A stretch of DNA of 64,000 nucleotides, taken from positions 4,209,501 to 4,273,500 of the forward strand of contig NZ_CP019799.1 of NCBI RefSeq assembly GCF_002007605.1, given 5' to 3'. Positions 1-64,000 of the stretch are shown one piece after another. The notes beneath the pieces were generated by a model. That model saw only the letters and a list, made by a program, of their open reading frames with translations. It ran no database searches and was not told where the DNA came from. This DNA comes from Cellvibrio sp. PSBB023. GTDB lineage: Bacteria > Pseudomonadota > Gammaproteobacteria > Pseudomonadales > Cellvibrionaceae. Every line of letters starts with the position of its first letter. Position 1 is the first letter of the stretch. Made by a program: the position numbers and the translations under genes.

Positions 1-3000
1 GGTAACCTTCAGGGTGGTGAGTTATTTGCCACATTGAACGCTGGTCGTCCAATGACTGATGCAGAAAAGGCTTTGGTTCCTCATTTGGCCGATTATGTTG
101 CCTATGATCTCCCTGTAGAAATCAGTATCGACAGTATTAAAGCTGCGTTGAAAAACGAGTTGCTGATTGTTGGCCGTTTCGATTCTGTTGAAGAAAATGA
201 GCAAGGCCAAACCGTTACTGTTGAGCGCGGCCGAGCGACGCGTTTGCAGTTGCCTCATGTATTGGATGCGCTTTATGCCGACAGTGCCGCCGATGAAAAA
301 TTGGGCGTTAGCTATGGCTCCGGCGTAACCGCCAAGGTATGGGCGCCTACCGCGCAAAATGTTGATCTGCGCGTTTTCTCTGGCGATCCCTTGCGTGTAT
401 CTGCCACCTTGCCAATGACATTTGATGCAAATACCGGTGTGTGGAGTGTTACTGGCAGCGTTGCGGAATTGGATCGTAAGTTTTATCGCTTCCGCGTGAC
501 TGCATTCCATCCATTACAGAAAGCGGTGCGTCGCCTTGAAGTGACAGATCCTTACTCTGTATCGCTCTCCACGAATGGTCGTCATTCCCAGTTTGTAAAC
601 CTGGATGACGTAGATACCAAGCCTGCCGGTTGGGATGGCCATTTTATTCCTGAAGTGACGGCGCCAGAAAACATGGCAATTTACGAAGCACATATTCGTG
701 ATTTCAGTATTGATGATGCCAGCACGTCAACCAGCTATCGCGGCAAGTACCTTGCCTTTACTGAATCCAATTCCGTACCTGTACAGCATTTGAAATCCTT
801 GGCAAATGCAGGTTTAACACACGTGCACCTGTTGCCGAGTAATGACAGCTCTAACATGAAAGAGGATTTTGATGGTCAGGTGAATTTGAACAGCTACATC
901 CTTGAGCTTTGCCAGCGTGTACCTAATCGTGCTGCGGTCAGTGTGTGTGATGGCTCTGTGCCTAACAACTCTACTGTGCGTCAAGTGTTGGAAAGTTATG
1001 ATCCACAAACGCCTGCTGCCCGTGAATTGATTGCCGCTATCGCCGATTTGGATGGCTTTAACTGGGGTTATGACCCTCAGCATTTCAATGCACCAGAAGG
1101 CACTTATTCAACCAATCCGCAGGGTTTCACTCGTGTAAAAGAAATGCGTGCGATGAACATGGCTCTGCATGAAATGGGGCTGCGCGTGGTGATGGATGTG
1201 GTGTACCCACATACTGTATCGTCTGGGATTGAGGCTGCAAACTCAGTGTTCGATAAAGTGGTTCCCGGCTATTACTACCGTGTAAATCCGGCTACTGCAG
1301 AGGTGGAAACTGGCACTGGCGCCGGCCCCGATACCGCAACCGAACACCGCATGATGGGCAAGTTTGTTGCTGACTCTGTTGTGCAGTGGGCCGAGCACTA
1401 CAAAGTGGATGGCTTCCGTTTTGACCAATCCGGTTATATGCCCAAGTCTGTATTGGTAAATGCCTATGAGGCAGTAAAAGCTGTTGATCCTGATAACTAC
1501 TTCTATGCAGAAGCCTGGACTCCGGGCGGTGGTTCATCCGGTGATCGCATTGCTGAGCGTGCAGTTCAGGAGGCGCTTGCTGGCACTGGTATTGGTACCT
1601 TCAATGATCGTATCCGCAACCCATTACAGCAAATGGCGCTGATCAATGGTGGTAATGTCGATGCGATTCGTGCCGGTCTGGCGGGCAACCTGAAGGACTT
1701 CAAACTGAAGACCAAATCCGGTGCGGTGATTAATGCTTCTACCGTGGGTGCTTACAACCTGGATCCACAAGAAGCGATTAACTACGTTGAGAAGCACGAT
1801 AACGAAACCCTGTGGGACTGGATGCATCGCCCGGGTGCTGTGCCTGCCGATATGTCTATTGCCAACCGCACCCGTGTTAGCAGTCTGACGCTATCTGTAC
1901 CGGTATTGAGCCAAGGTGTTCCGTTTGTACAAATGGGTACCGAGCTGCTGCGCTCCAAATCCATGTCGCCTAACAGCTATAACGCGGGCGATTGGTTCAA
2001 TAAGGTGGACTTCACCAAGCAAACCAACAACTGGGGTGTAGGCCTGCCGCCAGAGCTGCGTGATGGCATTACTGATGACTATGTAAAAGGTGTGTTTGCC
2101 AACCCGCAAACCAAGCCTGAGCCAAGCCATATTGAACAAGCATCTGCTGTATTTACCGAGTTCCTGCGTATTGCCAGCGGTAGCCCGCTGTTCAGTTTGC
2201 AAACCGCCGAGCAGGTGATTGACCGTGTTGGCTTCCACGACGGTGGCAAGACACAAGTGCCAGGTTTGATTGTGATGAGCATTGATGATGGTGTGGGCAC
2301 CGTTGCCGGTACCGAGTCAACGGCACGTGCTGATCTTGATCCTGCGGTAGACGCCATTGTGGTTGTGATTAACGCGACGGCGACAACGCAATCGCCCACT
2401 GTCAAAACAGCCGCGGGCTTTACCCTGCACCACATCCAGCAAAACTCTGCGGATGCCGTGGTGAAAACCGCCAGTTTCGCTGCCGAGGGTGATGATGGTG
2501 TATTCACTGTGCCTGCCTACACCACCGCGGTGTTTGTAAAAACCCAAGCGGGTGCCCAAGGCGCTGGCTTGTCGGCAACGGCAACCCTTGGTTCCAGCGT
2601 TGCTGTGCCATACGGTGATACTGCTGTTTATGTCCGTGGCAATGTTTCGCCTGGAGGATGGGATCCAGTTGCTACCAACCGTCTGGTATACGAGGGCGAT
2701 GGCATTTACTCGGTATTGTTAAACGTGCCCGCCGGCGCTGAAATTATCTTCAAAGTTGCTGAAGCGGGCTGGAGCATGCCCAACCTTGGGTCCACTGCGA
2801 TTATGGAGATTGGTGACACTATCACCCTGACCCAAGGCAGCAACGACAACATTCGCATCAACGTCCCAACGGCCGGTACCTATCGCTTTGTGTTGGATGC
2901 ATCGGAAAGCACCACGGCGCCAACCCTGACAGTAGAAAACCCTGATGTGTATCGCGATGTAGCCGTATACCTGCGCGGTACTGTCACCAGTTGGGATACC

Positions 3001-3615
3001 ACCACCAGTGCCAACCAATTCGTGCATGAGGGCAATAGTGTCTACGCCATCAGTATCCCCTTGGCAGTGGGCGATGACTTTATGTTCAAGATTGCCTCTG
3101 CAAACTGGAGCACGGTGAACCTGGGGTCAGCTACTCCGGTGGTACTGGGTGAAAACGTCGCTCTGACCCAAGGTAGCAATGACAACCTGATGCTGGATAT
3201 TACGGTAGCGGGCAACTATCGCTTTGAGGTAGATGCGCGCAACCCTGACGCACCAATAGTGAAGGTGTACCGCGAAGATCTGTTTGCCGCTACCCCGATT
3301 TACCTGCGTGGCACTGTGTCATCGGCTGGCTGGGGTGATGCTAACAGCATCAACCAAATGACCTATGCCGGCAAAGGGTTGTACACCAAAACCCTCACTA
3401 TGGCTGCAGGTAACTACGAGTTCAAAGTGGCCGAGGCAAACTGGAGCAACCCTAACCTTGGTGGTTCAGCTGTCGTCCTGGGTGAGCCTGGCGAAGTCAC
3501 CCAAGGCTCTAATGACAATATCGGCCTCTCTATCACAACGGCCGGGGATTATCGCTTCACGCTCGATACCCGCAACCCAAATGCCATCACCATCCGTGTT
3601 GATGCGCTGAATTAA
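1..3615 (+). CDS. Pullulanase-type alpha-1,6-glucosidase (5' truncated by window)
   Basis: GH13 debranching enzyme that should hydrolyse alpha-1,6 branches of starch or pullulan outside the cytoplasm. The frame is open from base 1, so the true start lies upstream and 1204 residues are visible. Numbering from the window edge, the pullulanase signature NWGYDP starts at residue 354. The GH13 catalytic set fits Asp475 (in GFRFD), Glu504 (in EAW) and Asp600 (in KHDNE). After residue ~870 come three tandem modules of about 112 residues, starting near 877, 988 and 1100. Each has the pattern VYLRGTV...FKVAxAxWSxxNLG...LTQGSNDN, so they are probably starch-binding beta-sandwich modules; I cannot assign a CBM family. 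The gene lies 72 bp upstream of a TonB receptor, which suggests a starch-uptake locus. No signal peptide can be judged. Confidence 0.9.
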   Translation, partial: GNLQGGELFATLNAGRPMTDAEKALVPHLADYVAYDLPVEISIDSIKAALKNELLIVGRFDSVEENEQGQTVTVERGRATRLQLPHVLDALYADSAADEKLGVSYGSGVTAKVWAPTAQNVDLRVFSGDPLRVSATLPMTFDANTGVWSVTGSVAELDRKFYRFRVTAFHPLQKAVRRLEVTDPYSVSLSTNGRHSQFVNLDDVDTKPAGWDGHFIPEVTAPENMAIYEAHIRDFSIDDASTSTSYRGKYLAFTESNSVPVQHLKSLANAGLTHVHLLPSNDSSNMKEDFDGQVNLNSYILELCQRVPNRAAVSVCDGSVPNNSTVRQVLESYDPQTPAARELIAAIADLDGFNWGYDPQHFNAPEGTYSTNPQGFTRVKEMRAMNMALHEMGLRVVMDVVYPHTVSSGIEAANSVFDKVVPGYYYRVNPATAEVETGTGAGPDTATEHRMMGKFVADSVVQWAEHYKVDGFRFDQSGYMPKSVLVNAYEAVKAVDPDNYFYAEAWTPGGGSSGDRIAERAVQEALAGTGIGTFNDRIRNPLQQMALINGGNVDAIRAGLAGNLKDFKLKTKSGAVINASTVGAYNLDPQEAINYVEKHDNETLWDWMHRPGAVPADMSIANRTRVSSLTLSVPVLSQGVPFVQMGTELLRSKSMSPNSYNAGDWFNKVDFTKQTNNWGVGLPPELRDGITDDYVKGVFANPQTKPEPSHIEQASAVFTEFLRIASGSPLFSLQTAEQVIDRVGFHDGGKTQVPGLIVMSIDDGVGTVAGTESTARADLDPAVDAIVVVINATATTQSPTVKTAAGFTLHHIQQNSADAVVKTASFAAEGDDGVFTVPAYTTAVFVKTQAGAQGAGLSATATLGSSVAVPYGDTAVYVRGNVSPGGWDPVATNRLVYEGDGIYSVLLNVPAGAEIIFKVAEAGWSMPNLGSTAIMEIGDTITLTQGSNDNIRINVPTAGTYRFVLDASESTTAPTLTVENPDVYRDVAVYLRGTVTSWDTTTSANQFVHEGNSVYAISIPLAVGDDFMFKIASANWSTVNLGSATPVVLGENVALTQGSNDNLMLDITVAGNYRFEVDARNPDAPIVKVYREDLFAATPIYLRGTVSSAGWGDANSINQMTYAGKGLYTKTLTMAAGNYEFKVAEANWSNPNLGGSAVVLGEPGEVTQGSNDNIGLSITTAGDYRFTLDTRNPNAITIRVDALN

Positions 3616-3623
3616 TCGGGCCA

Positions 3624-3644
3624 GCTCCCCCTGCGCGGGGGAGC
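3624..3644 (+). other. GC-rich intergenic hairpin after the pullulanase gene
   Basis: GCTCCCCC and GGGGGAGC form an 8-bp stem nine bases after the stop codon. No T run follows, so it is a poor intrinsic terminator. It may protect the 3' end or cause partial termination before the TonB receptor gene. Confidence 0.5.
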
Positions 3645-3687
3645 CTTGAGTGATAGTAAAAACAGATAACGAGCTGAGATAAAGCAC

Positions 3688-6681
3688 ATGAAAACATTTA
3701 CTGTAAAGCCGCTGGCTGCTGTTGTTTCCGCCTTGGCAATGGCATCCCTGTCACCCGCCTTGCTGGCTCAGGATACTGACGCCGATAACGGGCCACAAAA
3801 TCCATCGCTGGTTGAAGAAGTCATGGTGACGGGTTATGCCCGCTCCATCCAAAACAGTATTGAAACCAAGCGCAACGCCGATACCGTTGTGCAGGCGATA
3901 TCCGCTGCTGACCTGGGTGGTCTGCCGGATGTCTCGATTGCCGATGCCTTGGGCCGTGTGCCCGGTATTACCGTGACCCGCTCTGGCGGTCAGGCCGGTA
4001 CCATCCAGGTTCGTGGTATGGGCGAAGGCTTTGTATTCTCCACGCTGAACGGTCGCGAGCAGGTATCGCCTAACGGTACCCGCGCCATGGAGTTCAGCCA
4101 ATTTCCCTCCGAGTTGATCCAGTCGGTAGAAGTCTACATGTCGCCCAAGGCATCGCTGATTGAAGGTGGTGTGGCAGGCTCGGTCGAATTGAAAACCGCC
4201 AACCCATTGGAAATGACGGAAGATCAAAAAGTGGTTGTGGGCGTACGCGGCAGTTACAACGACCAGGCAGATGATATTTATGGCGCCGAGCCCTACGGCC
4301 AGCGGTTTTCGCTGTCCTTCCAGAAAAAACTGTTTGACGACAAGCTCGGTGTTGCACTGGGTTATGCACGCTTGGTGCAGCCGCGTTCAGCGACCCGCTT
4401 TGAGCAGTACAACTACGAAGCTGCTCCCTACACCTTGGTAGAAGGCAAGGGGTTGGAAACCACCATTGTTGATAAAAACTTCAATGCGGTAGCAACCGAC
4501 AACCGCCCGTCAGCAGTGTTTATGGCGGAAGGTTTTGAGCTATTCCAAACCGGTGGTGAAGAGACTCGCGATGGTTATGTGGCTGCCATACAGTTTGAGC
4601 CTACCGACAGCTTGTCGATCCAGTCCGACGTGTTCTATTCAAAATTCGAGTCAGATAGCTACTCGCGTGGCTTCCGTATTCAGCCGTTGCGTAATGCACT
4701 CACTAACAGTTTGGTGCTGTGGGAAAACCAGGCCGTGATCGGTGGTGCATTTGCGGTAGACGATGCGGCGGCAGATTCCCTGAATTTGCAGGTCAACAGC
4801 AATGACGTAACCCAAACGAACGAGCTTCTGTCCGGCGGCTTGAACATTGAATGGCAGCAGGATGCACTGACAGTGGCACTTGACCTCTCGCACTCGGATG
4901 CCTCCGGTGTGCAAGCGGACGGTGTGGTTCGTGCGCACCTTTATCGTCCTATCGAAAATCCTGTTCCCGGCGGTGCGACCTTTGAGCGCGACCCGGATCA
5001 ATCCATGACCTATTTGCTGGACGGCATCAATTTGCCCAGTGTCAGCTTGAGCCGCGATTACGCGTCTTACGGTGCCGATGGTGTCAGCAGTTTGCGCATG
5101 ACTAACTATGAACGCTATCCACGCATTAACGATGACAAAATCAGCGCTGCGCGTTTGGATCTGAAATACGATCTGGAAATGCCAGTGATCAAGTCGGTGG
5201 AGGCGGGTGTGCGCCGTTCGGAGCGCAACCATAAAGATCGTCGCCAGGTATTTGTCTATGGCGATCTTGCGCAATACGATCAGGACTTCCCACTGGAGAT
5301 CAATACCAGTAATTCGGACGTAGTGAATTGGAAAGGTGACTTCTCACACTTCCCGTCCTTCCTCGCAATTGATGGCGACAAAATCATCCAGAACGCCGTT
5401 CAGCAGGGGCTGGTGTTGGATAAGGGGGTAGAAGTGCTTGGGGAACCGGGCAAGGTTTATTCTCCGCGCTCCATCGACCCCAAGGCTCGTTGGACCGAAG
5501 GTCGCGATTGGTCGATGAAGCAGCGCTCTGACATCGATGAAAATGTGGATGCGATTTACCTGCAAGCCAATTTGGAAACCACACTGTTTGATCGCGACCT
5601 GGTAGGTAACATAGGTTTGCGCCATGTACGTACCGAGCAATCCAGCGTGGCTCTGGTGAACGTAAACGGTAATGCAGAGGCAGGTGCAGTTACCATTTAT
5701 GACGAATTGGGCAATGCAGAAGGTAATTACGCTTATCAAACCCTGGGCACTGAATACAGCCACAATTTGCCATCGCTGAACCTGAATTACAGTGTGGCGG
5801 AAGACAATCAGTTGCGTTTGGCGGTTGCGCGCGTCCTGTCGCGTCCACCCATCAACCGTTTGGCTGCGCCGGATTCCGAGGGTTCGGTAACGGTAGAAAA
5901 CGAAACTACGCCCGTGTTCAACTACGGTAGCAACACCTCGCCGTTCTTAACGCCATTTATTGCCGATCAGGTTGACTTGTCCTACGAGTACTACATGCCG
6001 GACACCAATGGTGCGTTTGTTGTTGCGGTGTATCACCGTGAAATCAAATCCTTCATTCAGGATATTACCTACGAAAACTTTGATTTCCGTGCAGCCGGAT
6101 TTGATGTGCCGGATACCTGGGTAGTCAATGTTGGTGGGCTGGATACGGAAGTGGAAGTACAAAACGGCGACTACTCCACGTCCATCAATAACCTCGATGG
6201 TGGCTTTATTCGCGGCTTGGAATTGTCCTACACCCAGACCTTCAACTTCCTGCCTGAATTCTGGCAAGGGCTGGGGATTAGCGCGAGCTACTCCTTGACC
6301 GATTCCGAAATCACCGTCGCCAATCCGGTAGAAGGTGTGAGTACTGGTGCGACCTTGCCATTCCCTGGCCTGGTAGAAAAATCAGCGAACTTCACCTTGT
6401 TCTATAGCTACGGTGGTTTTGAAACGCGCTTGTCTACTACCTTCCAGGATTCGTTTGTGGGCGAGACGCGCAATATCAACTTGCAGCCCATTGTCTATGC
6501 ACCGGAAACGCTGCTGGATTATCAAGCGGCCTACAAGTTTGATAATGGATTGGATCTGGTATTTTCCATCAGCAACCTCACCAACGAGCCCAACAGAAGT
6601 TATATGTTTGATGAAGAGCTGACACGTACCCTGCAATGGTTTGGTCGCACTTTCTACATGGGGGCTAACTACACCTTCTAA
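3688..6681 (+). CDS. TonB-dependent outer-membrane receptor (997 aa)
   Basis: Outer-membrane beta-barrel transporter powered by TonB. Residues 1-27 form a signal peptide ending ALLAQ. The mature N terminus has a TonB-box-like EEVMVTG segment, then a plug domain (NADTVVQAISAADLGGLPD, IADALGRVPG, QVRGM). The rest is a long barrel ending in aromatic FYMGANYTF, as expected for BamA recognition. The length fits the TonB-Xanth-Caul family of carbohydrate receptors. Lying directly after a pullulanase, it probably imports maltodextrins; the substrate is inference from the neighbour. A strong terminator follows. Confidence 0.92.
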   Translation: MKTFTVKPLAAVVSALAMASLSPALLAQDTDADNGPQNPSLVEEVMVTGYARSIQNSIETKRNADTVVQAISAADLGGLPDVSIADALGRVPGITVTRSGGQAGTIQVRGMGEGFVFSTLNGREQVSPNGTRAMEFSQFPSELIQSVEVYMSPKASLIEGGVAGSVELKTANPLEMTEDQKVVVGVRGSYNDQADDIYGAEPYGQRFSLSFQKKLFDDKLGVALGYARLVQPRSATRFEQYNYEAAPYTLVEGKGLETTIVDKNFNAVATDNRPSAVFMAEGFELFQTGGEETRDGYVAAIQFEPTDSLSIQSDVFYSKFESDSYSRGFRIQPLRNALTNSLVLWENQAVIGGAFAVDDAAADSLNLQVNSNDVTQTNELLSGGLNIEWQQDALTVALDLSHSDASGVQADGVVRAHLYRPIENPVPGGATFERDPDQSMTYLLDGINLPSVSLSRDYASYGADGVSSLRMTNYERYPRINDDKISAARLDLKYDLEMPVIKSVEAGVRRSERNHKDRRQVFVYGDLAQYDQDFPLEINTSNSDVVNWKGDFSHFPSFLAIDGDKIIQNAVQQGLVLDKGVEVLGEPGKVYSPRSIDPKARWTEGRDWSMKQRSDIDENVDAIYLQANLETTLFDRDLVGNIGLRHVRTEQSSVALVNVNGNAEAGAVTIYDELGNAEGNYAYQTLGTEYSHNLPSLNLNYSVAEDNQLRLAVARVLSRPPINRLAAPDSEGSVTVENETTPVFNYGSNTSPFLTPFIADQVDLSYEYYMPDTNGAFVVAVYHREIKSFIQDITYENFDFRAAGFDVPDTWVVNVGGLDTEVEVQNGDYSTSINNLDGGFIRGLELSYTQTFNFLPEFWQGLGISASYSLTDSEITVANPVEGVSTGATLPFPGLVEKSANFTLFYSYGGFETRLSTTFQDSFVGETRNINLQPIVYAPETLLDYQAAYKFDNGLDLVFSISNLTNEPNRSYMFDEELTRTLQWFGRTFYMGANYTF

Positions 6682-6706
6682 TCTTTTAAAGGGGTGGCGA
6701 TACCAT

Positions 6707-6736
6707 GGCCGCACATGACAATGTGCGGCCTTTTTT
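6707..6736 (+). terminator. Rho-independent terminator after the TonB receptor gene
   Basis: A perfect 10-bp stem, GGCCGCACAT and ATGTGCGGCC, with a GACA loop is followed by six T. Confidence 0.92.
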
Positions 6737-6753
6737 ATCGCCAAAAAAACGCT

Positions 6754-6796
6754 TACATACGTATGTATTTCGCGGCAGCAGATGAATACGTATGTA
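6754..6796. promoter_or_regulatory. Pair of palindromic operator-like sites (TACATACGTATGTA)
   Basis: A perfect 14-bp palindrome, TACATACGTATGTA, lies at 6754-6767. A second site at 6783-6796, TGAATACGTATGTA, matches it at 12 of 14 positions. The sites lie 29 bp apart (start to start) and end six bases before a -35 box. This is the layout expected for a dimeric regulator; the regulator is not identified. A sugar-responsive factor for the neighbouring starch genes is only a guess. Confidence 0.55.
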
Positions 6797-6801
6797 GTCC
6801 A

Positions 6802-6830
6802 TTGAGGCGCAATCTGATAAAGCCTAGTAT
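6802..6830 (+). promoter_or_regulatory. Sigma70-like promoter in the TonB receptor-CYTH gap
   Basis: TTGAGG (6802-6807), a 17-bp spacer and TAGTAT (6825-6830). Transcription should start near 6837 and run to the terminator at 6947-6977, giving a transcript of about 140 nt. Confidence 0.5.
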
Positions 6831-6841
6831 GACTTTATTGC

Positions 6842-6940
6842 ATGAGTTCCCCGAGTATTGTTGTGGTGTTGGGTTTTAACTCCCTCTGGGTTTGCGCAAT
6901 CGCTAGCTCCATCTTTTTTGTTGTATATCGTCGCTGTTGA
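6842..6940 (+). CDS. Possible 32-aa hydrophobic small protein, near-leaderless
   Basis: ATG at 6842 opens 32 codons beginning MSSPSIVVVLGF and ending FFVVYRRC. The peptide is almost entirely hydrophobic with a basic C-terminal end, like a single-span small membrane protein. The ATG lies only about five bases after the predicted transcription start and has no Shine-Dalgarno, so it would be translated as a leaderless message. The same transcript could equally be a small RNA. I do not recognise a family. Confidence 0.3.
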   Translation: MSSPSIVVVLGFNSLWVCAIASSIFFVVYRRC

Positions 6941-6946
6941 TGATTC

Positions 6947-6977
6947 GGCGCAGTCCTTTGACTGCGCCATTTTTTTT
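6947..6977 (+). terminator. Rho-independent terminator of the intergenic transcript
   Basis: GGCGCAGTC and GACTGCGCC form a strong stem followed by a run of T. No annotated gene lies between the previous terminator (6736) and this one, so it implies a separate short transcript. Confidence 0.85.
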
Positions 6978-7131
6978 ATCTGCTATTTATTTTTCTCTCG
7001 CTTATTCCTCATGCCTTGCAGCCGCTATTTCCATGCGGTGTACTTATTCATAAACGTATTTTTTGCATTTTTTTAGCCACAACCATCCAGTGTTAATATG
7101 CGCACTCCAATATTCTGCGCAGGTAAGCCCT

Positions 7132-7593
7132 ATGGCAATTGAAATCGAACGCAAGTTTTTAGTAGTGGGGGATGCCTGGCGTGAGGCGCCTGCTTTGTTT
7201 TATAGCCAGGGCTATCTCAACAGTGACAAGACTCGTACCGTGCGCGTTCGTATTGCCGGTGAGCAGGCATTTCTCACCGTAAAGGGCGCCAACCAAGGCG
7301 CGAGTCGCGTGGAATTTGAATATGGCATTCCGGTGAGCGACGCGCGCGCACTCTTGCAACTGTGCGAACAACCGCTGATTGAAAAGTATCGCCGCAAAAT
7401 AACCTACGCCGGTTTTGTGTGGGAGGTAGATGAATTCCTGGGTGAGAATCAGGGGTTGGTCGTCGCAGAGATCGAGCTACCGGCAGAAGATACCGTTTTT
7501 GCCAAACCGGAATGGGTCGCAGGGGAGGTGACCCATGAGTCGCGTTACTTTAACTCCAACTTGGCGCGTGAGCCCTATTGCCGGTGGAGGTAG
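7132..7593 (+). CDS. CYTH-domain phosphatase (153 aa)
   Basis: CYTH proteins hydrolyse triphosphates (tripolyphosphate or thiamine triphosphate) in a metal-filled tunnel. The N terminus MAIEIERKFLV carries the defining ExExK motif, followed by the basic and acidic strands typical of the fold (RTVRVRIAG, FLTVKG, EFEYGIP, KYRRKI, WEVDEFLGENQGLVVAEIEL). The length is that of the short bacterial form without a CHAD domain. The start at 7132 places the motif at the N terminus, as in homologues; the frame is open further upstream, but that segment does not look coding. The gene stands alone. Confidence 0.88.
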   Translation: MAIEIERKFLVVGDAWREAPALFYSQGYLNSDKTRTVRVRIAGEQAFLTVKGANQGASRVEFEYGIPVSDARALLQLCEQPLIEKYRRKITYAGFVWEVDEFLGENQGLVVAEIELPAEDTVFAKPEWVAGEVTHESRYFNSNLAREPYCRWR

Positions 7594-7718
7594 TTAAATA
7601 GCTATTCGCTATTGATTTGCTAAAATCAATTTTCTTTGATAATAGTTATTGTTTGCCTAATATGGATTCATCGGCGGGTGACACAACCGCCACCTGAATG
7701 GCAAATGAGGATCGCATC

Positions 7719-7931
7719 ATGGCAAAGACAGCAACATTCGCAGCAGTTCACTTCACTGTCGCCTTCTCCGTTGGTTACGCCTTGACGGGAAGCGCGGTAA
7801 TCGGCGGCACCTTGGCGTTAGTGGAGCCCGCCGTGAATACAGTCGCCTTCTACTTTCACGAATTGGGTTGGAAGAAGTTTGCCGAGCACAAGGCTGTCAT
7901 TACGGAAGCCATGGCACAACGGGTGATTTAG
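7719..7931 (+). CDS. DUF2061 small membrane protein (70 aa)
   Basis: The sequence MAKTATFAAVHFTVAFSVGY, followed by a second hydrophobic segment containing ALVEPAVNTVAFYFHE, matches the DUF2061 family of two-span inner-membrane proteins of unknown function. I chose ATG 7719 because GAGG lies eight bases upstream and the family starts there. An upstream in-frame ATG at 7698 would add seven residues. Confidence 0.85.
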   Translation: MAKTATFAAVHFTVAFSVGYALTGSAVIGGTLALVEPAVNTVAFYFHELGWKKFAEHKAVITEAMAQRVI

Positions 7932-7977
7932 CGGGGGGAGGAGGATTGGTGCGCTCTGTTGCAGGGCGCACCAAGGG

Positions 7978-8745
7978 TTACTCGGGGGTATCCGTTGTTT
8001 CTTCGCGCTCTTGACCACGTTTTCTAAGCATGCGACCAAAAAACAGCCCTGCCTCAAATAGCATCCACATGGGAACGGCAAGCATCGCTTGGGAGAAAAT
8101 ATCAGGTGGTGTAAGCAGCATGCCCACTACAAAGCAGCCGACAATAATGTAGCGCCGCTTTTCAGCCAAACCTTCCGGCGTGACTATGCCTGCGTGAATC
8201 AGGAGCACTGTGGCAACCGGAATCTCAAACGCAAAGCCAAACGCAAAAAACATATGCAGCACCAAATCCAGGTATTTGGTGATGTCAGTCATTGCACTGA
8301 CGCCTTCCAATTGGATACCCATGGTGAAGTTGAACAGCATGGGCAGCACCAGAAAGTACGCAAATGCCATGCCGGTAAAAAACAGCAATACACTGGAAAT
8401 CAACAGCGGTGCGGCCAATTGTTTTTCGTGCTTGTAGAGCCCCGGCGCAATAAAGGCCCATACCTGATAAAGAATGAAGGGCACCGCCAGCAGCAGGGCT
8501 AAATAGAAGGTGAGTTTCAGCGGCGTTAAAAATGGCGAGATGACATCGGTGGCGATCATGTTACTGCCCTCGGGCAGTACCGCGATCAGCGGAGCTGAGA
8601 CAATGCCGTAAATGTCGGTCGCAAATGGAAACAGGCAGATAAAAACTGCCAGCAGAAAATACACAATGTGCAGCAACCGGGTGCGCAGCTCAATGAGATG
8701 CTGCACCAGGGGCTGTTCTTTGTCCTGATGTGATGGGTTGTTCAT
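7978..8745 (-). CDS. tatC: Sec-independent protein translocase TatC
   Basis: Core six-span receptor of the twin-arginine translocon, which binds RR signal peptides. Conserved family segments are visible: [14 protein letters not shown] near the N terminus, then [21 protein letters not shown], and FEIPVA in the fourth span. The length (255 aa) is normal. The ATG at 8745 is preferred over a TTG six bases upstream. It is the last gene of a minus-strand tatABC operon that follows hisI and hisE, an order common in pseudomonads and relatives. Confidence 0.96.
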
Positions 8746-8751
8746 ACGCAA

Positions 8752-9210
8752 TTAATGGCCTGTGCCAGTGGGCGGCGTGGGAGTAACGGGCTTATCGGTC
8801 ACTGCCGCTTCCGTCGTTACGGGCGCCTGTTGATCCTGGGTATGGGCGTGATCCGGCAGTTCTTCCGGCGAGCCGTACTGACCACTGCGTTCGCGACGTG
8901 CCTGCTCATCGGCGTTATCCACCCCTAGCGCAGGCGGTTGGATGGCATTAGCCGATTCGTCGATGACGTTTTGGAACTGACGGCGAGTTTCTTCGATGTT
9001 TTGCAGAATCTCTTCATTGTGCAATTGGCGACGAATATCATCCGCGCCGATCTGCCGCTCAATTTCACTGCGGGTTTCGCGCAGGCTGCGTTTGAGCCTG
9101 CCAATCCACAGCCCAACCGTGCGCACAGTGCCTGGTAATTGCTCCGGGCCTATTACCACCAGTGCAACCACCAGACACACTAAAAGTTCGGTAAAACCTA
9201 TATCAAACAC
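8752..9210 (-). CDS. tatB: Twin-arginine translocase subunit TatB
   Basis: Membrane-anchored partner of TatC in substrate recognition. The protein starts [21 protein letters not shown], with the conserved EL in the span, then [10 protein letters not shown] at the hinge and a long charged amphipathic helix. The Pro-, Thr- and Gln-rich tail is variable in the family. The start codon is GTG. Spacing is 2 bp from tatA and 6 bp to tatC. Confidence 0.95.
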
Positions 9211-9212
9211 AA

Positions 9213-9458
9213 TTAAACCTTGGTGTTGTTTTGTTCAGTTTTTTCCGCGCTGGTCGTGGTAGCTGTACTTTTTTGTTCCAGGTTTTTCTGCGCTTCCTCT
9301 TCTTCTTTTTTGGCTTCATCGCTCATGGAGTTTTTGAAGCCTTTAATCATGCTGCCCAAATCGCTGCCCAGGGTTTTAAGGCGCTTGGTGCCAAATAACA
9401 TCACAACAATCGCCAGTACAATAAGCAGTTGCCAAATACTGATTCCGCTAATACCCAT
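9213..9458 (-). CDS. tatA: Twin-arginine translocase subunit TatA
   Basis: Pore-forming subunit of the Tat system. It has one N-terminal span ([18 protein letters not shown]), the [14 protein letters not shown] hinge, and a cytoplasmic amphipathic helix with FKNSM. At 81 residues it is of normal size. The C-terminal tail is rich in Glu, Lys and Thr. First of the three tat genes and 29 bp downstream of hisE. Confidence 0.96.
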
Positions 9459-9487
9459 GATGATTCTCCAATAAAGTGAATAGGTGA

Positions 9488-9826
9488 TTAAGTGTTAGAA
9501 CGTGCGGCCTTTTCATCGTGGCCAGACATATTAAAGCGACGCGCCAATTCGTTTAAGACTGCATCGGCACTTTCTCCCAAATGGGAGAGCATAACCAGGC
9601 TGTGAAACCAGAGGTCAGCGGTTTCATAAATGAGATCGCTGTTGTCACCACTGGTTTGTGCATCTTTGGCGGCCAGAATGGTTTCTGTACATTCTTCGCC
9701 AACTTTTTCCAGAATTTTGTTCAGGCCTTTTTGGTGCAAGCTGGCAACGTAAGAGGACTCTGCGTCGGCGTTGTTTTTGCGCGCCTCAAGAATAGCGGTC
9801 AGTTGTTTCAAAATGTCGTTGCTCAT
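9488..9826 (-). CDS. hisE: Phosphoribosyl-ATP pyrophosphatase
   Basis: Second step of histidine synthesis: PRATP to PRAMP plus pyrophosphate. The MazG-like core is clear, with [15 protein letters not shown] and [17 protein letters not shown] supplying the acidic metal ligands. The start MSNDILKQL at 9826 matches the usual N terminus; the open frame further upstream overlaps the end of hisI and is unlikely to be translated. Here hisE and hisI are separate genes, unlike the enterobacterial fusion. Likely co-transcribed with hisI and tatABC. Confidence 0.94.
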
Positions 9827-9854
9827 AGCCTTCTCTATCAATTTACACTCTGCT

Positions 9855-10235
9855 TTAGTAAATCTCGGCAGGATCTTTGAGAACCGGATCCACCGTTTGC
9901 CAGTTGCCATCTTTCAGAACCCGGTAAAAGCAGGATTCACGGCCAGTATGGCAGGCAATACCGCCCAACTGCTCTACTTGCAGTACCACTACATCTTCAT
10001 CGCAATCCAGACGGATTTCATGCAATTTTTGTATATGGCCAGAGGTTTCCCCCTTGTGCCAGAGTTTACCGCGGGAGCGCGACCAATAAACGGCTTCACC
10101 GCGTTCAGCTGAGAGTTGCAGGGACTCGCGGTTCATCCATGCCATCATCAAAATGCGACCAGTGTTGGCATCCTGGGCGATTGCGGGAACCAGCCCATCG
10201 CTATTCCAGTTCACGGCGTCTAACCAATTACTCAT
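9855..10235 (-). CDS. hisI: Phosphoribosyl-AMP cyclohydrolase
   Basis: Third step of histidine synthesis, a zinc enzyme that opens the adenine ring of PRAMP. The 126-aa protein has the family core [31 protein letters not shown], the metal-binding DCDED, and [14 protein letters not shown] with the conserved Cys and His. Full length. It lies 28 bp upstream of hisE in the same direction. Confidence 0.95.
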
Positions 10236-10256
10236 AGTCTACTCGTACCCAATAGT

Positions 10257-11120
10257 TTACTCGTTTACCCTTGCTACAGAATCTTGCGCACGTATCGCTT
10301 TGAACAAATTATCGCGTAAATGTTGCTCGTTGAGCGTGCCAATAATCGCGCTGGTGACACCCGGTGGCGCATAGGCAAAGTCCAGTGCGCGCTGAATCGG
10401 GTCCTGCGTTTCGCGCTGTGCGGACAGGTTTGCATCAGGTGCGGGCGCATCATGGCAGATATGACCGCTGGCGAGAACCTTTTTCAAGAGGACGGCAGCA
10501 CCATGTTGCGCAGATTTTGCGATGACTGGTGCCTCATCTTGCTGTCCGGCGTTGTAGGTCACCATCACCGCATCGCAGACTTCAGCGGCTAGCAGCCCGC
10601 CTTCCAGGGTTTTACTGGAGATACCCACCGCGCGTATCCAGCCTTCCTGCTTGAGCTGTTGCAAGGTGTGTAGCACCTCGGTGTGTTGCAGGATATCAAG
10701 GTCATTGCCATCCGAGTGGATTAGCACCAGATCCAGATAATCCGTACGCAGGCGACGCAGGGAGCGCTCTACGCTCCGGCGTGTGTGTTGGGCGCTGAAG
10801 TCAAAGTGGGAGTGGCCCTGGGTGGAAAACTTGTCGGGGGTGAACTCCTCACCGACTTTGGTGGAAATCACCCAGTCTTTGCGCGATTTGCGCAGTGCAT
10901 CGCCCACGCGCTCTTCACTGTAGCCGTATGCAGGGGCAGTATCGATCAGGTTGACGCCCATGGCGTAGGCGCAGTCGATCAGGCGCCGGACTTGCTCATC
11001 GCTGGGCAGCTCAAATTGGGTAGGGTATTTGAGGCTTTGATTGCGGCCGAATTTAACGGTACCCAAGCCCAGAGTGCTTACGTCAATATCGGTGCGGCCA
11101 AGGCGCTTGCGGGGCATCAT
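10257..11120 (-). CDS. Aldo/keto reductase (287 aa)
   Basis: NADPH-dependent TIM-barrel oxidoreductase. The N terminus RLGRTDIDVSTLGLGTVKFG and the catalytic segments LIDTAPAYGYSEERVGDAL (Asp and Tyr) and KVGEEF (Lys) are present, followed by DYLDLVLIHSDG, where His would be the fourth tetrad residue. The C-terminal cofactor loop ends in SAIIGTLNEQHLRDNL. It is of the general type that includes D-threo-aldose dehydrogenases; the substrate is unknown. It ends 22 bp before hisI. ATG at 11120 or 11117 are both possible. Confidence 0.88.
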   Translation of the reverse strand: MMPRKRLGRTDIDVSTLGLGTVKFGRNQSLKYPTQFELPSDEQVRRLIDCAYAMGVNLIDTAPAYGYSEERVGDALRKSRKDWVISTKVGEEFTPDKFSTQGHSHFDFSAQHTRRSVERSLRRLRTDYLDLVLIHSDGNDLDILQHTEVLHTLQQLKQEGWIRAVGISSKTLEGGLLAAEVCDAVMVTYNAGQQDEAPVIAKSAQHGAAVLLKKVLASGHICHDAPAPDANLSAQRETQDPIQRALDFAYAPPGVTSAIIGTLNEQHLRDNLFKAIRAQDSVARVNE

Positions 11121-11163
11121 GCGGGGTTATCCTCTTGCTGTGGTATGGCGCCAGCGTGTTGTT

Positions 11164-12440
11164 TCAGGGCTGCTCATCGTCCGGCTCGCGAAAGCGCAAG
11201 GCGAGGGCCTCTTCGGCACTGAGCGCGGGCGGAAAGGCTTGTTCCCATGGGGTTTTGGCCAAGGAGGCCAGCGGCAGCCAGGTGAGTAGTGATGTTTGTG
11301 GGTGTATTGGTGCGATATTACCGCTGGTCAGTAACGCCAGTGCCTGATTGGCTAAATTAGGTGCCAGGGTCAATTTAGTAGGCCAGCCGACCAGCAGGTT
11401 ACTGGCGCCGGTTGCCGGTGCTACAAACGCATTGTCGGGGCGGACAAAACCGGGTTGTAGCGGCTCTGCCCGGTCAATGGGCAGGCAGGCCCACTCGGCA
11501 TCGTCCAGGTTTACCCAGGGGATGAGTTCTGCCAGCTCGGCGCGCGCACGCGCAATCAAGGCTTCTGCCTCCATGCTGGCACCTTGTTCTGCCAGGCTGC
11601 CCCCAGGTACCAGACATGACCGCCATCGGGTAAGCGATGACTGGATATGGTCAGGCGCGGGGTGGTTTCGCGGCCCAGGCAATGGCCGTAAAAGTCGAAG
11701 GGGTAATGGTGTTTGAGCATCACCTGTTGCAGCGGTCGCAGTTGCATGGCGGGTTGATCCAGTCCCAGTTCAGCCAGCAATTGTGCATTGCCTTTACCGG
11801 CGGTGAAGATAAAGCGCTGTGCATGGATAACCACATCGCCCTGATCGCCAGTGATTTTCACTGTCACCTTATTGGTGTTGTCGCGCTGCAATTGGGCCTT
11901 TTGCCAATCAATCTGGTAGCAACAGCCTTCGATATTGTTGGCGAGGTTGGCAACCAGGCTGGGGGTGTCTATCACCAGGTCTTCCAGGCGATAGAGGCTG
12001 CCGCTAAAGTCCTTGTGGCGCAGCAGGGGCGGGCGTCGATCCGGGTGCACCGCATCGACGCGGCCACGGGTGATCTTGCTGGCAAAAAAGCTGGTGATCT
12101 TGCTGCCGAGATCATCGCCCGACCACATAAAAAAGTGATCGCTGAGAATACGGGTATGGCGCAAATCCACATCGCCCTCGCCACACAAGCAGGCGCGCCA
12201 GTGTCCGGGCATTTCAGCGATGGCTTCGGAGGCGCCGGTCAGGGTCCCGGCCAGGGTGTATTTCATGCCGCCGTGAATCATGCCTTGTGAGGCGAGTGTT
12301 TGGTCGCTGCCCAAGGCCTTGGACTCAAACAGGGCGATGCTAAAACCGGCGAGTTTGGCGCGATTGGCCAGCCATAGGCCCGCTACCCCGCCACCGATAA
12401 TGGCGATGTCCAGATGAATCTCGTGTTGGGGTGTGCTCAT
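11164..12440 (-). pseudogene. FAD-dependent oxidoreductase, broken by a frameshift
   Basis: A DAO/glycine-oxidase-like flavoprotein. The N terminus has the dinucleotide-binding motif IAIIGGGVAGLWLA, then ALFESKALGSDQTLASQG. The first frame runs from 12440 to 11556 and reads through HVWYLG, then turns into an unrelated short tail. The homologous continuation (GSLAEQGASMEAEALIARA onward) is in another frame and ends at 11164. The switch lies at a run of five C at 11600-11604 (five G on the coding strand), where one extra base would restore one frame. It is a recent pseudogene, a sequencing error, or less likely programmed slippage. Confidence 0.8.
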
Positions 12441-12570
12441 CGGCAGTGAATTTCCGGTAGCTGATCGGTCAGGCGGCGCAGTATAAGTGTTTCAGTGGCG
12501 AATTACCCTTGTCGCGCCATGCGCATGTGCTGCTAATATGCGTAAAAATTTTACGGGTATGTGGATCACG

Positions 12571-13455
12571 ATGTCATTCACCTTGTTGTTAACGGATGTA
12601 AACTCCCCTCTGGGTAAAGCGCTGGAGCACGAGCTTGAGCGCGAGCCTTTCAAGCTGCTCATGCCGGCTGGCAGCCTGTTGGATTGGTCGGATCAGGCGG
12701 CGGTTAGCGCCTATATTGAGCGCGAAAAGCCTGATCTGGTAATTAATTGTCGCGGCTGGGAAGAGGCCTATCATCCCGGTGGCCAAATGCCCTTGGTCGA
12801 AACCGCGCGGCACTTGGTACCGGCCTGCAAGCTGGCCGATATCCCCCTGATCCACTTTTCCAGTTACAGCGTGTTTGGCGCTGACCCCAAAGGCACCCAC
12901 AGCGAAAAGGATGTGCCTGCACCCCAGAACGAAACCGGTGCGGCGTTTGTGGAAGCTGAACAGGCGATCAGTGCCGGATTACAGCGCTTTATTGTATTGC
13001 GTTTGAGTTGGGTGATTGGAGCCTATGGCGATAACCATTTAACACGGCTACTCAGCGCCTTTTTGGCGGGAGCTTCGGTAACGGTGAATCGCCGCTTGCG
13101 CGGTGCGCCTACAGCCTTGTCCGATGCGGCGCGAGTGGCCGTTGCCATGGCCAAGCAAATCAGTTGTGGTGCCGAGAATTGGGGGGTGATGCATTACTGC
13201 AGTGGCGACGCCTGCGCAGAGGATGAATTTGCCGATCAAGTCCTGCAATTGCTGATTCAACAGCAGTTATTAACCGCTGAGCCAAGCCTGACACTGGTGG
13301 ATGCCGAGCCAGAAAATGAACCGCTCAGTGCCGTGTTGGGGTGCCGCCACGCGCGCGATAATTTTGGCATACAGGCGCGCTCCTGGCGCCCCAGCTTATT
13401 GCCGTTGGTCAAGCAATGGCTGCACAACCGCGAGCAAATCAAAGCGGCGCAGTAG
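12571..13455 (+). CDS. RmlD-like NAD(P)-dependent reductase/epimerase (294 aa)
   Basis: Extended short-chain dehydrogenase resembling dTDP-4-dehydrorhamnose reductase. Features visible: an N-terminal Rossmann strand LLLTDVNSPLGKAL (a degenerate GxxGxxG), LVINCRGWEE, the FSSYSVFG segment with Ser and Tyr, and VLRLSWVIGAYGDN. The usual catalytic YxxxK is hard to place (the region reads FVEAEQAI), so it may be a degenerate or non-catalytic member. I chose ATG 12571 because MSFTLLL begins the fold; the frame is open further upstream. A bidirectional terminator separates it from fabB. Confidence 0.75.
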   Translation: MSFTLLLTDVNSPLGKALEHELEREPFKLLMPAGSLLDWSDQAAVSAYIEREKPDLVINCRGWEEAYHPGGQMPLVETARHLVPACKLADIPLIHFSSYSVFGADPKGTHSEKDVPAPQNETGAAFVEAEQAISAGLQRFIVLRLSWVIGAYGDNHLTRLLSAFLAGASVTVNRRLRGAPTALSDAARVAVAMAKQISCGAENWGVMHYCSGDACAEDEFADQVLQLLIQQQLLTAEPSLTLVDAEPENEPLSAVLGCRHARDNFGIQARSWRPSLLPLVKQWLHNREQIKAAQ

Positions 13456-13470
13456 TGCGTGCATCGGCAT

Positions 13471-13513
13471 AAAAAAAACCGCGAGACGCTGATGCGGCTC
13501 GCGGTTTTTATTT
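13471..13513. terminator. Bidirectional terminator between the RmlD-like gene and fabB
   Basis: AAACCGCGAG and CTCGCGGTTT form a stem with A-rich and T-rich flanks on either side. It serves the convergent genes on both strands. Confidence 0.88.
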
Positions 13514-13544
13514 TTCTACGGCGGGTAATTAAACGCGCTGCCCT

Positions 13545-14756
13545 TTAGATCCTTTGAAAAACCAGGGTCGCGTTGGTGCCGCCAAAGCCAAAGCTGTTGG
13601 ACATCACACGGTTCAGTTTCACGCCGTCTTGACGCTTGAGCGCGATGGGCATACCCACGGCTTCCGGGTCGAGGGTTTCGATATTGGCTGAGGCGCAAAT
13701 AAAATCGTGTTCCATCATCAACAGGCTGTAAATCGCCTCTTGTACGCCGGTGGCGCCAAGGCTGTGGCCGGTGAGGGATTTGGTGGAACTGATGGCAGGA
13801 ATATTGGCACCAAAGGTTTCTTTGATGGCGCGCAATTCAGCAAGATCACCCACAGGAGTAGACGTGCCATGTGAGTTGATGTAGTCGATATCGCCGTCAA
13901 CGGTAGACAGCGCTTGTTTCATGCAGCGCACAGCACCTTCTCCTGATGGTGCCACCATATCGTAGCCATCGGAAGTTGCGCCGTAGCCGACGATTTCGGC
14001 ATAGATTTTCGCACCACGCGCTTTGGCGTGTTCATATTCTTCAATCACCAAACAGCCACCGCCGCCCGCGATTACAAAACCGTCGCGGTTAGCGTCATAA
14101 GCGCGCGAGGCCTGGTCAGGAGTTTCGTTGTATTTGGTGGAGAGTGCACCCATCGCATCAAACAATGCGGTCAGGGTCCAATGCTCTTCTTCGCCGCCAC
14201 CGGCAAATACCACATCTTGTTTGCCAAGTTGGATTTGCTCCATCGCAACACCAATACAGTGGGCGCTGGTCGCACAGGCGGAGGAGATCGAGTAGTTAAC
14301 CCCTTTGATTTTAAACGGCGTTGCCAAACAGGCAGAGGTAGTGCTGCCCATGGTTTGCGTTACGCGATAAGGGCCAACACGCTTCAAGCCTTTCTCGCGC
14401 AGAATATCTGCCGCTTCCACCAGATTTTTGGAAGAAGCACCGCCTGAACCCATGATGATACCGGTGCGTTCGTTGGATACCTGGTCTTCGCTCAAACCGG
14501 CGTCGGCAATAGCTTGTTCCATGGAGAGATAGGCATAGGCCGCCGCATCGCCCATAAAACGCAGTACCTTGCGATCGATTAGCTCGGCCAGATTGATATC
14601 GATGGAGCCTGCAACATGGCTGCGAAAGCCCATTTCTTTGTACGCTTCCTGAAATTTGATACCGGAACGGCCAGCGCGCAATGCATCCAACACGGCATTT
14701 TTATCATTGCCCAGACAGGACACAATTCCCATACCGGTAACAACAACGCGTTTCAT
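13545..14756 (-). CDS. fabB: Beta-ketoacyl-ACP synthase I
   Basis: Condensing enzyme that elongates unsaturated acyl-ACP intermediates. The 403-aa thiolase-fold protein has the active-site Cys in [14 protein letters not shown], the first His in [11 protein letters not shown] and the second in [12 protein letters not shown], plus the C-terminal [12 protein letters not shown]. The start [14 protein letters not shown] is canonical. It follows fabA in the same direction, the classical fabA-fabB operon that commits carbon to unsaturated fatty acids. Confidence 0.97.
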
Positions 14757-14905
14757 AGGCTACCTCTTTTGTATTTAGCTACAGCGCCTGAACAGCAGGT
14801 TTTCACAGAGTCTGGCGGATTAAACGGAGTGCCAGTATGCCATAGAAGGCACGCTGCTCACTCCTTGTTGTAATGGCTTGTAAGTTGTCGCGTGGGGGTT
14901 ACGAC

Positions 14906-15436
14906 TTAAAAGCTGTCTGTATTTTGGAACAAGCCAACACGCAAATCGTTTGCGAAGTAGATGTCTTTGCCATCGCAAGAAACGCGGCCATCGGCGATGC
15001 CCATGATCAGCTTGCGCTCGATCACTCGCTTCAGGTTGATGTGATAGGTGATTTTCTTCGCGGTGGGAAGAATTTGGCCGGTGAATTTCAGTTCGCCGCA
15101 GCCTAGCGCACGACCGCGCCCTGGGTTGCCTTTCCAGCCAAGGAAGAAACCCACTAATTGCCACATAGCATCCAACCCCAGACAGCCGGGCATAACCGGG
15201 TCGCCGGGAAAGTGGCACTCAAAGAACCACAAGTCAGGGGAGATATCCAACTCTGCCACAATTTCGCCTTTGCCAAATTCACCGCCGGTTTGGCTGATAT
15301 GTGTAATGCGATCTAGCATCAACATATTAGGTTTGGGCAACTGTGCATTGCCTGGGCCAAACAGCAGGCCGTCGCCGCATTTCAACAGGTCTTCACGGCT
15401 ATAGGAGCTTTGTGGTTCAAAGGTGGTCATCGACAT
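14906..15436 (-). CDS. fabA: 3-hydroxydecanoyl-ACP dehydratase/isomerase
   Basis: Hot-dog enzyme that dehydrates 3-hydroxydecanoyl-ACP and isomerises the product to the cis-3 form, starting anaerobic-type unsaturated fatty acid synthesis. The active-site His is in [14 protein letters not shown] and the acidic residue in [17 protein letters not shown]. The 176-aa length is normal. Two ATG codons (15436 and 15430) are possible starts. It lies upstream of fabB with a 149-bp gap. Confidence 0.97.
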
Positions 15437-15597
15437 TACTCAGGTTGTTAATGATGGCTACAGCAAGGCCGCCGCGCAAAAGTGCGCCATTCTAACCGCT
15501 GTAGCTCAGTTGTCCAGTTAGACGGATACCTGTTGCCTGGGCAATAGGCGTCGTCAGGGTGAATTGTTTCCTTGGGTAGCGCCCCGCGCTTGCGCGC

Positions 15598-16560
15598 TTA
15601 GAAACTGCGCGCCAAGGAGAACTCGGCCAGTTCCTTCATCGCCCGGGTGTAGAGGTTATCGGGCAGGTGTTGCAACTGTGCAATGGCAGATTGGACCTGC
15701 GCTTTGGCGGCATCGAGGGTGTAGGTCATGCCGCCTGTGGCTTGCACTATGTCCAGAATCGCGGGGAGTTGGCTGGCATCGCCGTTGCGAATTGCGGTAG
15801 CGATCAGCTCGGCCTGCGCCGGTGTTCCGGTACGCATGGCATAAATCAGTGGCAGGGTGGGTTTGCCTTCGGCCAGGTCATCGCCCACATTTTTGCCCAG
15901 GGTTGCGGCATCGCCGGTGTAGTCCAGGGCATCGTCCACCAACTGGAAGGCAACTCCCACATGACGACCATACAGGCGCAGGGCGTCACGCTGGGCCGCC
16001 GTGCCGCCACAATGAGTCGCAGCCACTTCGCAGGCGGCGGCAAACAGGATGGCGGTTTTTTTATCGATCACGCGGAAGTAGTTTTCCTCGTTTACCTTAG
16101 GGTCTTTGGCGTTAACCAGTTGCTGTACTTCACCTTCAGCGATGATGTTGGTGGTATCGCTGAGAATGGCCATCACATCCATATTGCCGATTCCCACCAT
16201 CATCTGGAAGGCGCGGGAATACAGGAAATCGCCCACTAATACACTCGGGGCATTACCCCATTGGGCATTGGCGGTGGGGCGGCCACGGCGCAGGTTGGAC
16301 ATATCCACCACATCGTCGTGCAGCAGGGTGGCAGTGTGGATGAATTCGATAATCGCCGCCAGCGACAAGTGATCCTTGCCCTTGTAGCCCAGTGCATTGG
16401 CGGTCAGTAGTACCAGTAGGGGGCGCAGGCGTTTGCCGCCGGCTTCGACAAGGTAGTGGCCGATGTTTTCAACCAAACCGACATCGGAGTGAAGTTTCTC
16501 GATAATCAGTTGGTTGACTGCGCTGAAGTCGTCTTTGACGGCCTGATGAAATGGCAACAT
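15598..16560 (-). CDS. ispB: Octaprenyl diphosphate synthase (polyprenyl synthetase)
   Basis: Trans-prenyltransferase making the ubiquinone side chain. Both aspartate-rich motifs are present: LLHDDVVDMSNLRRG (first) and LVDDALDYTGD (second), with KRLRPLLVLL at the substrate site. At 320 residues it is full length. Chain length cannot be read reliably from sequence, but the N terminus resembles IspB. Confidence 0.92.
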   Translation of the reverse strand: MLPFHQAVKDDFSAVNQLIIEKLHSDVGLVENIGHYLVEAGGKRLRPLLVLLTANALGYKGKDHLSLAAIIEFIHTATLLHDDVVDMSNLRRGRPTANAQWGNAPSVLVGDFLYSRAFQMMVGIGNMDVMAILSDTTNIIAEGEVQQLVNAKDPKVNEENYFRVIDKKTAILFAAACEVAATHCGGTAAQRDALRLYGRHVGVAFQLVDDALDYTGDAATLGKNVGDDLAEGKPTLPLIYAMRTGTPAQAELIATAIRNGDASQLPAILDIVQATGGMTYTLDAAKAQVQSAIAQLQHLPDNLYTRAMKELAEFSLARSF

Positions 16561-16626
16561 GAAGTTTTCTTATTTATCAGATGGGAGAAAAGATTGGCGG
16601 CAATGCTAGCAGCGGAGGATCGAGAG

Positions 16627-17403
16627 TCAAGGAAAAGCTGGTGCGGCGAGTGCATCGAACCAGATTGTCGGCTGTGGCGCCGTCGCGGCATAGGCGAGGG
16701 CGATTGAGTCCCCTTCGGGCAATTGCCACTGCTGAAACTGCCAGTCGGCATGGGCGTGGGGGAGTGTCGGGTTAATCGCGGCACGGATTTGGGGCGGTGC
16801 GCCGGGGTTGTTATCGCTCGCCAGCGTGAAATGAATATTCTCCAGCCCGGCAGAAATGCCCAAGCCGATGGCCTTGAAGAAGGCTTCTTTCAAGGTCCAG
16901 AGGCGATAAAAATAATCCGTTTGATCGTCGGCGGGCTGGCTGCTAAGAAGGGCGTATTCCTGCGGGTGAAAATAATGCTCGGCAATGCCCGGTAAATCCC
17001 GTGCGCGGCGATTGGCTTCTATATCCACGCCGAGCAGCGCTGTGCGGGACACCGCCAATAGTGCCCAATGCCCGCTGTGGCTAAGGCTGAAATGAATATC
17101 GCTGTGCGGGATATAGGGCTTGCCCTTGTCTGTGCGCGCAAAGGTGATGGCCGCCGCCGGTGTGCCGGTGTAGCGTGCCAGGCAGCTGCGCAACAACCAG
17201 CGACTGGCGATGTAACTTTCTTTGCCGCGAATAAACTTTTCTGCCTTGGCCTGCTCCTCCGCGCTCATGACGCTGAGAGCGGCCCTGCTATGCCATTCAC
17301 CAACATGGCGTAGATCCAGCAGCCATAAATGTACCTGCTGATGCTCCAGCGACATGGGGGTGGAAAAGGGCGGGATGGACGGTGAGTGATTCAAGTTAGT
17401 CAT
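16627..17403 (-). CDS. Sfp-type 4'-phosphopantetheinyl transferase
   Basis: Transfers phosphopantetheine from CoA to carrier-protein serines. The family motifs are HFSLSHSGHWAL, GVDIEANRRARD (metal-binding Asp and Glu) and RLWTLKEAFFKAIGLGI. The 258-aa size is typical of the broad-specificity Sfp group. The ATG at 17403 is preferred to the TTG three codons upstream. No carrier-protein or synthetase genes are nearby, so its partner lies elsewhere. Confidence 0.9.
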   Translation of the reverse strand: MTNLNHSPSIPPFSTPMSLEHQQVHLWLLDLRHVGEWHSRAALSVMSAEEQAKAEKFIRGKESYIASRWLLRSCLARYTGTPAAAITFARTDKGKPYIPHSDIHFSLSHSGHWALLAVSRTALLGVDIEANRRARDLPGIAEHYFHPQEYALLSSQPADDQTDYFYRLWTLKEAFFKAIGLGISAGLENIHFTLASDNNPGAPPQIRAAINPTLPHAHADWQFQQWQLPEGDSIALAYAATAPQPTIWFDALAAPAFP

Positions 17404-17555
17404 GTGCTGCAATCGGGTTCGGGTGAAGCGGGATAATACGCGACTTGGCGCTCGCCCGCTAAATTGTGCCTGTGGCTGCTTTTATGCTCTAATTCGCGCC
17501 CTCAAAACATGCGATCCCTTTTCTCTCATTACTCCCACTATTTTCTGGAGCTGTT

Positions 17556-18053
17556 ATGCAAATCACCGCCGACAAAGTTGTCAGCTTTCACTACCGCCTG
17601 AGCGAAACCGGCGGCGAGCTGCTGGAATCCTCATACGATGCAGAGCCAACACTCTACCTCCATGGGCATAATGGTTTATTGGCTGCGCTGGAAGCCGCGT
17701 TGGATGGCAAGCAAGCGGGTGACAAAGTCACCGTGAACCTGACGCCCGAGCAGGGCTATGGCCAGCGTCAGGAAGGTGCTACCCAACGTATTCCCATCAA
17801 GCATTTGTTGGGCTATGAAAAAATCAAAAACAAAATCAAACCCGGCATGAAAGTCGCGGTGAACACCCAGCACGGCCCTTGGGATGCCATCGTATTAAAA
17901 GTCGGTAAATTCAATGTGGATATCGATAGCAATCACCCACTCGCGGGTAAACATCTCGATTTTGAATTGGAAGTGGTAGAAGTGCGCGATGCCTCCGACG
18001 AAGAGTTGGCTCATGGCCATGCTCACGGCGTAGGTGGTCACCATCACGATTAA
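17556..18053 (+). CDS. slyD: FKBP-type peptidyl-prolyl isomerase SlyD
   Basis: Cytoplasmic prolyl isomerase and chaperone. The start MQITADKVVSFHYRLSE, then LYLHGHNGLLAALEAALDGK and the insert-in-flap region (VNLTPEQGYGQRQE...) mark the SlyD class. The C-terminal tail is His-rich (HGHAHGVGGHHHD), consistent with the nickel-binding tail but shorter than in E. coli. GGAG is close upstream of the start, and a terminator follows. Confidence 0.93.
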   Translation: MQITADKVVSFHYRLSETGGELLESSYDAEPTLYLHGHNGLLAALEAALDGKQAGDKVTVNLTPEQGYGQRQEGATQRIPIKHLLGYEKIKNKIKPGMKVAVNTQHGPWDAIVLKVGKFNVDIDSNHPLAGKHLDFELEVVEVRDASDEELAHGHAHGVGGHHHD

Positions 18054-18077
18054 TTTTCACGTGTTGTTGTGCCCCAA

Positions 18078-18104
18078 AAGCCCGCACTTGCTGCGGGCTT
18101 TTTA
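18078..18104 (+). terminator. Rho-independent terminator after slyD
   Basis: AAGCCCGCA and TGCGGGCTT form a stem with a short loop, followed by T residues. Confidence 0.88.
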
Positions 18105-18282
18105 TTGATGGGTAGTTTTGCGGCTCGCTCGCCTGTGTTGAGAATTGTAAACCTGAAGTCAACGTTGTCATTTTTTGATTGCGACTTGAGGTGGTGCTCG
18201 GTTATGGTGGGTTTTTAGGGCGGTATCCACCCTAACATTTACTATAACAACAGCGCTTGTCAGTGGCGCAACGGGCAATCAC

Positions 18283-19494
18283 ATGAATAATCCAACCAGC
18301 AGTGCCAGTCGTGTGTTATCGATTGATGTCTTTCGCGGCATCATTATTTTCACCATGGTGTTTGTCAATGAGTTGGCGGGTGTCGCCGATGTGCCCCAGT
18401 GGATGAAACATTTGCCTGCTGATGTGGATGGCATGACCTTTGTCGACCTGGTATTCCCGGCGTTTCTGTTTATCGTCGGCATGTCCATTCCCTTTGCAAT
18501 TCAGGCACGCACCAACAAAGGCGATTCAGCGCTGGATATTTTTAAACACATCGCACTGCGCAGTCTGGGCTTGCTGGTGATTGGTGTCTTTATGGTGAAT
18601 GCCGAATCCGGCTACGACGCTGCAGCTATGGGCATTTCTATGCCGCTGTGGACGCTGTTGATGTTTATCTATGTGTTATTGATCTGGTCGAATTATCCCA
18701 AAACCCTTTCACCTGCCTTGGTGTTGGGCGCAAAACTGATGGGGGTTGCTGGGTTAGTCATGCTCTGGTGGATGTACAAAGGCCCGGACGATACCGGCAT
18801 GACCACCCAGTGGTGGGGTATTCTCGGGTTGATCGGTTGGGCCTATTTAATGGCGGGGACTTTGTTTTTAATCACTCGCCAATTCGCCGCACCCGCGACA
18901 CAATTTTTTATGCTTGCGCTGGCATCGCTCGCCCTGATTGCATTATTTTTTGTGCTGGATGCAGCGAAAGCGAATTTGATGGGGGTGCCGGTATTGGGTG
19001 CACTGGCAGAATTCAATGGCAATAATACCCATGGGGCAATTGTGTTAGCGGGCGTGATTCTCTCGCAATTATTTTATTTGCCGAATTTCGCCGCCAATAA
19101 ATTCAAACACTATCTTATTTTTACCGCTGTTGTGGCGTTGCTTGCGTTTGCCAGTTGGCAGGTTTCACCCATCTCCAAAATATGGGCAACACCCAGTTGG
19201 GCATTATTCAGTGTGTTCTTTTGCTGTTTGATTTTTGGTGCGGTTTATTGGCTGGTGGATGTAAAACAGCAGCGCGCCTGGACGGTATTTTTTGAGCCCT
19301 CGGCCACCAATCCCCTATTGGTTTATATATTGCCGTACATAGTGTTATCACTGTGTGGGATTTTAGGTTTTTATCTTCGTCCTGCGTTTTTTAACGCAGG
19401 TCTGGCGGGCATTCTGTGGAGCCTGGGTTTTGCGTGCGTGATGATGGGAATTGGCGCACTACTGACGCGCATGGGGTTACGGGTAAAACTCTGA
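18283..19494 (+). CDS. NagX-like DUF5009 membrane acyltransferase homologue (403 aa)
   Basis: Multi-span inner-membrane protein of the heparan-alpha-glucosaminide N-acetyltransferase-like group. The N terminus has SRVLSIDVFRGIIIFTMVFVN and then FVDLVFPAFLFIVGMSIPFA, both diagnostic. About ten hydrophobic segments follow to the C terminus. In related bacteria such genes (nagX) accompany N-acetylglucosamine or sugar uptake clusters; here it stands alone, so its substrate is unknown. Confidence 0.82.
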   Translation: MNNPTSSASRVLSIDVFRGIIIFTMVFVNELAGVADVPQWMKHLPADVDGMTFVDLVFPAFLFIVGMSIPFAIQARTNKGDSALDIFKHIALRSLGLLVIGVFMVNAESGYDAAAMGISMPLWTLLMFIYVLLIWSNYPKTLSPALVLGAKLMGVAGLVMLWWMYKGPDDTGMTTQWWGILGLIGWAYLMAGTLFLITRQFAAPATQFFMLALASLALIALFFVLDAAKANLMGVPVLGALAEFNGNNTHGAIVLAGVILSQLFYLPNFAANKFKHYLIFTAVVALLAFASWQVSPISKIWATPSWALFSVFFCCLIFGAVYWLVDVKQQRAWTVFFEPSATNPLLVYILPYIVLSLCGILGFYLRPAFFNAGLAGILWSLGFACVMMGIGALLTRMGLRVKL

Positions 19495-19550
19495 TGTATT
19501 GAAATAGCTGCCCTGTAGCGGGGCAGGTTTGCACTAATTGGTTTGGCGGC

Positions 19551-20198
19551 TTATGCGTCTTCTGTGCGCGGCCATGTAGGCTTGGCGCTAAACCAGAACT
19601 CCGGTTTTAAACCAATCAAACGATAAACGCCTTGCGGCAAATCCTGTTTGACATTGACTATGTTGCGGGTCACCTGTGCGTGGCTAATTGCACCTTGCAC
19701 ATACTGCTGCATCAGGCGCGCAATTTGTTCAATGTCTTGCTCGGGGGATTCAAGCAAATAATTGCCATCTTTTAAACTGCGAACCAGTGCTTGATTGTAT
19801 TTCGCACCGCGCTCAGTCATCAGCTGCAGTGTGTCGGTGATGCGCGTGTCGCCGCAGCCGGTTTGCATACCCGCGCTAAACATGGCGCAGCCGGGGACAT
19901 TGTCTTTGTCATCCCCCAGTTTGTTGATGTAAATAAACTGCAGCCAATTTTCCAACTGTTCCAATGGGGTATTGATGGGGGACAGGATACAGTCCAGATC
20001 CCGACGAATCACATCCCAATGGTGAGTGGTTGCCTCGCAAAAAAGCTCCGCTTTGGATTCAAAGTGGTGATAGAAGCTCCCCTTGGTTACGCCCGCTTGT
20101 TTGCAGATTTCATTCACGCCCACAGAGTTGTAGTTGCTGTTCCAAATCAGGTTCAGCGCGGTTTCCAGTAGCAAAGTGCGGGTATCTGTAGTGCTCAT
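19551..20198 (-). CDS. TetR-family repressor, probably of the adjacent RND operon
   Basis: The 215-aa protein has an N-terminal TetR helix-turn-helix (TALNLIWNSNYNSVGVNEICKQ, then AGVTKGSFYHHFESKAELF) and a variable ligand domain. I chose ATG 20198, just before TRTLLLETAL; the upstream open frame overlaps the promoter region. It is divergent from a complete RND efflux operon. Matching 16-bp operators lie beside its own start and inside the efflux promoter, which supports repression of both. Confidence 0.9.
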   Translation of the reverse strand: MSTTDTRTLLLETALNLIWNSNYNSVGVNEICKQAGVTKGSFYHHFESKAELFCEATTHHWDVIRRDLDCILSPINTPLEQLENWLQFIYINKLGDDKDNVPGCAMFSAGMQTGCGDTRITDTLQLMTERGAKYNQALVRSLKDGNYLLESPEQDIEQIARLMQQYVQGAISHAQVTRNIVNVKQDLPQGVYRLIGLKPEFWFSAKPTWPRTEDA

Positions 20199-20233
20199 AA
20201 GCTGGATTCTCGTACAAACGTTATGGTTATTAT

Positions 20234-20249
20234 GATACCGGGTGGTATG
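20234..20249. promoter_or_regulatory. TetR operator near the repressor gene
   Basis: GATACC-GGGT-GGTATG, an inverted repeat of hexamers separated by 4 bp. It lies 36 bp upstream of the repressor's start and matches the site at 20415-20430, which implies autoregulation. Confidence 0.6.
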
Positions 20250-20406
20250 TTTTTCAATCGCAAGCTTGCGCCTTGCTGGGGCAGTATGCCACTTATTCTG
20301 CTCCATATTAACTCCCTCTATGTGCCGACCCCCTTGATTTTACTCACTTTTCTGAGCTGGCTGCCGCCCAGATTTTGCGCACCATAAAAACAAAATAAAA
20401 AATTTG

Positions 20407-20436
20407 TTGACCACCATACCTACCGGTATGTATAGT
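20407..20436 (+). promoter_or_regulatory. RND operon promoter overlapped by a TetR operator
   Basis: TTGACC (20407-20412) and TATAGT (20431-20436) are 18 bp apart. The perfect inverted repeat CATACC-TACC-GGTATG occupies 20415-20430, exactly the spacer. A bound repressor would block RNA polymerase. Confidence 0.7.
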
Positions 20437-20526
20437 TTTCCGAAATGACCCGTTTAACCCCGCCGATTTTGTATCCAGGGAGTTTTACCCAGGCATTATT
20501 TTGCTCAGGAGCAACAGGAGACTATC

Positions 20527-21696
20527 ATGAGTAGCAGTATTTCCCCTCGCAAGTTCTTAACTTATGGCGCTCTGGCCATACTCACAGGTATAGCTGGCTT
20601 TCATTACATAACGGGCGTTGCCGCTTCGGCCCCTGCTGCCGTACCGCCTGCTCCCGCTGTGGATGTAATGGTGCTGGCGCCTCAGGAGATCCGTACCTGG
20701 GCCAGTTTTTCCGGACGTTTGGCGCCAGTTGAAAGTGCCGCAATCAAGCCGCTGGTGAGCGGCACTATCCAGCAGGTGCTCTTCACCGAAGGCCAGCAAG
20801 TGAAAAAAGGTCAGCCACTGTTTGTGATTGATCCGCGTCCGCATCAGGCATCGGTTCAGCGCGCACAGGCACAACTGGCGACGGCCCAATCCCGCGCCAA
20901 GCTGGCACAGGATGAACTCAGTCGTGCCCAGCAATTGATTGCCGCCAAATTGGTCTCGCAAAGTATTTATGACTCGGCGTTGAGCACCCATCAGGTTGCG
21001 CAGGCCGATGTAAAGCAAGCGGAAGCGGCCTTGAGTCAGGCAAAGCTGGATTTGGAATACGCCCACATTAGTGCGCCAATCAGCGGTCGTGTTGGTCGCG
21101 CGGAATTAACGGTAGGCAATGTGGTAGAGGCGGGAGCCAATGCGCCGCTGCTTACCCAAATTGTTGCCAACGACAAGCTTTACGCCGAGTTTAATGTGGA
21201 TGAAGCGACATACATTCAATTTGTGCGCAACACCAAAAATACACAATTAATGCCGGTGGAATTAACACTCGCCAGCGATACCAGTGTGGTTTATCAGGGC
21301 AATATCAGTGCCTTTGATAATCGCCTGGATACCAACAGCGGCACCATTCGTGCACGCGCCATTGTCGACAACAATGATGGTGCATTAACGGCGGGAATGT
21401 TTGCCACAGTGCGTTTGGGGTCGGCTGAAAAAATTCAGGCGTTATTAGTGCCCGAGCGCGCTATTGGCACCAACCAGAGCAAAAAGTTTGTATTGGTTGT
21501 GGATGAAAATAACACGGCAACTTATCGCGAAGTAACACCCGGTGAACATCACCAAGGGCAGCGCGTTATCCTCTCAGGTGTGGCGGCGGGTGATAAGGTG
21601 ATTGTGAATGGTTTGTCCCATGTGCGCCCCAATTCCACCGTTAATCCCAGTGTGACCCAAGCGATCGATGCAACCGTTGTTGCTGCCAATCATTAA
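20527..21696 (+). CDS. RND efflux periplasmic adaptor (membrane fusion protein)
   Basis: Periplasmic linker of a tripartite pump. It has an N-terminal membrane anchor or signal sequence, the lipoyl half-motifs (IKPLVSGTIQQVLFTEGQQVKKGQPLF and SAPISGRVGRAELTVGN) flanking an alpha-hairpin rich in Ala and Gln, and beta-barrel and membrane-proximal domains. The 389-aa size is typical. There is no lipobox Cys. First gene of a three-gene operon. Confidence 0.94.
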   Translation: MSSSISPRKFLTYGALAILTGIAGFHYITGVAASAPAAVPPAPAVDVMVLAPQEIRTWASFSGRLAPVESAAIKPLVSGTIQQVLFTEGQQVKKGQPLFVIDPRPHQASVQRAQAQLATAQSRAKLAQDELSRAQQLIAAKLVSQSIYDSALSTHQVAQADVKQAEAALSQAKLDLEYAHISAPISGRVGRAELTVGNVVEAGANAPLLTQIVANDKLYAEFNVDEATYIQFVRNTKNTQLMPVELTLASDTSVVYQGNISAFDNRLDTNSGTIRARAIVDNNDGALTAGMFATVRLGSAEKIQALLVPERAIGTNQSKKFVLVVDENNTATYREVTPGEHHQGQRVILSGVAAGDKVIVNGLSHVRPNSTVNPSVTQAIDATVVAANH

Positions 21697-21825
21697 GCGT
21701 TTCCCTTAGTCAATTTTTGTGTGTAGGTCGATGTGCTGGTGTATTTCACCAGCACTCTCCAAACGCATCCGTTATTTCATTGTTTTTCTTTTGCTTTTAT
21801 ACAGCCATTAGCAGGCAGGCTCACC

Positions 21826-24800
21826 ATGAACATATCCAAATTTTTTGTGGATCGTCCCATTTTTGCCGGCGTGATTTCACTGTTGATTTTTATCGCCGGT
21901 TTACTCGCCATGTTTCAATTGCCCATTTCGGAATACCCGGATGTATCGCCTCCATCGGTCGTGGTGAGTGCGTCTTACCCCGGCGCTAACCCGAAAGTCA
22001 TTGCCGAAACGGTTGCAACGCCGTTGGAAGAGCAGTTGGCGGGCACTGAAAATATGTTGTACATGTTTTCGCAGGCCACTACCGATGGTCGCTTGACGTT
22101 GACTGTCACTTTTAAAATCGGCACCGACGTTGACCTCGCGCAACAGATGGTACAAAACCGTGTTTCCCAAGCGCTGCCACGTTTGCCGGATGTCACCCGC
22201 CAGCGCGGTGTTACCGTGGTAAAAAGCTCGCCCGATTTAACCATGGTGGTGCATTTAATTTCGCCGGATAAAAGTTACGACGAACTTTATTTGCGCAACT
22301 ATGCGCTCATGAATATCAAAGATGAGCTCGCCAAAGTGACCGGTGTAGGCCAGGTGCGTTTGTTTGGTTCAGGCGATTACGCCATGCGTATCTGGTTAAA
22401 CCCGGAAACTATCGCCGAGAAAAATCTCACCGCTAATGACGTAGTCAATGCGATTCGCGAACAAAACGTACAAGTTGCTGCCGGTATGATCGGTGGTGCA
22501 CCCGTCACCGATTTGGTGGATGTGCAATTACCCATCAATGCTAAAGGTCGTTTGGATAACCCGGAAGAATTTGGCGAAATTATTATCCGCGCGGGCGCTA
22601 CTGGTGAAATTACTCGCTTGAAAGATGTGGCGCGCATTGAAATGGGTGCGTCAGAATTTAGCTTGAATGCCATGTTGGATAACCAACCGGCGGTGGCAAT
22701 TCCTATTTTCCAATCGCCCGGCGCCAATGCCATTCAAATTTCCGATGCGGTGCGCTCTACCATGGCGCAGTTGTCCGAGCGTTTTCCGGCGGGTGTAGAA
22801 TACAAAGTGGTTTACGACCCTACCATTTTTGTTAAAAGCTCAATCAATGCGGTGATCAAAACCCTGCTGGAAGCACTGGCTTTGGTAGTGGTAGTGGTGA
22901 TTCTATTTTTGCAAACCTGGCGCGCGTCTATTATTCCGCTGCTTGCCGTTCCTGTTTCAATCATCGGTACCTTTTCGTTGATGTGGGCTTTCGGCTTTTC
23001 GATTAACACCTTGTCTCTGTTCGGTTTGGTATTGGCGATTGGTATCGTGGTGGATGATGCCATCGTGGTAGTAGAAAACGTTGAGCGAAATATCGAAGAA
23101 GGTTTAACGCCGCTGGCCGCAACTTATAAAGCCATGCAAGAAGTGAGCGGGCCGATCATTGCAATTTCCCTGACCTTGGTAGCGGTATTTGTACCCATCG
23201 CGTTTGTCAGTGGTTTGACCGGTCAGTTCTATCAACAATTTGCGTTAACTATTGCAATCTCTACCGTGATCTCTGCCATTAACTCGCTGACATTAAGCCC
23301 GGCATTGGCTGCGATTTTGTTAAAAAGTCACGATGCACCCAAAGATCGCCTGACGCGCATTATGGATAAACTCTTTGGTCGCTTTTTTGGTTGGTTTAAT
23401 CGCAGTTTTAATCGCGCCTCCGGTGATTACTCAACCAAAGTCGGGAAATTATTAGGCCGCAAAGCAATGGCTGTAGGCGTTTATGCGGTGCTGCTGGCGG
23501 TGACGGCGGTCGGTTTTAATATTATTCCCAAAGGCTTTGTGCCCGCGCAGGATAAACAATATTTGATCGCTTTCGCCCAGCTGCCCGATGGCGCCACTCT
23601 GGCGCGCACTGAGCAAGTCATCCGTGAAATGGGTGAGATTGGTTTGGCCGAAGCCGGTGTGGAAAGTGCAGTGCAATTTCCAGGCTTGAGTATTAACGGT
23701 TTCACCAATAGCTCCAGTGCCGGCATTGTGTTTTTAACGCTGGATGCGTTTGATGAGCGCAATGGTACAGATTTATCTGCTGCCGCTATTTCACAAAAAC
23801 TGCAAATGAAATTTGCCGGTATTGAAGAGGCATTTATTGCGGTATTCCCGCCTCCGCCAGTACGAGGATTGGGAACTACCGGCGGTTTTAAATTGCAAAT
23901 TGAAGACCGCGCTGGTTTGGGTTACGAAAAGCTGGCAGAAGTAGTTGCGCAGGTGCAACAAAAAGCCATGCAGCGCCCGGAATTGGCGAGTGTGTTTTCC
24001 AACTACAAAATCAATGTGCCGCAATTGTATGCCGATGTGGATCGCACCAAAGCCAAACAACTGGGCCTGAATGTAAAAGAAATCTTTGACACCATGCAAA
24101 TCTATTTGGGGTCGCTCTATGTGAATGATTTCAATCAATTTGGTCGCACCTATCAAGTGATAACCCAGGCTGATGCGGAATATCGTAATACACCATCGGA
24201 TGCATTGAATTTAAAAGTACGCAATGTGCAAGGCGATATGGTGCCGCTGGGTGCAGTCTTGTCGATGCAAGAAAGTTATGGTCCTGAAAGTGCGGCGCAT
24301 TACAACGGTTATCTGGCGGCGGATATTAACGGCAATGCAGCTCCCGGCTATTCCAGTGGCCAGGCGCAGGATGCGATTGACGAAATCTTGGATGAAGTCC
24401 TGCCCTCCGGCATTGTGTATGAATGGACTGACTTGACCTATCAGGAAGTGCTGGCGGGCAATACAGCGATTTATATTTTGCCACTGTGTCTGTTGTTGGT
24501 GTTCCTGGTGCTGGCCGCACAGTATGAAAGCTTGGCATTGCCACTGGTAGTGGTGACTATTGTTCCGCTCTCCATTTTGTCTGCCCTCTTTGGTGTGTGG
24601 ATCACTAATGGCGACAACAATATCTTCACCCAAATCAGTTTGTTTGTGCTCGCCGGGCTTGCCAGTAAAAACGCCATTCTGATTGTGGAATTTGCGCGCG
24701 AATTGGAGCAGCGCGGCATGGCAACTTACGAGGCAGCAATTACCGCCAGCCGTATGCGTTTGCGCCCGATTTTAATGACCTCATTTGCGTTCATCATGGG

Positions 24801-25035
24801 GGTTTTGCCAATGGTGTTCTCCAGCGGCGCTGGTGCAGAAATGCGCAGTGTTATGGGCATCGCGGTTTTCTCTGGCATGTTAGGTGTTACTTTCTTTGGC
24901 TTGTTCTTTACGCCGATGTTTTATGTGTTGTTGCGCAAGCTGGAAGGCAAGCGCAATTATAAAGTCGACGGTAAAGATGCATTTTTACCTGCAGAACATT
25001 CTGCTGTTGCAAACCATAAGGAGTTGCAATCATGA
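21826..25035 (+). CDS. RND efflux inner-membrane transporter (HAE1 type, 1069 aa)
   Basis: Proton-driven drug exporter. The start MNISKFFVDRPIFAGVIS is the canonical HAE1 N terminus, so ATG 21826 is chosen although the frame is open upstream. Visible marks are PISEYPDVSPPSVVV, the TM4 motif LVLAIGIVVDDAIVVVENVERN with the two essential Asp, and the C-terminal GLASKNAILIVEFA. Its substrates are unknown; the gene order and divergent TetR resemble multidrug pumps. It overlaps the next gene by ATGA. Confidence 0.95.
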   Translation: MNISKFFVDRPIFAGVISLLIFIAGLLAMFQLPISEYPDVSPPSVVVSASYPGANPKVIAETVATPLEEQLAGTENMLYMFSQATTDGRLTLTVTFKIGTDVDLAQQMVQNRVSQALPRLPDVTRQRGVTVVKSSPDLTMVVHLISPDKSYDELYLRNYALMNIKDELAKVTGVGQVRLFGSGDYAMRIWLNPETIAEKNLTANDVVNAIREQNVQVAAGMIGGAPVTDLVDVQLPINAKGRLDNPEEFGEIIIRAGATGEITRLKDVARIEMGASEFSLNAMLDNQPAVAIPIFQSPGANAIQISDAVRSTMAQLSERFPAGVEYKVVYDPTIFVKSSINAVIKTLLEALALVVVVVILFLQTWRASIIPLLAVPVSIIGTFSLMWAFGFSINTLSLFGLVLAIGIVVDDAIVVVENVERNIEEGLTPLAATYKAMQEVSGPIIAISLTLVAVFVPIAFVSGLTGQFYQQFALTIAISTVISAINSLTLSPALAAILLKSHDAPKDRLTRIMDKLFGRFFGWFNRSFNRASGDYSTKVGKLLGRKAMAVGVYAVLLAVTAVGFNIIPKGFVPAQDKQYLIAFAQLPDGATLARTEQVIREMGEIGLAEAGVESAVQFPGLSINGFTNSSSAGIVFLTLDAFDERNGTDLSAAAISQKLQMKFAGIEEAFIAVFPPPPVRGLGTTGGFKLQIEDRAGLGYEKLAEVVAQVQQKAMQRPELASVFSNYKINVPQLYADVDRTKAKQLGLNVKEIFDTMQIYLGSLYVNDFNQFGRTYQVITQADAEYRNTPSDALNLKVRNVQGDMVPLGAVLSMQESYGPESAAHYNGYLAADINGNAAPGYSSGQAQDAIDEILDEVLPSGIVYEWTDLTYQEVLAGNTAIYILPLCLLLVFLVLAAQYESLALPLVVVTIVPLSILSALFGVWITNGDNNIFTQISLFVLAGLASKNAILIVEFARELEQRGMATYEAAITASRMRLRPILMTSFAFIMGVLPMVFSSGAGAEMRSVMGIAVFSGMLGVTFFGLFFTPMFYVLLRKLEGKRNYKVDGKDAFLPAEHSAVANHKELQS

Positions 25036-26483
25036 ATATTCCATCCCTCTTTATAAAAGGGTTTGTCGTGGCGGTGCTACCTGCCATGATCAGTGCTTGC
25101 CACAGTTTTAAATCAGTAGAGCAGTCGGCACAGCTCGCCACTATCCAACCGGCTCCGGCGGCTTTTGTGCTGCCTGCCAAAGCCAATGAGCAACAACCTG
25201 TCGCCGCATGGTGGGCGCAATTAAATGACGAGCAGTTAAATCAGCTTATTGCGGATTCACTGCAACAAAATCATTCAATTCGTATCGCGCAGGCATCATT
25301 GGCGGAGTCCCGTGCATTGCTGCGCAACAGTAAGTTGGATCGCTACCCCAAGGTTGAAGCAAGCCTGAGCGGTGTGCGCCAACGGCAAAGTGCTGATGTG
25401 GTCGGCGATGTAGATTCGCGTATTAGCGAATCCTACCAAGCCGGTTTTGATGCGAGCTGGGAGCTGGATATTTTTGGCCGCGTGCGCAATGGTGTGAAAT
25501 TATCCAAGGCGCAACTCGCTGCGCGCGAGGCCGATTTACAGGCCGCGCAGGTAAGTATTACGGCAGAAGTTGCCAGCGCCTATATCAGTTTGCGCGGCAA
25601 TCAATATTTATTGGATGTTGCCCTGCGCAATGTACTGAATCAACAGGAGACGCTGGAACTTGCCCAGCGATTTTCCGAGGTGGGGCGAGGTGATCAATTG
25701 GATGTGGCGCGCGCCGAAGCGCAGTTGGAATTGACTCGCGCCAGTATTCCCGGTTTAAACGCCGATATTAATATTGCGTTAAACCGTATTGGCGTTTTGA
25801 CTGGAAAACCGACAGCTGAATTAAAAACAGCACTGGCGCTGGTGAAATCCCTGCCGCAAATTCCGGCATCGTTTGCAGTGGGTAATCCCACGGATTTATT
25901 AAAGCGTCGGCCGGATATTCGTCGTGCCGAGCAAGCCCTGGCAGGTGCGGTTGCGGAATACAATATTCGCGTAGCGGATTTGTACCCGAGTGTTACCTTC
26001 ACCGGTGGTTTGGGGTATTTGTCCAGTGATTGGACGCGCTTGGGCAATAGCAATACGGACACCTTTTTATTTTCGCCCCGCATTCAATGGGCAGCATTGA
26101 ACCTGGGCCGGGTAGATGCGCAAATCGATGCGGCTGATGCTCGCACCCAGGCGCGCATCGCCGAGTTTGAACAGAACGTTCTCACTGCGCTGGCAGAAAC
26201 CGACAATGCGCTGCAGAACTTTGCACGCGAGGAAGAGCGTCGTACAACCTTGCAGCGCGCTTTGCAGGCGAGCAATCAAGCGGCCTCTTTTGCGCGCAAG
26301 CGTTTTGAAGTGGGTAGCAGTGATTTCCTTACGGTATTGGATGCCGAGCGCTCGCAGTTAAATCTGAGTGCGCAGTTAGCGCAAAGCGATATGCAAGTCT
26401 TGTTAAATTTGATTGCAGTCTATAAATCCCTCGGTGGCGGTTGGGAATTTGCCCAGCAATCTGCGCTGGCTGCGCGCCACTAG
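25032..26483 (+). CDS. Outer-membrane efflux lipoprotein (OprM/NodT family)
   Basis: TolC-like channel of the pump. The N terminus has a lipoprotein signal with the Cys of ISACHSFKS. The paired OEP repeats are visible (AWWAQLNDEQLNQLI, SWELDIFGRVRNGVKLSKAQ, RRPDIRRAEQALAGAVAEYN, FLTVLDAERSQLNL). The 483-aa length is normal. Its start overlaps the stop of the transporter gene, so translation is probably coupled. Confidence 0.94.
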   Translation: MNIPSLFIKGFVVAVLPAMISACHSFKSVEQSAQLATIQPAPAAFVLPAKANEQQPVAAWWAQLNDEQLNQLIADSLQQNHSIRIAQASLAESRALLRNSKLDRYPKVEASLSGVRQRQSADVVGDVDSRISESYQAGFDASWELDIFGRVRNGVKLSKAQLAAREADLQAAQVSITAEVASAYISLRGNQYLLDVALRNVLNQQETLELAQRFSEVGRGDQLDVARAEAQLELTRASIPGLNADINIALNRIGVLTGKPTAELKTALALVKSLPQIPASFAVGNPTDLLKRRPDIRRAEQALAGAVAEYNIRVADLYPSVTFTGGLGYLSSDWTRLGNSNTDTFLFSPRIQWAALNLGRVDAQIDAADARTQARIAEFEQNVLTALAETDNALQNFAREEERRTTLQRALQASNQAASFARKRFEVGSSDFLTVLDAERSQLNLSAQLAQSDMQVLLNLIAVYKSLGGGWEFAQQSALAARH

Positions 26484-26533
26484 GATAGGTGCCTCGCTGC
26501 GCACCTTGTAAGGCCTGAAATGTTTTCTTTTTT

Positions 26534-26569
26534 GCCCGTGACTGTCCCCTTACAGTCATGGGCTTTTTT
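26534..26569 (+). terminator. Rho-independent terminator after the RND operon
   Basis: GCCCGTGACTGT and ACAGTCATGGGC pair across a short loop, followed by six T. Confidence 0.9.
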
Positions 26570-26658
26570 CTGTGGGGCGCTATACTAGCCACAACGTGAA
26601 ACCCCAGTGGCTGCCCCCATCTCATGGATATGGCGCCCTGTTAATGAGTCGATATTCT

Positions 26659-27099
26659 ATGAACCCGGTTCAAATTAATTGTCCCCATTGTTTTTCCACT
26701 AACCGTTTGCCATCCGAGCGGCTGACCGACAAGCCCAATTGCGGTAAATGCAAGCGCCCGTTGTTTGTGGGCAAGCCGTTGGAGTTAAACCCGGGCAATG
26801 TCGCCAATACCTTGGACAAAAATGACATTCCGGTATTAGTAGATTGCTGGGCTCCCTGGTGTGGCCCCTGCCAAGGTTTCGCGCCGGTATTCGAACAATT
26901 GGCAGTGCAATCCGAGCCTTATTTGCGCTGTGCCAAACTCAATACCGAAGCGGTACCATCCATCGCCCAGCGCTGGGGTATTCGTAGTATTCCTACGCTG
27001 ATTTTATTTAAAGGCGGTAAAGAAGTGCAGCGCGTGTCTGGTGCTATGTCTTTACCACAATTGAAAGCCTGGCTGGTACAGGTGGGGGCGTTTGGTTAA
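26659..27099 (+). CDS. trxC: Thioredoxin 2 (TrxC)
   Basis: Cytoplasmic thioredoxin with an N-terminal zinc finger. Four Cys in two CxxC pairs (INCPHC and NCGKCKRP) bind zinc, and the redox site is WAPWCGPCQGFAP. The 146-aa size fits TrxC. I chose ATG 26659 because family members begin a few residues before the first Cys; ATG 26644 in the same frame is an alternative, and neither has a strong ribosome site. Confidence 0.9.
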   Translation: MNPVQINCPHCFSTNRLPSERLTDKPNCGKCKRPLFVGKPLELNPGNVANTLDKNDIPVLVDCWAPWCGPCQGFAPVFEQLAVQSEPYLRCAKLNTEAVPSIAQRWGIRSIPTLILFKGGKEVQRVSGAMSLPQLKAWLVQVGAFG

Positions 27100-27114
27100 G
27101 GGCAAACTAAATAT

Positions 27115-27143
27115 AAAAAAGCCAGCGGGTCGCTGGCTTTTTT
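27115..27143. terminator. Bidirectional terminator between trxC and the Crp/Fnr gene
   Basis: AGCCAGCG and CGCTGGCT form a stem with A6 on one side and T6 on the other. It serves two convergent genes. Confidence 0.9.
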
Positions 27144-27168
27144 CGGGAAATGAACGGGACAAAGGCTA

Positions 27169-27807
27169 TTACCAATAGCGCGGCAAATTTTTTTTAATTT
27201 CGATGTAACCCGTGTACTGCTCAATGTAACCGCCAATTAATAATTGCTTCATAATTCTGCTCACCATTTCGCGCGATGAGCCAACCATGTTGGCAATGTC
27301 CTGATGAGTCACTTTCGGGTTGTGGATGCGCTTGTCGCTATCGCATAACTTTTCCAGCGTGCTGCTCACACGTCCATATACATCCAGCAATGCCAAATCC
27401 TTTACGCTATCGGTCAGCTCGCGCACACGGCGCGTCAGCTCGGTAATCATCATCAGCGCAAAATCCGGGTATTCTCGCATCAATTCATGCACACTGGCTT
27501 TGGGCAGCATGAGCACTTCGCAATCGCTCAAGGTAATGACCGACGCCGAGCGCGGTTGACCATCCAGTAGCGACAGCTCACCAAAATAATCACCCTCCTG
27601 CATGTAATTCAAATTGACCTGGCGTCCTTCGTCATTGGTCAGGTAAGCGCTCACAGTTCCTTTGCGAATTACATACAAATGGCTCGACTCATCTCCCTCA
27701 GTCACCAGCACGGTATTTCTAGGGTATTTGCGCAATACGCTGTGCTTTTCCAGTTGGGCAAGATAGTGCGCCGGAACGGCAGCGAATAAACGGACGCTCT
27801 CTAACAT
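27169..27807 (-). CDS. Crp/Fnr-family transcription regulator (212 aa)
   Basis: Cyclic-nucleotide-binding fold followed by a winged helix. The sensor domain contains YFGELSLLDGQPRSASV, close to the cAMP-binding GELALLxxxPRxA pocket, so it may bind a cyclic nucleotide. The HTH reads HQDIANMVGSSREMVSRIMKQL. There are no FNR-type N-terminal cysteines. It is divergent from a nucleotide cyclase gene 147 bp away, so a signalling link is attractive but unproven. Confidence 0.9.
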   Translation of the reverse strand: MLESVRLFAAVPAHYLAQLEKHSVLRKYPRNTVLVTEGDESSHLYVIRKGTVSAYLTNDEGRQVNLNYMQEGDYFGELSLLDGQPRSASVITLSDCEVLMLPKASVHELMREYPDFALMMITELTRRVRELTDSVKDLALLDVYGRVSSTLEKLCDSDKRIHNPKVTHQDIANMVGSSREMVSRIMKQLLIGGYIEQYTGYIEIKKNLPRYW

Positions 27808-27953
27808 GGCGGTGTACTTCCCGGTAAAGAAAATGGATTGTTATTGTCATCAAAACACACAATAATCGCTACTACTTATGCCCGTTTTTAGCGGGCAAGG
27901 ATCATAATTCGGCATTAAATTTTCCCAATTGTCGCACGGAGAGCTATCGGCCT

Positions 27954-30170
27954 ATGGCTGCTGCAGATTCACACCATTGTGAACAGACGCTCATGTTCAC
28001 CGATATCGTTGGCTACTCGCGCCTGATGGGGCGCAATGAAGCCATGGCGATAGACATGCTGGGTGATTATCGCCAGATTCTGCTTTTCCATATTGAAGGG
28101 CAGGGCGGCCAATTAGTGGAATGTATTGGCGATGCTATTTTTGCTCGTTTTGATTCCGCCGCCCAGGCCGCTGCCGCTGCCATTGCCATCCAGCAACACC
28201 TGCAAGCCTTTAATGAACCAGATGACAAAAAACTACCGCGCCTGCAAACCCGCATCGGTTTACACAAAGGTGAAGTCACGCTGCGCGACAATGCAGTTTT
28301 TGGCGACACGGTAAACATCGCCGCCCGTCTTGAACCCCTCGCCGTTGCCGATGGTATTTGTATTTCACAAACGGTATACGATGACATTCGCCTTAGCCTG
28401 TCGGCACCAGCCAAATATCTTGGTGTGCAGACATTAAAAAATATCGAACAAAAAATCCGTGTCTACCTTATCAAACCCGCCGGTATTAATTGGCGTGACC
28501 ACCTGCATTATTTTCTGCGCGGGTTAAATAAAAAAATTATTACCTATCGTTACCCATTAACGGCATGCTTGTTTGTCTTTATTGCCGCTGGTTTTTATTT
28601 TGTCCCTCGCTGGTTAGTGCCGGGTTATACGGCCAACTATGTGGAGATTGCCGATTTTCAAAATTTAATGAACGAAAAAGGCGATGCCGATTATTTCTCC
28701 GCCGGTATCACCGAAGCGGTGCGCTCACAGCTGGCAGATATGCGCGATGTATACATAGTAGGCACCAAAGAAGGCATTCACGCCCCCATCCGTCTGGAGG
28801 GCAGTGTACAACGCTTAGGCGACAATCTCCGTATTGCCTATCGCTTATTTCGCCGCAAAGACAATGTGCAAATTGCTGGTGGAAAGTTAGATGGAACCTA
28901 TCAGGATATTTTTATTTTGCAGGATCGATTGGTGGGTGAGATTGCACGTTACTTGGCAGATGAGTTTGATTTGCAGAACTTTAGACCCGCGCCCTTAAGG
29001 TTAACGGGGAATGTAACGGCTTATGATTATTATTTGCAGGGTTTGGCGTATTTGGCTAAGCCGTCTTCTCTCGAGAATATAGATTCATCGATACAGTTAT
29101 TCAACACAGCATTACTTCATGATGAAAAATTCTCTCTGGTAAATACAGGGCTTTGTGAGGCATATCGGCTCAAATATGAGCTGATTAAATTGGCTCGATG
29201 GCTCAATGAGGCAGAGCAATATTGTTTGCTTGCTTTGGCACAAGATGAGCGTTCCATAAAGACTTATAAAGCGATAGGGCGTATTTATTTTGAAACAGGG
29301 CAATATACGAAGGCGATAAATTATCTTGATCGTGCTCTTTTAATCGATGGTGGCGATGTTGCATCTTCCATTGAATTGGGAGGTGTTTATGATGTTCTTG
29401 GTCAAAAAGATAAAGCTGAAAATATTTATATTAAAACAGTGACTAACTCACCTAATAATTGGGAGGCATACGATGGATATGGTTATTTTTTGTTTCGAAA
29501 TGGACGATATGACGAGGCAATAGAAAATTACAAAAAAATTCTTGATATTACCCCTGAGAATATATCAGCGTTGAATAATATAGCAGCTATGTATCTGCTG
29601 AAAAACGAATTCGATCGTGCTGCTTTTTATTTGGAGGAAGCATCACGCATAGAGCCAGATAGTGCTGTTTTTGCAAATATAGGAAGCATGTATTATCTAT
29701 CCAAAAAGTTTACAAAGGCAGCTTTTATGTATGAAAAAGCCTTGTACTTGGAGCCTGAAAACTATCAATGGATGGTGTATTTGGCGGACGCGTATAAATT
29801 TATGCCTGGAAAAGGATTTCTAGCAGATCTATATTTTAGAGATGCTATCAAGTTTGCCAATAAAGATATCGAAGACAATCCAAAAATAGCAAAGAGCTAT
29901 CGTTATCTCGCTTTGGCTAAAACTTACTTTGGCAGCTTCTCAGAAGCAAATGAAATATTAGAAAAAGCAGATAGCCTTGATGCCAAAAGTATTGAAGCGC
30001 TATCTTGTCATTTAAGGGTTGCTATTGCCCAGAAGGATGAGGAAAGAATCAGAGAGTATGTTAAGAAATTGCTCCAATCCCAGTATTCAGATAAATTGCT
30101 GCTTGCTAATCCTGATTTTGCTGTTTTAAAGGAGTCCAGGTTTGGTGATTTATTTGATCGGATTCATTAA
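27954..30170 (+). CDS. Class III nucleotide cyclase with TPR repeats (738 aa)
   Basis: N-terminal class III cyclase homology domain: MFTDIVGYSRLMGRNE (first metal Asp), VECIGDAIFARF (second metal Asp), and FGDTVNIAARLEPLA (transition-state Asn and Arg region). One transmembrane helix (LTACLFVFIAAGFYFV) sits near residue 205. A periplasmic-type FlgO-like segment follows, then about six TPR units (SLVNTGLCEAYRLK to the end). The layout matches adenylate cyclase-TPR proteins. Composition changes inside the gene: from about 29,000 onward it is clearly more AT-rich. GGAGA lies upstream of the start. Confidence 0.88.
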   Translation: MAAADSHHCEQTLMFTDIVGYSRLMGRNEAMAIDMLGDYRQILLFHIEGQGGQLVECIGDAIFARFDSAAQAAAAAIAIQQHLQAFNEPDDKKLPRLQTRIGLHKGEVTLRDNAVFGDTVNIAARLEPLAVADGICISQTVYDDIRLSLSAPAKYLGVQTLKNIEQKIRVYLIKPAGINWRDHLHYFLRGLNKKIITYRYPLTACLFVFIAAGFYFVPRWLVPGYTANYVEIADFQNLMNEKGDADYFSAGITEAVRSQLADMRDVYIVGTKEGIHAPIRLEGSVQRLGDNLRIAYRLFRRKDNVQIAGGKLDGTYQDIFILQDRLVGEIARYLADEFDLQNFRPAPLRLTGNVTAYDYYLQGLAYLAKPSSLENIDSSIQLFNTALLHDEKFSLVNTGLCEAYRLKYELIKLARWLNEAEQYCLLALAQDERSIKTYKAIGRIYFETGQYTKAINYLDRALLIDGGDVASSIELGGVYDVLGQKDKAENIYIKTVTNSPNNWEAYDGYGYFLFRNGRYDEAIENYKKILDITPENISALNNIAAMYLLKNEFDRAAFYLEEASRIEPDSAVFANIGSMYYLSKKFTKAAFMYEKALYLEPENYQWMVYLADAYKFMPGKGFLADLYFRDAIKFANKDIEDNPKIAKSYRYLALAKTYFGSFSEANEILEKADSLDAKSIEALSCHLRVAIAQKDEERIREYVKKLLQSQYSDKLLLANPDFAVLKESRFGDLFDRIH

Positions 30171-30198
30171 CTTTATTTAATAAACCGGGAGGTTTAGT

Positions 30199-30633
30199 AT
30201 GCATATTCTTATCAGGTTAATTGTTCTGTGCGGAGCTTTTTTCACTGCCGGCTGTACTGCGGCCAGTTTGGAGAAGAGTCATAGCATCGTTTATCCCATG
30301 GAGGGAACCAATACTGCGGTGGTTGGCATTGGTGTGGATAAACAGGGGATTCCTTTCCTTGCAGCCAAAGAAATCATTGTTGCGCCAGGACAAAAGATAC
30401 TCTTTGCTGGACCTGACGAATTTATCGTAGTATTTAAGAAAAAGAAAAGCCCTAATCGTAAAATAGAGAACCCTTCCAAAAATGGTGTGGTTGTTATCAG
30501 TGTGCCTAACCAAATTTTTGAACAGAGCGAGTTTGTAGAGGAATTTCGCAAAAACAGCGAAGTAAGATTTAGCTACGGTGTTATTGTTAATGGCAAAGAG
30601 CTTGATCCCGATATCATTGTCAGGCGCCGTTAA
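30199..30633 (+). CDS. Small lipoprotein of unknown function (144 aa)
   Basis: It begins with a hydrophobic signal and a lipobox at AFFTAGC, so it should be a lipid-anchored envelope protein. The mature part is basic, with a KKKKSPNRKIENPSKN stretch. I recognise no family. It lies 28 bp after the cyclase-TPR gene with its own GGGAGG ribosome site, so the two are probably co-transcribed. A terminator follows. Confidence 0.75.
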   Translation: MHILIRLIVLCGAFFTAGCTAASLEKSHSIVYPMEGTNTAVVGIGVDKQGIPFLAAKEIIVAPGQKILFAGPDEFIVVFKKKKSPNRKIENPSKNGVVVISVPNQIFEQSEFVEEFRKNSEVRFSYGVIVNGKELDPDIIVRRR

Positions 30634-30661
30634 AATCAACGCTTTGTTGACATGATTTAAA

Positions 30662-30687
30662 AAGCGACCCCAGTGGTCGCTTCTTTA
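30662..30687 (+). terminator. Terminator after the lipoprotein gene
   Basis: AAGCGACC and GGTCGCTT form an 8-bp stem followed by a T-rich stretch. Confidence 0.75.
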
Positions 30688-30900
30688 TGTGAATAAATCA
30701 CAATCCCCCCTAACAATTTCTCACAGACTCCCAATCTCTGCCGGAGTAATGTCTGGTTTGTAGCAGGGCGTCTGCAAGGATAGGCGAGCGAAACATGGGT
30801 TTTGTTGATCAAGGATGACCGTGTTATGCCTTTCAGGCTGGGCGCCCGGCTACATTTGCGTTGGTGGCAAATGTACGTCTCTTGCAAAGGAATTTTGCTA

Positions 30901-31248
30901 ATGAACCGCATGCATCTCTTTCTTTTATTTGTAGTTTTTCTATTAATCCCGTTGTCTGCACCTGCGTTCTCAGGTCTTATGCCCGCCGCTCAGCCGGATT
31001 GCGATGGTACCTCTGCACAAGAATGTCATCCCTCTACCTTGTTGGCGGCGGATCATCCCCCAGTTGTTTCCGCTGTTGTGTCGCCCGATGATTCGGCGGG
31101 TAAAGCTACTAATCGCCCGGTTGCACCCCTCGTATTGCAGGAATTTATGCAACAAGAGCACGCTGAAAGCCGTAAACAATGGTTTTTATTGGTGATTATT
31201 GCCGTGGTGGTTTTAGTGGCGGTTCGTAGTGCTCCCTCCATGAAATAA
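30901..31248 (+). CDS. Exported single-span protein of unknown function (115 aa)
   Basis: A signal peptide (MHLFLLFVVFLLIPLSAPAF), a Pro-, Ala- and Ser-rich middle with two Cys (PDCDGTSAQECHP), and a C-terminal transmembrane helix (WFLLVIIAVVVLVAV). I chose ATG 30901, which has AAGGA upstream. Just upstream, ACATTTGC and GCAAATGT can pair into a hairpin ending before the ribosome site. No family recognised. Confidence 0.65.
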   Translation: MNRMHLFLLFVVFLLIPLSAPAFSGLMPAAQPDCDGTSAQECHPSTLLAADHPPVVSAVVSPDDSAGKATNRPVAPLVLQEFMQQEHAESRKQWFLLVIIAVVVLVAVRSAPSMK

Positions 31249-31414
31249 TCTGCTCGCGACCCTCATCGGTGGCAGATGAATATGCTAAGCACTCACTCAT
31301 GTCATTTAGGTTGCAATCTCCTGTGTCACCAGCGGAGTTCTGGCAGATTCAGGCAAAAAGCAACGCTCCTTCTATTATTGCTGCTATAAGTTCTTTTGCT
31401 GTTTTATGCGCCAT

Positions 31415-31448
31415 AAGCCTGATGCATTAAGCTGCATCAGGCTTTTTA
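31415..31448 (+). terminator. Terminator before the histidine kinase gene
   Basis: AAGCCTGATGCA and TGCATCAGGCTT form a perfect 12-bp stem followed by T residues. It ends the transcript of the 115-aa exported protein. The remaining 31249-31523 gap shows nothing else. Confidence 0.85.
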
Positions 31449-31523
31449 TGCAGATTAGGTGATGACAAAGTAGCGTCAAGCCCGCAGAATTCAGCTCCCG
31501 ATACCCCCCGAAACCGAGCGCCC

Positions 31524-32897
31524 ATGTATTCGATATTGCCCGCCATAGTTGCATTTTTGTTTTTATTTTTTGGCCTTTATGTCGCGCATTCCAAAGGTCT
31601 GAACCGGGTAACAGCCGCATTTTTAATCCTATGCATTACCACCTTCTTTTGGCAGTTTGTATGGGCAATCTTATTTCAGGTAGAAAACGAAAAGCTCGCA
31701 CAGAACCTGATAGATTTGGGGTGGCTGTTAATCTTGTTTTTGCCGACAAGTCTGTTTCATTTCCTGGTGGAGTTGACCGGGCAGCAGCATCACAAACGCA
31801 AGGTATACGCTTCTTATATTTTTTCCATTTTCCTCGCGGCTACCCATGTCACTACAGATTTGGTGATTAATGGCAACTATCATTATTTTTGGGGCTTTTA
31901 CCCCAAAGCAGGTATCTTCCATATTCTGCACGTACTGCAAACAGCCACTGTGGTTATGTATGGATTGTATCTTGCTTACCAAAAACAAAAGCTGGTGCAG
32001 GCCGGCGAAAAAACCAAACTGCAATATTGCAGTGTTGCGTTGCTGATTTTTTCATTATCGGCGGTGGATTATTTGTGTAACTACGGGGTTGAATTTTATC
32101 CGCCGGGCGTAGTCTTTATCGCCGTGGGCTTGGGGTTGATTGCCCTGGCAACAGTGCGTTATCACGCCATGGATGATTCACGCATGCTGGTGGCAAGCAT
32201 TGCCCATGAAATGCGTACGCCGCTGGCATCATTAAAATTACAGTCCAGGATGCTAACGGATTATTTACCGGAATTAATTCTGGGGTATAACCAGGCGCGG
32301 GATAGTGGGCTGTTGCGTCAACCTATGAATGAGCAAACGCTCACTCATTTAGGACGCACCGCCAAAATATTGGAGCGTGAAGTGGTTCAAGCCAACCATG
32401 CGATAGATATGTTGATGGCGCTAACCACCTCACACTACCTCAATGAAAAAGATTTTAAGCATTTCTCCATGAAGGAATGTGTTGAGTTAGCGGTGAGCCG
32501 TGTGCCCTATAAAAACGACGCGGAAAAAATAGTCAGTGTTGATGTGAAATCTGACTTTGTGGTGCTCGCGTCCAACGAATTCCTCACCTTTGTGCTGATC
32601 AACTTGATTAAAAATTCATTGGATGCACTGCGAGGCAAAGAACGCGGTAGTATAAAAATCACCATTATTGCCGATGCAGAGGGGAATCGCCTTGAGTTTC
32701 TGGATAATGGCATAGGTATTGACGAGAAAATCCTGCCGCACATTTTCGATCGCTTTTTTACCACCAAGGATCGCGGCAATAACTCGGGCGTTGGTCTAAC
32801 CTTCTGTCGTAAGGTGATGGAATCGTTTGGTGGCAATATTACTTGTGAGTCAAAACTAGGCGAATATACGTTGTTTACGCTCACCTTTAAAAAATAA
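31524..32897 (+). CDS. Membrane sensor histidine kinase (457 aa)
   Basis: About seven transmembrane helices fill residues 1-210, of the HisKA_7TM type. The dimerisation helix follows, with the phospho-acceptor His in SIAHEMRTPLASLK, then the N box LINLIKNSLDAL, G1 DNGIGID and the FDRFFTTK-GVGLTFC F/G2 segment. No HAMP, PAS or receiver domain. It converges with a response regulator gene on the opposite strand 28 bp away, which is probably its partner. The input ligand is unknown. Confidence 0.9.
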   Translation: MYSILPAIVAFLFLFFGLYVAHSKGLNRVTAAFLILCITTFFWQFVWAILFQVENEKLAQNLIDLGWLLILFLPTSLFHFLVELTGQQHHKRKVYASYIFSIFLAATHVTTDLVINGNYHYFWGFYPKAGIFHILHVLQTATVVMYGLYLAYQKQKLVQAGEKTKLQYCSVALLIFSLSAVDYLCNYGVEFYPPGVVFIAVGLGLIALATVRYHAMDDSRMLVASIAHEMRTPLASLKLQSRMLTDYLPELILGYNQARDSGLLRQPMNEQTLTHLGRTAKILEREVVQANHAIDMLMALTTSHYLNEKDFKHFSMKECVELAVSRVPYKNDAEKIVSVDVKSDFVVLASNEFLTFVLINLIKNSLDALRGKERGSIKITIIADAEGNRLEFLDNGIGIDEKILPHIFDRFFTTKDRGNNSGVGLTFCRKVMESFGGNITCESKLGEYTLFTLTFKK

Positions 32898-32925
32898 CAC
32901 TTACACCAGCACTCGACTTGCCGTA

Positions 32926-33903
32926 TTAATGTAGTTTTCCACTGCTGGCAATAACGGCGGGTGCTGGTGTGGCAATGTCTCGTTGGGAAATTACTGCGCA
33001 ATAATAATTGGTTGTTCCGCTCACCTTTGTCGCAGGGTAAACCTGCACGCTATGGTTGAAACTTTCTGGTTCGTAAAAGCCATCTTCGGAGCTGAACAGC
33101 GGGATAAATTCGTGTGAGGCGATACGTTGAATCAAGTCGGTGGGCGCGTCTTCCTCTTCCAGAATTTTTAAATGTTCTGCAATATCTTCCTCTGTATAAA
33201 TCAAACACAGCGATTCATTGCCATTGCGTGATTGCAGGGTGAAACGCGAAGGGTTAGAGAGATAAAAGTATTCTTTTACATCCAGCTCACTGCATACGCT
33301 CTGGAAAAACTCTGCCAATTCTGCATCGGCAAAAAAGGGCGTGTTTACATCGACGGCTTCATTTTTAATGTGGCTGGTTAAATCCTGAAAGTAGGCATTT
33401 TGTAATCTGTTCATCGCATTGGTCAGTTGCTCCAACATGTTTTCATCACTCTTTTTAATATAGTAATGAATAATGTTTTCATTGAATGCATTAACTGCAT
33501 CGCTAGGGGTCGCATGACCAGTCAAGAGTATTTTTTTAATGGCGGGATTGGTGATCTTTTTACAGAATTCAATGCCATTCAGGGTGGGCATGGAAAAGTC
33601 GGCTACCACCACAGAAATTTCCATATCGCGCTCGTTATCGCGACGCTTTAAGTGGGAGTGGTTGAGCACCTGTTTGACCCATTTGTCGGAGTCGCCGGAA
33701 AGCTCGGGTGTCGCTTTTTTCAACCCTTGTTGCCCCTTGGGTTTGGGGGCATTAATGTAGTTCAATGCCTCTACCGCATCATCAAATAATTTGAGGTTGT
33801 ATTCGTTGGAAAACACCATGTCTAAGGAGGCAAGGAAATCCGGATTATCGTCAATAAATACGATCTGAGCGGGGTAAAAGAACAGTGGTATCTTGGATTT
33901 CAA
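32926..33903 (-). CDS. Response regulator with an insertion in its receiver domain (325 aa)
   Basis: The receiver has the acidic pair FIDDN (residues 18-19), the likely phospho-acceptor Asp102 in VVADFSMPTLNG, Thr in LLTGHAT and Lys in YYIKK. About 45 extra residues lie between the second strand and Asp102, unusual for a receiver. The C-terminal 160 residues match no output domain I know, and no HTH is visible. The start appears to be TTG at 33903 with AGGA upstream; the first in-frame ATG would remove part of the receiver. Confidence 0.82.
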   Translation of the reverse strand: MKSKIPLFFYPAQIVFIDDNPDFLASLDMVFSNEYNLKLFDDAVEALNYINAPKPKGQQGLKKATPELSGDSDKWVKQVLNHSHLKRRDNERDMEISVVVADFSMPTLNGIEFCKKITNPAIKKILLTGHATPSDAVNAFNENIIHYYIKKSDENMLEQLTNAMNRLQNAYFQDLTSHIKNEAVDVNTPFFADAELAEFFQSVCSELDVKEYFYLSNPSRFTLQSRNGNESLCLIYTEEDIAEHLKILEEEDAPTDLIQRIASHEFIPLFSSEDGFYEPESFNHSVQVYPATKVSGTTNYYCAVISQRDIATPAPAVIASSGKLH

Positions 33904-34176
33904 GGTTATGTCCTGCTATCGGCAAATGCGTTGATTGTGGCGGTTAAGGATTATTGTTGATACGCCTGACTCAAATATATACAAAAGAACAGGTTTTAAA
34001 CAGTCAGTTTCACGATTTAACCCTCCATTTTGGCGTGTCATTTGTGGTCATTGAAAGAAAAAGCAACGCCTGGCACTTAGGTACCAAGGCGTTGTGTATG
34101 GCTAATCAATGCTTTTGTAATAGTGCCCTGTTGTAATTGTTATGCAGGGCTGTCGCTGCGTAGGGCATATGGGTGC

Positions 34177-34683
34177 TTACTTCAGGTTGTCCAGATCTAT
34201 ATCGGTACGCTCAAACTTTTTGATCTTGCGAATGACCTGATCGGGTAGGCGCGCGATATGTTTCTCTTTATTAGCAAACACAATTTGCTGATAGCCACGC
34301 GAGGCCAGTTCATCGTTAATATAAAAGCTGAACAGTAAATAGAATGAACATTTTTGAATGTTAAACGCATTGAGTGCGCAGGTGACTGTCTGGAAGGGGA
34401 AGGCTTCTTTCAGATACTCGTTATGGGCGCGTTTGGTGATAAATACCCCCTGATCCTGCAGCATATCGTTAGAGATACATTCAAAGAACCAACGCTCTCT
34501 CACCGCACCTTGCCACTCAAAAAAATTGGAGAAATACACGTTCTGTGTCGCATTGGAATGCTTGAGTGATGTCTCAAATTTTTGGTAGTAAGTTTGCGGC
34601 GCAATTGGCCAGGCATTGGTGGTTGGCCAGCTGCTAATAACTTCTTCGGCACGGAAAGCAACAGATGAATTGGTAGTTTGCAT
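34177..34683 (-). CDS. Hot-dog acyl-CoA thioesterase family protein (168 aa)
   Basis: The segment YYQKFETSLKHSNATQNVYFSNFFEWQGAVRERWF resembles 4-hydroxybenzoyl-CoA or enediyne-type thioesterases, where Asn-Val-Tyr replaces the usual Asp-hydrophobic-Gly at the active-site strand. The C terminus is basic. No pathway genes are beside it, so the substrate is unknown. Its function is inferred from fold only. Confidence 0.65.
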   Translation of the reverse strand: MQTTNSSVAFRAEEVISSWPTTNAWPIAPQTYYQKFETSLKHSNATQNVYFSNFFEWQGAVRERWFFECISNDMLQDQGVFITKRAHNEYLKEAFPFQTVTCALNAFNIQKCSFYLLFSFYINDELASRGYQQIVFANKEKHIARLPDQVIRKIKKFERTDIDLDNLK

Positions 34684-34937
34684 GATTGAATCCTCATTAG
34701 TTTGAAAGGTCGGTTATGCAAATGAATTGTTCATTTGCTGACCTAGAGTAATGAAGCGCCAAACAAGACTCCACCGTTTGTGCTCCCACAAAAAGCGAAA
34801 TCAAATTTATGTCGTTTAAATCATCTTTTATGTGGAGTTCTTATAAAATTTATCAAGATTTTGTATGCGTATTAATCGTTTTGGCACTTAAATCTTTTAT
34901 TTTATATGCAGCTTGCTGCGATATTTGTTCGTATCAT

Positions 34938-35516
34938 TTAATTATTTGAGCGCCATATCGGCTCAATTTGCCCCTGCATGCAACGCTTTACCTCATCATC
35001 AATACGATTATTGGGCTTCACGCATGCCTTGAGCGAGCGCGATGGCGTGAAGGCTTCCGTTATCTCTGCTGCGGGCATTTGCTGCGCTTGATCTGCATGG
35101 CGGCACGCCGTTGTTTTGAAGCTGTAGTTCGTTGCGCTGCCATTCGAATTGTATTGATCAATCCAATAATTACAGGTCGCAATCAATTGTTGCAGCTGTG
35201 GGTTTTCTGTATTCATCGCCCGCGGCTTTTCGCGTTTGCCAGGCGCGGGCTTATTACTTGGCAAGGGGCGGGTAGAATTACCTGTCGCTTCAACCCAGCG
35301 ATGCGTTCCCGCCTTTTTATGGCATCGTTCCAGCGTCCTCGCATAATAGTCCCGCTCCTTAACCCACTGCCTCACCTGACTTTGATTGCCGCCATTATCA
35401 ATATTGCGCTGAGTAGATTTCAGTTTGGATTGCCATTGACCGCAGTCACTAGCGAAGCTGGTTGTTGGTAGGCTTGACATAGCAAGTGTCGCAACAATGA
35501 TGAATAGATTCTTCAT
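34938..35516 (-). CDS. Secreted Cys-containing protein of unknown function (192 aa)
   Basis: A clear signal peptide (MKNLFIIVATLAMSSLPTTSFA) is followed by SDCGQWQSKL and two segments each holding Cys pairs (ERCHKK; ATCNYWIDQYN...ACRHADQAQ; ACVKPNN...RCMQGQ). The even spacing suggests disulfides. A basic, Pro-rich linker lies at residues 80-105. No family recognised. It is the last gene before the tRNA-Met remnant that marks the start of mobile DNA. Confidence 0.7.
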   Translation of the reverse strand: MKNLFIIVATLAMSSLPTTSFASDCGQWQSKLKSTQRNIDNGGNQSQVRQWVKERDYYARTLERCHKKAGTHRWVEATGNSTRPLPSNKPAPGKREKPRAMNTENPQLQQLIATCNYWIDQYNSNGSATNYSFKTTACRHADQAQQMPAAEITEAFTPSRSLKACVKPNNRIDDEVKRCMQGQIEPIWRSNN

Positions 35517-35652
35517 AGGTCTTCTTCCCTGAATAGTAGTGTGTAGTGCTCCTTCCTTTAATGGATTTTATTCGATTGCAGCAGGGGAATTACGTGATCT
35601 ATAAAACAGAAGGCGATACTGGCTTCATTCTTCCTGCTATAGCACAGGTTTC

Positions 35653-35748
35653 CAGGCAATAAAAAAGCCAGCGAGGCTTTCACCAGGCTGGCTTTATCAA
35701 ATATGGTAATAGAGGCGGACTTGAACCGCCGACCCCAGCATTATGAGA
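35653..35748 (-). repeat. att copy A: degenerate 3' half of tRNA-Met with its terminator
   Basis: On the minus strand it reads the anticodon loop CTCATAA, the variable region, the T arm GGCGGTTCAAGTCCGCC, a damaged acceptor strand, CCA, then the tRNA terminator (AAGCCAGC...GCTGGCTTTTTTATT). It matches copy B at 38351-38447 except for one substitution and an AA/AGC difference in the acceptor. There is no 5' half, so it is not a functional tRNA. It marks the chromosomal junction of elements that insert in the 3' end of tRNA-Met(CAU). Confidence 0.85.
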
Positions 35749-35893
35749 GTTGATAGCCCAACCTCATAAAAACTAAATTCCTTGTAAATCAATGGCTTAA
35801 ATCCTCACTAAACCTCATTGAATCACGCTGAATAGTCAAAATGTGGATGTCACAATGGTGATTCAAGCCGTCATCTCCTGTTAATAGTTGATT

Positions 35894-35929
35894 TTCGAAT
35901 ATTTCGTTTGTTGCGAATATTGCGTTTGT
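35894..35929. repeat. Tandem 18-bp direct repeat upstream of the antitoxin gene
   Basis: Two adjacent 18-bp units sharing the pattern T-CGAATATT-CGTTTGT (15 of 18 positions identical) lie about 80 bp before the antitoxin start. A palindrome, TGACA-GATA-TGTCA, follows at 35938-35951. These look like autoregulatory sites or integrase arm sites. The rest of the 35517-36009 gap shows only att copy A. Confidence 0.5.
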
Positions 35930-36009
35930 GGTTATACTGACAGATATGTCAATTCCGGCATATTCAACTTATCGGGCAAACCTGCAAGGATCTGTGGGTA
36001 GGATGAAAA

Positions 36010-36456
36010 ATGACGAATCGCAAATATGAGCTACCTAGCAGCGAAGAAGTAGATCTCGCTAGGGTAAGTGCTGCGTCACTTACAAAATTTCTTCAGGCAT
36101 TGCCTGATGATCGCCGAGCCAATATCAAGATGGGAGGAGAGGACTTAATTGTCCCAAGGCACGCTGTCGAGTTGTTGCGCGATATTTTGGCTGGTATGTC
36201 AGCAGGTAAAACTATCAATATTGTGCCAATGGCCAAGGAGCTAACCACTCAGCAAGCGGCTGACTTTCTGAATGTCTCTCGCCCTTACCTGATTGGTTTA
36301 CTGGAACAGGGGGAGTTAAACCATACCTTGGTGGGTACTCATCGCCGCATCAGGTTTGATGACCTGCTGGTCTACAGGGAAAAGATGGTTAACAAGTCAA
36401 AGGTCGCAATGGATGAACTCATGAAGCTTTCTCAGGAGCTGGGTATAGGCTATTGA
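36010..36456 (+). CDS. Excisionase-like HTH antitoxin (148 aa)
   Basis: Residues ~78-130 form a MerR/excisionase-type winged helix (LTTQQAADFLNVSRPYLIGLLEQGEL, then RRIRFDDLLVYRE). The N-terminal half is the usual partner-binding region of antitoxins paired with PIN-domain toxins. Its stop overlaps the start of a truncated PIN gene (TGATG), the normal layout of that toxin-antitoxin pair. Here the toxin is broken, so the antitoxin is orphaned. It lies in the islet between two att copies. Confidence 0.8.
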   Translation: MTNRKYELPSSEEVDLARVSAASLTKFLQALPDDRRANIKMGGEDLIVPRHAVELLRDILAGMSAGKTINIVPMAKELTTQQAADFLNVSRPYLIGLLEQGELNHTLVGTHRRIRFDDLLVYREKMVNKSKVAMDELMKLSQELGIGY

Positions 36457-36542
36457 TGAAATACATAGTCCTTTATGACGCGTGCGTTCTTTACCCTTCG
36501 GTATTGCGAGATGTGCTTTATAAAAGTCAATTTTTCTACTGA
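36456..36542 (+). pseudogene. Truncated PIN-domain toxin (first 28 codons only)
   Basis: ATG overlaps the antitoxin stop. The peptide MKYIVLYDACVLYPSVLRDV is the N terminus of a PIN-domain ribonuclease, including the first metal-binding Asp (position 8) in the YDACVLYP motif. After about residue 22 homology ends, and the frame stops at 36542, inside the 3' end of the oppositely oriented ATPase gene. The remaining three-quarters of the domain, with the other catalytic acids, is missing. The join marks an old recombination or insertion point. Confidence 0.8.
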
Positions 36543-38188
36543 GATTTGCTGTTGATTGCTAATGCTCTGTGAAGCATTTTATGAATATAAATAATCGAGG
36601 TCGGTTCAATTCTTTCTGCTGTTAAATCTTGCGTTCGGTCATGTATCCATTTAGCTGAGCTCGTGCCGTCCACTTTTATGCCTACAACTCCAATTTTATA
36701 TAATATGTAAAATAAATTGTTCTTAAAGTCTCTCAATATTTTTTCTGATGCAGGATACTCAGAATGCATATATTTATTTGCTAGATTAACAAGAATGTCT
36801 TCTTGCGACATGCTTTCGTTTTGAATTTTCATTATTAGAGATTCCATCTCATCCGTTGTAATAGTGGAAACTTTAAAGTTATAATTTTTGTGATAAAGAA
36901 CTTCCATATATTTGTTTAATAACGGGTGTTCAACAGACCATTCATAAGTTAACGATTCTAATCGGTTGGAGGAGTATGTTTTTTCGGCTGACTTTATTAT
37001 CTCTCCGCTTATTTGGGTTTTACCTTGGGCTTCAATTAAACACTCATTTACAAAAATAATTGCATCCCTCGGTCTAAGTAGGGTTCTTTCTAGAATGTAA
37101 TCTGAGGCTGGTGATTTTTCGATGGTTGTAGGGAATATATCGTCAAAGTAAACATCATCTTTGGTGTATTTGTTTTTTAGTAGATGATTTATTCTTAGGT
37201 CTAGCAATTTTTTTAGTTGATCTCTTTTCCATTCTACTTTCAGAAAAAGGCTTTCGTATTTTTCTCTTTGAAATCCTGCGTCTCTTGTTTTTTCTATGAC
37301 TCTATTTAATAAATCTACCCTTAAGGTAAATATAATCTTAACGTTCTCTATTTTTTTGAATTTTTTTATTGTTTCAATTAATGCCTTAATAAGCTTATAT
37401 CGTAGGCTGTCCTCCACCCAGTTTTCATCAAGTTTGTCTATTACTATATATGTCTTCTTTTGTGGGTCTGTAAATATATCTTCAGAAAGAAGTTGAATTA
37501 TTCTTGATAGTTTTTCCAGTTGAATCCCATTTACAACATTCTTTCCGATGTGAATTATCTCGGTTTTTTGTTCGTCGCTTAATTTCAATGCTCCTCCTGC
37601 CTTAATTTCTGTTCCTGGCATTTTTGAGGCAATACTGAAGCTAAGGTCTTTCTCTATTTTGTTCGTGAATTCTTTTATTCTTTCTTCTGTTGTTATCCAA
37701 AACTTGGTTTCCCATTTTTCGAGATAATCCAGTGCTTCTTGTTTCTTTCTGTCGCCAGAAATTATATTTGTAATCGTGGATAGGAAGCTTGATTTTGCTG
37801 CTTGTGAGTCTATTTGATATTTGTTTTTTATCAGCTCTACCGCAAAAGTGTGCTGCCATAATACATTGTAAAATATGTCTAGATTTACGCCTACCTCTTC
37901 AAAAAACTTCAATACCGAAGAGTTGGATATGTGCTTTAATGCGAGTGATTCGGGCTCTATTCGTATGACCCGTTCGCATTTTTCTTCGAGCTCGTCAAGA
38001 AGTGCGCTTTTGCCTGCGCCGGTTCTCCCCAGAACTATCGCTGGCGCAGCTGCAGTATCCTCTAGAACCTCAAGATCCCCATTGTCAACGAAGCAATCAC
38101 TTAGAAATCCTTTATCGTTTTCTGCATCCGCCTCTCCTATATTCATATGTTTTCTGAATACAAAGTCACTTTTGGGTAGGTTAGGCAT
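36536..38188 (-). CDS. P-loop ATPase, probably Sll1717 family (550 aa)
   Basis: Walker A is GRTGAGKS at residues 54-61 and Walker B is YIVIDKLDENW near residue 250. A downstream arginine-containing segment, ERTLLRPRDAIIFVNECL, resembles the sensor region of STAND-like or KAP-like ATPases. The N terminus (DFVFRKHMNIGEADAENDK) fits the Sll1717-type P-loop ATPases, which often sit in defence islands. The gene is markedly AT-rich compared with both flanks and starts with a strong AGGAG. It is the only intact cargo of the islet besides the antitoxin. Function unknown; defence is inference. Confidence 0.7.
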   Translation of the reverse strand: MPNLPKSDFVFRKHMNIGEADAENDKGFLSDCFVDNGDLEVLEDTAAAPAIVLGRTGAGKSALLDELEEKCERVIRIEPESLALKHISNSSVLKFFEEVGVNLDIFYNVLWQHTFAVELIKNKYQIDSQAAKSSFLSTITNIISGDRKKQEALDYLEKWETKFWITTEERIKEFTNKIEKDLSFSIASKMPGTEIKAGGALKLSDEQKTEIIHIGKNVVNGIQLEKLSRIIQLLSEDIFTDPQKKTYIVIDKLDENWVEDSLRYKLIKALIETIKKFKKIENVKIIFTLRVDLLNRVIEKTRDAGFQREKYESLFLKVEWKRDQLKKLLDLRINHLLKNKYTKDDVYFDDIFPTTIEKSPASDYILERTLLRPRDAIIFVNECLIEAQGKTQISGEIIKSAEKTYSSNRLESLTYEWSVEHPLLNKYMEVLYHKNYNFKVSTITTDEMESLIMKIQNESMSQEDILVNLANKYMHSEYPASEKILRDFKNNLFYILYKIGVVGIKVDGTSSAKWIHDRTQDLTAERIEPTSIIYIHKMLHRALAINSKSQ

Positions 38189-38338
38189 TCTTAGCTCCTG
38201 CTTTTGTTGTTTGATAGTTTTTATTGGTGTCTATGTTGCGTTAATCGTGTTCTTAAGTGCTTGGTGGAGTTTTATCCATTAAGGTTGGTGGCGTCAAATT
38301 AATTAACGCTGAGCTTTTTGGCTGTTGGTTTTGATGGC

Positions 38339-38350
38339 GGGGGGGGGGGG
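38339..38350. repeat. Homopolymer run of 12 G beside att copy B
   Basis: Twelve consecutive G directly abut the second tRNA-Met remnant. Such runs are slippage-prone. No frame crosses it, so any effect would be on transcription or recombination, or it is an assembly artefact. The rest of the 38189-38498 gap holds att copy B only. Confidence 0.9.
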
Positions 38351-38447
38351 CAGGCAATAAAAAAGCCAGCGAGGTTTTCACCAGGCTGGCTTTATCAAAT
38401 ATGGTAGCTAGAGGCGGACTTGAACCGCCGACCCCAGCATTATGAGA
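38351..38447 (-). repeat. att copy B: intact 3' half of tRNA-Met(CAU) with terminator
   Basis: Minus strand: anticodon loop CTCATAA, variable loop, T arm GGCGGTTCAAGTCCGCC, acceptor strand TCTAGCT, A and CCA, then the tRNA terminator. The acceptor strand is a full 7 nt here, unlike in copy A. The 5' half of the tRNA is absent, so this is an attachment-site half of the ICE that begins just to the right. The intact tRNA-Met should lie at the far end, on the minus strand, beyond this window. Confidence 0.88.
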
Positions 38448-38498
38448 CATGCGCTCAGCATCTTGAATCTCTTAACTTAACAGTAAGAGGTTTAAAAA

Positions 38499-39341
38499 AT
38501 GCCAGCTAAATCAAAAATTTACGGGGTTATCTGTACCAAAGGTGGTGTCGGGAAAACCACTATATGTGCCAACTTGGGCGCCATTCTAGCGGATATGGGA
38601 CAGCGAGTGCTACTTGTGGACGCTGATCCACAGCAATCCCTATCTCGCGTTTACCCCATCGTAAATCAAGCCAACTTCGGCCTTACTCAGGTCTATCGTG
38701 CTGCGAGCGCTGCCGATTGCATCTCTAGTACAGCCATCCCCAATCTCGATATTGTTCTGAATGATGATCCTCATGGGGAGCACATTACAGCGTTTTTGCG
38801 AGAATCCTACGTGCATTTTCAGCACCTCTACGTTGCATTGCAGGAGCTTGGTTACGACTACATCCTGATTGATACTCAGGGAGCTAAAGGAATTATTCAG
38901 GAGTCTGTGATTTGCGCTGCCGACGTGCTTGTTTCACCCATCAAGCCGCAGGTGCTGGATACCCGCGAATTCATTCACGGCACTATCGAGCTTGTGAACA
39001 AGTTCAAGCCTCGCCCCGGATTCATGAGCGTAACCGGGCGGCCACTTCCCCCAATCCGTGTGCTGTTCAATATGTGGGATCGAACTGGTACCGCAGCGAA
39101 CATTACTGCGGAATTACGCAGCATGTTCGACCAGGCGGTTGATAACCAAGTCACCGTTTTGAATACCACCATCCCACTTCTAAAGCCCTATTCCGAGGCG
39201 AATGGGCGCGGTATTCCCGTACACCGCTACGAGGTAGCACGCTCCGGCCCTACGAAATCGGCTTTTTACACCATGCTCGCCCTCATCGAGGAGCTTGAGC
39301 CGAAATTAATGGGTATTCGCCCCCAGTGGAAAAACAATTAA
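38499..39341 (+). CDS. ParA/Soj-family partition ATPase of the ICE
   Basis: Deviant Walker A KGGVGKTT at residues ~14-21, LVDADPQQS, and the Walker B-like YILIDTQGAKG. In PFGI-1/pKLC102-type ICEs a soj gene is the first gene after the attachment site and stabilises the excised circle. Its place here, 52 bp from att copy B, fits. 280 aa, normal length. Likely start of the replication-partition operon. Confidence 0.93.
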   Translation: MPAKSKIYGVICTKGGVGKTTICANLGAILADMGQRVLLVDADPQQSLSRVYPIVNQANFGLTQVYRAASAADCISSTAIPNLDIVLNDDPHGEHITAFLRESYVHFQHLYVALQELGYDYILIDTQGAKGIIQESVICAADVLVSPIKPQVLDTREFIHGTIELVNKFKPRPGFMSVTGRPLPPIRVLFNMWDRTGTAANITAELRSMFDQAVDNQVTVLNTTIPLLKPYSEANGRGIPVHRYEVARSGPTKSAFYTMLALIEELEPKLMGIRPQWKNN

Positions 39342-39351
39342 GGAGTTGGCC

Positions 39352-39603
39352 ATGGACAAGCATGTCATTCAAACCCGTGAAGAACAGCTGGATTGGGTAG
39401 AGAACTTACAGCCAACACACATCAATACCAATCAGCATGAGATCGAAGTTACAGGCAACAGAGTTGCTTCCGACCGTTTTGAGTCCAGAAGCGTTTTTGG
39501 GAAAACCCTTGTTGTTAGTAAAACCGGTTCTGGCAAGACTCGCGTGGGGCATTTTTTGAACGCTGTAGTTTGCGATGGCAGAGAGGTGAGCAATGAGCAG
39601 TAA
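39352..39603 (+). CDS. Small ICE protein with a lone P-loop-like motif (83 aa)
   Basis: ATG 39352 has AAGGAG upstream; an upstream TTG would add two residues. The sequence contains KTGSGKT near residue 60, which resembles a Walker A motif, but the protein is too short for an ATPase fold and has no Walker B. It ends 11 bp inside the parB gene, so translation is probably coupled. No family recognised. In related ICEs a replicative DnaB helicase gene often lies between parA and parB; it is absent here. Confidence 0.6.
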   Translation: MDKHVIQTREEQLDWVENLQPTHINTNQHEIEVTGNRVASDRFESRSVFGKTLVVSKTGSGKTRVGHFLNAVVCDGREVSNEQ

Positions 39604-41287
39604 AAATAGCCCCCCCGTCAGCAGCCTTCTGAATCGCCCTCACCTGCAAGGTAATGTCAGCGATGTTGTCCCGTCTGATCCGGTGATCCCTACGCGCATC
39701 GTTGTCACGCTCAATCAAATCGTTGCGTATACGGACAACCCGCGTCAGACCAGAAACCCCATGTACGATGAGATTAAAGATTCGATTCGTAATCGCGGAC
39801 TCGATCACGCCCCTAATGTCACTCGCAAAAACCCAACCGACCCTTACATGATTAAGGACGGTGGTAATACACGCTTGCAGATACTGCGAGAGTTATTTGT
39901 GGAAACTGGTGACGAGAAATTTTATCGCCTTGATGTGATGTTTCATCCGTGGAAAAACCAGCTTGATATGCTGATTGGTCATGCGGTGGAAAACGAAATG
40001 CGCGGCAATATGATTTTTATTGAACGCGCATTGCATGCCAAAAAAATTAAACACGAAATGGAAGCGGTAGATGGAAAAACCCTTTCGATTCGTGAATTGG
40101 CGAAAAGAATAAGCACAGAGGGTTGGTCTATTGATCAGACCAGCTTAAATCATTTGCTATATGCAGAAGAAAACCTTTTGCCGGTAATCCCAGAGGCGCT
40201 TTGGTCTGGGATAGGTATAGATCGTGTGAAAAAAATCAGGAAGCTGCTGGATGTATGCCGCACCTATTGGGAGGCGGTAAGCACACCTGACGAAGGTGTG
40301 TTTGATGAAATCTGGAAGCCAGTATTTTCAACATTAGATGGCGATGGCTTTGATGTATTTAAGGTTGAGTATGAGTTGTGCGGCGCAATGGCGCAGCGGC
40401 TCGACGGCCCTATTATGTCGGTTACAGCGCAAATTCAGGGGCTGCTGGAGGGTATGAAAGGATTGGAGCTGATGCGACCAAAGCATTTTGTTCCTGAGCC
40501 GAAAGTCCCGCTCGCACCCAAACCATCTACGGCAACAAAAAAACAGGAATCTGCGAATACCATTGGTAGCAATCAGGCACCAGAGCAGGTAGCAACTCAA
40601 CCTACAACACACGCTGCAGAAAATTTCACTCCAACACCACCCACAACATTTCTCAATACCGGTGGCCAGCCCTGGGATGTAACCACTCAGGGCGAACAGG
40701 GAGGCTTCCTCTCACCTGAACTTTCATCAAGCAACTCATTCGAGGATGACTACCGAATTCCTATCAGTGAAATATCGGGTGGTTCTCCGGTGTTGTATCG
40801 CGGCCATCCCGGGCATACAACCTTTGGCCTACAAGAGCGTGCGTTTGAAATTGCTCAGCAATATGCCAACCGTTTTGGATTGATCGAGAGCGTGGTGTGC
40901 ACACTCGACAATCGTGATGCACATATGGGGTTTGTGTTGAGAGGTGGTGACGATTTTTATCGGCTCTCCGAGCTGCAGCGCATCCATTGGTGCGCACTTA
41001 ACAATATCGCATTGATTCGCTATCCGGATTCACCGGCACGATTGATGGATCTTATGGGGAATCATAATCCCGAGGATGCATTGGGCATGATGGCGTCAGC
41101 CAATTTTGCCCGGTTCATTATGTTTGGCGAGGCATGTCGTGGCGATCAATTCATGTCTGATGCATGGGAAGAACTGGCAGAGTTAGAAGCTATTGCGGCC
41201 ATCATGATTACCCGCACGATTGAGGAATCAGCTCGTGTTGATGAAGTGCCAGACCATTCATTTGATGAAAATTCAGGGGGTGTGTAA
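39593..41287 (+). CDS. ParB-family protein, ICE type (564 aa)
   Basis: The N-terminal ParB/Srx domain reads YTDNPRQTRNPMYDEIKDSIRNRGLDHAP with NGG-like KDGGNTRLQILREL, followed by a helical DNA-binding region around LSIRELAKRI. The middle (residues ~300-370) is a Pro-, Thr- and Gln-rich linker, and the C-terminal 170 residues match the conserved ICE ParB tail. It is much longer than chromosomal ParB. Partner of the upstream ParA; parS sites are not identified. Confidence 0.88.
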   Translation: MSSKNSPPVSSLLNRPHLQGNVSDVVPSDPVIPTRIVVTLNQIVAYTDNPRQTRNPMYDEIKDSIRNRGLDHAPNVTRKNPTDPYMIKDGGNTRLQILRELFVETGDEKFYRLDVMFHPWKNQLDMLIGHAVENEMRGNMIFIERALHAKKIKHEMEAVDGKTLSIRELAKRISTEGWSIDQTSLNHLLYAEENLLPVIPEALWSGIGIDRVKKIRKLLDVCRTYWEAVSTPDEGVFDEIWKPVFSTLDGDGFDVFKVEYELCGAMAQRLDGPIMSVTAQIQGLLEGMKGLELMRPKHFVPEPKVPLAPKPSTATKKQESANTIGSNQAPEQVATQPTTHAAENFTPTPPTTFLNTGGQPWDVTTQGEQGGFLSPELSSSNSFEDDYRIPISEISGGSPVLYRGHPGHTTFGLQERAFEIAQQYANRFGLIESVVCTLDNRDAHMGFVLRGGDDFYRLSELQRIHWCALNNIALIRYPDSPARLMDLMGNHNPEDALGMMASANFARFIMFGEACRGDQFMSDAWEELAELEAIAAIMITRTIEESARVDEVPDHSFDENSGGV

Positions 41288-41835
41288 TGAGTGCGAATTA
41301 CCACCTGATGATTATCAACCAGCAAATTTTGCTTGCCGCAGCTGATGCCTTGCGTAGCCAAGATGCACACCTGTTGTCGCAACTTGGTTTGTCATCCATT
41401 GATGAAGCCACTGCAGAGCAACTGCGTAAAGTGAGTGTGGATAGACTGGCTTGTCTCAATACCTTTCGCGGCACATTGCTCGATGTGAGATTGAATACCC
41501 AAACGCTGCGCATGTTCTTGGGTTTTGCTCAGGATAAAGTCAGTGAGGACGACCAGATCAATGCCGCCATTCGCGCGGGAATGCGTCAACCCATGCTGGA
41601 GGAACTTAAAGGCATTAGTCGCCGGGAGTTTGCTTCACGGCGTCAGCATATGGGGCTACCAGAGCACACGCGCGGTCGTATTGAGGTGCTGAGCGAGGAA
41701 GATGAGCTGAGTGTGTTGCGAGCATGGAAGCAGTTGGAATCGGTCGAGGATGTGCTTGATCGCTACTTGGAGTTGCATCGCCAGACCGGAATTGGCCTTG
41801 ACCAAGCATATACCACCATTAAGTCTTTGGCGTGA
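41287..41835 (+). CDS. DUF2857 ICE protein (182 aa)
   Basis: The segment FGLGFAQ-type core is here FLGFAQDKVSEDDQINAAIRAGMRQPMLEEL, followed by GISRREFASRRQHMGLPEHTRGRIEVLSEED, which matches DUF2857, a constant member between parB and the STY4528-type gene in PFGI-1/SPI-7 ICEs. It resembles a regulator with an HTH-like C terminus, but its function is unknown. Its start overlaps the parB stop by one base. Confidence 0.8.
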   Translation: MSANYHLMIINQQILLAAADALRSQDAHLLSQLGLSSIDEATAEQLRKVSVDRLACLNTFRGTLLDVRLNTQTLRMFLGFAQDKVSEDDQINAAIRAGMRQPMLEELKGISRREFASRRQHMGLPEHTRGRIEVLSEEDELSVLRAWKQLESVEDVLDRYLELHRQTGIGLDQAYTTIKSLA

Positions 41836-43145
41836 TGCGCATGGAAACGAAATCCAAAACAAGTCTACCGATGGATGCGATACAGCGTCAGATTAATCGA
41901 GCAGAGCGCGACCTCGTTGAGCAGCGCACTCAGCTAGATGACGATGATGGCATGGCGGTGCTGTTTACCGGCAACCACCATGATGCGTTCCCCAGGCATC
42001 TGGTTGTTAATAGCCAGTTATCTCCTGTCGAAAAAACCACATGGCAGGTGATTCGATTGGCGATCAGCGATCCCAGTCGTCCTGGGGCAACACCGCGCCG
42101 CAATGATATTGCGGCCATGGTGAATTGTTCCCCACCGACTGTGACAACCAGCAAGACGATGTTGAGGATTCGCGGTTGGCTTACCTACTGTCGATCTGTG
42201 CGCAGGAGTGGCCGGTTTGTTGGTGATATCTATTTGCTCAACGACGAACCCATGTCACTACAAAGCACCTTGGAGATCGACCATTCGTTTGTCGATTTTC
42301 TTGAGGATCAGTCACAAAGTAAAAATCAGAAAATTAAAATAGCGGCATCAGAGGTGCTTCAAGAAATACGAAACATTTCAAGCAGTGAATTACCGAGCGA
42401 GCTTGATCGTGTTGGTGCGCGTGTTGGTCGCGCAATGAAAGACCTCTATTACAACCAGAGCAAAAATTTTGCTCCGGTGGATGAGGCTGAAAAAAGTGAT
42501 ACTGATGCCAATCACGGCGAATCAAGCACTTACAGCGACCAAAGCAAAAAATTTGCTACGGATGAAAACGGTGAAAATTTAAACCAGAGTAAAAAATTTG
42601 CTCCGGCTGGGAAAGAAATTTTTTTCTCTCAAGGTAGTAGTAGTAGTTTTATTAATAATAAATATATATCTACTGCGCGCGTGCACACGCAAGGCGGCCA
42701 GTCAATCAACACTGCCGATGCGGAGAGCATGGCGAATTATTTGGAAATCGAGCGCCGTGGTCGCTGGGGTGATTATGACCATGAGCGCGAAGAGGCTTGG
42801 GTACGGAAGTTTTTACCTTGGTTTGCTCACGAACCTTTCAAACCCTACGTGATGTGGTTGTTTGCAGGCCGTGCGAATCTCATGCCGGTGATCTGGCAAA
42901 AAATTAAACCTCTTCCCAAACACAGTCAGGAGCTGGTGATTTACCAGCTGCTTGGACATGTTGCGGCGTGGAAACACGGTTGGCGTGAGCCGATACGTGA
43001 TTCGGTTGGGTATCTGCACAAGCTGGTTTTGTTGCAGTCCTCGAATCAGTTGTACCCCGATGAGTGGGCGTTAGCGTTGAAGCGGTGTCGGGATGACGGT
43101 GATACGTTGAATTTTATTGATAGTCCGGATTTGAAAAGAGTGTAG
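41835..43145 (+). CDS. STY4528-family ICE replication protein (436 aa)
   Basis: N-terminal winged-helix region (EKTTWQVIRLAISDPSRPGATPRRNDIAAMV, then NCSPPTVTTSKTMLRIRGWLTYCRSVRR) and a C-terminal domain typical of STY4528, described as a pathogenicity-island replication protein. Between them are three repeats of the pattern (N/D)QSK(K/N)FA. At DNA level these repeats are 25-bp iteron-like units. ATG 41835 overlaps the previous stop (TGATG). The last codons overlap one of the paired palindromes at 43141. Confidence 0.8.
   Translation: MRMETKSKTSLPMDAIQRQINRAERDLVEQRTQLDDDDGMAVLFTGNHHDAFPRHLVVNSQLSPVEKTTWQVIRLAISDPSRPGATPRRNDIAAMVNCSPPTVTTSKTMLRIRGWLTYCRSVRRSGRFVGDIYLLNDEPMSLQSTLEIDHSFVDFLEDQSQSKNQKIKIAASEVLQEIRNISSSELPSELDRVGARVGRAMKDLYYNQSKNFAPVDEAEKSDTDANHGESSTYSDQSKKFATDENGENLNQSKKFAPAGKEIFFSQGSSSSFINNKYISTARVHTQGGQSINTADAESMANYLEIERRGRWGDYDHEREEAWVRKFLPWFAHEPFKPYVMWLFAGRANLMPVIWQKIKPLPKHSQELVIYQLLGHVAAWKHGWREPIRDSVGYLHKLVLLQSSNQLYPDEWALALKRCRDDGDTLNFIDSPDLKRV
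42453..42672. other. Candidate replication origin inside the STY4528-type gene
   Basis: Three 25-bp direct repeats lie at 42453-42477, 42537-42561 and 42582-42606. Each has an internal dyad (GAGCAAAAATTTTGCTC in the first). They are followed by a 27-bp tract of nearly pure A and T at 42646-42672. Iterons with internal symmetry next to an AT-rich stretch, inside the initiator gene, is the layout of the lambda O/ori region. The repeats are in frame, so they could instead reflect a repeated peptide. Confidence 0.5.
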
Positions 43146-43217
43146 GAGGCTCCTACAGCAAGAGCCATGTTTAAAAGTAACTTGGATCATTTTGTACCCT
43201 TGTAGGAGGCTCCTACA
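43141..43217. repeat. Two identical palindromes 60 bp apart (TGTAGGAGGCTCCTACA)
   Basis: The 17-bp sequence, with TGTAGGA and TCCTACA arms, occurs at 43141-43157 and 43201-43217. The first copy contains the stop codon of the replication gene. The rest of the 43146-43495 gap has a further inverted pair (CAGAAGC and GCTTCTG) but no gene. The pair could be operators for the next operon or a REP-like element. Confidence 0.65.
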
Positions 43218-43495
43218 GAGAATTCACTTCCGTCAGAAGCGCACCACCTGCAACGGCAAGGCTTCTGAGGGGCTGATCGACCCTGTCAATAATCCCAGTC
43301 AGTACCAAACCCTGACAGCAATGTAAGGTTGGGTGGACTAGCTCCCCATTCATAACATGGTTGGGAGGGCTTTGAGAGTTCTGGCAGGCGGTGCAGGGAT
43401 TGCTGGGTTGGGTGTTCGCGTGGCGATGCCCTGATTATTTTGGGAGTTTTGGATGAATAGGAATCCACTCCACGTTTATTTAACCAGAGGTTGAT

Positions 43496-44380
43496 ATGGA
43501 AAAAACTGAGCAAGACACAGTGACGATTGAGCAGCAAGGACAGGTTCAGGCTGTGACAACCAGTGCGACTGATGCACCAAAACCTGCGCGTGTGAGTCGG
43601 GCGGCATTAACTGCGCACATGTCGAGACCGCATTGGAATCAGGATGGCCTCAGTGATCCCGCTGCTGGTCGAGTTCCCCCGCTTCCATCGCAAATGAAGA
43701 TGGGAGCCAAGATGGAGCTGCATAGTCATTTGGCAATTAATTTATTTCGCGGACGCCGTGGTGATCCAGATGCTAAGCGCAGACCGATTTATGGGCTGGC
43801 TCGATTTGCGCGTCAGATTGCAATGGTGTGGTCTGCTGCTGAAAAGGATGATCCATACGCAGACCAGTGCATTCTCGATGTGGAGGCAAAGTATCACGAG
43901 GCATTATCGATTTTTACTGAGCGCGAAAAGAACCTTAGTGACATCATCGAAGGCTTGGATGGTTTGGATATCGATATTCAAACCAGTGTGAAGCCAGCGG
44001 GTATTGATCTGCAGTTTTTTTGCCCGTGGGCTTACAAAGCAACCGTGTTGTTATTGCAGTTTGATCGTATGGTCAGACTGGGACTTACTGCAAGACATTT
44101 AGGTTTGATGGGCGATCAGGATTGGGATGCTGTTATTTCCGATAGTGCGCGTGTGTTGAGAAACATTTTTGCATTGCCTAGTCGATGGATTAGTACCGGT
44201 GTTACTCGGGATGATTGCCGCAAGAAAACCAAAGTGGCAAAACGTGCGTTAGGCATGTACGCAGAACGGAAGGAAGGCAGGCTCGTTTTATTGGATAAAG
44301 TGTTATCGGGTGAAGTAAGAGCAAAAATATCTCCCGTGAGTAAAGAGCTTGAGAAATACTTGGCGCAGGCTGCCAATTGA
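43496..44380 (+). CDS. PFL_4669/TIGR03761-family ICE protein (294 aa)
   Basis: The conserved core is here: HLAINLFRGRRGDPDAKRRPIYGLARFARQIAMVWSAAEKDDPYAD, then a helical region with LLLQFDRMVRLGLTARHLGLM and a basic C terminus. This family is restricted to PFGI-1-class ICEs, and its role is unknown. The gene follows a 350-bp gap with paired palindromes, so it probably starts a new transcript. Its stop overlaps the next start (TTGA). Confidence 0.85.
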   Translation: MEKTEQDTVTIEQQGQVQAVTTSATDAPKPARVSRAALTAHMSRPHWNQDGLSDPAAGRVPPLPSQMKMGAKMELHSHLAINLFRGRRGDPDAKRRPIYGLARFARQIAMVWSAAEKDDPYADQCILDVEAKYHEALSIFTEREKNLSDIIEGLDGLDIDIQTSVKPAGIDLQFFCPWAYKATVLLLQFDRMVRLGLTARHLGLMGDQDWDAVISDSARVLRNIFALPSRWISTGVTRDDCRKKTKVAKRALGMYAERKEGRLVLLDKVLSGEVRAKISPVSKELEKYLAQAAN

Positions 44381-45117
44381 GTGCAGCGACAAAACCCAAA
44401 ACCAACATGAATAGCTTAATTATGAATCCAGAATTTTCGCGGAAAATGGTAATTCAACCGGCGGCGCAATTTTGCGAAGCCAATATCATGGACCGTTCTT
44501 TAAAAGGCCTTTTAATGGATAAGGGGAGCCGAGGCTTGGTTGAGAAGCTTCACGGAATTCTGCAAAAAATTGAAGCAGTTCAAAGTGCAATGGAATCGCT
44601 GGTTGAACAGCAGCGATTAAGCGCCGATGCCGCAGGTTGTGACTGTGCATTGTTGTACTTGGCTCTCAACCTAAAAACCGGCCGTGATCGGGTGGAAGCT
44701 GAAAAGATCAAGTCGATGGGATTGGCAGAAATTCTGCTGAATCACACTCGCAGTGCGGCTGCGCTGGAGTGGCGTAGTGGCAAGGTGTTTTCTCAGGCGT
44801 ATCAAATGACGCACTTAACGCGCATTCATCCTTTCAGTGCAGGGCATGAGCACCATCAGATGATGTTGGAGTATGTGAAAAAGATCGCGCCCGATTATTA
44901 CCCTGTGTTAGCGGGTTACGATGGAATACGGCTTTCTCTCAATGCAGCGTTTAAGACGTTGAGAAAGGTGTTGGTTGAATTACATGAACTGCATAGGGAA
45001 ACGTTTTATGGTGAGTCTATCGAGCGGGAAGCTGATGCCATGGGCAAACGAATCTTCAAGACATTGCCGGATAGTGAATACGTTGCTTACATCCTGAATC
45101 AGTTGTACGGGACTTAA
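44377..45117 (+). CDS. AcaB/DUF1845-like ICE protein (246 aa)
   Basis: Helical protein with LKTGRDRVEAEKIKSMGLAEILLNHTRSAAALEWRSGKVFS and HPFSAGHEHHQMMLEYV, resembling the DUF1845/AcaB family carried by ICEs of this class; some members are transcription regulators. The start is probably TTG 44377, overlapping the previous stop as TTGA. ATG 44407 is an alternative but has no clear ribosome site. Confidence 0.7.
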   Translation: MSAATKPKTNMNSLIMNPEFSRKMVIQPAAQFCEANIMDRSLKGLLMDKGSRGLVEKLHGILQKIEAVQSAMESLVEQQRLSADAAGCDCALLYLALNLKTGRDRVEAEKIKSMGLAEILLNHTRSAAALEWRSGKVFSQAYQMTHLTRIHPFSAGHEHHQMMLEYVKKIAPDYYPVLAGYDGIRLSLNAAFKTLRKVLVELHELHRETFYGESIEREADAMGKRIFKTLPDSEYVAYILNQLYGT

Positions 45118-45127
45118 GGAGTATTCA

Positions 45128-45364
45128 ATGTCTTACGCCCTGCGAGCCAAAGCTGAACTGAAATTAAAAAATAATGATGATGGCGAGAAAATTAATTATC
45201 AGTTCGATAGATCACTTGAACCCTTTGAAATCGCAAAGGCCATGATGGTGCTCCATGCAAGTAATCATGGGATCGTTAAACTGAAAGATGATATGGGAAA
45301 CTTCCTGGCTCAATTTATTGAGGAACTAAAGGCTGAAAAAATCAAGCGGGAGAATTCACAGTAA
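45128..45364 (+). CDS. Small ICE protein of unknown function (78 aa)
   Basis: AGGAG precedes the ATG by the right distance, ten bases after the previous stop. The protein is charged (many Lys, Glu, Asp) with one predicted amphipathic helix at its C terminus (LAQFIEELKAEKIKRE). No family recognised. GGCTG and CAGCC with T4 at 45389-45411 may form a weak terminator, and a run of eight G follows. Confidence 0.6.
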   Translation: MSYALRAKAELKLKNNDDGEKINYQFDRSLEPFEIAKAMMVLHASNHGIVKLKDDMGNFLAQFIEELKAEKIKRENSQ

Positions 45365-45449
45365 ATACGAGGAGCTGAACGCACCGGCGGCTGCAAAAAT
45401 GACAGCCTTTTAGGGGGGGGCAAAAAACAGGAAGGAAAATATCATAAAT

Positions 45450-46028
45450 GTGTCGCGGGACACGCAAATTAAAATTTTGGAATTGATGAGTGTTATCATG
45501 AGTCTCTATGCGCAAAAAATAATTCAGAAATTGAAGCAGGAGGAGGATGTAGTACGACAGTATTCGTTAATCGTTGAGCTAATTGAAGATGGTTATCGGC
45601 CTGCTGAAATTGCGCGGTTATCTGGCCTAAAGGATTACACGGTAAGACACCACTCTCGGTTGCATGAAAAACTATCTGACCCAGTGAAGGAGCTATTCCT
45701 TTTTCAGAAAATATCATTCTCACTTGCCCGTGCGATTGCGGGGGTTGATCCAAAACGACAAGAACAAGCTGCAAGAAAAGCCATATCATCGGGAACAAGT
45801 GTTTCAAGCTTCCGGCAAATGCTGAATGAAAATGATGATGTAAAACTAAAACGGGAGATGGATCGTCTATCCGAGCATCTATCGCAAATGTCTGGACTGG
45901 ATATAAAAATAAGACCAGACAAAAGTAATGCTCAAGCAGGTGCATGGATTGTTCGATATGCGGATCTCACCATGTTTGATGTGATATGTGAGCGATTCAC
46001 CGGAAAGAAATCACTCGAAGATTATTGA
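45450..46028 (+). CDS. KorB/ParB-like HTH protein (192 aa)
   Basis: Residues 30-75 form a ParB/KorB-type HTH: RQYSLIVELIEDGYRPAEIARLSGLKDYTVRHHSRLHEKL. It is followed by SLARAIAGVDPKRQEQAARKAI, like the region after the HTH in ParB proteins, but the N-terminal ParB nuclease domain is missing. It probably binds DNA as a regulator. The start is GTG 45450, with GGAAGG upstream; ATG 45486 would leave the HTH intact. A terminator follows. Confidence 0.65.
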   Translation: MSRDTQIKILELMSVIMSLYAQKIIQKLKQEEDVVRQYSLIVELIEDGYRPAEIARLSGLKDYTVRHHSRLHEKLSDPVKELFLFQKISFSLARAIAGVDPKRQEQAARKAISSGTSVSSFRQMLNENDDVKLKREMDRLSEHLSQMSGLDIKIRPDKSNAQAGAWIVRYADLTMFDVICERFTGKKSLEDY

Positions 46029-46130
46029 ACACACCTTATACAAATTGATTGCCGCAATTATTTACCTTTCTTAATAAACTGCAATTGTTGCAGGACTTTC
46101 AACTTCCCGAGCAACGACATCATCTTTTTA

Positions 46131-46156
46131 GGGCGCTGAATAGCGCCCATTTTTTA
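46131..46156 (+). terminator. Terminator between the KorB-like and ssb genes
   Basis: GGGCGCT and AGCGCCC with a GAAT loop are followed by six T. Confidence 0.88.
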
Positions 46157-46289
46157 TCTGATTTTTTTCAACGATGAGCGTTTTATTTGCACGATGTTTT
46201 GTTGGATATCTCCTATCTACATGCAACTAAAATCGGGAAGATGAAATTGTTATAAAACATTTTATCTATGATCTACGGATGATTCCTAA

Positions 46290-46775
46290 ATGAAAAATTT
46301 CTTTTTTGGTGAAGGTAATATTGGTCGAGACCCCGTTTTGAAGTATGTGCCAGTTAAAGGCGTACAAAAACCAGTTCTTGAATTCGATATGCGAGTGACT
46401 TACGACAGATTGAATCAGGATTCCGGTGAGTACGAAGATAACGGTGGATTCTGGGCATCTGTAAGTTTTTGGGGTAAGCGCGCTGAAGCTGCTAATAAAA
46501 TTCTGAAGTCTGGCGTTCGCGTATTTGTCATTGGCGAAATAAGTCAGGATGAATTTGTAGCAACTAAAGGCGAGCGCGAAGGGCAAACCATTTCAGTCAC
46601 CAATGTCTCGGCATCGCATGTGGGGCTATCCCTGTTGGGGATTGAATCTATCAATTTAACGCCCAGAAAGAACAGGCCTCAGCAAGCCACAGGTGCAGCC
46701 CAAGAAGGCCACCCAGCTACCGATACTACCGAAGAAGAATACGCTCGCGCTTATGCAGAGCAATCGGGTCAATAG
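46290..46775 (+). CDS. ssb: ICE-encoded single-stranded DNA-binding protein (161 aa)
   Basis: OB-fold SSB: GEGNIGRDPVLKYVP, VLEFDMRVTY, WASVSFWGKRAEAANKILKSGVRVFVIGEI. The conserved core length is normal, but the C terminus ends YARAYAEQSGQ. It lacks the acidic DDDIPF tip that recruits host repair and replication proteins. It is likely an ICE-specific coating protein for transferred strands. The gene starts after a terminator and is followed 15 bp later by the topoisomerase gene. Confidence 0.88.
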   Translation: MKNFFFGEGNIGRDPVLKYVPVKGVQKPVLEFDMRVTYDRLNQDSGEYEDNGGFWASVSFWGKRAEAANKILKSGVRVFVIGEISQDEFVATKGEREGQTISVTNVSASHVGLSLLGIESINLTPRKNRPQQATGAAQEGHPATDTTEEEYARAYAEQSGQ

Positions 46776-46790
46776 TTGTAGGGGGCTACC

Positions 46791-48731
46791 ATGTCGCAGC
46801 GTGTGTTGATGATTGTTGAATCACCTAACAAGGCAAAGAAAATTCAGGGTTATTTTACTGGGTTTAAATTAATGGCCACGGTTGGTCATTTTAAAGATTT
46901 GCCACGCGATAGCATGGGTGTTGAGCCTCCCCATCACAAACCAGACTATGTGGTTTCCGAAGGTCGCCAGGGATTTATTACGAAGCTCCAGGCGGCCGCT
47001 AAGGAAGCCGATCTCATTTATGTGGCCACCGACCCTGATCGCGAGGGTGAAGCAATTGCGGCTCATGTTGTGAATACGCTCGGAAAGGCTCATAGCGCTA
47101 AAGTTTCCCGCATTACTTATACCGAAATATCCCGCAAAGCCATTGAGAGCGCTATCGAGGCAAAACGTAGCGTGGACTGGTCGTTAGTGCGCGCGCAGGA
47201 AGCGAGGCGCGTTGTTGATCGATATGTTGGCTATTTGGTATCGCCTGAGTTAACCAAAAAATTTAAAGCACGTGGTCAGTCGGGTTTTCTATCCGCTGGT
47301 CGAGTGCAATCAGTAGCCGTAAAGCTGATTGATGAACGTCAGAGATCGATCAGCAACTTTGTGCCAGTTGTCCACTATGGCGTTACTGCAAGCCTCGTTA
47401 AAGCCGGAATAGAGTTTGAAGCCGTTTGGAAGCCAGTTATTCCACAAGGTCAGCTTATTACTGACATGGAAGAAGCAAAGCGAGTTGCTGCGCGCACTCA
47501 TACCTTAAAGGTTGTGAAAGTGCTTCAGGTACCGCGCAAGGTGGCGGCACCCAAACCCCTTATAACGACGACTTATGTTCGGCTGATGGCTGCAGCATTG
47601 AAGTTGACCACCAAGGCGGCGATGGATGCTGCGCAGAAGTTATTTGAGGCTGGGTTAATTACCTATCACCGTACTGATAGCCCCACCATGTCAGATGATT
47701 TTTCTCAATCTGTTCGTTCGTTTGCGGAACGAAACAAATTACCCGTTCCTCTCTCGCAGAGAGTCATCAAACAGTCTGCTAATGCACAGCAGGGGCATGA
47801 GTGTTTGCGCGTTACCGATATCGATCTGATGAATGCGCGTCTTGCAGGCGTTGATGATCCTGTTTTGTCAAAAGTTTATGAGTTGGTGTGGTTGGTCACA
47901 TTGCAGTCGCAACTGGCTGACGGTGAAGATCAATCCGTGACTGTTAATTTTGTGAATGGCAATGAAGATAATTTTGTAAGCCGGTCACGCAAGAGCAAAT
48001 TCGCTGGCTGGCGTGTAGCAGCAGAGAAGTTCAAACAAGATGAACAGTTAAAGCCTCTTGTGGCACGTGAGCAGCGCGATGATGCAGAGGGCGATGAGTC
48101 GGCCACATTGATCCAGTGTCTTCCCGAGCTTGCCGAAGGTGATGCTCTGACTCCACTTAAAGTCGATCTAAAACATAAGACAACTGAACCCGAAAGTCCC
48201 TATACCGAAAAAACCCTGGTAGAAAAATTAGAGAAGCTGGGTATCGGTCGCCCAAGCACGTATGCAGCGACTATCGAGCGGATCATCTCCATTGGGTACA
48301 TCGAGCGAAACAAAAAAACACTGCAGCTAACGGTATTACCCGTGGGTTCTCAAATGGTGGCTGAGCTGGATAAACAATTCACCTTTATGGAGTACAGCTA
48401 CACCGCTGAATTAGAGGGAGCATTTGATCTAATCGCACACCGTAAAGCGGAGTACCTAGCGGTTGTTCATGGTGCCTGGGAAAAGCTGCAAGCCGAGCTG
48501 AACGTATTCAAAGGGGAGAGCGTTGCAGCTAACCAAAGTGATGATGTTAAGCCGGTAGCTCAACTCAAGAAAGAATCAGTCAAACGAGAATGTAGTCCCG
48601 GCGACAAGTGTCCATCTTGCGAAGGTGGAAAGCTGACCGTGAAAAAATTGAACAACGGTGCAAATGCAGGACGATCATTTATTGGTTGCACCCGTTTTCC
48701 TACGTGCCGTTTTTTCAAATGGATGCATTGA
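46791..48731 (+). CDS. Type IA DNA topoisomerase of the ICE (646 aa)
   Basis: Relaxes or decatenates DNA during conjugative replication. The Toprim domain starts MIVESPNKAKKIQ and has the acidic ATDPDREGEAIAAHV. The catalytic Tyr is Tyr292 in GLITYHRTDSPTM. SAGRVQSVAVKLI and GIGRPSTYAATIERI are further family marks. The C-terminal zinc ribbon is CPSC...GCTRFPTC. In PFGI-1/SPI-7 ICEs such a gene regularly follows ssb. It ends three bases before the next start. Confidence 0.93.
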   Translation: MSQRVLMIVESPNKAKKIQGYFTGFKLMATVGHFKDLPRDSMGVEPPHHKPDYVVSEGRQGFITKLQAAAKEADLIYVATDPDREGEAIAAHVVNTLGKAHSAKVSRITYTEISRKAIESAIEAKRSVDWSLVRAQEARRVVDRYVGYLVSPELTKKFKARGQSGFLSAGRVQSVAVKLIDERQRSISNFVPVVHYGVTASLVKAGIEFEAVWKPVIPQGQLITDMEEAKRVAARTHTLKVVKVLQVPRKVAAPKPLITTTYVRLMAAALKLTTKAAMDAAQKLFEAGLITYHRTDSPTMSDDFSQSVRSFAERNKLPVPLSQRVIKQSANAQQGHECLRVTDIDLMNARLAGVDDPVLSKVYELVWLVTLQSQLADGEDQSVTVNFVNGNEDNFVSRSRKSKFAGWRVAAEKFKQDEQLKPLVAREQRDDAEGDESATLIQCLPELAEGDALTPLKVDLKHKTTEPESPYTEKTLVEKLEKLGIGRPSTYAATIERIISIGYIERNKKTLQLTVLPVGSQMVAELDKQFTFMEYSYTAELEGAFDLIAHRKAEYLAVVHGAWEKLQAELNVFKGESVAANQSDDVKPVAQLKKESVKRECSPGDKCPSCEGGKLTVKKLNNGANAGRSFIGCTRFPTCRFFKWMH

Positions 48732-48734
48732 CTC

Positions 48735-49118
48735 ATGATCGCGGCATCAACGTTTCAAAATCAGAAATTATTGATTCGAGAGGCGATCGATAAACTGGAG
48801 CGCCGCTCAAAAGAAATTCGCGCCCTCGTTTATAGCAACCCCTCGCGTGAAATTCTCACGCTACGAAAAGCGGTTGAAGAAAAGATTGCAGCGGTTGGTT
48901 ATGCACAAGCGATCCCTTTAATTGAAGAGGCAACTCTGCAAGAGCGTAAATTGTTGTCCAGGTTGCGTTTGTTAAGGAGGACTTCACATGAACTTCTCCT
49001 CGAATTAATCGGTGTCGATTTGCAAATCGATGATTTAAAAAAAGAACTTTTTCAGTTGCATTATCCCCAGCTTAATCGTCAAAAATTCGGAGAATTGAAT
49101 GAAGCAAAAAAACAATAA
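48735..49118 (+). CDS. Coiled-coil ICE protein of unknown function (127 aa)
   Basis: Charged, Leu-rich protein likely to form long helices (IREAIDKLERRSKEIRAL; EEATLQERKLLSRLRLLRRTSHELLLELIG). It starts three bases after the topoisomerase stop and overlaps the next gene, so it belongs to the same operon. No family recognised. Confidence 0.65.
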   Translation: MIAASTFQNQKLLIREAIDKLERRSKEIRALVYSNPSREILTLRKAVEEKIAAVGYAQAIPLIEEATLQERKLLSRLRLLRRTSHELLLELIGVDLQIDDLKKELFQLHYPQLNRQKFGELNEAKKQ

Positions 49119-49521
49119 CCTTGTTTATGTGTTGTTAGTACAAGCCTGCCTGATCGCTTTTAATTGTCACGCGACTGAAGTGGCTCGCACCGATCGTTAC
49201 ACCTTGGTATCCCTGGAGGCGCAATCGGATCAAGCAAAGCCGTTATCGACGATTGTGAGTGTCTCGCTCGGTAGCGATATTACTTCAGTAGGTGATGGTG
49301 TCAGTGAGCTACTCAAAGGTTCTGGATATCGCTGGCAAAGCATGAACGATGACGATTTGTTGCTGAATAAGTTGCCCTTGCCAGCAGTAGTTAGAAATCT
49401 GGGGCCTATACGTTTGAGTGATGCGCTTCAAACGTTAGCGGGTGAAGCCTGGATGTTACGAGTGGATAACTTGAATCGTGTCGTTTGGTTTGAAGTATCA
49501 AGTGCGACCAACAATAACTAA
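49099..49521 (+). CDS. PilL N-terminal-type ICE protein (140 aa)
   Basis: A signal peptide (MKQKNNNLVYVLLVQACLIAFNCHA) is followed by TDRYTLVSLEAQSDQAKPLSTIVSVSLGSDITSVGDGVSELLKGSGYRW, matching the PilL protein of PFGI-1-class elements, which opens their type IV conjugation pilus cluster. Here no other pil genes follow in the visible region. It lies instead directly before csrA. It overlaps the previous gene by 20 bp. Confidence 0.78.
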   Translation: MKQKNNNLVYVLLVQACLIAFNCHATEVARTDRYTLVSLEAQSDQAKPLSTIVSVSLGSDITSVGDGVSELLKGSGYRWQSMNDDDLLLNKLPLPAVVRNLGPIRLSDALQTLAGEAWMLRVDNLNRVVWFEVSSATNNN

Positions 49522-49543
49522 CGGAAAGTAAAGGAGTATTGCA

Positions 49544-49732
49544 ATGTTAATTTTAACCCGTAAACCAGCTGAGGCGCTGGTCATCAGTGGTGGTATCCGT
49601 GTGCACGTCATGGGAGTGAATGGAAACCAGGTGCGTATTGGAATTGAGGCTCCAAAGGATGTGGAGGTAGACCGCGAAGAAATTTATCTACGAAAACAAC
49701 AGGAGAAAAATCACAAAAAAAATCAGCAGTAA
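49544..49732 (+). CDS. csrA: CsrA/RsmA-family RNA-binding regulator on the ICE (62 aa)
   Basis: Dimeric RNA-binding protein that binds GGA motifs near ribosome sites. The N terminus [20 protein letters not shown] and the segment [19 protein letters not shown] are the CsrA core; Leu4 and Arg6 are conserved and the second binding region is near residue 44. The C-terminal tail is basic and longer than usual. GGAG precedes the start. It probably tunes ICE or host translation, but no target is shown. Confidence 0.92.
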
Positions 49733-49781
49733 TAGACCGTTAAAAACCTATCCAACAACACTCATCAACGGAGTTGATTAT

Positions 49782-50531
49782 ATGAAGTCCATCTTTACAT
49801 TAACCAAAGTACTGGCCATCTCTACAGTAATGATCTTATCGGGCTGTGCGGCCACTAACACCGCACTTAAAAAGAAAGACCTGGATGTGCAAACAAGAAC
49901 AAGCACTGCGATTTTTATTGATCCGGTGTCACCTGCACAGCGCACAGTATTTGTCGATGTTAAGAGCAGCGTCCAAGAGTTCGATCGTGCAGTATTTAAA
50001 AAACTGCTAAAGGAAAGTTTTGCGGTAAACGACAATAACTATCAGTTGGTTGATGACCCTGAGAAAGCCCAGTTTGTTCTATCGGCATTTGTGTTAAATC
50101 TTGAAAAAGCATCACCCAGTGCATCCGATCAAGCGTTGAACAGAGGATTTGAAGGCGGTGGTGTGCTTGCTGGTGCCGCTATCGGTGGAGCAGCTCGTGG
50201 TGATTGGAAAGGTGCAGTAGCAGGCGGCGTGGTAGGTGCCGGTGTTGAAATGATTAGTGGTGCCCTGGTTAATGACATTACCTACATGCTGGTTTGCGAT
50301 ATTCAGATTAAAGAGCGCACCAAGAATGGAGCGTTAGTGAAACGAGCAACAGATATCTCAACTCGTGTTTCCGATGCTGGGTACACACAACAAAGTATTG
50401 ATGAGACCAGCAACATGAAGGAATACCGCACTCGCATTGTTACAACGGCTAATAAGGCAAACCTAAAACTTGAGGAAGCCGCCCCTGTAATTTACTCAAA
50501 AACCGCTTCAGCTATGAGTGGATTTTTCTGA
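49782..50531 (+). CDS. traT: TraT-family surface exclusion lipoprotein (249 aa)
   Basis: Outer-membrane lipoprotein that blocks redundant entry of like elements. The lipobox is ILSGCAA. The TraT pattern follows: ALKKKDLDVQTRTSTAIFIDPV, the glycine-rich hydrophobic GGGVLAGAAIGGAARGDWKGAVAGGVVGAGVEM, and YMLVCDIQIKER. 249 aa, normal length. A terminator lies 21 bp after the stop. Confidence 0.92.
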   Translation: MKSIFTLTKVLAISTVMILSGCAATNTALKKKDLDVQTRTSTAIFIDPVSPAQRTVFVDVKSSVQEFDRAVFKKLLKESFAVNDNNYQLVDDPEKAQFVLSAFVLNLEKASPSASDQALNRGFEGGGVLAGAAIGGAARGDWKGAVAGGVVGAGVEMISGALVNDITYMLVCDIQIKERTKNGALVKRATDISTRVSDAGYTQQSIDETSNMKEYRTRIVTTANKANLKLEEAAPVIYSKTASAMSGFF

Positions 50532-50551
50532 TTGTTGTTGCGATCTGGTTT

Positions 50552-50577
50552 GGCCACCTTTCGGTGGCCTTTTTTTG
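50552..50577 (+). terminator. Rho-independent terminator after traT
   Basis: GGCCACC and GGTGGCC with a TTTC loop, followed by seven T. Confidence 0.9.
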
Positions 50578-50587
50578 AGGTTGTCTT

Positions 50588-50785
50588 ATGACTAAGTTTT
50601 TCAGTGTAATGATAGCGCTGCTATCTATTGTGCTATGCCTATCTTTAACTTGGGCGTTGTATCAGCAGAGTATCCCGTTTGAAACCCAAACTGATGGGGT
50701 GCTTTTTATGCTTAAAGCACTTGCTATTAGTGCCCCATTTATTTTTGCTAATGGATATATTCAGCGCAAGATTAATGAAAAATAA
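50588..50785 (+). CDS. Two-span small membrane protein (65 aa)
   Basis: Two hydrophobic segments (FSVMIALLSIVLCLSLTWAL and FMLKALAISAPFIFANGYI) separated by a short polar loop. No strong ribosome site is seen. It lies directly after the traT terminator. Unknown function. Confidence 0.5.
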   Translation: MTKFFSVMIALLSIVLCLSLTWALYQQSIPFETQTDGVLFMLKALAISAPFIFANGYIQRKINEK

Positions 50786-50827
50786 ATTAACTGATATGCG
50801 CCAATACGCTTATAAGAGCGATTTTTT

Positions 50828-51001
50828 ATGATGGAAGAGAAGCTTGCGCGATTAAAAATTGTTGAGGATTCAGCTTTGCAGCTTAGGAGGGCGGTTAGTG
50901 ATTTTGAGTTGAATGGAATGCTTTCTGAGTCAAAAGCCTTGTTCTATGTTGAGGTGCTTAACCAAATTGAAGCGGATCTGGTGTCATCGATACATGGCTG
51001 A
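50828..51001 (+). CDS. Small charged protein, possibly coiled-coil (57 aa)
   Basis: ATG 50828 (a second ATG follows at once) opens 57 codons: MMEEKLARLKIVEDSALQLRR then heptad-like hydrophobics to DLVSSIHG. It overlaps the next gene by eight bases, a sign of a real operon pair. No family recognised. Confidence 0.5.
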   Translation: MMEEKLARLKIVEDSALQLRRAVSDFELNGMLSESKALFYVEVLNQIEADLVSSIHG

Positions 51002-51212
51002 GCGAAAATTAGTAATTTCTTTTTCTATGGTTCAAATCTGCTGGGCAATTGTGACTGCTATTGCAATGCTGACGCTTTCCTATTCGCTCGTAATCTTGTT
51101 CGGATTTAATGATCTGCCTTGGTTTTTTGAGCACGATAGCAACGCGACTATTCGAGTCAGCTTATTGAGCCTGTTTATTGTTGTAATCTGCATGTTTTTT
51201 CATCCCGAATAG
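50994..51212 (+). CDS. Two-span small membrane protein (72 aa)
   Basis: I chose ATG 50994, which overlaps the end of the upstream gene; the frame is open further upstream but that would overlap the 57-aa gene entirely. MAERKLVISFSMVQICWAIV, with two hydrophobic segments. Similar in style to the gene at 50588. Unknown function. Confidence 0.5.
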   Translation: MAERKLVISFSMVQICWAIVTAIAMLTLSYSLVILFGFNDLPWFFEHDSNATIRVSLLSLFIVVICMFFHPE

Positions 51213-51358
51213 GTCAGGCCTTGTTCCTGTAGGTATATCAGCGATTTTGCTGGCTGCTACATGTATTGAACAATTTGTCTAGGTAATCTCGCAAATAGGC
51301 TTGAGATTTATGGTGAGTCGATTATCATTAATTCGCTTGATTCGATTTAATCTTTATA

Positions 51359-51494
51359 GAACCGCCACAGCACTTAAAGCGGTTTCGTTGCAAGACGGTG
51401 CTTACCTTCAAACAGGCCTTTGCCTATCTCAAAAACCCTTGGGGATTACTTATCCCATGGGTAGGTTTCCTCAATTATTCAGGAAACCACATTT
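51359..51494 (+). promoter_or_regulatory. Structured leader 1 (radC-motif-like) with sequestered ribosome site
   Basis: It shares with the other leaders the GGTGCTTACCTTCA segment and a stem-loop of the pattern ACCCTTGGGG-loop-TCCCATGGGT (51435-51462) with an ATTACTTA-type loop. Unlike the others it has no U tract. Instead GGTTTCCT and AGGAAACC (about 51463-51488) form an 8-bp hairpin whose 3' arm contains the Shine-Dalgarno AGGAA of the next gene, so the ribosome site is hidden. Nothing else is seen in the 51213-51494 gap. Confidence 0.65.
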
Positions 51495-51704
51495 ATGAAC
51501 ACAACTTCTCTCGGATATTTAGCGGCATTGTCTAATGGCCCCAAACTGCCATTGCAAGTGCTTCAGTCTCGTGCCGGTTTTTATATTGGAACTTGTACAG
51601 ACGAAGGGCCTTACAGTCGTGAATCTGTTGAGTATTGGGCTACTGAATCACAAGCAGCGCTCGCACTGGCTGAGAATTCTTGGACACAGCGTCCAAATTG
51701 TTAA
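51495..51704 (+). CDS. Small conserved ICE protein (69 aa)
   Basis: The sequence LPLQVLQSRAGFYIGTCTDEGPYSRESVEYWATESQAALAL resembles small proteins common in Pseudomonas-type ICEs and plasmids; I recall no function. Its ribosome site AGGAA lies in a hairpin of the upstream leader. It ends with 12 bp before the next gene. Confidence 0.7.
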   Translation: MNTTSLGYLAALSNGPKLPLQVLQSRAGFYIGTCTDEGPYSRESVEYWATESQAALALAENSWTQRPNC

Positions 51705-51716
51705 GGGTGAGTTCAA

Positions 51717-51938
51717 ATGACTGATACACAATCATCGCTTGCAGATTTATTCCCTGCTAATGATTTGGATTACTACCGAGATTTAACCCGGGATATGCTT
51801 CTGACTGTGGAGCTTACTCGGGATGAATGTGCGGCGGTGCTAAAGGCATATGATCGGGGCTTAGGTGTTTTGAATACAGAAGAAGCTGACCTTATAAACG
51901 CTATGATTGCTAAGTTGAAGGACTGCATTCATCCATAA
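51717..51938 (+). CDS. Small acidic protein (73 aa)
   Basis: MTDTQSSLADLFPANDLDYY followed by two helices (LLTVELTRDECAAVLKAYDRG and EEADLINAMIAKLKD). It has a good AAGGGTGAG ribosome region and follows the 69-aa gene closely. No family recognised. Confidence 0.6.
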   Translation: MTDTQSSLADLFPANDLDYYRDLTRDMLLTVELTRDECAAVLKAYDRGLGVLNTEEADLINAMIAKLKDCIHP

Positions 51939-51951
51939 AGTTGTTGTAATT

Positions 51952-51975
51952 GCCCATTCATTGAGTGGGCTTTAT
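51952..51975 (+). terminator. Terminator before leader 2
   Basis: GCCCA and TGGGC arms around TTCATTGAG, followed by TTTATT. The following bases, TTATTCC...GGAATAA, form a second hairpin. Both features recur before leader 6 (56444 onward), so the terminator and leader were duplicated as a unit. Confidence 0.65.
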
Positions 51976-52012
51976 TCCCTAAGCCTTTCTTGGAGAGGCT
52001 TGCGGAATAAAA

Positions 52013-52180
52013 TTTAAGTCCAACGTCACACGTTGATCTTAAAACGCTGCACACAGGTCTGCGATGCAGCGGGGCGAAAGCCTGACCTTATCTTGACCCC
52101 ATTGGGAATTATCACTCCCAATGGGCGTGGTCTTTTCCCACTGGGGTTTTCTTTTTTCATCCCTAGCTAGGAGAAATACC
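52013..52180 (+). promoter_or_regulatory. Structured leader 2 (radC-motif-like attenuator) of the STY4534-type gene
   Basis: P1: TTTAAG...CTTAAA enclosing AACGT/ACGTT. P2: CGCTGCA...TGCAGCG. P3: GGC-GAAA-GCC. P4: CCCATTGGGA (52098-52107) with TCCCAATGGG (52116-52125). CCCCA (52097-52101) can instead pair with TGGGG (52142-52146), which is followed by TTTTCTTTTTT, a terminator form. The two pairings share bases, so they exclude each other. The ribosome site lies in the palindrome CCTAGCTAGG-AG. Nearly the same sequence occurs in leader 6. Confidence 0.75.
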
Positions 52181-52987
52181 ATGTCACACACTATTTCTGA
52201 GAAAAACATTCGCTGGTTTAACGCTCACACTGAGGCGTGCGGTTATCTGAATGGCCTGAAGGAAATTACCCCAAAGGCCGGTCAGGATTTTAAACCGTTT
52301 TGGGTATCAACCTTTTGTATGTTGGAAGGCAATCCAGAAAAACCACGTAAGACTTACATCAGTATCAATATTGTCAATCCAAAGGTTGTCGATATCCTAA
52401 AGCCTTATGCGAACCAGCTTAATGCTGATAGCTCCAAGGTGTTTGTTACGGCACGAATTTCTGATATCTGTGTAGAGCCATTTGTCTACCCTGATAGCAG
52501 TAAGAATGCTGGTCAGTTGGGCGTTAGTTGGCAGGCCAATCTCATATCCTTGATCGCATTAAAAGTCGGGGATTTTGCGGTAGACCTGAAGAAAGATACG
52601 ACGACCGATTTTGGAGTCAACGCTAAGCAGCCAGCACAACCAGCTGCTCAAGACATTCCAATTGTTGATGGGCTTTTTGAACTGCCGTTAGTGGTAAACC
52701 TGGACAAAAGCGAGCCTCATTTTGAAGAAACTAAGGCGCGCTTGAAAGACACGGGTTATCGCTGGAACAGTGAAAAACTTGCCTGGTGCTTAGCCAGTGT
52801 CGCGCTTGAGAAAAGTGACCCGGTTTTTGATGCAAAGTATGCAGCATTGAAGGCGGCAGGTTATTCGTTCTCAGCAAGTGACAAGTTGTGGAAGCTGCAA
52901 GCTGCCCCAAAGCAGCAAGGCAACTACAGCAAGTCTCAAAGCAACCGGCAGGGCGCTTATCAAGGTCGGACTCAGCAGGCTCGCTAG
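52181..52987 (+). CDS. STY4534-family ICE replication-associated protein (268 aa)
   Basis: The N terminus (EKNIRWFNAHTEACGYLNGLKEITPKAGQDFKPFWVSTFCMLEGN) matches the DUF3577/STY4534 family, which has an SSB-like OB-fold and is tied to ICE replication. After residue ~175 comes an additional region with two copies of a short unit (DTGYRWNSEKLAWCLA and AAGYSFSASDKLWKLQ), which looks like a repeated DNA-binding or winged motif. The ATG at 52181 follows TAGGAG. The gene is preceded by a structured leader. Confidence 0.8.
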   Translation: MSHTISEKNIRWFNAHTEACGYLNGLKEITPKAGQDFKPFWVSTFCMLEGNPEKPRKTYISINIVNPKVVDILKPYANQLNADSSKVFVTARISDICVEPFVYPDSSKNAGQLGVSWQANLISLIALKVGDFAVDLKKDTTTDFGVNAKQPAQPAAQDIPIVDGLFELPLVVNLDKSEPHFEETKARLKDTGYRWNSEKLAWCLASVALEKSDPVFDAKYAALKAAGYSFSASDKLWKLQAAPKQQGNYSKSQSNRQGAYQGRTQQAR

Positions 52988-53626
52988 GTCAGCGTTTGCT
53001 GTCTGTAACTATGATGCTTCTCGGGGTGGGTTAACCATCCCCCTGAGGCGTCATACCAAAGGGTTTAGGTTCCCTGAAAACCAAAACCCTATGGTATGAT
53101 TAAGATTCTCCAGTGCCGGCTGTCTCCGGGCCTTTTGCTCCTTCCAGGAGTTTGGCGAACCAAACAGGGTTAAACGTTCGCAAGGTGAAAGCCTCCTTGT
53201 ACCTTCACGCTGGGTTGAGTCGTGTGTTCCTGTCTAGCTGGCAACCTCGCACACCTCTCTATCTGCCCCCAGAATGCCTATTCCAGTGAGATGGAATATG
53301 TTCAATCAAAACAGCAGCCTTAGTGCTCTTTAGGGTGTTAAGGCTGCTCTTTGTCACGATTCGTAAGCAGTGCTTTGACACAGCAATGTCGCTGTAAAAA
53401 CGCTGCGTTGCTCTATCAGAGCATTGCTCACAGTCAATCAAACTTGCGCTCGTCCGCATCAAAATAGACGAAATCGTTGTGCAGATTTGACTGTGCTCGA
53501 TTGTTAGGTTTGTGGCGATCCGACCCATCAATACAAACACAGCACTGCGCAGGGATGCGCAATCCCATTTTGAAATGCTATCCATTAATTGTTTGCCTGG
53601 CAGAAAATTAATGCATCGTTTTTCAG
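52988..53626 (+). ncRNA. Hairpin-rich 640-nt region, possible large noncoding RNA
   Basis: No convincing gene. Strong helices: 53011-53029 with 53035-53054; CATACCAAAGGGTTT (53052) with AAACCCTATGGTATG (ending 53098), 14 of 15 paired; CTCCT-TCC-AGGAG; ATTCCA-GTGAGA-TGGAAT (53280-53297); GCAGCCTTA with TAAGGCTGC (53314-53347); a paired region AGCAATGTCGCT with CGCTGCGTTGCT; CAGTCAA with TTGACTG. The density of stems, several closed by G-U pairs (which break the reverse-strand match but keep the RNA stem), points to a plus-strand RNA. It ends where the radC leader begins. Confidence 0.5.
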
Positions 53627-53830
53627 TTTAAGTACGGCGTCTTTCGCCGATCTTAATCACGATCATCCACAAGTGCGGCGATACCTCGTGTATCTGTGAT
53701 GATCTCGCCGAAAGGCGGCACTTACCTTCAATCGGGGTTTACTCCCCGTTCAATTAGTTGGCCCGTTGGGAAAATCTATTCCCAGCGGGAGTCGGTTTTC
53801 TTCACGGGCTTTTTTTTGTGGAGAAAAACG
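53627..53830 (+). promoter_or_regulatory. Structured leader 3 (radC RNA motif) of radC
   Basis: P1: TTTAAG...CTTAAT enclosing GGCG/CGCC. P2: GATCATC...GATGATC. P3: GCC-GAAA-GGC followed by CACTTACCTT. An extra CGGGG/CCCCG hairpin. P4: CCCGTTGGGA with TCCCAGCGGG. Alternative: GCCCGT (53761-53766) with ACGGGC (53804-53809) followed by eight T, a terminator form. The known radC RNA motif lies upstream of radC and other DNA-related genes of mobile elements; this is the best match in the window. Confidence 0.8.
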
Positions 53831-54298
53831 ATGGGCAGCCAACCAACATTTAATTATTCAACCGCTGACGAAGTCATTGATGCCGCAAAGCACATTATGG
53901 AATCCATGATGGAGCAGCGCGACACATTGTTAACCAGTCCGGACCTAGTCAGGCAGTATCTAATGATGCGATTGGGCAGAGCAGAGCGTGAAATATTTTG
54001 CGTTATATTTCTGGACAATCAAAATCGTTTAATTGCTGCAGACGATTTGTTTATGGGAACGATCGACGGCGCAAGTGTGTATCCAAGAGAGGTGCTTAAA
54101 GCAGCACTTAAATATAACGCGGCAGCCGTTTTGCTGGCACACAATCACCCAAGCGGGGTTGTTGAGCCAAGCCAAGCGGATCAGCGAATTACACAGCGAT
54201 TGCAAGCTGCTTTGGAATTCATTGATGTTCGTGTGTTGGATCACTTTGTTGTTTCGGGCACTGAATCCACATCGTTTGCAGAGCGCGGTTTGTTGTAG
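53831..54298 (+). CDS. radC: RadC/JAB-domain protein of the ICE (155 aa)
   Basis: Short RadC with the MPN/JAMM metal site: LLAHNHPSGVVEPSQAD (HxH-SxxxxxxxD), preceded by RAEREIFCVIFLDNQNRLI. The usual N-terminal helix-hairpin-helix domain is missing, as in most mobile-element RadC proteins. The cellular role of RadC is unsettled; it may act in DNA processing. I chose ATG 53831 because the upstream open frame lies in the structured leader. Confidence 0.9.
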   Translation: MGSQPTFNYSTADEVIDAAKHIMESMMEQRDTLLTSPDLVRQYLMMRLGRAEREIFCVIFLDNQNRLIAADDLFMGTIDGASVYPREVLKAALKYNAAAVLLAHNHPSGVVEPSQADQRITQRLQAALEFIDVRVLDHFVVSGTESTSFAERGLL

Positions 54299-54307
54299 TT
54301 TCAATCC

Positions 54308-54404
54308 AGGCTTCGGCCACCTTACCCCAGCGGGAATTAATCATTCCCGCACGGGCATGATGATTTTTCAATGGGTTTTAATTTTTATTCAAAGGAGAAT
54401 CATC
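54308..54404 (+). promoter_or_regulatory. Structured leader 4, short form, of the antirestriction gene
   Basis: GGC-TTCG-GCC tetraloop hairpin, then CACCTTACC, then GCGGGAAT (54330-54337) with ATTCCCGC (54343-54350). CCCA (54326-54329) could instead pair with TGGG (54372-54375), followed by TTTTAATTTTT. The P1 and P2 helices of leaders 2, 3 and 6 are absent. Then AAGGAG at the ribosome site. Confidence 0.6.
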
Positions 54405-54827
54405 ATGAGTACAGAAGTTGCTTCAACTTCATCAATAGTCGCCACTGTAGTTCCTGGTCATTTGCGCGCAGCTACTTTGCCCAAGAAATTCCCTGGCATT
54501 TTTTTAGTGTTTGAATCTCTTGTGTATCGTTACTTGGAAGTGTTTACAGATGACTACAAAGGCGGATACTGGGAATTTGTTGATTTGAGCAATGGTGGTT
54601 TTTACATGTCACTGAATTCAAATGCCCGGTTCTATTTGTCCATAGCCAGCAATGGTTTTGAAGGCGAGATGACGGCGGATGCAGCAAGCCTGGTAGTAAA
54701 CATGTTTGCCATTGGCCAATTGGCTAACGAGCATAAAACAGACTATCTCATCGAGTTGTATCACCTGCTGCGTGAATTTGTGGGTGAGCATCCTGAAGCC
54801 AATCGAATCCTTTGTGCCATCGATTGA
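54405..54827 (+). CDS. klcA: KlcA/ArdB-type antirestriction protein (140 aa)
   Basis: Blocks type I restriction enzymes so that incoming DNA survives. The core YRYLEVFTDDYKGGYWEFVDLSNGGFYMSLNSNARFYLSIASNGFEGEMTADAASLVVNMFAIGQLA is diagnostic of the ArdB/KlcA family. The length is normal. ATG 54405 follows AAGGAG; the upstream open frame overlaps radC and is not coding. Expression under a structured leader suits an early-entry gene. Confidence 0.92.
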   Translation: MSTEVASTSSIVATVVPGHLRAATLPKKFPGIFLVFESLVYRYLEVFTDDYKGGYWEFVDLSNGGFYMSLNSNARFYLSIASNGFEGEMTADAASLVVNMFAIGQLANEHKTDYLIELYHLLREFVGEHPEANRILCAID

Positions 54828-54835
54828 GGTGAAGT

Positions 54836-55114
54836 ATGAGTGATCGTGTGCAGATCGAGGTTCGTGCGTGCTTTATTAATCAAAATACGGGTGATGTGGT
54901 TGAAACGACATCACCTGACCCAGCCTTAACGCCAAACTTGTTTGGTGTTTACATGCGTCCAAGCAATGGCGATCAAGACTGGGTTTGGTGTGCAGATTTT
55001 GCCACCTATGGGTATTTTGAATTTTTTATCGATGCTTTTATATTGAAGTATCACAATGATGGTTCTGGATTAGATTTGGACTTGAGCAAAATCAGTAACC
55101 ATATTCATCGTTAA
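54836..55114 (+). CDS. Small ICE protein of unknown function (92 aa)
   Basis: Acidic protein with DPALTPNLFGVYMRPSNGDQDWVWCADFATYGYFEFFIDAFILKY. It begins 9 bp after the antirestriction gene with GAGGTG upstream, so it is probably co-transcribed. Being next to klcA it may also be an anti-defence protein, but that is inference from position only. Confidence 0.6.
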   Translation: MSDRVQIEVRACFINQNTGDVVETTSPDPALTPNLFGVYMRPSNGDQDWVWCADFATYGYFEFFIDAFILKYHNDGSGLDLDLSKISNHIHR

Positions 55115-55130
55115 ATATTTTTTTACTAAT

Positions 55131-55202
55131 CCGCCCGGTGGGAATTCATTTCCCACCGGGAGTGGATTCTTCCGGGCTTTCTTATTTTCTCGGGAGAATG
55201 TT
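55131..55202 (+). promoter_or_regulatory. Structured leader 5, short form, of the acidic protein gene
   Basis: CCCGGTGGGA (55134-55143) with TCCCACCGGG (55151-55160), or GCCCGG (55133-55138) with CCGGGC (55172-55177), followed by TTTCTTATTTT. The two forms share bases. GGGAG follows as the ribosome site. No P1-P3. Confidence 0.7.
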
Positions 55203-56435
55203 ATGACTCATACAATTCGTGCTCAATATGACCTGATTGCCGATAAAGAAGCGTTGGCTTCAGATTTCGGAGCAATGTTGGATTGGCTTGAGCAATGGGA
55301 TATGAAGCCCTGCAGTAGTGTTTATTTTGGTGAAGAGGTCAATGCTTTACTGGTGCGTAACTGGATTGCATTTCGTAATTCGTTGACTAATACACTAAAT
55401 CAATATGAACGTAGCTTTCTTGAAGATTGCGCGCGTGAAGCATGTGAACCAGAGGATTTTTATGAGATCCAGGATTGCATGGATGAGATCACGGATGGTC
55501 AGCTAATGGCTCTTGGCCGTTTGTTTTATCCAAATATCGACGAGAGTGCAAAAGTATCTAAACAGATTACTTCCATCGCGGTTAAATGGTGTGTCGAAGA
55601 TGTTCAATCTATTCGGCCTGACTTAACGGATGAGCAAGCTGGTGCAGTTTTACAAGCGGCTGATCGTTGCCACAATGCTGAGGTTGGCATTAATTGGGAT
55701 GTACTGCGATTTCATGTGGATGAACTATTTCCGGAGGAGGACAGTGACCAGGCAGAAGAGTTATTGCCCGAGTCTACTGAAGTAAATAGTAAGTATGCTG
55801 ATTCAATAATTGCGGGTAACCCTTCCAATTATGATGCCATTGAAGTTCATGGAGTTCGCAATATCAACGTCGCAGATGATCCTGATGGGACACATTACGA
55901 AGTTGATGATGAGAATCCTGAGCTTTATAGCGTGTATTTGCATTGTGTTGGAGGCGGCATCGAGTGTGTTGGTGATTTTTCATCGAATGCTCTCGCCGAG
56001 GAATATGCAAGCGAGCTTTCCGTGCTCTATTCATGGAAGGTCTTGCACTTTGCGCTAGTCGTTATCGATGATGAGGATGAATCGGCGGAAGAGTTATTGC
56101 CCGTGTCTTCTGAAGCGAGCACTGGGAGTGAATTTTCTCCTAACGATCTCCCAGTGTTCCGTTGCCTCCGGGGTTTCCATACCGAGCAATTTGTCACTGT
56201 TGATTGGGATTTAATTTACTCAATAGACCCTTTAGAAAGTTGTAGCGGCCAGGTAGCTTGTATTTTTACTGACAGCTACGACGATCTGGAAGGTGCGGCT
56301 ATAAGTGGTGCGGTGTATTTTGGAAGCCAGCCAATTTGTAGTCGTGCAGAATTGGAGGGAGCATTGATTGGTCATGAGATGACTCTCAAGGCGACTGGTG
56401 TAAATTCAATTCTGTATTTTGTTAGAACGACTTAA
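55203..56435 (+). CDS. Acidic protein of unknown function with internal repeat (410 aa)
   Basis: Strongly acidic throughout (for example REACEPEDFYEIQDCMDEITDGQ, and VVIDDEDESAEELL). It has three parts: a helical N-terminal region (1-180), a middle (210-285, DAIEVHGVRNINVADDPDG...), and a C-terminal region (310-410). They are joined by two near-identical linkers with AEELLP. At DNA level a 31-bp unit (55752-55782 and 56085-56115) matches at 28 positions. I do not recognise a family. The acidity could fit a DNA-mimic inhibitor, but nothing shows this directly. Confidence 0.75.
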   Translation: MTHTIRAQYDLIADKEALASDFGAMLDWLEQWDMKPCSSVYFGEEVNALLVRNWIAFRNSLTNTLNQYERSFLEDCAREACEPEDFYEIQDCMDEITDGQLMALGRLFYPNIDESAKVSKQITSIAVKWCVEDVQSIRPDLTDEQAGAVLQAADRCHNAEVGINWDVLRFHVDELFPEEDSDQAEELLPESTEVNSKYADSIIAGNPSNYDAIEVHGVRNINVADDPDGTHYEVDDENPELYSVYLHCVGGGIECVGDFSSNALAEEYASELSVLYSWKVLHFALVVIDDEDESAEELLPVSSEASTGSEFSPNDLPVFRCLRGFHTEQFVTVDWDLIYSIDPLESCSGQVACIFTDSYDDLEGAAISGAVYFGSQPICSRAELEGALIGHEMTLKATGVNSILYFVRTT

Positions 56436-56443
56436 TTATTTTT

Positions 56444-56475
56444 GCCCCCGATTGCTTTTGCATAGGGGGCTTTAT
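56444..56475 (+). terminator. Terminator before leader 6
   Basis: GCCCCC and GGGGGC arms with inner TTGC/GCAT pairing, followed by TTTATT. Same context as the terminator before leader 2. Confidence 0.75.
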
Positions 56476-56518
56476 TCCAGAGTTTTTTTAATCCTACGAG
56501 AAGGCTGCGGAATAACGA

Positions 56519-56685
56519 TTTAAGTACAGTCTCGCGCTGCCCTTAGAAAGCTGCACACAGATCTGCAATGCAGCGAGGCGAAAGCCTGATCCTACCTTGA
56601 CCCCATTGGGAATAATCATTCCCAATGGGCGTGGTTTTTCTTACTGGGGTTTTTCTTTTTTCATCCCTAGCTAGGAGAAAACACC
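56519..56685 (+). promoter_or_regulatory. Structured leader 6 (radC-motif-like attenuator) of the DUF3275 gene
   Basis: P1: TTTAAG with CTTAGA. P2: GCTGCA...TGCAGC. P3: GGC-GAAA-GCC. P4: CCCATTGGGA (56602-56611) with TCCCAATGGG (56620-56629), alternative CCCCA (56601-56605) with TGGGG (56645-56649) then TTTTTCTTTTTT. It shares a long, nearly identical 3' part with leader 2, including the CCTAGCTAGG-AG ribosome site. Confidence 0.75.
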
Positions 56686-57234
56686 ATGATTTCTGTACCC
56701 GGAAAAATCAACATTCGCTCAGTGCCCGGTCGCTTCGGTTCTTTTAACGTTGGCACCTTGGACTGTTCGCTTGGCTCATTCACCGTAAAAGACGCCACAA
56801 TCGAAGAATTCGAGGAGGGTATTTATGAAGGTGATTTTGTTATCGAGAAAATCAAACCCAACAGCTACTTTTCAGGTGGCCGGATGGTGGTTGAAATTCG
56901 CGCGGCACTCAGTGCAATCATGATTGCGAAACATGCGATTCCTTCGCCTGCGCAACATGAGTCTTTAGAGCAAGATCCTTTGATAGAAGATTACAACGGT
57001 AATGAGCCTGAACCTGTTCCGCCTCCAGCAATACCTTTCGAGGTAAATGCTCTGGGTGAAGTGGATGATGACGAAGGGCTCGCTAAATTATTTGGCGCGC
57101 TTTGGCCTGTAGGTTCCGTTGTAAAACTTGATCCTACGGTGGGTCGTGCTTCATTGCGGCAGCAGTGTGATTACCTGAAACAATCAGGCTACAAGTATGA
57201 CGCGCCTAATCTTACCTGGAAAAAAGGAGTGTAA
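56686..57234 (+). CDS. DUF3275 ICE protein (182 aa)
   Basis: MISVPGKINIRSVPGRFGSFNVGTLDCSLGSFTVKDATIEEFEEGIYEGDFVIEKIKPNSYF matches DUF3275, a family nearly confined to ICEs of this class. The C-terminal half ends in ALWPVGSVVKLDPTVGRASLRQQCDYLKQSGYKYD, similar in style to the repeated unit in the STY4534-type protein. Function unknown. The stop is two bases before the next start. Confidence 0.85.
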   Translation: MISVPGKINIRSVPGRFGSFNVGTLDCSLGSFTVKDATIEEFEEGIYEGDFVIEKIKPNSYFSGGRMVVEIRAALSAIMIAKHAIPSPAQHESLEQDPLIEDYNGNEPEPVPPPAIPFEVNALGEVDDDEGLAKLFGALWPVGSVVKLDPTVGRASLRQQCDYLKQSGYKYDAPNLTWKKGV

Positions 57235-57236
57235 TT

Positions 57237-58349
57237 ATGGCTCTTATTTTCCAGCGACTGGCACGCAACTTTATTAAGAATGGCTACTTTCCAACGGATG
57301 AGGCTTCAATCAGTCGCATCCTTGCCATGCTGGAAATCAATTCAGGCGCATTGCGCCTGATTGACCCCTGCTGTGGTGAAGGCATTGCATTAGCGGAGTG
57401 TGCGCACCTCTGCCGTGAGGCAGGTGCAACTGTATTTAGTTCAGGTATTGAATTTAATGCGGAGCGCGCAGCGAATGCGAAAACCTTGTTGGATCATGTC
57501 GTTCACGCTGATTTTAATGACTGCACAGTGTCATCGTCGCAGTTCAATTTACTCTGGCTCAACCCGCCTTATGGTGATCGCATTACTGACCAGGTGGTGC
57601 GTGATCAGGATCAGCGTGGTCGTGATCGTTGGGAGAAATACTTTCTCAATCGATCGCTACCCATGCTGTCGTTTGGTGGCTTGTTGATATACATCATTCC
57701 GCACTATGTGATTGATCGCCATTTAGCGAAGCAATTATCACGGTGTTTGGATTCAATCGGTGTGTATCGATTGCCTGAGAATCAATTTAGACAAATTGTG
57801 GTGATGGGTTTTCGCAGACGTGTTGAAGGGCAAGGCAATTCGGATTCGATCAATCTGCTGCTGGATGTGGCGAACGATCGTAATGTTGCACCGGAGCTGC
57901 CCGAAGTGCCCGACCGTTTTTATAAGGTCACAACATTGACAGCGGATCAACAAAAACGCCCTGTCGATATTCGCAGTAATGTGCCAACCCGTGAATTGGT
58001 GGCTGAAGTGATTGATAAGCATGCGTGCCTCTGGCACGACTTTGCGAATCACTTCAATCAGCGAACAACGGTGAAGCGCAGGCCTGTGCGGAAATTATCG
58101 GATTGGCACCTGGCATTAATGCTGGCTGCTGGTCAGGTTTCCGGTGTTGTTGAAAGCCCATCCGGGCGCCAACTATTGGTGAAAGGTGGAACCCACAAAG
58201 TGAAGGAAGTGGCGGTAGAGTTTTCGGAAGATGAGGATGGCAATTTGGAAGAAAAGCGTATCGCAACCGATCGCTTTGTTCCGGTTATCAAAGCCATCGA
58301 TGTCACTCGACACTCTGCTGATTTCGGCAACATTTTTACGATTCGATAA
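57237..58349 (+). CDS. DUF6094-type SAM-dependent methyltransferase (370 aa)
   Basis: Class I methyltransferase fold: LRLIDPCCGEGIALAE (SAM-binding motif I) and LLWLNPPYGDR (motif IV NPPY, typical of N6-adenine or N4-cytosine DNA methylases). The C-terminal half is ICE-specific. It could protect transferred DNA from restriction, in line with neighbouring klcA. AAGGAG precedes the start. It is translated from the DUF3275 operon. Confidence 0.85.
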   Translation: MALIFQRLARNFIKNGYFPTDEASISRILAMLEINSGALRLIDPCCGEGIALAECAHLCREAGATVFSSGIEFNAERAANAKTLLDHVVHADFNDCTVSSSQFNLLWLNPPYGDRITDQVVRDQDQRGRDRWEKYFLNRSLPMLSFGGLLIYIIPHYVIDRHLAKQLSRCLDSIGVYRLPENQFRQIVVMGFRRRVEGQGNSDSINLLLDVANDRNVAPELPEVPDRFYKVTTLTADQQKRPVDIRSNVPTRELVAEVIDKHACLWHDFANHFNQRTTVKRRPVRKLSDWHLALMLAAGQVSGVVESPSGRQLLVKGGTHKVKEVAVEFSEDEDGNLEEKRIATDRFVPVIKAIDVTRHSADFGNIFTIR

Positions 58350-58359
58350 GGGGCGCAAT

Positions 58360-59013
58360 ATGGAAATTTGTGATTCGTTATTTTCAGTTGTGGAATCCAC
58401 TACGCCGTTATTTGTTGATGCGTATTTGATGGATGGTGATCGCTGGATCTTTGGAAGTTTTTGGGGAAGCGAAACCACTATGCAAGAATTTTTTGCGCGG
58501 CTAACACTAGCCAATCACGAACAAGGCCTTCGTTCATTCACATTGCAGTCTGCGTCCGGTGACATCCAACGCATTTATGCCGGGCGTGTAGGAGATCTCA
58601 CCAAGGTCACTGGCAAAACACCGCCTACGACGGTACTGGGTAGTTTTTGTAATGTGTGGATTTTTGATCCTGCATTGCAACAACCTGACCGCACCAATGG
58701 TGAGTCTTACATTATTGGCAGGCCGGATGAAACCCGTGCACAGATGTGGTTGCGTGCCTGGTCTTCAGTTCAATCGCTAAGCCAAGTTCCGCTGTTGGAG
58801 CATTGGCGCAATGAGGTGATGGAGTTGTTGACTGTAAACGAGTGGTTGAAGCCGCTTGTTGGTGTGGGTGTGCAAGGTTTTCGAATTGCACTACCGGCTG
58901 AAGACTTCGAGCAAGCGGTTAGTCAGGGTGTAAAAACCGGGCTACTGAGTTTGGAGGATTCTGCTGAACCACAGGCTAATCAATCCAGTGCGCCGCAAGG
59001 TGTACTTTTTTAA
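58360..59013 (+). CDS. Conserved ICE protein of unknown function (217 aa)
   Basis: I chose ATG 58360, ten bases after the methyltransferase stop with AGGGG upstream; the frame is open further upstream but overlaps the methyltransferase gene. The protein reads EICDSLFSVVESTTPLFVDAYLMDGDRWIFGSFWG and RAQMWLRAWSSVQSLSQVPLLEHW. It is part of the operon with DUF3275 and the methyltransferase. No catalytic motif recognised. Confidence 0.7.
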   Translation: MEICDSLFSVVESTTPLFVDAYLMDGDRWIFGSFWGSETTMQEFFARLTLANHEQGLRSFTLQSASGDIQRIYAGRVGDLTKVTGKTPPTTVLGSFCNVWIFDPALQQPDRTNGESYIIGRPDETRAQMWLRAWSSVQSLSQVPLLEHWRNEVMELLTVNEWLKPLVGVGVQGFRIALPAEDFEQAVSQGVKTGLLSLEDSAEPQANQSSAPQGVLF

Positions 59014-59039
59014 TCACGATTTTCTGTTTTGAAAATCAA

Positions 59040-59108
59040 TCTGACCCCGAGGGTAGTACTTACCCTCGGGGAGTATTACGCGGGTTTTCTTTTTTGGAGA
59101 TCCTGAAA
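59040..59108 (+). promoter_or_regulatory. Structured leader 7, short form, of the ICE helicase gene
   Basis: CCCCGAGGGTA (59045-59055) with TACCCTCGGGG (59061-59071), a perfect 11-bp stem. Alternative CCCG (59046-59049) with CGGG (59081-59084), followed by TTTTCTTTTTT. GGAG of the ribosome site abuts the U tract. No P1-P3. Confidence 0.7.
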
Positions 59109-61448
59109 ATGCTCAATGAAACTATTAATACCCAAGCAGGCGATACCGAAACTGCAACACCTGTTCCTGAATTGGCTAATGAACTCCCTGCAAATGTAAT
59201 AGCCCTGCAGGAATTTATTCGTGATTTTGGCGCAGATTTATTAGCGGCTGTTGAACGTGACAACCCACCTGTGTATTCGCGTGAGGTTGTTTATGAACAG
59301 CGCGACGCTGTGTTGCAAGGTTTATTGCGAAAACCGTTTGAAGCGCAAGCGGATGCGGTTAGAGCACTCGCGGCATTATTGTTCGACCAGAACGAGCGTG
59401 CTGCAATTTTGAATGCAGAAATGGGCACCGGCAAGACGATGATGGCGATCAGCTTGGCCGCCATCGCACTCAAGCAAGACATGCGACACGTCTTGGTCAT
59501 TAGCCCACCCCACTTAGTTTACAAGTGGCGGCGCGAAATCCAGGAGACGATTAAGGGTGCAAGAGTCTGGGTGCTTAATGGCCCAGACACTCTCGGCAAG
59601 TTACTCAAATTGCGCGAGCAGTTGCGAGTAGCGCCTAGTGATGCACCCGAGTTTTTTATTATCGGTCGTGTGCGTATGCGTTTGGGGTATCACTGGCGCC
59701 ATGCTGTGGCATTGCGGAAGTTTCGTCGCTTGGTCTGTGAAGATCAAACCGGCGAAGGCTCTCGCAAGTTTGCACTGGCAACAGAGCACCCAGCCTGCCC
59801 GCATTGTGGTGAGTTTGTGCGCGATGAAGATGGCGGCCTGTTTTCCATGGCTGACATCGAATCGCAAACTAAACAGCTACGCTGCCGCAAATGTGCAATG
59901 GGTTTATGGTCACTCATGCGCCCCAAATCCACATCATGCGATCAAGGCGAAGTCGTTAAAAAAGCCTTGTGCCAATTGCCAACCATCGGCCCTAAAACTG
60001 CCGACCGGCTAATCAGTGCCTTTGGTGCAAAAATGCTGGAAGGTATGTTGGCCGATAACATCTATGAGTTTGTAAACCTCATGGATGAAAACGGCGAGCT
60101 GGTATTTTCCGACCGGCAAGCGTCACGAATGGAGCGCGCACTGGCAACCACCGAGTTCAGTTTTGGGCAAGGTGGATACCAGGCAACCGAGTTCCTCAAG
60201 CGTTACATCCCCAAGGGTTTTATTGACCTGCTGGTGGTGGACGAAGGGCACGAGTACAAGAACGAAGGTAGCGCGCAAGGCCAGGCAATGGGTGTGTTAG
60301 CGTCGCTCTCGCGTAAGGTGTTGTTATTGACTGGTACGCTCATGGGTGGCTATGCCAGTGACTTGTTCTTTTTGCTGTGGCGAATCATGCCCCAGCGAAT
60401 GATCGAGTTAGGGTATCGCTGCAGTGAGCGTGGCTCTATGGCATCCGCTTCGATGGCATTTATGCGTGAGCACGGTGTGCTCAAGGATATCTGCAAAATC
60501 AAAGAGGGTGACAACCATCGCACTGCGCGCGGTAAACGGATTACGGTTAATACCGTTAAGGGGCCGGGGTTTGGGCCACTAGGTATTGCACAGTGTGTTT
60601 TGCCTTTTACGGTGTTCTTGAAGTTGAAGGACATCGGGCAGAAAGTGTTGCCGCCCTACGTTGAGCGCTATGTTGATATCGAGATGGATAGCGACCAGCG
60701 CCAGCACTATGTAAACCTTGAGCGAAGCCTAAGCAATGAGTTAAAGCAAGGCTTAGCGAAGGGCGATAACAGCTTGCTCGGCGTGGTGTTAAACACACTT
60801 CTAGCATGGCCGGATTGCTGCTTTCGCCCGGAGACGGTCAAGCATCCGCGAACCAGGCAACTCTTGGCATTTGTTCCCAGTGTGTTTGATGAGCACAGGG
60901 AATCGCCGAAAGAAACCTGGCTCAAGGATTACTGCTTGGAGCAACAGCAAGCAGGCCGCAAAGTGTTGGTTTACACCAGCTATACCGGTAAGCGCGATAC
61001 TTCATCGCGCCTAAAGGACATACTGGTAAACGCTGGGCTTAAAGTAGCTGTTCTCAAAGCAACGGTAGCCACAGAGAAGCGCGAAGACTGGGTAGCCGAC
61101 CAAGTCGATAAGGGTATTGATGTACTCATCTGCAATCCGGAGCTGGTTAAAACCGGTCTGGATCTGCTGGAGTTCCCATCGATTGTCTTTATGCAGACTG
61201 GGTACAACGTTTACACCCTCATGCAAGCCGCTCGCCGCTCCTGGCGAATTGGTCAGCAGCACGGGGTGGAAGTGGTGTTCCTCGGCTATGCCCAATCTGC
61301 CCAAAGCCGATGTTTGGCGTTGATGGCAGAGAAGATTGCAGTAAGCCAATCCACCTCGGGGGATATTCCGGAGTCAGGTTTGGATTCACTCAATCAGCGC
61401 GGGGATAGCATTGAAATGGCGATGGCTAGGGATTTAATCGCCGCGTAA
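59109..61448 (+). CDS. SNF2-like DEAD/DEAH helicase of the ICE (779 aa)
   Basis: ATP-dependent DNA translocase. Walker A is AEMGTGKTMMAI at about residue 105, with VLVISPPHLVYKWRREI (motif Ia). A zinc-binding insert has CPHCGEFVRDEDGG...LRCRKC near residues 230-265. Motif II is VVDEGHEY and motif III LTGTLMGG. The C-terminal lobe has VLVYTSYTGKRD, VLICNPELVKTGLDLL and ARRSWRIGQQH (motif VI). ATG 59109 follows GGAGATCC; an upstream TTG is an alternative. It is the last gene before a terminator. The role in the ICE is unknown. Confidence 0.85.
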   Translation: MLNETINTQAGDTETATPVPELANELPANVIALQEFIRDFGADLLAAVERDNPPVYSREVVYEQRDAVLQGLLRKPFEAQADAVRALAALLFDQNERAAILNAEMGTGKTMMAISLAAIALKQDMRHVLVISPPHLVYKWRREIQETIKGARVWVLNGPDTLGKLLKLREQLRVAPSDAPEFFIIGRVRMRLGYHWRHAVALRKFRRLVCEDQTGEGSRKFALATEHPACPHCGEFVRDEDGGLFSMADIESQTKQLRCRKCAMGLWSLMRPKSTSCDQGEVVKKALCQLPTIGPKTADRLISAFGAKMLEGMLADNIYEFVNLMDENGELVFSDRQASRMERALATTEFSFGQGGYQATEFLKRYIPKGFIDLLVVDEGHEYKNEGSAQGQAMGVLASLSRKVLLLTGTLMGGYASDLFFLLWRIMPQRMIELGYRCSERGSMASASMAFMREHGVLKDICKIKEGDNHRTARGKRITVNTVKGPGFGPLGIAQCVLPFTVFLKLKDIGQKVLPPYVERYVDIEMDSDQRQHYVNLERSLSNELKQGLAKGDNSLLGVVLNTLLAWPDCCFRPETVKHPRTRQLLAFVPSVFDEHRESPKETWLKDYCLEQQQAGRKVLVYTSYTGKRDTSSRLKDILVNAGLKVAVLKATVATEKREDWVADQVDKGIDVLICNPELVKTGLDLLEFPSIVFMQTGYNVYTLMQAARRSWRIGQQHGVEVVFLGYAQSAQSRCLALMAEKIAVSQSTSGDIPESGLDSLNQRGDSIEMAMARDLIAA

Positions 61449-61461
61449 CTGTTCAAAATTT

Positions 61462-61485
61462 AGCCCTCTTTTGAGGGCTTTTTTA
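61462..61485 (+). terminator. Rho-independent terminator after the ICE helicase gene
   Basis: AGCCCTC and GAGGGCT with a short T-rich loop, then six T. The rest of the 61449-61719 gap carries an inverted pair, TTGTCAGGTAGTA (61533) and TACTATCCTGACACAA (61670), likely operators for the next gene. Confidence 0.9.
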
Positions 61486-61719
61486 TGCATCGGAAAACCC
61501 AAGTCATCCGCTGTAATAGTATTCGACACATTTTGTCAGGTAGTATTTCTGCCACATTTTTACTAATCACTTGGCAGCACTGAATAAAAACAAGCGCTGC
61601 CAAACCAACATCAGCCGCTTGAAGCGCTTGACATTAATTGACTTGGCTGTCCAAATGAAGACATTTTTGTACTATCCTGACACAAATTAATGACCCTTAA
61701 CTAACTGCGGATAACGCAA

Positions 61720-61902
61720 ATGAGTGAGCAAATAATGACCGTCAAGGACGTCGCGTCGTACCTCAAGCTCAACGAGCGAACTGTTTATCGTATGGCAACG
61801 TCATCGAAGATACCTGCTTTCAAAGTGGGCACATCCTGGCGATTCAAACGCGAAGACCTCGAGAAATGGATAGAAGAACAAAAAAATGACAAACAACAAT
61901 AG
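61720..61902 (+). CDS. Excisionase/AlpA-like HTH protein (60 aa)
   Basis: The whole protein is one winged helix: TVKDVASYLKLNERTVYRMATSSKIPAFKVGTSWRFKREDLEKWIEEQ. Such small MerR/Xis-type proteins act as recombination directionality factors or as regulators. The start is ATG 61720, or ATG 61735 (MTVKDV). It stands 11 bp before a helicase gene, so it more likely regulates that module than ICE excision. Confidence 0.8.
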   Translation: MSEQIMTVKDVASYLKLNERTVYRMATSSKIPAFKVGTSWRFKREDLEKWIEEQKNDKQQ

Positions 61903-61913
61903 GGAATCTTGGG

Positions 61914-64000
61914 GTGTTACTGGATAACAAAACCAGCGGCCACGTTGGCAGCGAACTGAAAAAATACACCTTTGCAGGCTCCAGACTTTCTGTTCTGTCG
62001 AGCCTCTTTACCCTATTTGGTTTTGCCTCGCTGAAACACGAACTCAAACAGCTGGACTCTGCCAGAATCATATTCACAGAATGGGATTCGCTCAATCTGC
62101 AAAATCTGGTCGGCTCTGAATCAGACATCCGGCTGCTGAACCAACTACAACAAAAGCGTATCGCCAGCGAGTTCTCACAATGGCTAGCAAATAAAGCTGA
62201 AGTGAAAGCCAGTGTGCGACCCCAGCCAGGCCAGAACATAATTCATCTGCAGTCCCCGGAAGAAAACTTTGCCATCAGCGGCAGTGCTACACTCACCCCA
62301 ACCGGTCTGGGTGAAGTACGTTCCGATTCATTGCAAATGAATATGGCACTGTCTGATTCGGAGAGTACCCGGCAGCTTCTAGCGTGGTTTGATAGCGTCT
62401 GGGCTGATGCGCACAATGTCCGTGATATCAAAGATGATCTTGTTGCCAGATTAGATGCGCTCGCCGCAGATCAACCGGCCAGTTTTATTTATTTCCTAAC
62501 GCTGTTTCATCTGTTCAAAGACTTCCTCGAAGACATTGACGAAGACAATATCATTCGCAGTAAGACCGGGTTTAAAGACACATTGGTGTGGAACAAGCTC
62601 TACAAGTTCCAGAAAGATGGTGTACTGGGCGCGATAGACAAACTCGAAAAACACAACGGCTGCATCATTGCCGACAGCGTGGGCTTGGGTAAGACCTTTG
62701 AAGCCCTTGCGGTAATTAAGTACTACGAGCTTCGTAACGACCGAGTGCTTGTTTTATGCCCCAAAAAACTCCGTGATAATTGGACGATGTATGCGGTCAA
62801 CGATAAGCGCAACTTGCTTGCTGCAGACCGGTTTAATTACGATGTCCTGAATCACACCGATCTGACCCGACCGAAAGGTTATTCCGGCGAAATCAACTTG
62901 GAGACACTGAACTGGGCTAACTATGACTTGGTGGTCATCGACGAATCCCACAACTTCCGCAATACACCGAGCAAAGCCGAAGGTAAAAGCCGTTACGAGC
63001 GCCTGATGAATGACATCATCCGCTCCGGTGTTAAAACCAAAGTACTCATGCTGTCTGCAACCCCAGTAAACAATCGCATGAACGATCTGAAAAATCAGGT
63101 CGCCTTCATTACCGAGGGTCGGGACGATGCTTTTTCGGAACTGGGCATTAAAAATATTGAAACCACCCTGCGCCTCGCCCAGAAGCAGTTTAACCAATGG
63201 GTGAGTGAACCCGTCGAAAATCGTACCACTGCTGCATTACTCGACATCATGAGCTTCGATTATTTCAAGCTGCTAGATATCGTGACTATCGCTCGTTCGC
63301 GCAAGCATATTGAAAAATACTACGGTACGGCGGATATAGGCCGCTTCCCGACTCGTTTGCCACCGAAAAATATTTATGCTGATATCGATGCATCCGGCGA
63401 GTTTCCTCCGTTAAAGGATGTCAACAAAACCATACGGCGTTTATCCTTGGCTGGTTACTCACCACTCAAGTTTGTACGCGAAGCCAAAAAGGCCGAATAT
63501 GCCCGCCGTTACGATAAAGCCGTTGGCGGAGGCAAAGGGGTATTCAAACAGGTAGACCGTGAAGAAAGCCTGATTCACCTCATGCGCGTTAATCTGCTCA
63601 AACGCATGGAAAGCTCCATTCATTCCTTTACCCTGACGGCCACCAAACTGGCGCAGCAGGTAGATCGACTCCTGGCCAAAATTGATGCCCACGAATCCGA
63701 TGAGCTGACCGAGCTCAATATCGAAGATATCCACGACGTTGAGCTGGAATCCACCGAACTGGAAGATTACATGGTGGGCAACAAAACCAAAGTGCTGCTG
63801 CAGGATATGGATCTGATCCGCTTCCGGCAGGAACTGGAAGCTGACCGCGTATTCCTTACCCACATTGCTGAAACCGCGCAAAGTGTGAATGCAGCCCGAG
63901 ATGCAAAACTGGAGCTGCTGAAGCAAGCCATTGCGCAAAAAGTGCATCACCCGCTTAATCCAAGCAACAAAAAGGTCATCGTTTTTACTGCGTTTGCCGA
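61914..64000 (+). CDS. SNF2/DEAD-like helicase, 3' truncated by the window
   Basis: Open to the end of the window, at least 695 codons. I chose GTG 61914, with AGGGA upstream just after the HTH gene's stop. The first ~230 residues have no clear domain. Walker A lies in IIADSVGLGKTFEAL near residue 250, then VLVLCPKKLRDNW (Ia), LVVIDESHNFRN (II) and VLMLSATPVNNRM (III). The last visible codons, KVIVFTAFA, begin the second RecA lobe. Such HTH-helicase pairs often precede methylase and nuclease genes of restriction-like modules, so the downstream genes would decide its role. Confidence 0.85.
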   Translation, partial: MLLDNKTSGHVGSELKKYTFAGSRLSVLSSLFTLFGFASLKHELKQLDSARIIFTEWDSLNLQNLVGSESDIRLLNQLQQKRIASEFSQWLANKAEVKASVRPQPGQNIIHLQSPEENFAISGSATLTPTGLGEVRSDSLQMNMALSDSESTRQLLAWFDSVWADAHNVRDIKDDLVARLDALAADQPASFIYFLTLFHLFKDFLEDIDEDNIIRSKTGFKDTLVWNKLYKFQKDGVLGAIDKLEKHNGCIIADSVGLGKTFEALAVIKYYELRNDRVLVLCPKKLRDNWTMYAVNDKRNLLAADRFNYDVLNHTDLTRPKGYSGEINLETLNWANYDLVVIDESHNFRNTPSKAEGKSRYERLMNDIIRSGVKTKVLMLSATPVNNRMNDLKNQVAFITEGRDDAFSELGIKNIETTLRLAQKQFNQWVSEPVENRTTAALLDIMSFDYFKLLDIVTIARSRKHIEKYYGTADIGRFPTRLPPKNIYADIDASGEFPPLKDVNKTIRRLSLAGYSPLKFVREAKKAEYARRYDKAVGGGKGVFKQVDREESLIHLMRVNLLKRMESSIHSFTLTATKLAQQVDRLLAKIDAHESDELTELNIEDIHDVELESTELEDYMVGNKTKVLLQDMDLIRFRQELEADRVFLTHIAETAQSVNAARDAKLELLKQAIAQKVHHPLNPSNKKVIVFTAFA

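Follow-up and report, generated by a model that had tools for sequence, protein, structure and literature searches.

Repeated leaders with competing RNA folds precede genes of a Cellvibrio mobile element and may act as double locks

Transcription attenuators and riboswitch platforms that hide the ribosome-binding site are built on mutually exclusive stems, a U tract and a hidden Shine-Dalgarno sequence. The radC RNA (RF01754) was reportedly described by Weinberg et al. in 2010 with no function assigned. STAXI (RF01728) comprises pseudoknot repeats near ssb, topoisomerase, antirestriction and integrase genes (accessible text of PMC2864571). For canT (Tn916), conAn (pLS20), put (HK022) and EAR, the available parts of PMC11658703, PMC8955417 and PMC9378689 describe a promoter-proximal structured RNA that opens operon-internal terminators. 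A literature search of titles and abstract starts returned nothing about the leaders described here. Among papers on ICEclc, the accessible part of PMC2892462 makes no mention of such leaders, and leader-related terms are absent from PMC9286271 and PMC13098234.

Seven genes of a Cellvibrio mobile element are each preceded by a structured leader. The window analyzed is a stretch of 64,000 nt from Cellvibrio sp. PSBB023 (NZ_CP019799.1, positions 4,209,501-4,273,500, forward strand); coordinates below are positions within it. The seven genes lie at 51.4-59.1 kb on the + strand, each behind a CCC-N-GGG hairpin (P1). Pfam families among them are DUF3577, RadC (PF04002), Antirestriction (PF03230), DUF3275 (PF11679) and DUF6094. 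The P1 pattern has 22 matches in 51.0-59.2 kb (both strands, overlapping registers included), whereas 200 dinucleotide shuffles gave 0.15 on average and never more than 3. Apart from the seven P1 stems, a second pattern scan (fold energy below -9, no flank filter) hit the window's + strand at a single place, 40670, within an ORF; on the - strand it hit the mirror images of the stems and one place within the DUF3577 gene. The preliminary description of this locus had placed a stem before each of the seven genes, with variable bases that differ yet stay complementary. Both points hold: the pairs are CATT/AATG (twice), CGTT/AGCG, CGGT/ACCG and CGAG/CTCG, with a bulge in the klcA stem and an imperfect stem before the 69-aa gene. 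A CsrA-family gene (PF02599) lies 1.7 kb 5' of the first leader.

One segment of each leader has competing partners. In fold B, the 5' arm and loop of P1 pair with the segment that follows P1 (anti), which gives one long hairpin ending at a U-rich tract. The anti segment also pairs with the Shine-Dalgarno sequence and AUG (P2). Fold A consists of P1 and P2, and hides the ribosome site because anti is paired with it. This occlusion is a feature that the preliminary description did not contain. The window leaders are as follows.

51436..51497, + strand: leader of the 69-aa gene; P1 51436-51461, anti 51462-51475, P2 partner 51480-51491, ATG 51495; lacks a good U tract.
52094..52183, + strand: STY4534 (DUF3577) leader; P1 52097-52125; B arms 52094-52109 and 52134-52149, then TCTTTTTT; P2 arms 52125-52145 and 52166-52183; ATG 52181.
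53759..53833, + strand: radC (RadC, PF04002) leader; P1 53762-53789; B arms 53759-53777 and 53793-53811, then TTTTTT; P2 arms 53790-53808 and 53815-53833; ATG 53831.
54325..54407, + strand: klcA (PF03230) leader, no upstream module; P1 54325-54355; B arms 54325-54342 and 54358-54376, then TTTAATTTTT; P2 arms 54355-54375 and 54389-54407; ATG 54405.
55132..55205, + strand: leader of the 410-aa gene, no upstream module; P1 55134-55160; B arms 55132-55149 and 55161-55178, then TTCTTATTTT; P2 arms 55163-55177 and 55188-55202; ATG 55203.
56598..56688, + strand: DUF3275 (PF11679) leader; P1 56601-56629; B arms 56598-56617 and 56632-56652, then TTCTTTTTT; P2 arms 56629-56648 and 56670-56688; ATG 56686.
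59045..59111, + strand: helicase leader, no upstream module; P1 59045-59071, GCGGG 59080-59084, U tract 59085-59095, ATG 59109; the bases directly 3' of P1 pair with the start region.

When the RNA is truncated, a long hairpin of the B type ranks first in six of the seven window leaders, the exception being the helicase leader, where P1 is best. A run of at least four T follows B in six leaders, here with the 69-aa leader as the exception. The preliminary description had counted six leaders with both a second pairing of the 5' arm and a U tract; each half of that claim is true of six, with a different leader failing each half. When terminators are sought by a simple scan with loops of 3-8, three of the P1 stems are flagged; of the B hairpins, just part of the one in the 410-aa leader is. 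Terminator-like stems separate from the leaders occur at 51952-51970 (end of the 73-aa gene) and, by reading, at about 56444-56470 (end of the 410-aa gene).

We show that the competing pairings are specific to their own partners in two sets of leaders. The first set comprises 81 leaders from 13 loci, those of the window and 12 relatives: 82 candidates, minus three on the opposite strand (L029, L032 and L034), plus two window leaders lost to the flank filter. In the search for DUF3577 relatives, 17 of 100 family genomes matched and the loci of 10 were read, our own included. The second set comes from seven annotated plasmids, chosen by hand for different genera among 27 with DUF3275, with alternative in-frame starts permitted near the annotated one. 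By the pattern, 32 of their 126 CDS have a leader and 94 do not, some of the latter within clusters. Aligning 49 of the 81 leaders with MAFFT and analyzing the result with RNAalifold gave just four consensus pairs because the variable segments misalign. For this reason, each leader's pairing was compared with partners swapped within its locus, and loci with fewer than three leaders (three leaders in the first set, four in the plasmid set) could not be used. Of the 78 testable leaders in the first set, 73 exceed the swapped mean for B (p = 1e-13), 68 for P2 (p = 1e-11) and 64 for P1 (p = 6e-11); the controls gave p = 0.25 (P1 3' arm with anti) and p = 0.99 (loop with Shine-Dalgarno). These tests were made after the first set had been inspected, so the plasmid set alone is a later test. 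There, all 28 testable leaders exceed the swapped mean for B (p = 4e-9), 23 for P2 (p = 2e-5) and 20 for P1 (p = 5e-4), with controls at p = 0.42 and 0.58. Own-specific pairing of the P1 3' arm with anti was found in neither set. At least five anti nucleotides are common to B and P2 in 79 of the 81 leaders. The new alignment that the preliminary description had suggested yielded little as a consensus. Own-partner complementarity in relatives supports the pairings, and the claim of mutually exclusive folds, one of which is followed by a U-rich tract, extends beyond the window.

The base composition and the predicted order of folding resemble those of an attenuator. The first four bases 3' of B are 74, 56, 65 and 57% T in the 81 leaders, with 1-9% G; in the plasmid set they are 62, 53, 47 and 44% T with 0-6% G, and linkers have 27% T and 23% G. 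At the U tract, B is the best predicted fold in 60 of the 81 leaders and in 23 of the 32 plasmid leaders; for the complete leader, A is best in 68 and 21, respectively. B also ranks first for 89 of 113 true leaders; for chimeras whose linkers were taken from within the locus, it does so in 136 of 484. P2 is partly generic, as 412 of the 484 chimeras form it, compared with 106 of 113 true leaders. Just 38 of 81 linkers contain a run of at least four T (15.4 on average and at most 25 in shuffles); among the 34 leaders from loci with a GC content of at least 63%, four do. The leaders combine a hairpin and an adjoining U-rich tract with another hairpin that excludes the first, as in an intrinsic terminator under attenuation, with long T runs in part of them.

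We propose, with a probability of about 60%, that each leader is a two-fold RNA switch acting as a double lock, through three competing pairings of one segment. When the polymerase reaches the U tract, the freshly made anti segment would pair with the P1 5' arm and loop, and the resulting B would act as an intrinsic terminator. If the polymerase escapes, P1 would reform and anti would pair with the Shine-Dalgarno sequence and AUG, so that A would block translation. Since either fold alone would keep the gene silent, the leader may be a double lock against stray transcription into element genes. Expression could follow from read-through of a formed B, which would leave the ribosome site free, or from ribosomes that load before B converts to A.

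The radC RNA is a separate domain upstream of such leaders. The preliminary description had suggested that the leaders themselves are radC RNA, and this we reject: RF01754 does not reach its gathering score (40 bits) anywhere in the window and has no match in 49-61 kb at E<=1. Over the whole genome, it has three weak matches, all elsewhere (E 0.04-5.3), at a level where 8 of 14 control genomes also match (E<=10). It has no matches in 143 genomes of the class either, a count that carries no information since the 14 controls likewise have none. The guess still pointed the right way. Among 13 RF01754 copies read in relatives, 12 have the 149-nt match directly 5' of a CCC-N-GGG leader, in one of these 12 with the stem overlapping the match end, and the remaining copy lacks the stem. 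Otherwise the match stops before the CCC-N-GGG stem, which marks it as a domain of its own. These copies contain two covarying pseudoknots, the first in 13 of 13 and the second (PK2) in 12 of 13. The accessible part of PMC7657543 names RF01754 among families whose covarying pairs go beyond the structure in the database, so its supplement may already contain a radC pseudoknot.

Four window leaders (69-aa, STY4534, radC and DUF3275) have an upstream module with one pseudoknot (PK) and the same hairpin-hairpin-pseudoknot arrangement.

51301..51328, + strand: sigma-70-like promoter TTGAGA-16-TATCAT directly 5' of the first module, with 10 of 12 consensus matches.
51360..51402, + strand: 69-aa module; hp2 51360-51384, hp3 51386-51397, PK AGCAC (51369-51373) with GTGCT (51398-51402).
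52013..52088, + strand: STY4534 module; hp1 52013-52043, hp2 52045-52071, hp3 52072-52083, PK AGGTC (52055-52059) with GACCT (52084-52088).
53628..53723, + strand: radC module; hp1 53628-53656, hp2 53661-53704, hp3 53706-53717, PK AAGTGC (53671-53676) with GCACTT (53718-53723).
56519..56591, + strand: DUF3275 module; hp1 56519-56547, hp2 56550-56574, hp3 56576-56587, PK GATC (56560-56563) with GATC (56588-56591).

The order hp1, hp2 and tetraloop hp3 is read in the STY4534, radC and DUF3275 modules; hp1 of the 69-aa module is ambiguous. In all four, the hp2 loop pairs with the strand 3' of hp3. A second domain (hp4-hp5-PK2) was not found in the window modules, where just 8-38 nt separate the PK strand from P1. 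Together with 13 modules from relatives, 16 of 17 have a PK score of at least 10 and 16 of 17 exceed the swapped mean (p = 2e-4), for hand-read boundaries and with 122 of 272 swapped pairs also scoring at least 10. A free hairpin-hairpin-pseudoknot search (score 40) was dropped because it failed to separate real from shuffled sequence: it found 46 of 68 leaders with a long (>63 nt upstream) or unknown gap, 11 of 23 with a short gap and 312 of 910 shuffles. Better results came from a stricter core defined independently of the pseudoknot, which is present in 55 of 67 long- or unknown-gap leaders; in 46 of these 55, the own pairing exceeds the swapped mean (p = 5e-8). This core also occurs in 16 of 23 leaders with a short gap (p = 0.047), and the score of most true pairs is equalled by 39% of the swapped ones. 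By reading, TTGACA lies 18 nt before the RF01754 match start in 4 of 13 copies, three of which begin the match with ATGAT. The window promoter is the best site in 51.0-59.5 kb and is a weak call, as nine sites were found and 11.9 expected.

If the leaders are double locks, something must open them. We infer that the most likely opener is an upstream pseudoknot RNA, either radC RNA or a one-knot relative, near the start of the transcription unit. Only tentatively do we suggest that these RNAs act by antitermination, modifying RNA polymerase at ICE unit starts as Gram-negative counterparts of put, EAR and canT, with the double-lock leaders as targets. Stray polymerases would then stop at B or yield a message whose start is hidden; polymerases that had been modified would pass B and leave the start free, so that one RNA at the head could open a whole ICE cluster.

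Other readings explain parts of these data. The leaders could be translational switches only, with B as ON, A as OFF, the U-rich stretch as a landing site for S1, and a regulator in trans such as CsrA. This fits the own-specificity of both B and P2, the rarity of U runs in GC-rich hosts and the element's own CsrA gene, but a T-rich, G-poor tract that begins at the 3' end of the B helix is what terminators require, and we consider the reading somewhat unlikely. CsrA itself was considered as the regulator, but GGA is not conserved in the leader loops (by reading), which speaks against it. A classical attenuator or riboswitch, in which a ligand sensed by the upstream pseudoknot RNA decides between P1 and B, and does so solely for the gene behind that RNA, would account for the RF01754-then-leader order in relatives and for the modules before four of the seven window leaders. 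However, there is no room for a module where P1 starts 5-32 nt after the preceding same-strand gene (18 of 32 annotated cases), or before klcA, the 410-aa gene and the helicase gene of the window (19-31 nt). Antitermination by P1 alone would also fail to turn the gene on, since A hides the start too. This reading is unlikely.

It is less likely still that the leaders are ordinary terminators of upstream genes that overlap the next ribosome site, with CUCC-rich arms that match any Shine-Dalgarno sequence. Many leaders do lie close behind genes, and most chimeras form P2; nevertheless, P2 energies are own-specific, P1 itself would have no purpose, and separate terminator-like stems are already present at the ends of the 73-aa and 410-aa genes. 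Genes of the klcA kind are early conjugation genes, and the palindromes might function in DNA, folding in the transferred single strand or acting as single-strand promoters (e.g., for klcA). Single-stranded DNA was discussed for STAXI as well, with RNA then preferred (accessible text of PMC2864571). The pairings engage the Shine-Dalgarno sequence and start codon, which makes sense in mRNA, and a role in DNA is very improbable.

The same leader device stands before many genes of related elements, often directly behind an RNA that resembles or is radC RNA, to which two covarying pseudoknots can be added. If the double-lock reading and the proposed opener are true, a group of proteobacterial ICEs and conjugative plasmids shares an RNA code, with a lock per gene and a knotted RNA at the head, which governs replication, antirestriction, methylase and helicase genes. 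The radC RNA would gain a directly testable role, and the silence of these elements beside host promoters would be explained. In our literature search, termination-antitermination answers to element silence were found for Tn916 and pLS20-type elements only, and a processive antitermination RNA for Gram-negative ICEs of this family was not found.

The locus shares parts with each of the known systems. The radC RNA occurs in the same element type with the same genes and adjoins these leaders 5' in relatives, and the window modules also have a hairpin, a tetraloop hairpin and a loop-tail pseudoknot. It differs in that its model finds nothing in the window and in having two pseudoknot domains to the single one of the window modules; the CCC-N-GGG leader is distinct from it and lies downstream. 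STAXI, from its description in the accessible text of PMC2864571, is likewise a pseudoknot RNA near antirestriction genes, among others. It is enterobacterial with two or usually three repeats, and RF01728 has no Rfam match in the window (gathering score) or the loci scanned. The canT, conAn, put and EAR systems, as far as the cited parts describe them, are similar in combining internal terminators with a structured RNA near the promoter, although the antitermination role of a radC-type RNA is here a proposal. As in attenuators and riboswitches that hide the ribosome site, the folds are mutually exclusive; unlike in them, termination is predicted for one fold and occlusion of the start for the other, and copies of the device stand before many genes of a single cluster, whether or not an upstream domain is present.

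A P1 hairpin of the form CCC-N-GGG-loop-CCC-N-GGG lies upstream of each of seven genes at 51.4-59.1 kb, bearing out the preliminary description of about seven structured leaders before genes of an integrative and conjugative element (ICE). The window spans 4,209,501-4,273,500 of a 4.7 Mb genome, and gene families assign its right part to such an element. Its Pfam families run ParA, DUF2857, AcaB, ParB, CsrA and TraT, with DUF3577 (the STY4534 family), RadC, antirestriction (KlcA), DUF3275 and DUF6094 downstream of this group. The P1 pattern occurs at one other place on the + strand of the window, and one further leader lies within the 40 kb that follow the window.

Features in and near the element
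40670, + strand: P1 pattern within an ORF
49544-49732: CsrA-family RNA-binding protein (PF02599, E 4e-22) encoded in the ICE, 1.7 kb upstream of the first leader
51952-52011 and about 56444-56516: larger inverted repeats before radC-like modules
52990-53630: some 640 bp separating STY4534 from the radC module; this stretch lacks a clear + strand gene and contains inverted repeats plus a - strand ORF of 108 aa
Genome position about 4,296,824 (L037:3324), some 23 kb past the window: the further leader, with a radC-like module whose pseudoknot is weak (AGG:CCT)

The ICE-encoded CsrA-family protein could be a regulator of the leader mRNAs.

The leaders recur in relatives and on plasmids. DUF3275 was detected in 13 of the 369 genomes of the class, the present one included, and in one contig of genome_contigs. 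Around it, a fixed pattern (P1, then a Shine-Dalgarno and ATG 28-62 nt downstream, opening an ORF of at least 60 aa) yielded 81 leaders at 13 loci including the window, up to 15 per locus, once three opposite-strand candidates were taken out and two window leaders put back. Nine DUF3577 loci retrieved from further genomes of this family were read as well, and the same kind of leader is found at all nine. A plasmid set, examined after this discovery set, comprised seven annotated plasmids of the 27 with DUF3275 (Pseudomonas, Stutzerimonas, Shewanella, Paraburkholderia, Aliivibrio, Comamonas and Enterobacter). There, 32 of 126 CDS carry a leader; the visible genes for type IV secretion and pili have none. 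P1 begins 5-32 nt after the previous gene in 18 of the 32 and 59-67 nt in two; in the other 12 the gap is 118 nt or more.

The linker after P1, here called anti, is complementary both to the Shine-Dalgarno/start region (pairing P2) and to the P1 5' arm and loop (the long hairpin B). Because CUCC and GGAG are frequent in these segments, each pairing was scored against the mean obtained with partners swapped in from other leaders of the same locus. Own partners beat swapped ones for P1 in 64/78 testable discovery leaders (p 6e-11), for P2 in 68/78 (p 1e-11) and for B in 73/78 (p 1e-13). Among the 28 testable plasmid leaders the counts were 20 (p 5e-4), 23 (p 2e-5) and 28 (p 4e-9). Pairings outside the model showed no own-specificity in either the discovery set (3' arm with anti, p 0.25; loop with Shine-Dalgarno, p 0.99) or the plasmids (p 0.42 and 0.58). 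B and P2 share on average 8.7 anti nucleotides and are thus mutually exclusive; the earlier proposal of competing pairings is upheld by the own-specificity of B in both sets. In relatives, UUCAACCA or a similar tract often lies both right upstream of P1 and right upstream of the Shine-Dalgarno, in the P2 loop, so that the leader begins with a partial duplicate of the ribosome site region.

B has terminator-like features. The RNA directly 3' of its helix is U-rich and G-poor in both sets. Four or more consecutive T are present in 38 of the 81 linkers, where shuffling predicts 15.4, and in just 4 of the 34 leaders where locus GC is at least 63%. For RNA truncated at B, the best predicted fold is B in 60/81 discovery and 23/32 plasmid leaders; in the window this holds for six of seven truncated leaders, with 19 bases of the 5' part paired in B for radC. 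For the complete leader, the two-hairpin fold A (P1 with P2) is best in 68/81 and 21/32, respectively. B is formed by 89/113 true leaders vs 136/484 chimeras with foreign linkers; P2 is less specific (106/113 vs 412/484).

The leader is thus probably a double lock, each functional step of which is inferred. B would fold first and be expected to stop polymerase; after escape, the leader would refold to A, hiding the start. The open state would arise when polymerase reads through a formed B.

The leaders had been likened to the radC RNA motif, an identity that the Rfam covariance search did not confirm: RF01754, the radC RNA, has no match in the window. A single relative genome has high-scoring matches (locus L032 with three copies, a fourth 41 kb off), as do three of the seven plasmids (nine copies, 80-124 bits). 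Copies cluster within each of these four records, spanning at most 45 kb in the genome, where 150 of 401 candidates were scored, and at most 7 kb in plasmids. Loci L032 and L034 also have Group II intron D1-D4 Rfam matches. By reading, a P1-type hairpin lies 3' of 12/13 copies (one overlaps the match end, two begin CCTC, not CCC); the Enterobacter copy L055:718 lacks this stem. TTGACA stands 18 nt upstream of the match in 4/13 copies, so at least some radC RNAs should begin near +1.

Two pseudoknots lie within RF01754 that the displayed match does not have in its consensus line. PK1 joins the hp2 loop to the strand 3' of hp3 in 13/13 copies (own above swapped in 13/13, p 1e-4), and PK2 the hp4 loop to the strand 3' of hp5 in 12/13 (p 0.005). 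Rivas 2020 already names radC as one of the families in which covarying pairs outnumber those of the database structures (PMC7657543).

Pseudoknot pairs, with others in each class
PK1 (RF01754): GATC:GATC, GGATC:GATCC, CGGTC:GACCG, TGACC:GGTCA
PK2 (RF01754): GGCATC:GATGCC, GCTTCC:GGAAGC, AGCATTCG:CGAATGCT
Module: AGGTC:GACCT, AAGTGC:GCACTT, AAGCGC:GCGTTT, AGGCAC:GTGCCT

Four window leaders (69-aa gene, STY4534, radC and DUF3275) follow an upstream module comprising hp2, hp3 with a GNRA-like tetraloop, and a loop-tail pseudoknot. Since such modules have one pseudoknot domain, whereas radC RNA has two, we term them radC-like rather than members of the family. In the four window modules and 13 from relatives, with loops and tails delimited by hand at flanking hairpins, the own pseudoknot beats the swapped mean in 16/17 (p 2e-4). 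Even so, 122 of the 272 swapped pairs score at least 10. A blind module search did not separate real from background; a stricter one was more specific. The klcA, 410-aa and helicase leaders have no module and start 19-31 nt downstream of the previous gene.

Upstream of several modules, the previous gene ends in a terminator-like stem, and the U tract of this stem is the complement of a tract immediately 5' of hp1. By reading, TTTATTCC..GGAATAAA with a hairpin between them forms the larger inverted repeat, also seen at loci L024, L028, L029, L030, L031 and L041. A simple scan found no + strand promoter-like site between the terminator-like stem of either the 73-aa or the 410-aa gene and the module behind it.

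No earlier account of the three-way leader, its radC link or the one-knot relatives was found in a literature search that covered chiefly open papers, without supplements. Attenuation, masking of the ribosome site and antitermination by RNA all have precedents; what appears new is a leader with three-way pairing that recurs before many genes, its tie to radC RNA, and the existence of one-knot radC RNA relatives. The placement of modules at the heads of gene groups, with bare locks before the next genes, suggests processive antitermination by the module. Processive antitermination has been shown for the canT RNA of Tn916 (PMC11658703) and is also reported for conjugation operons that contain many internal terminators (PMC8955417); such a role is proposed here for the modules.
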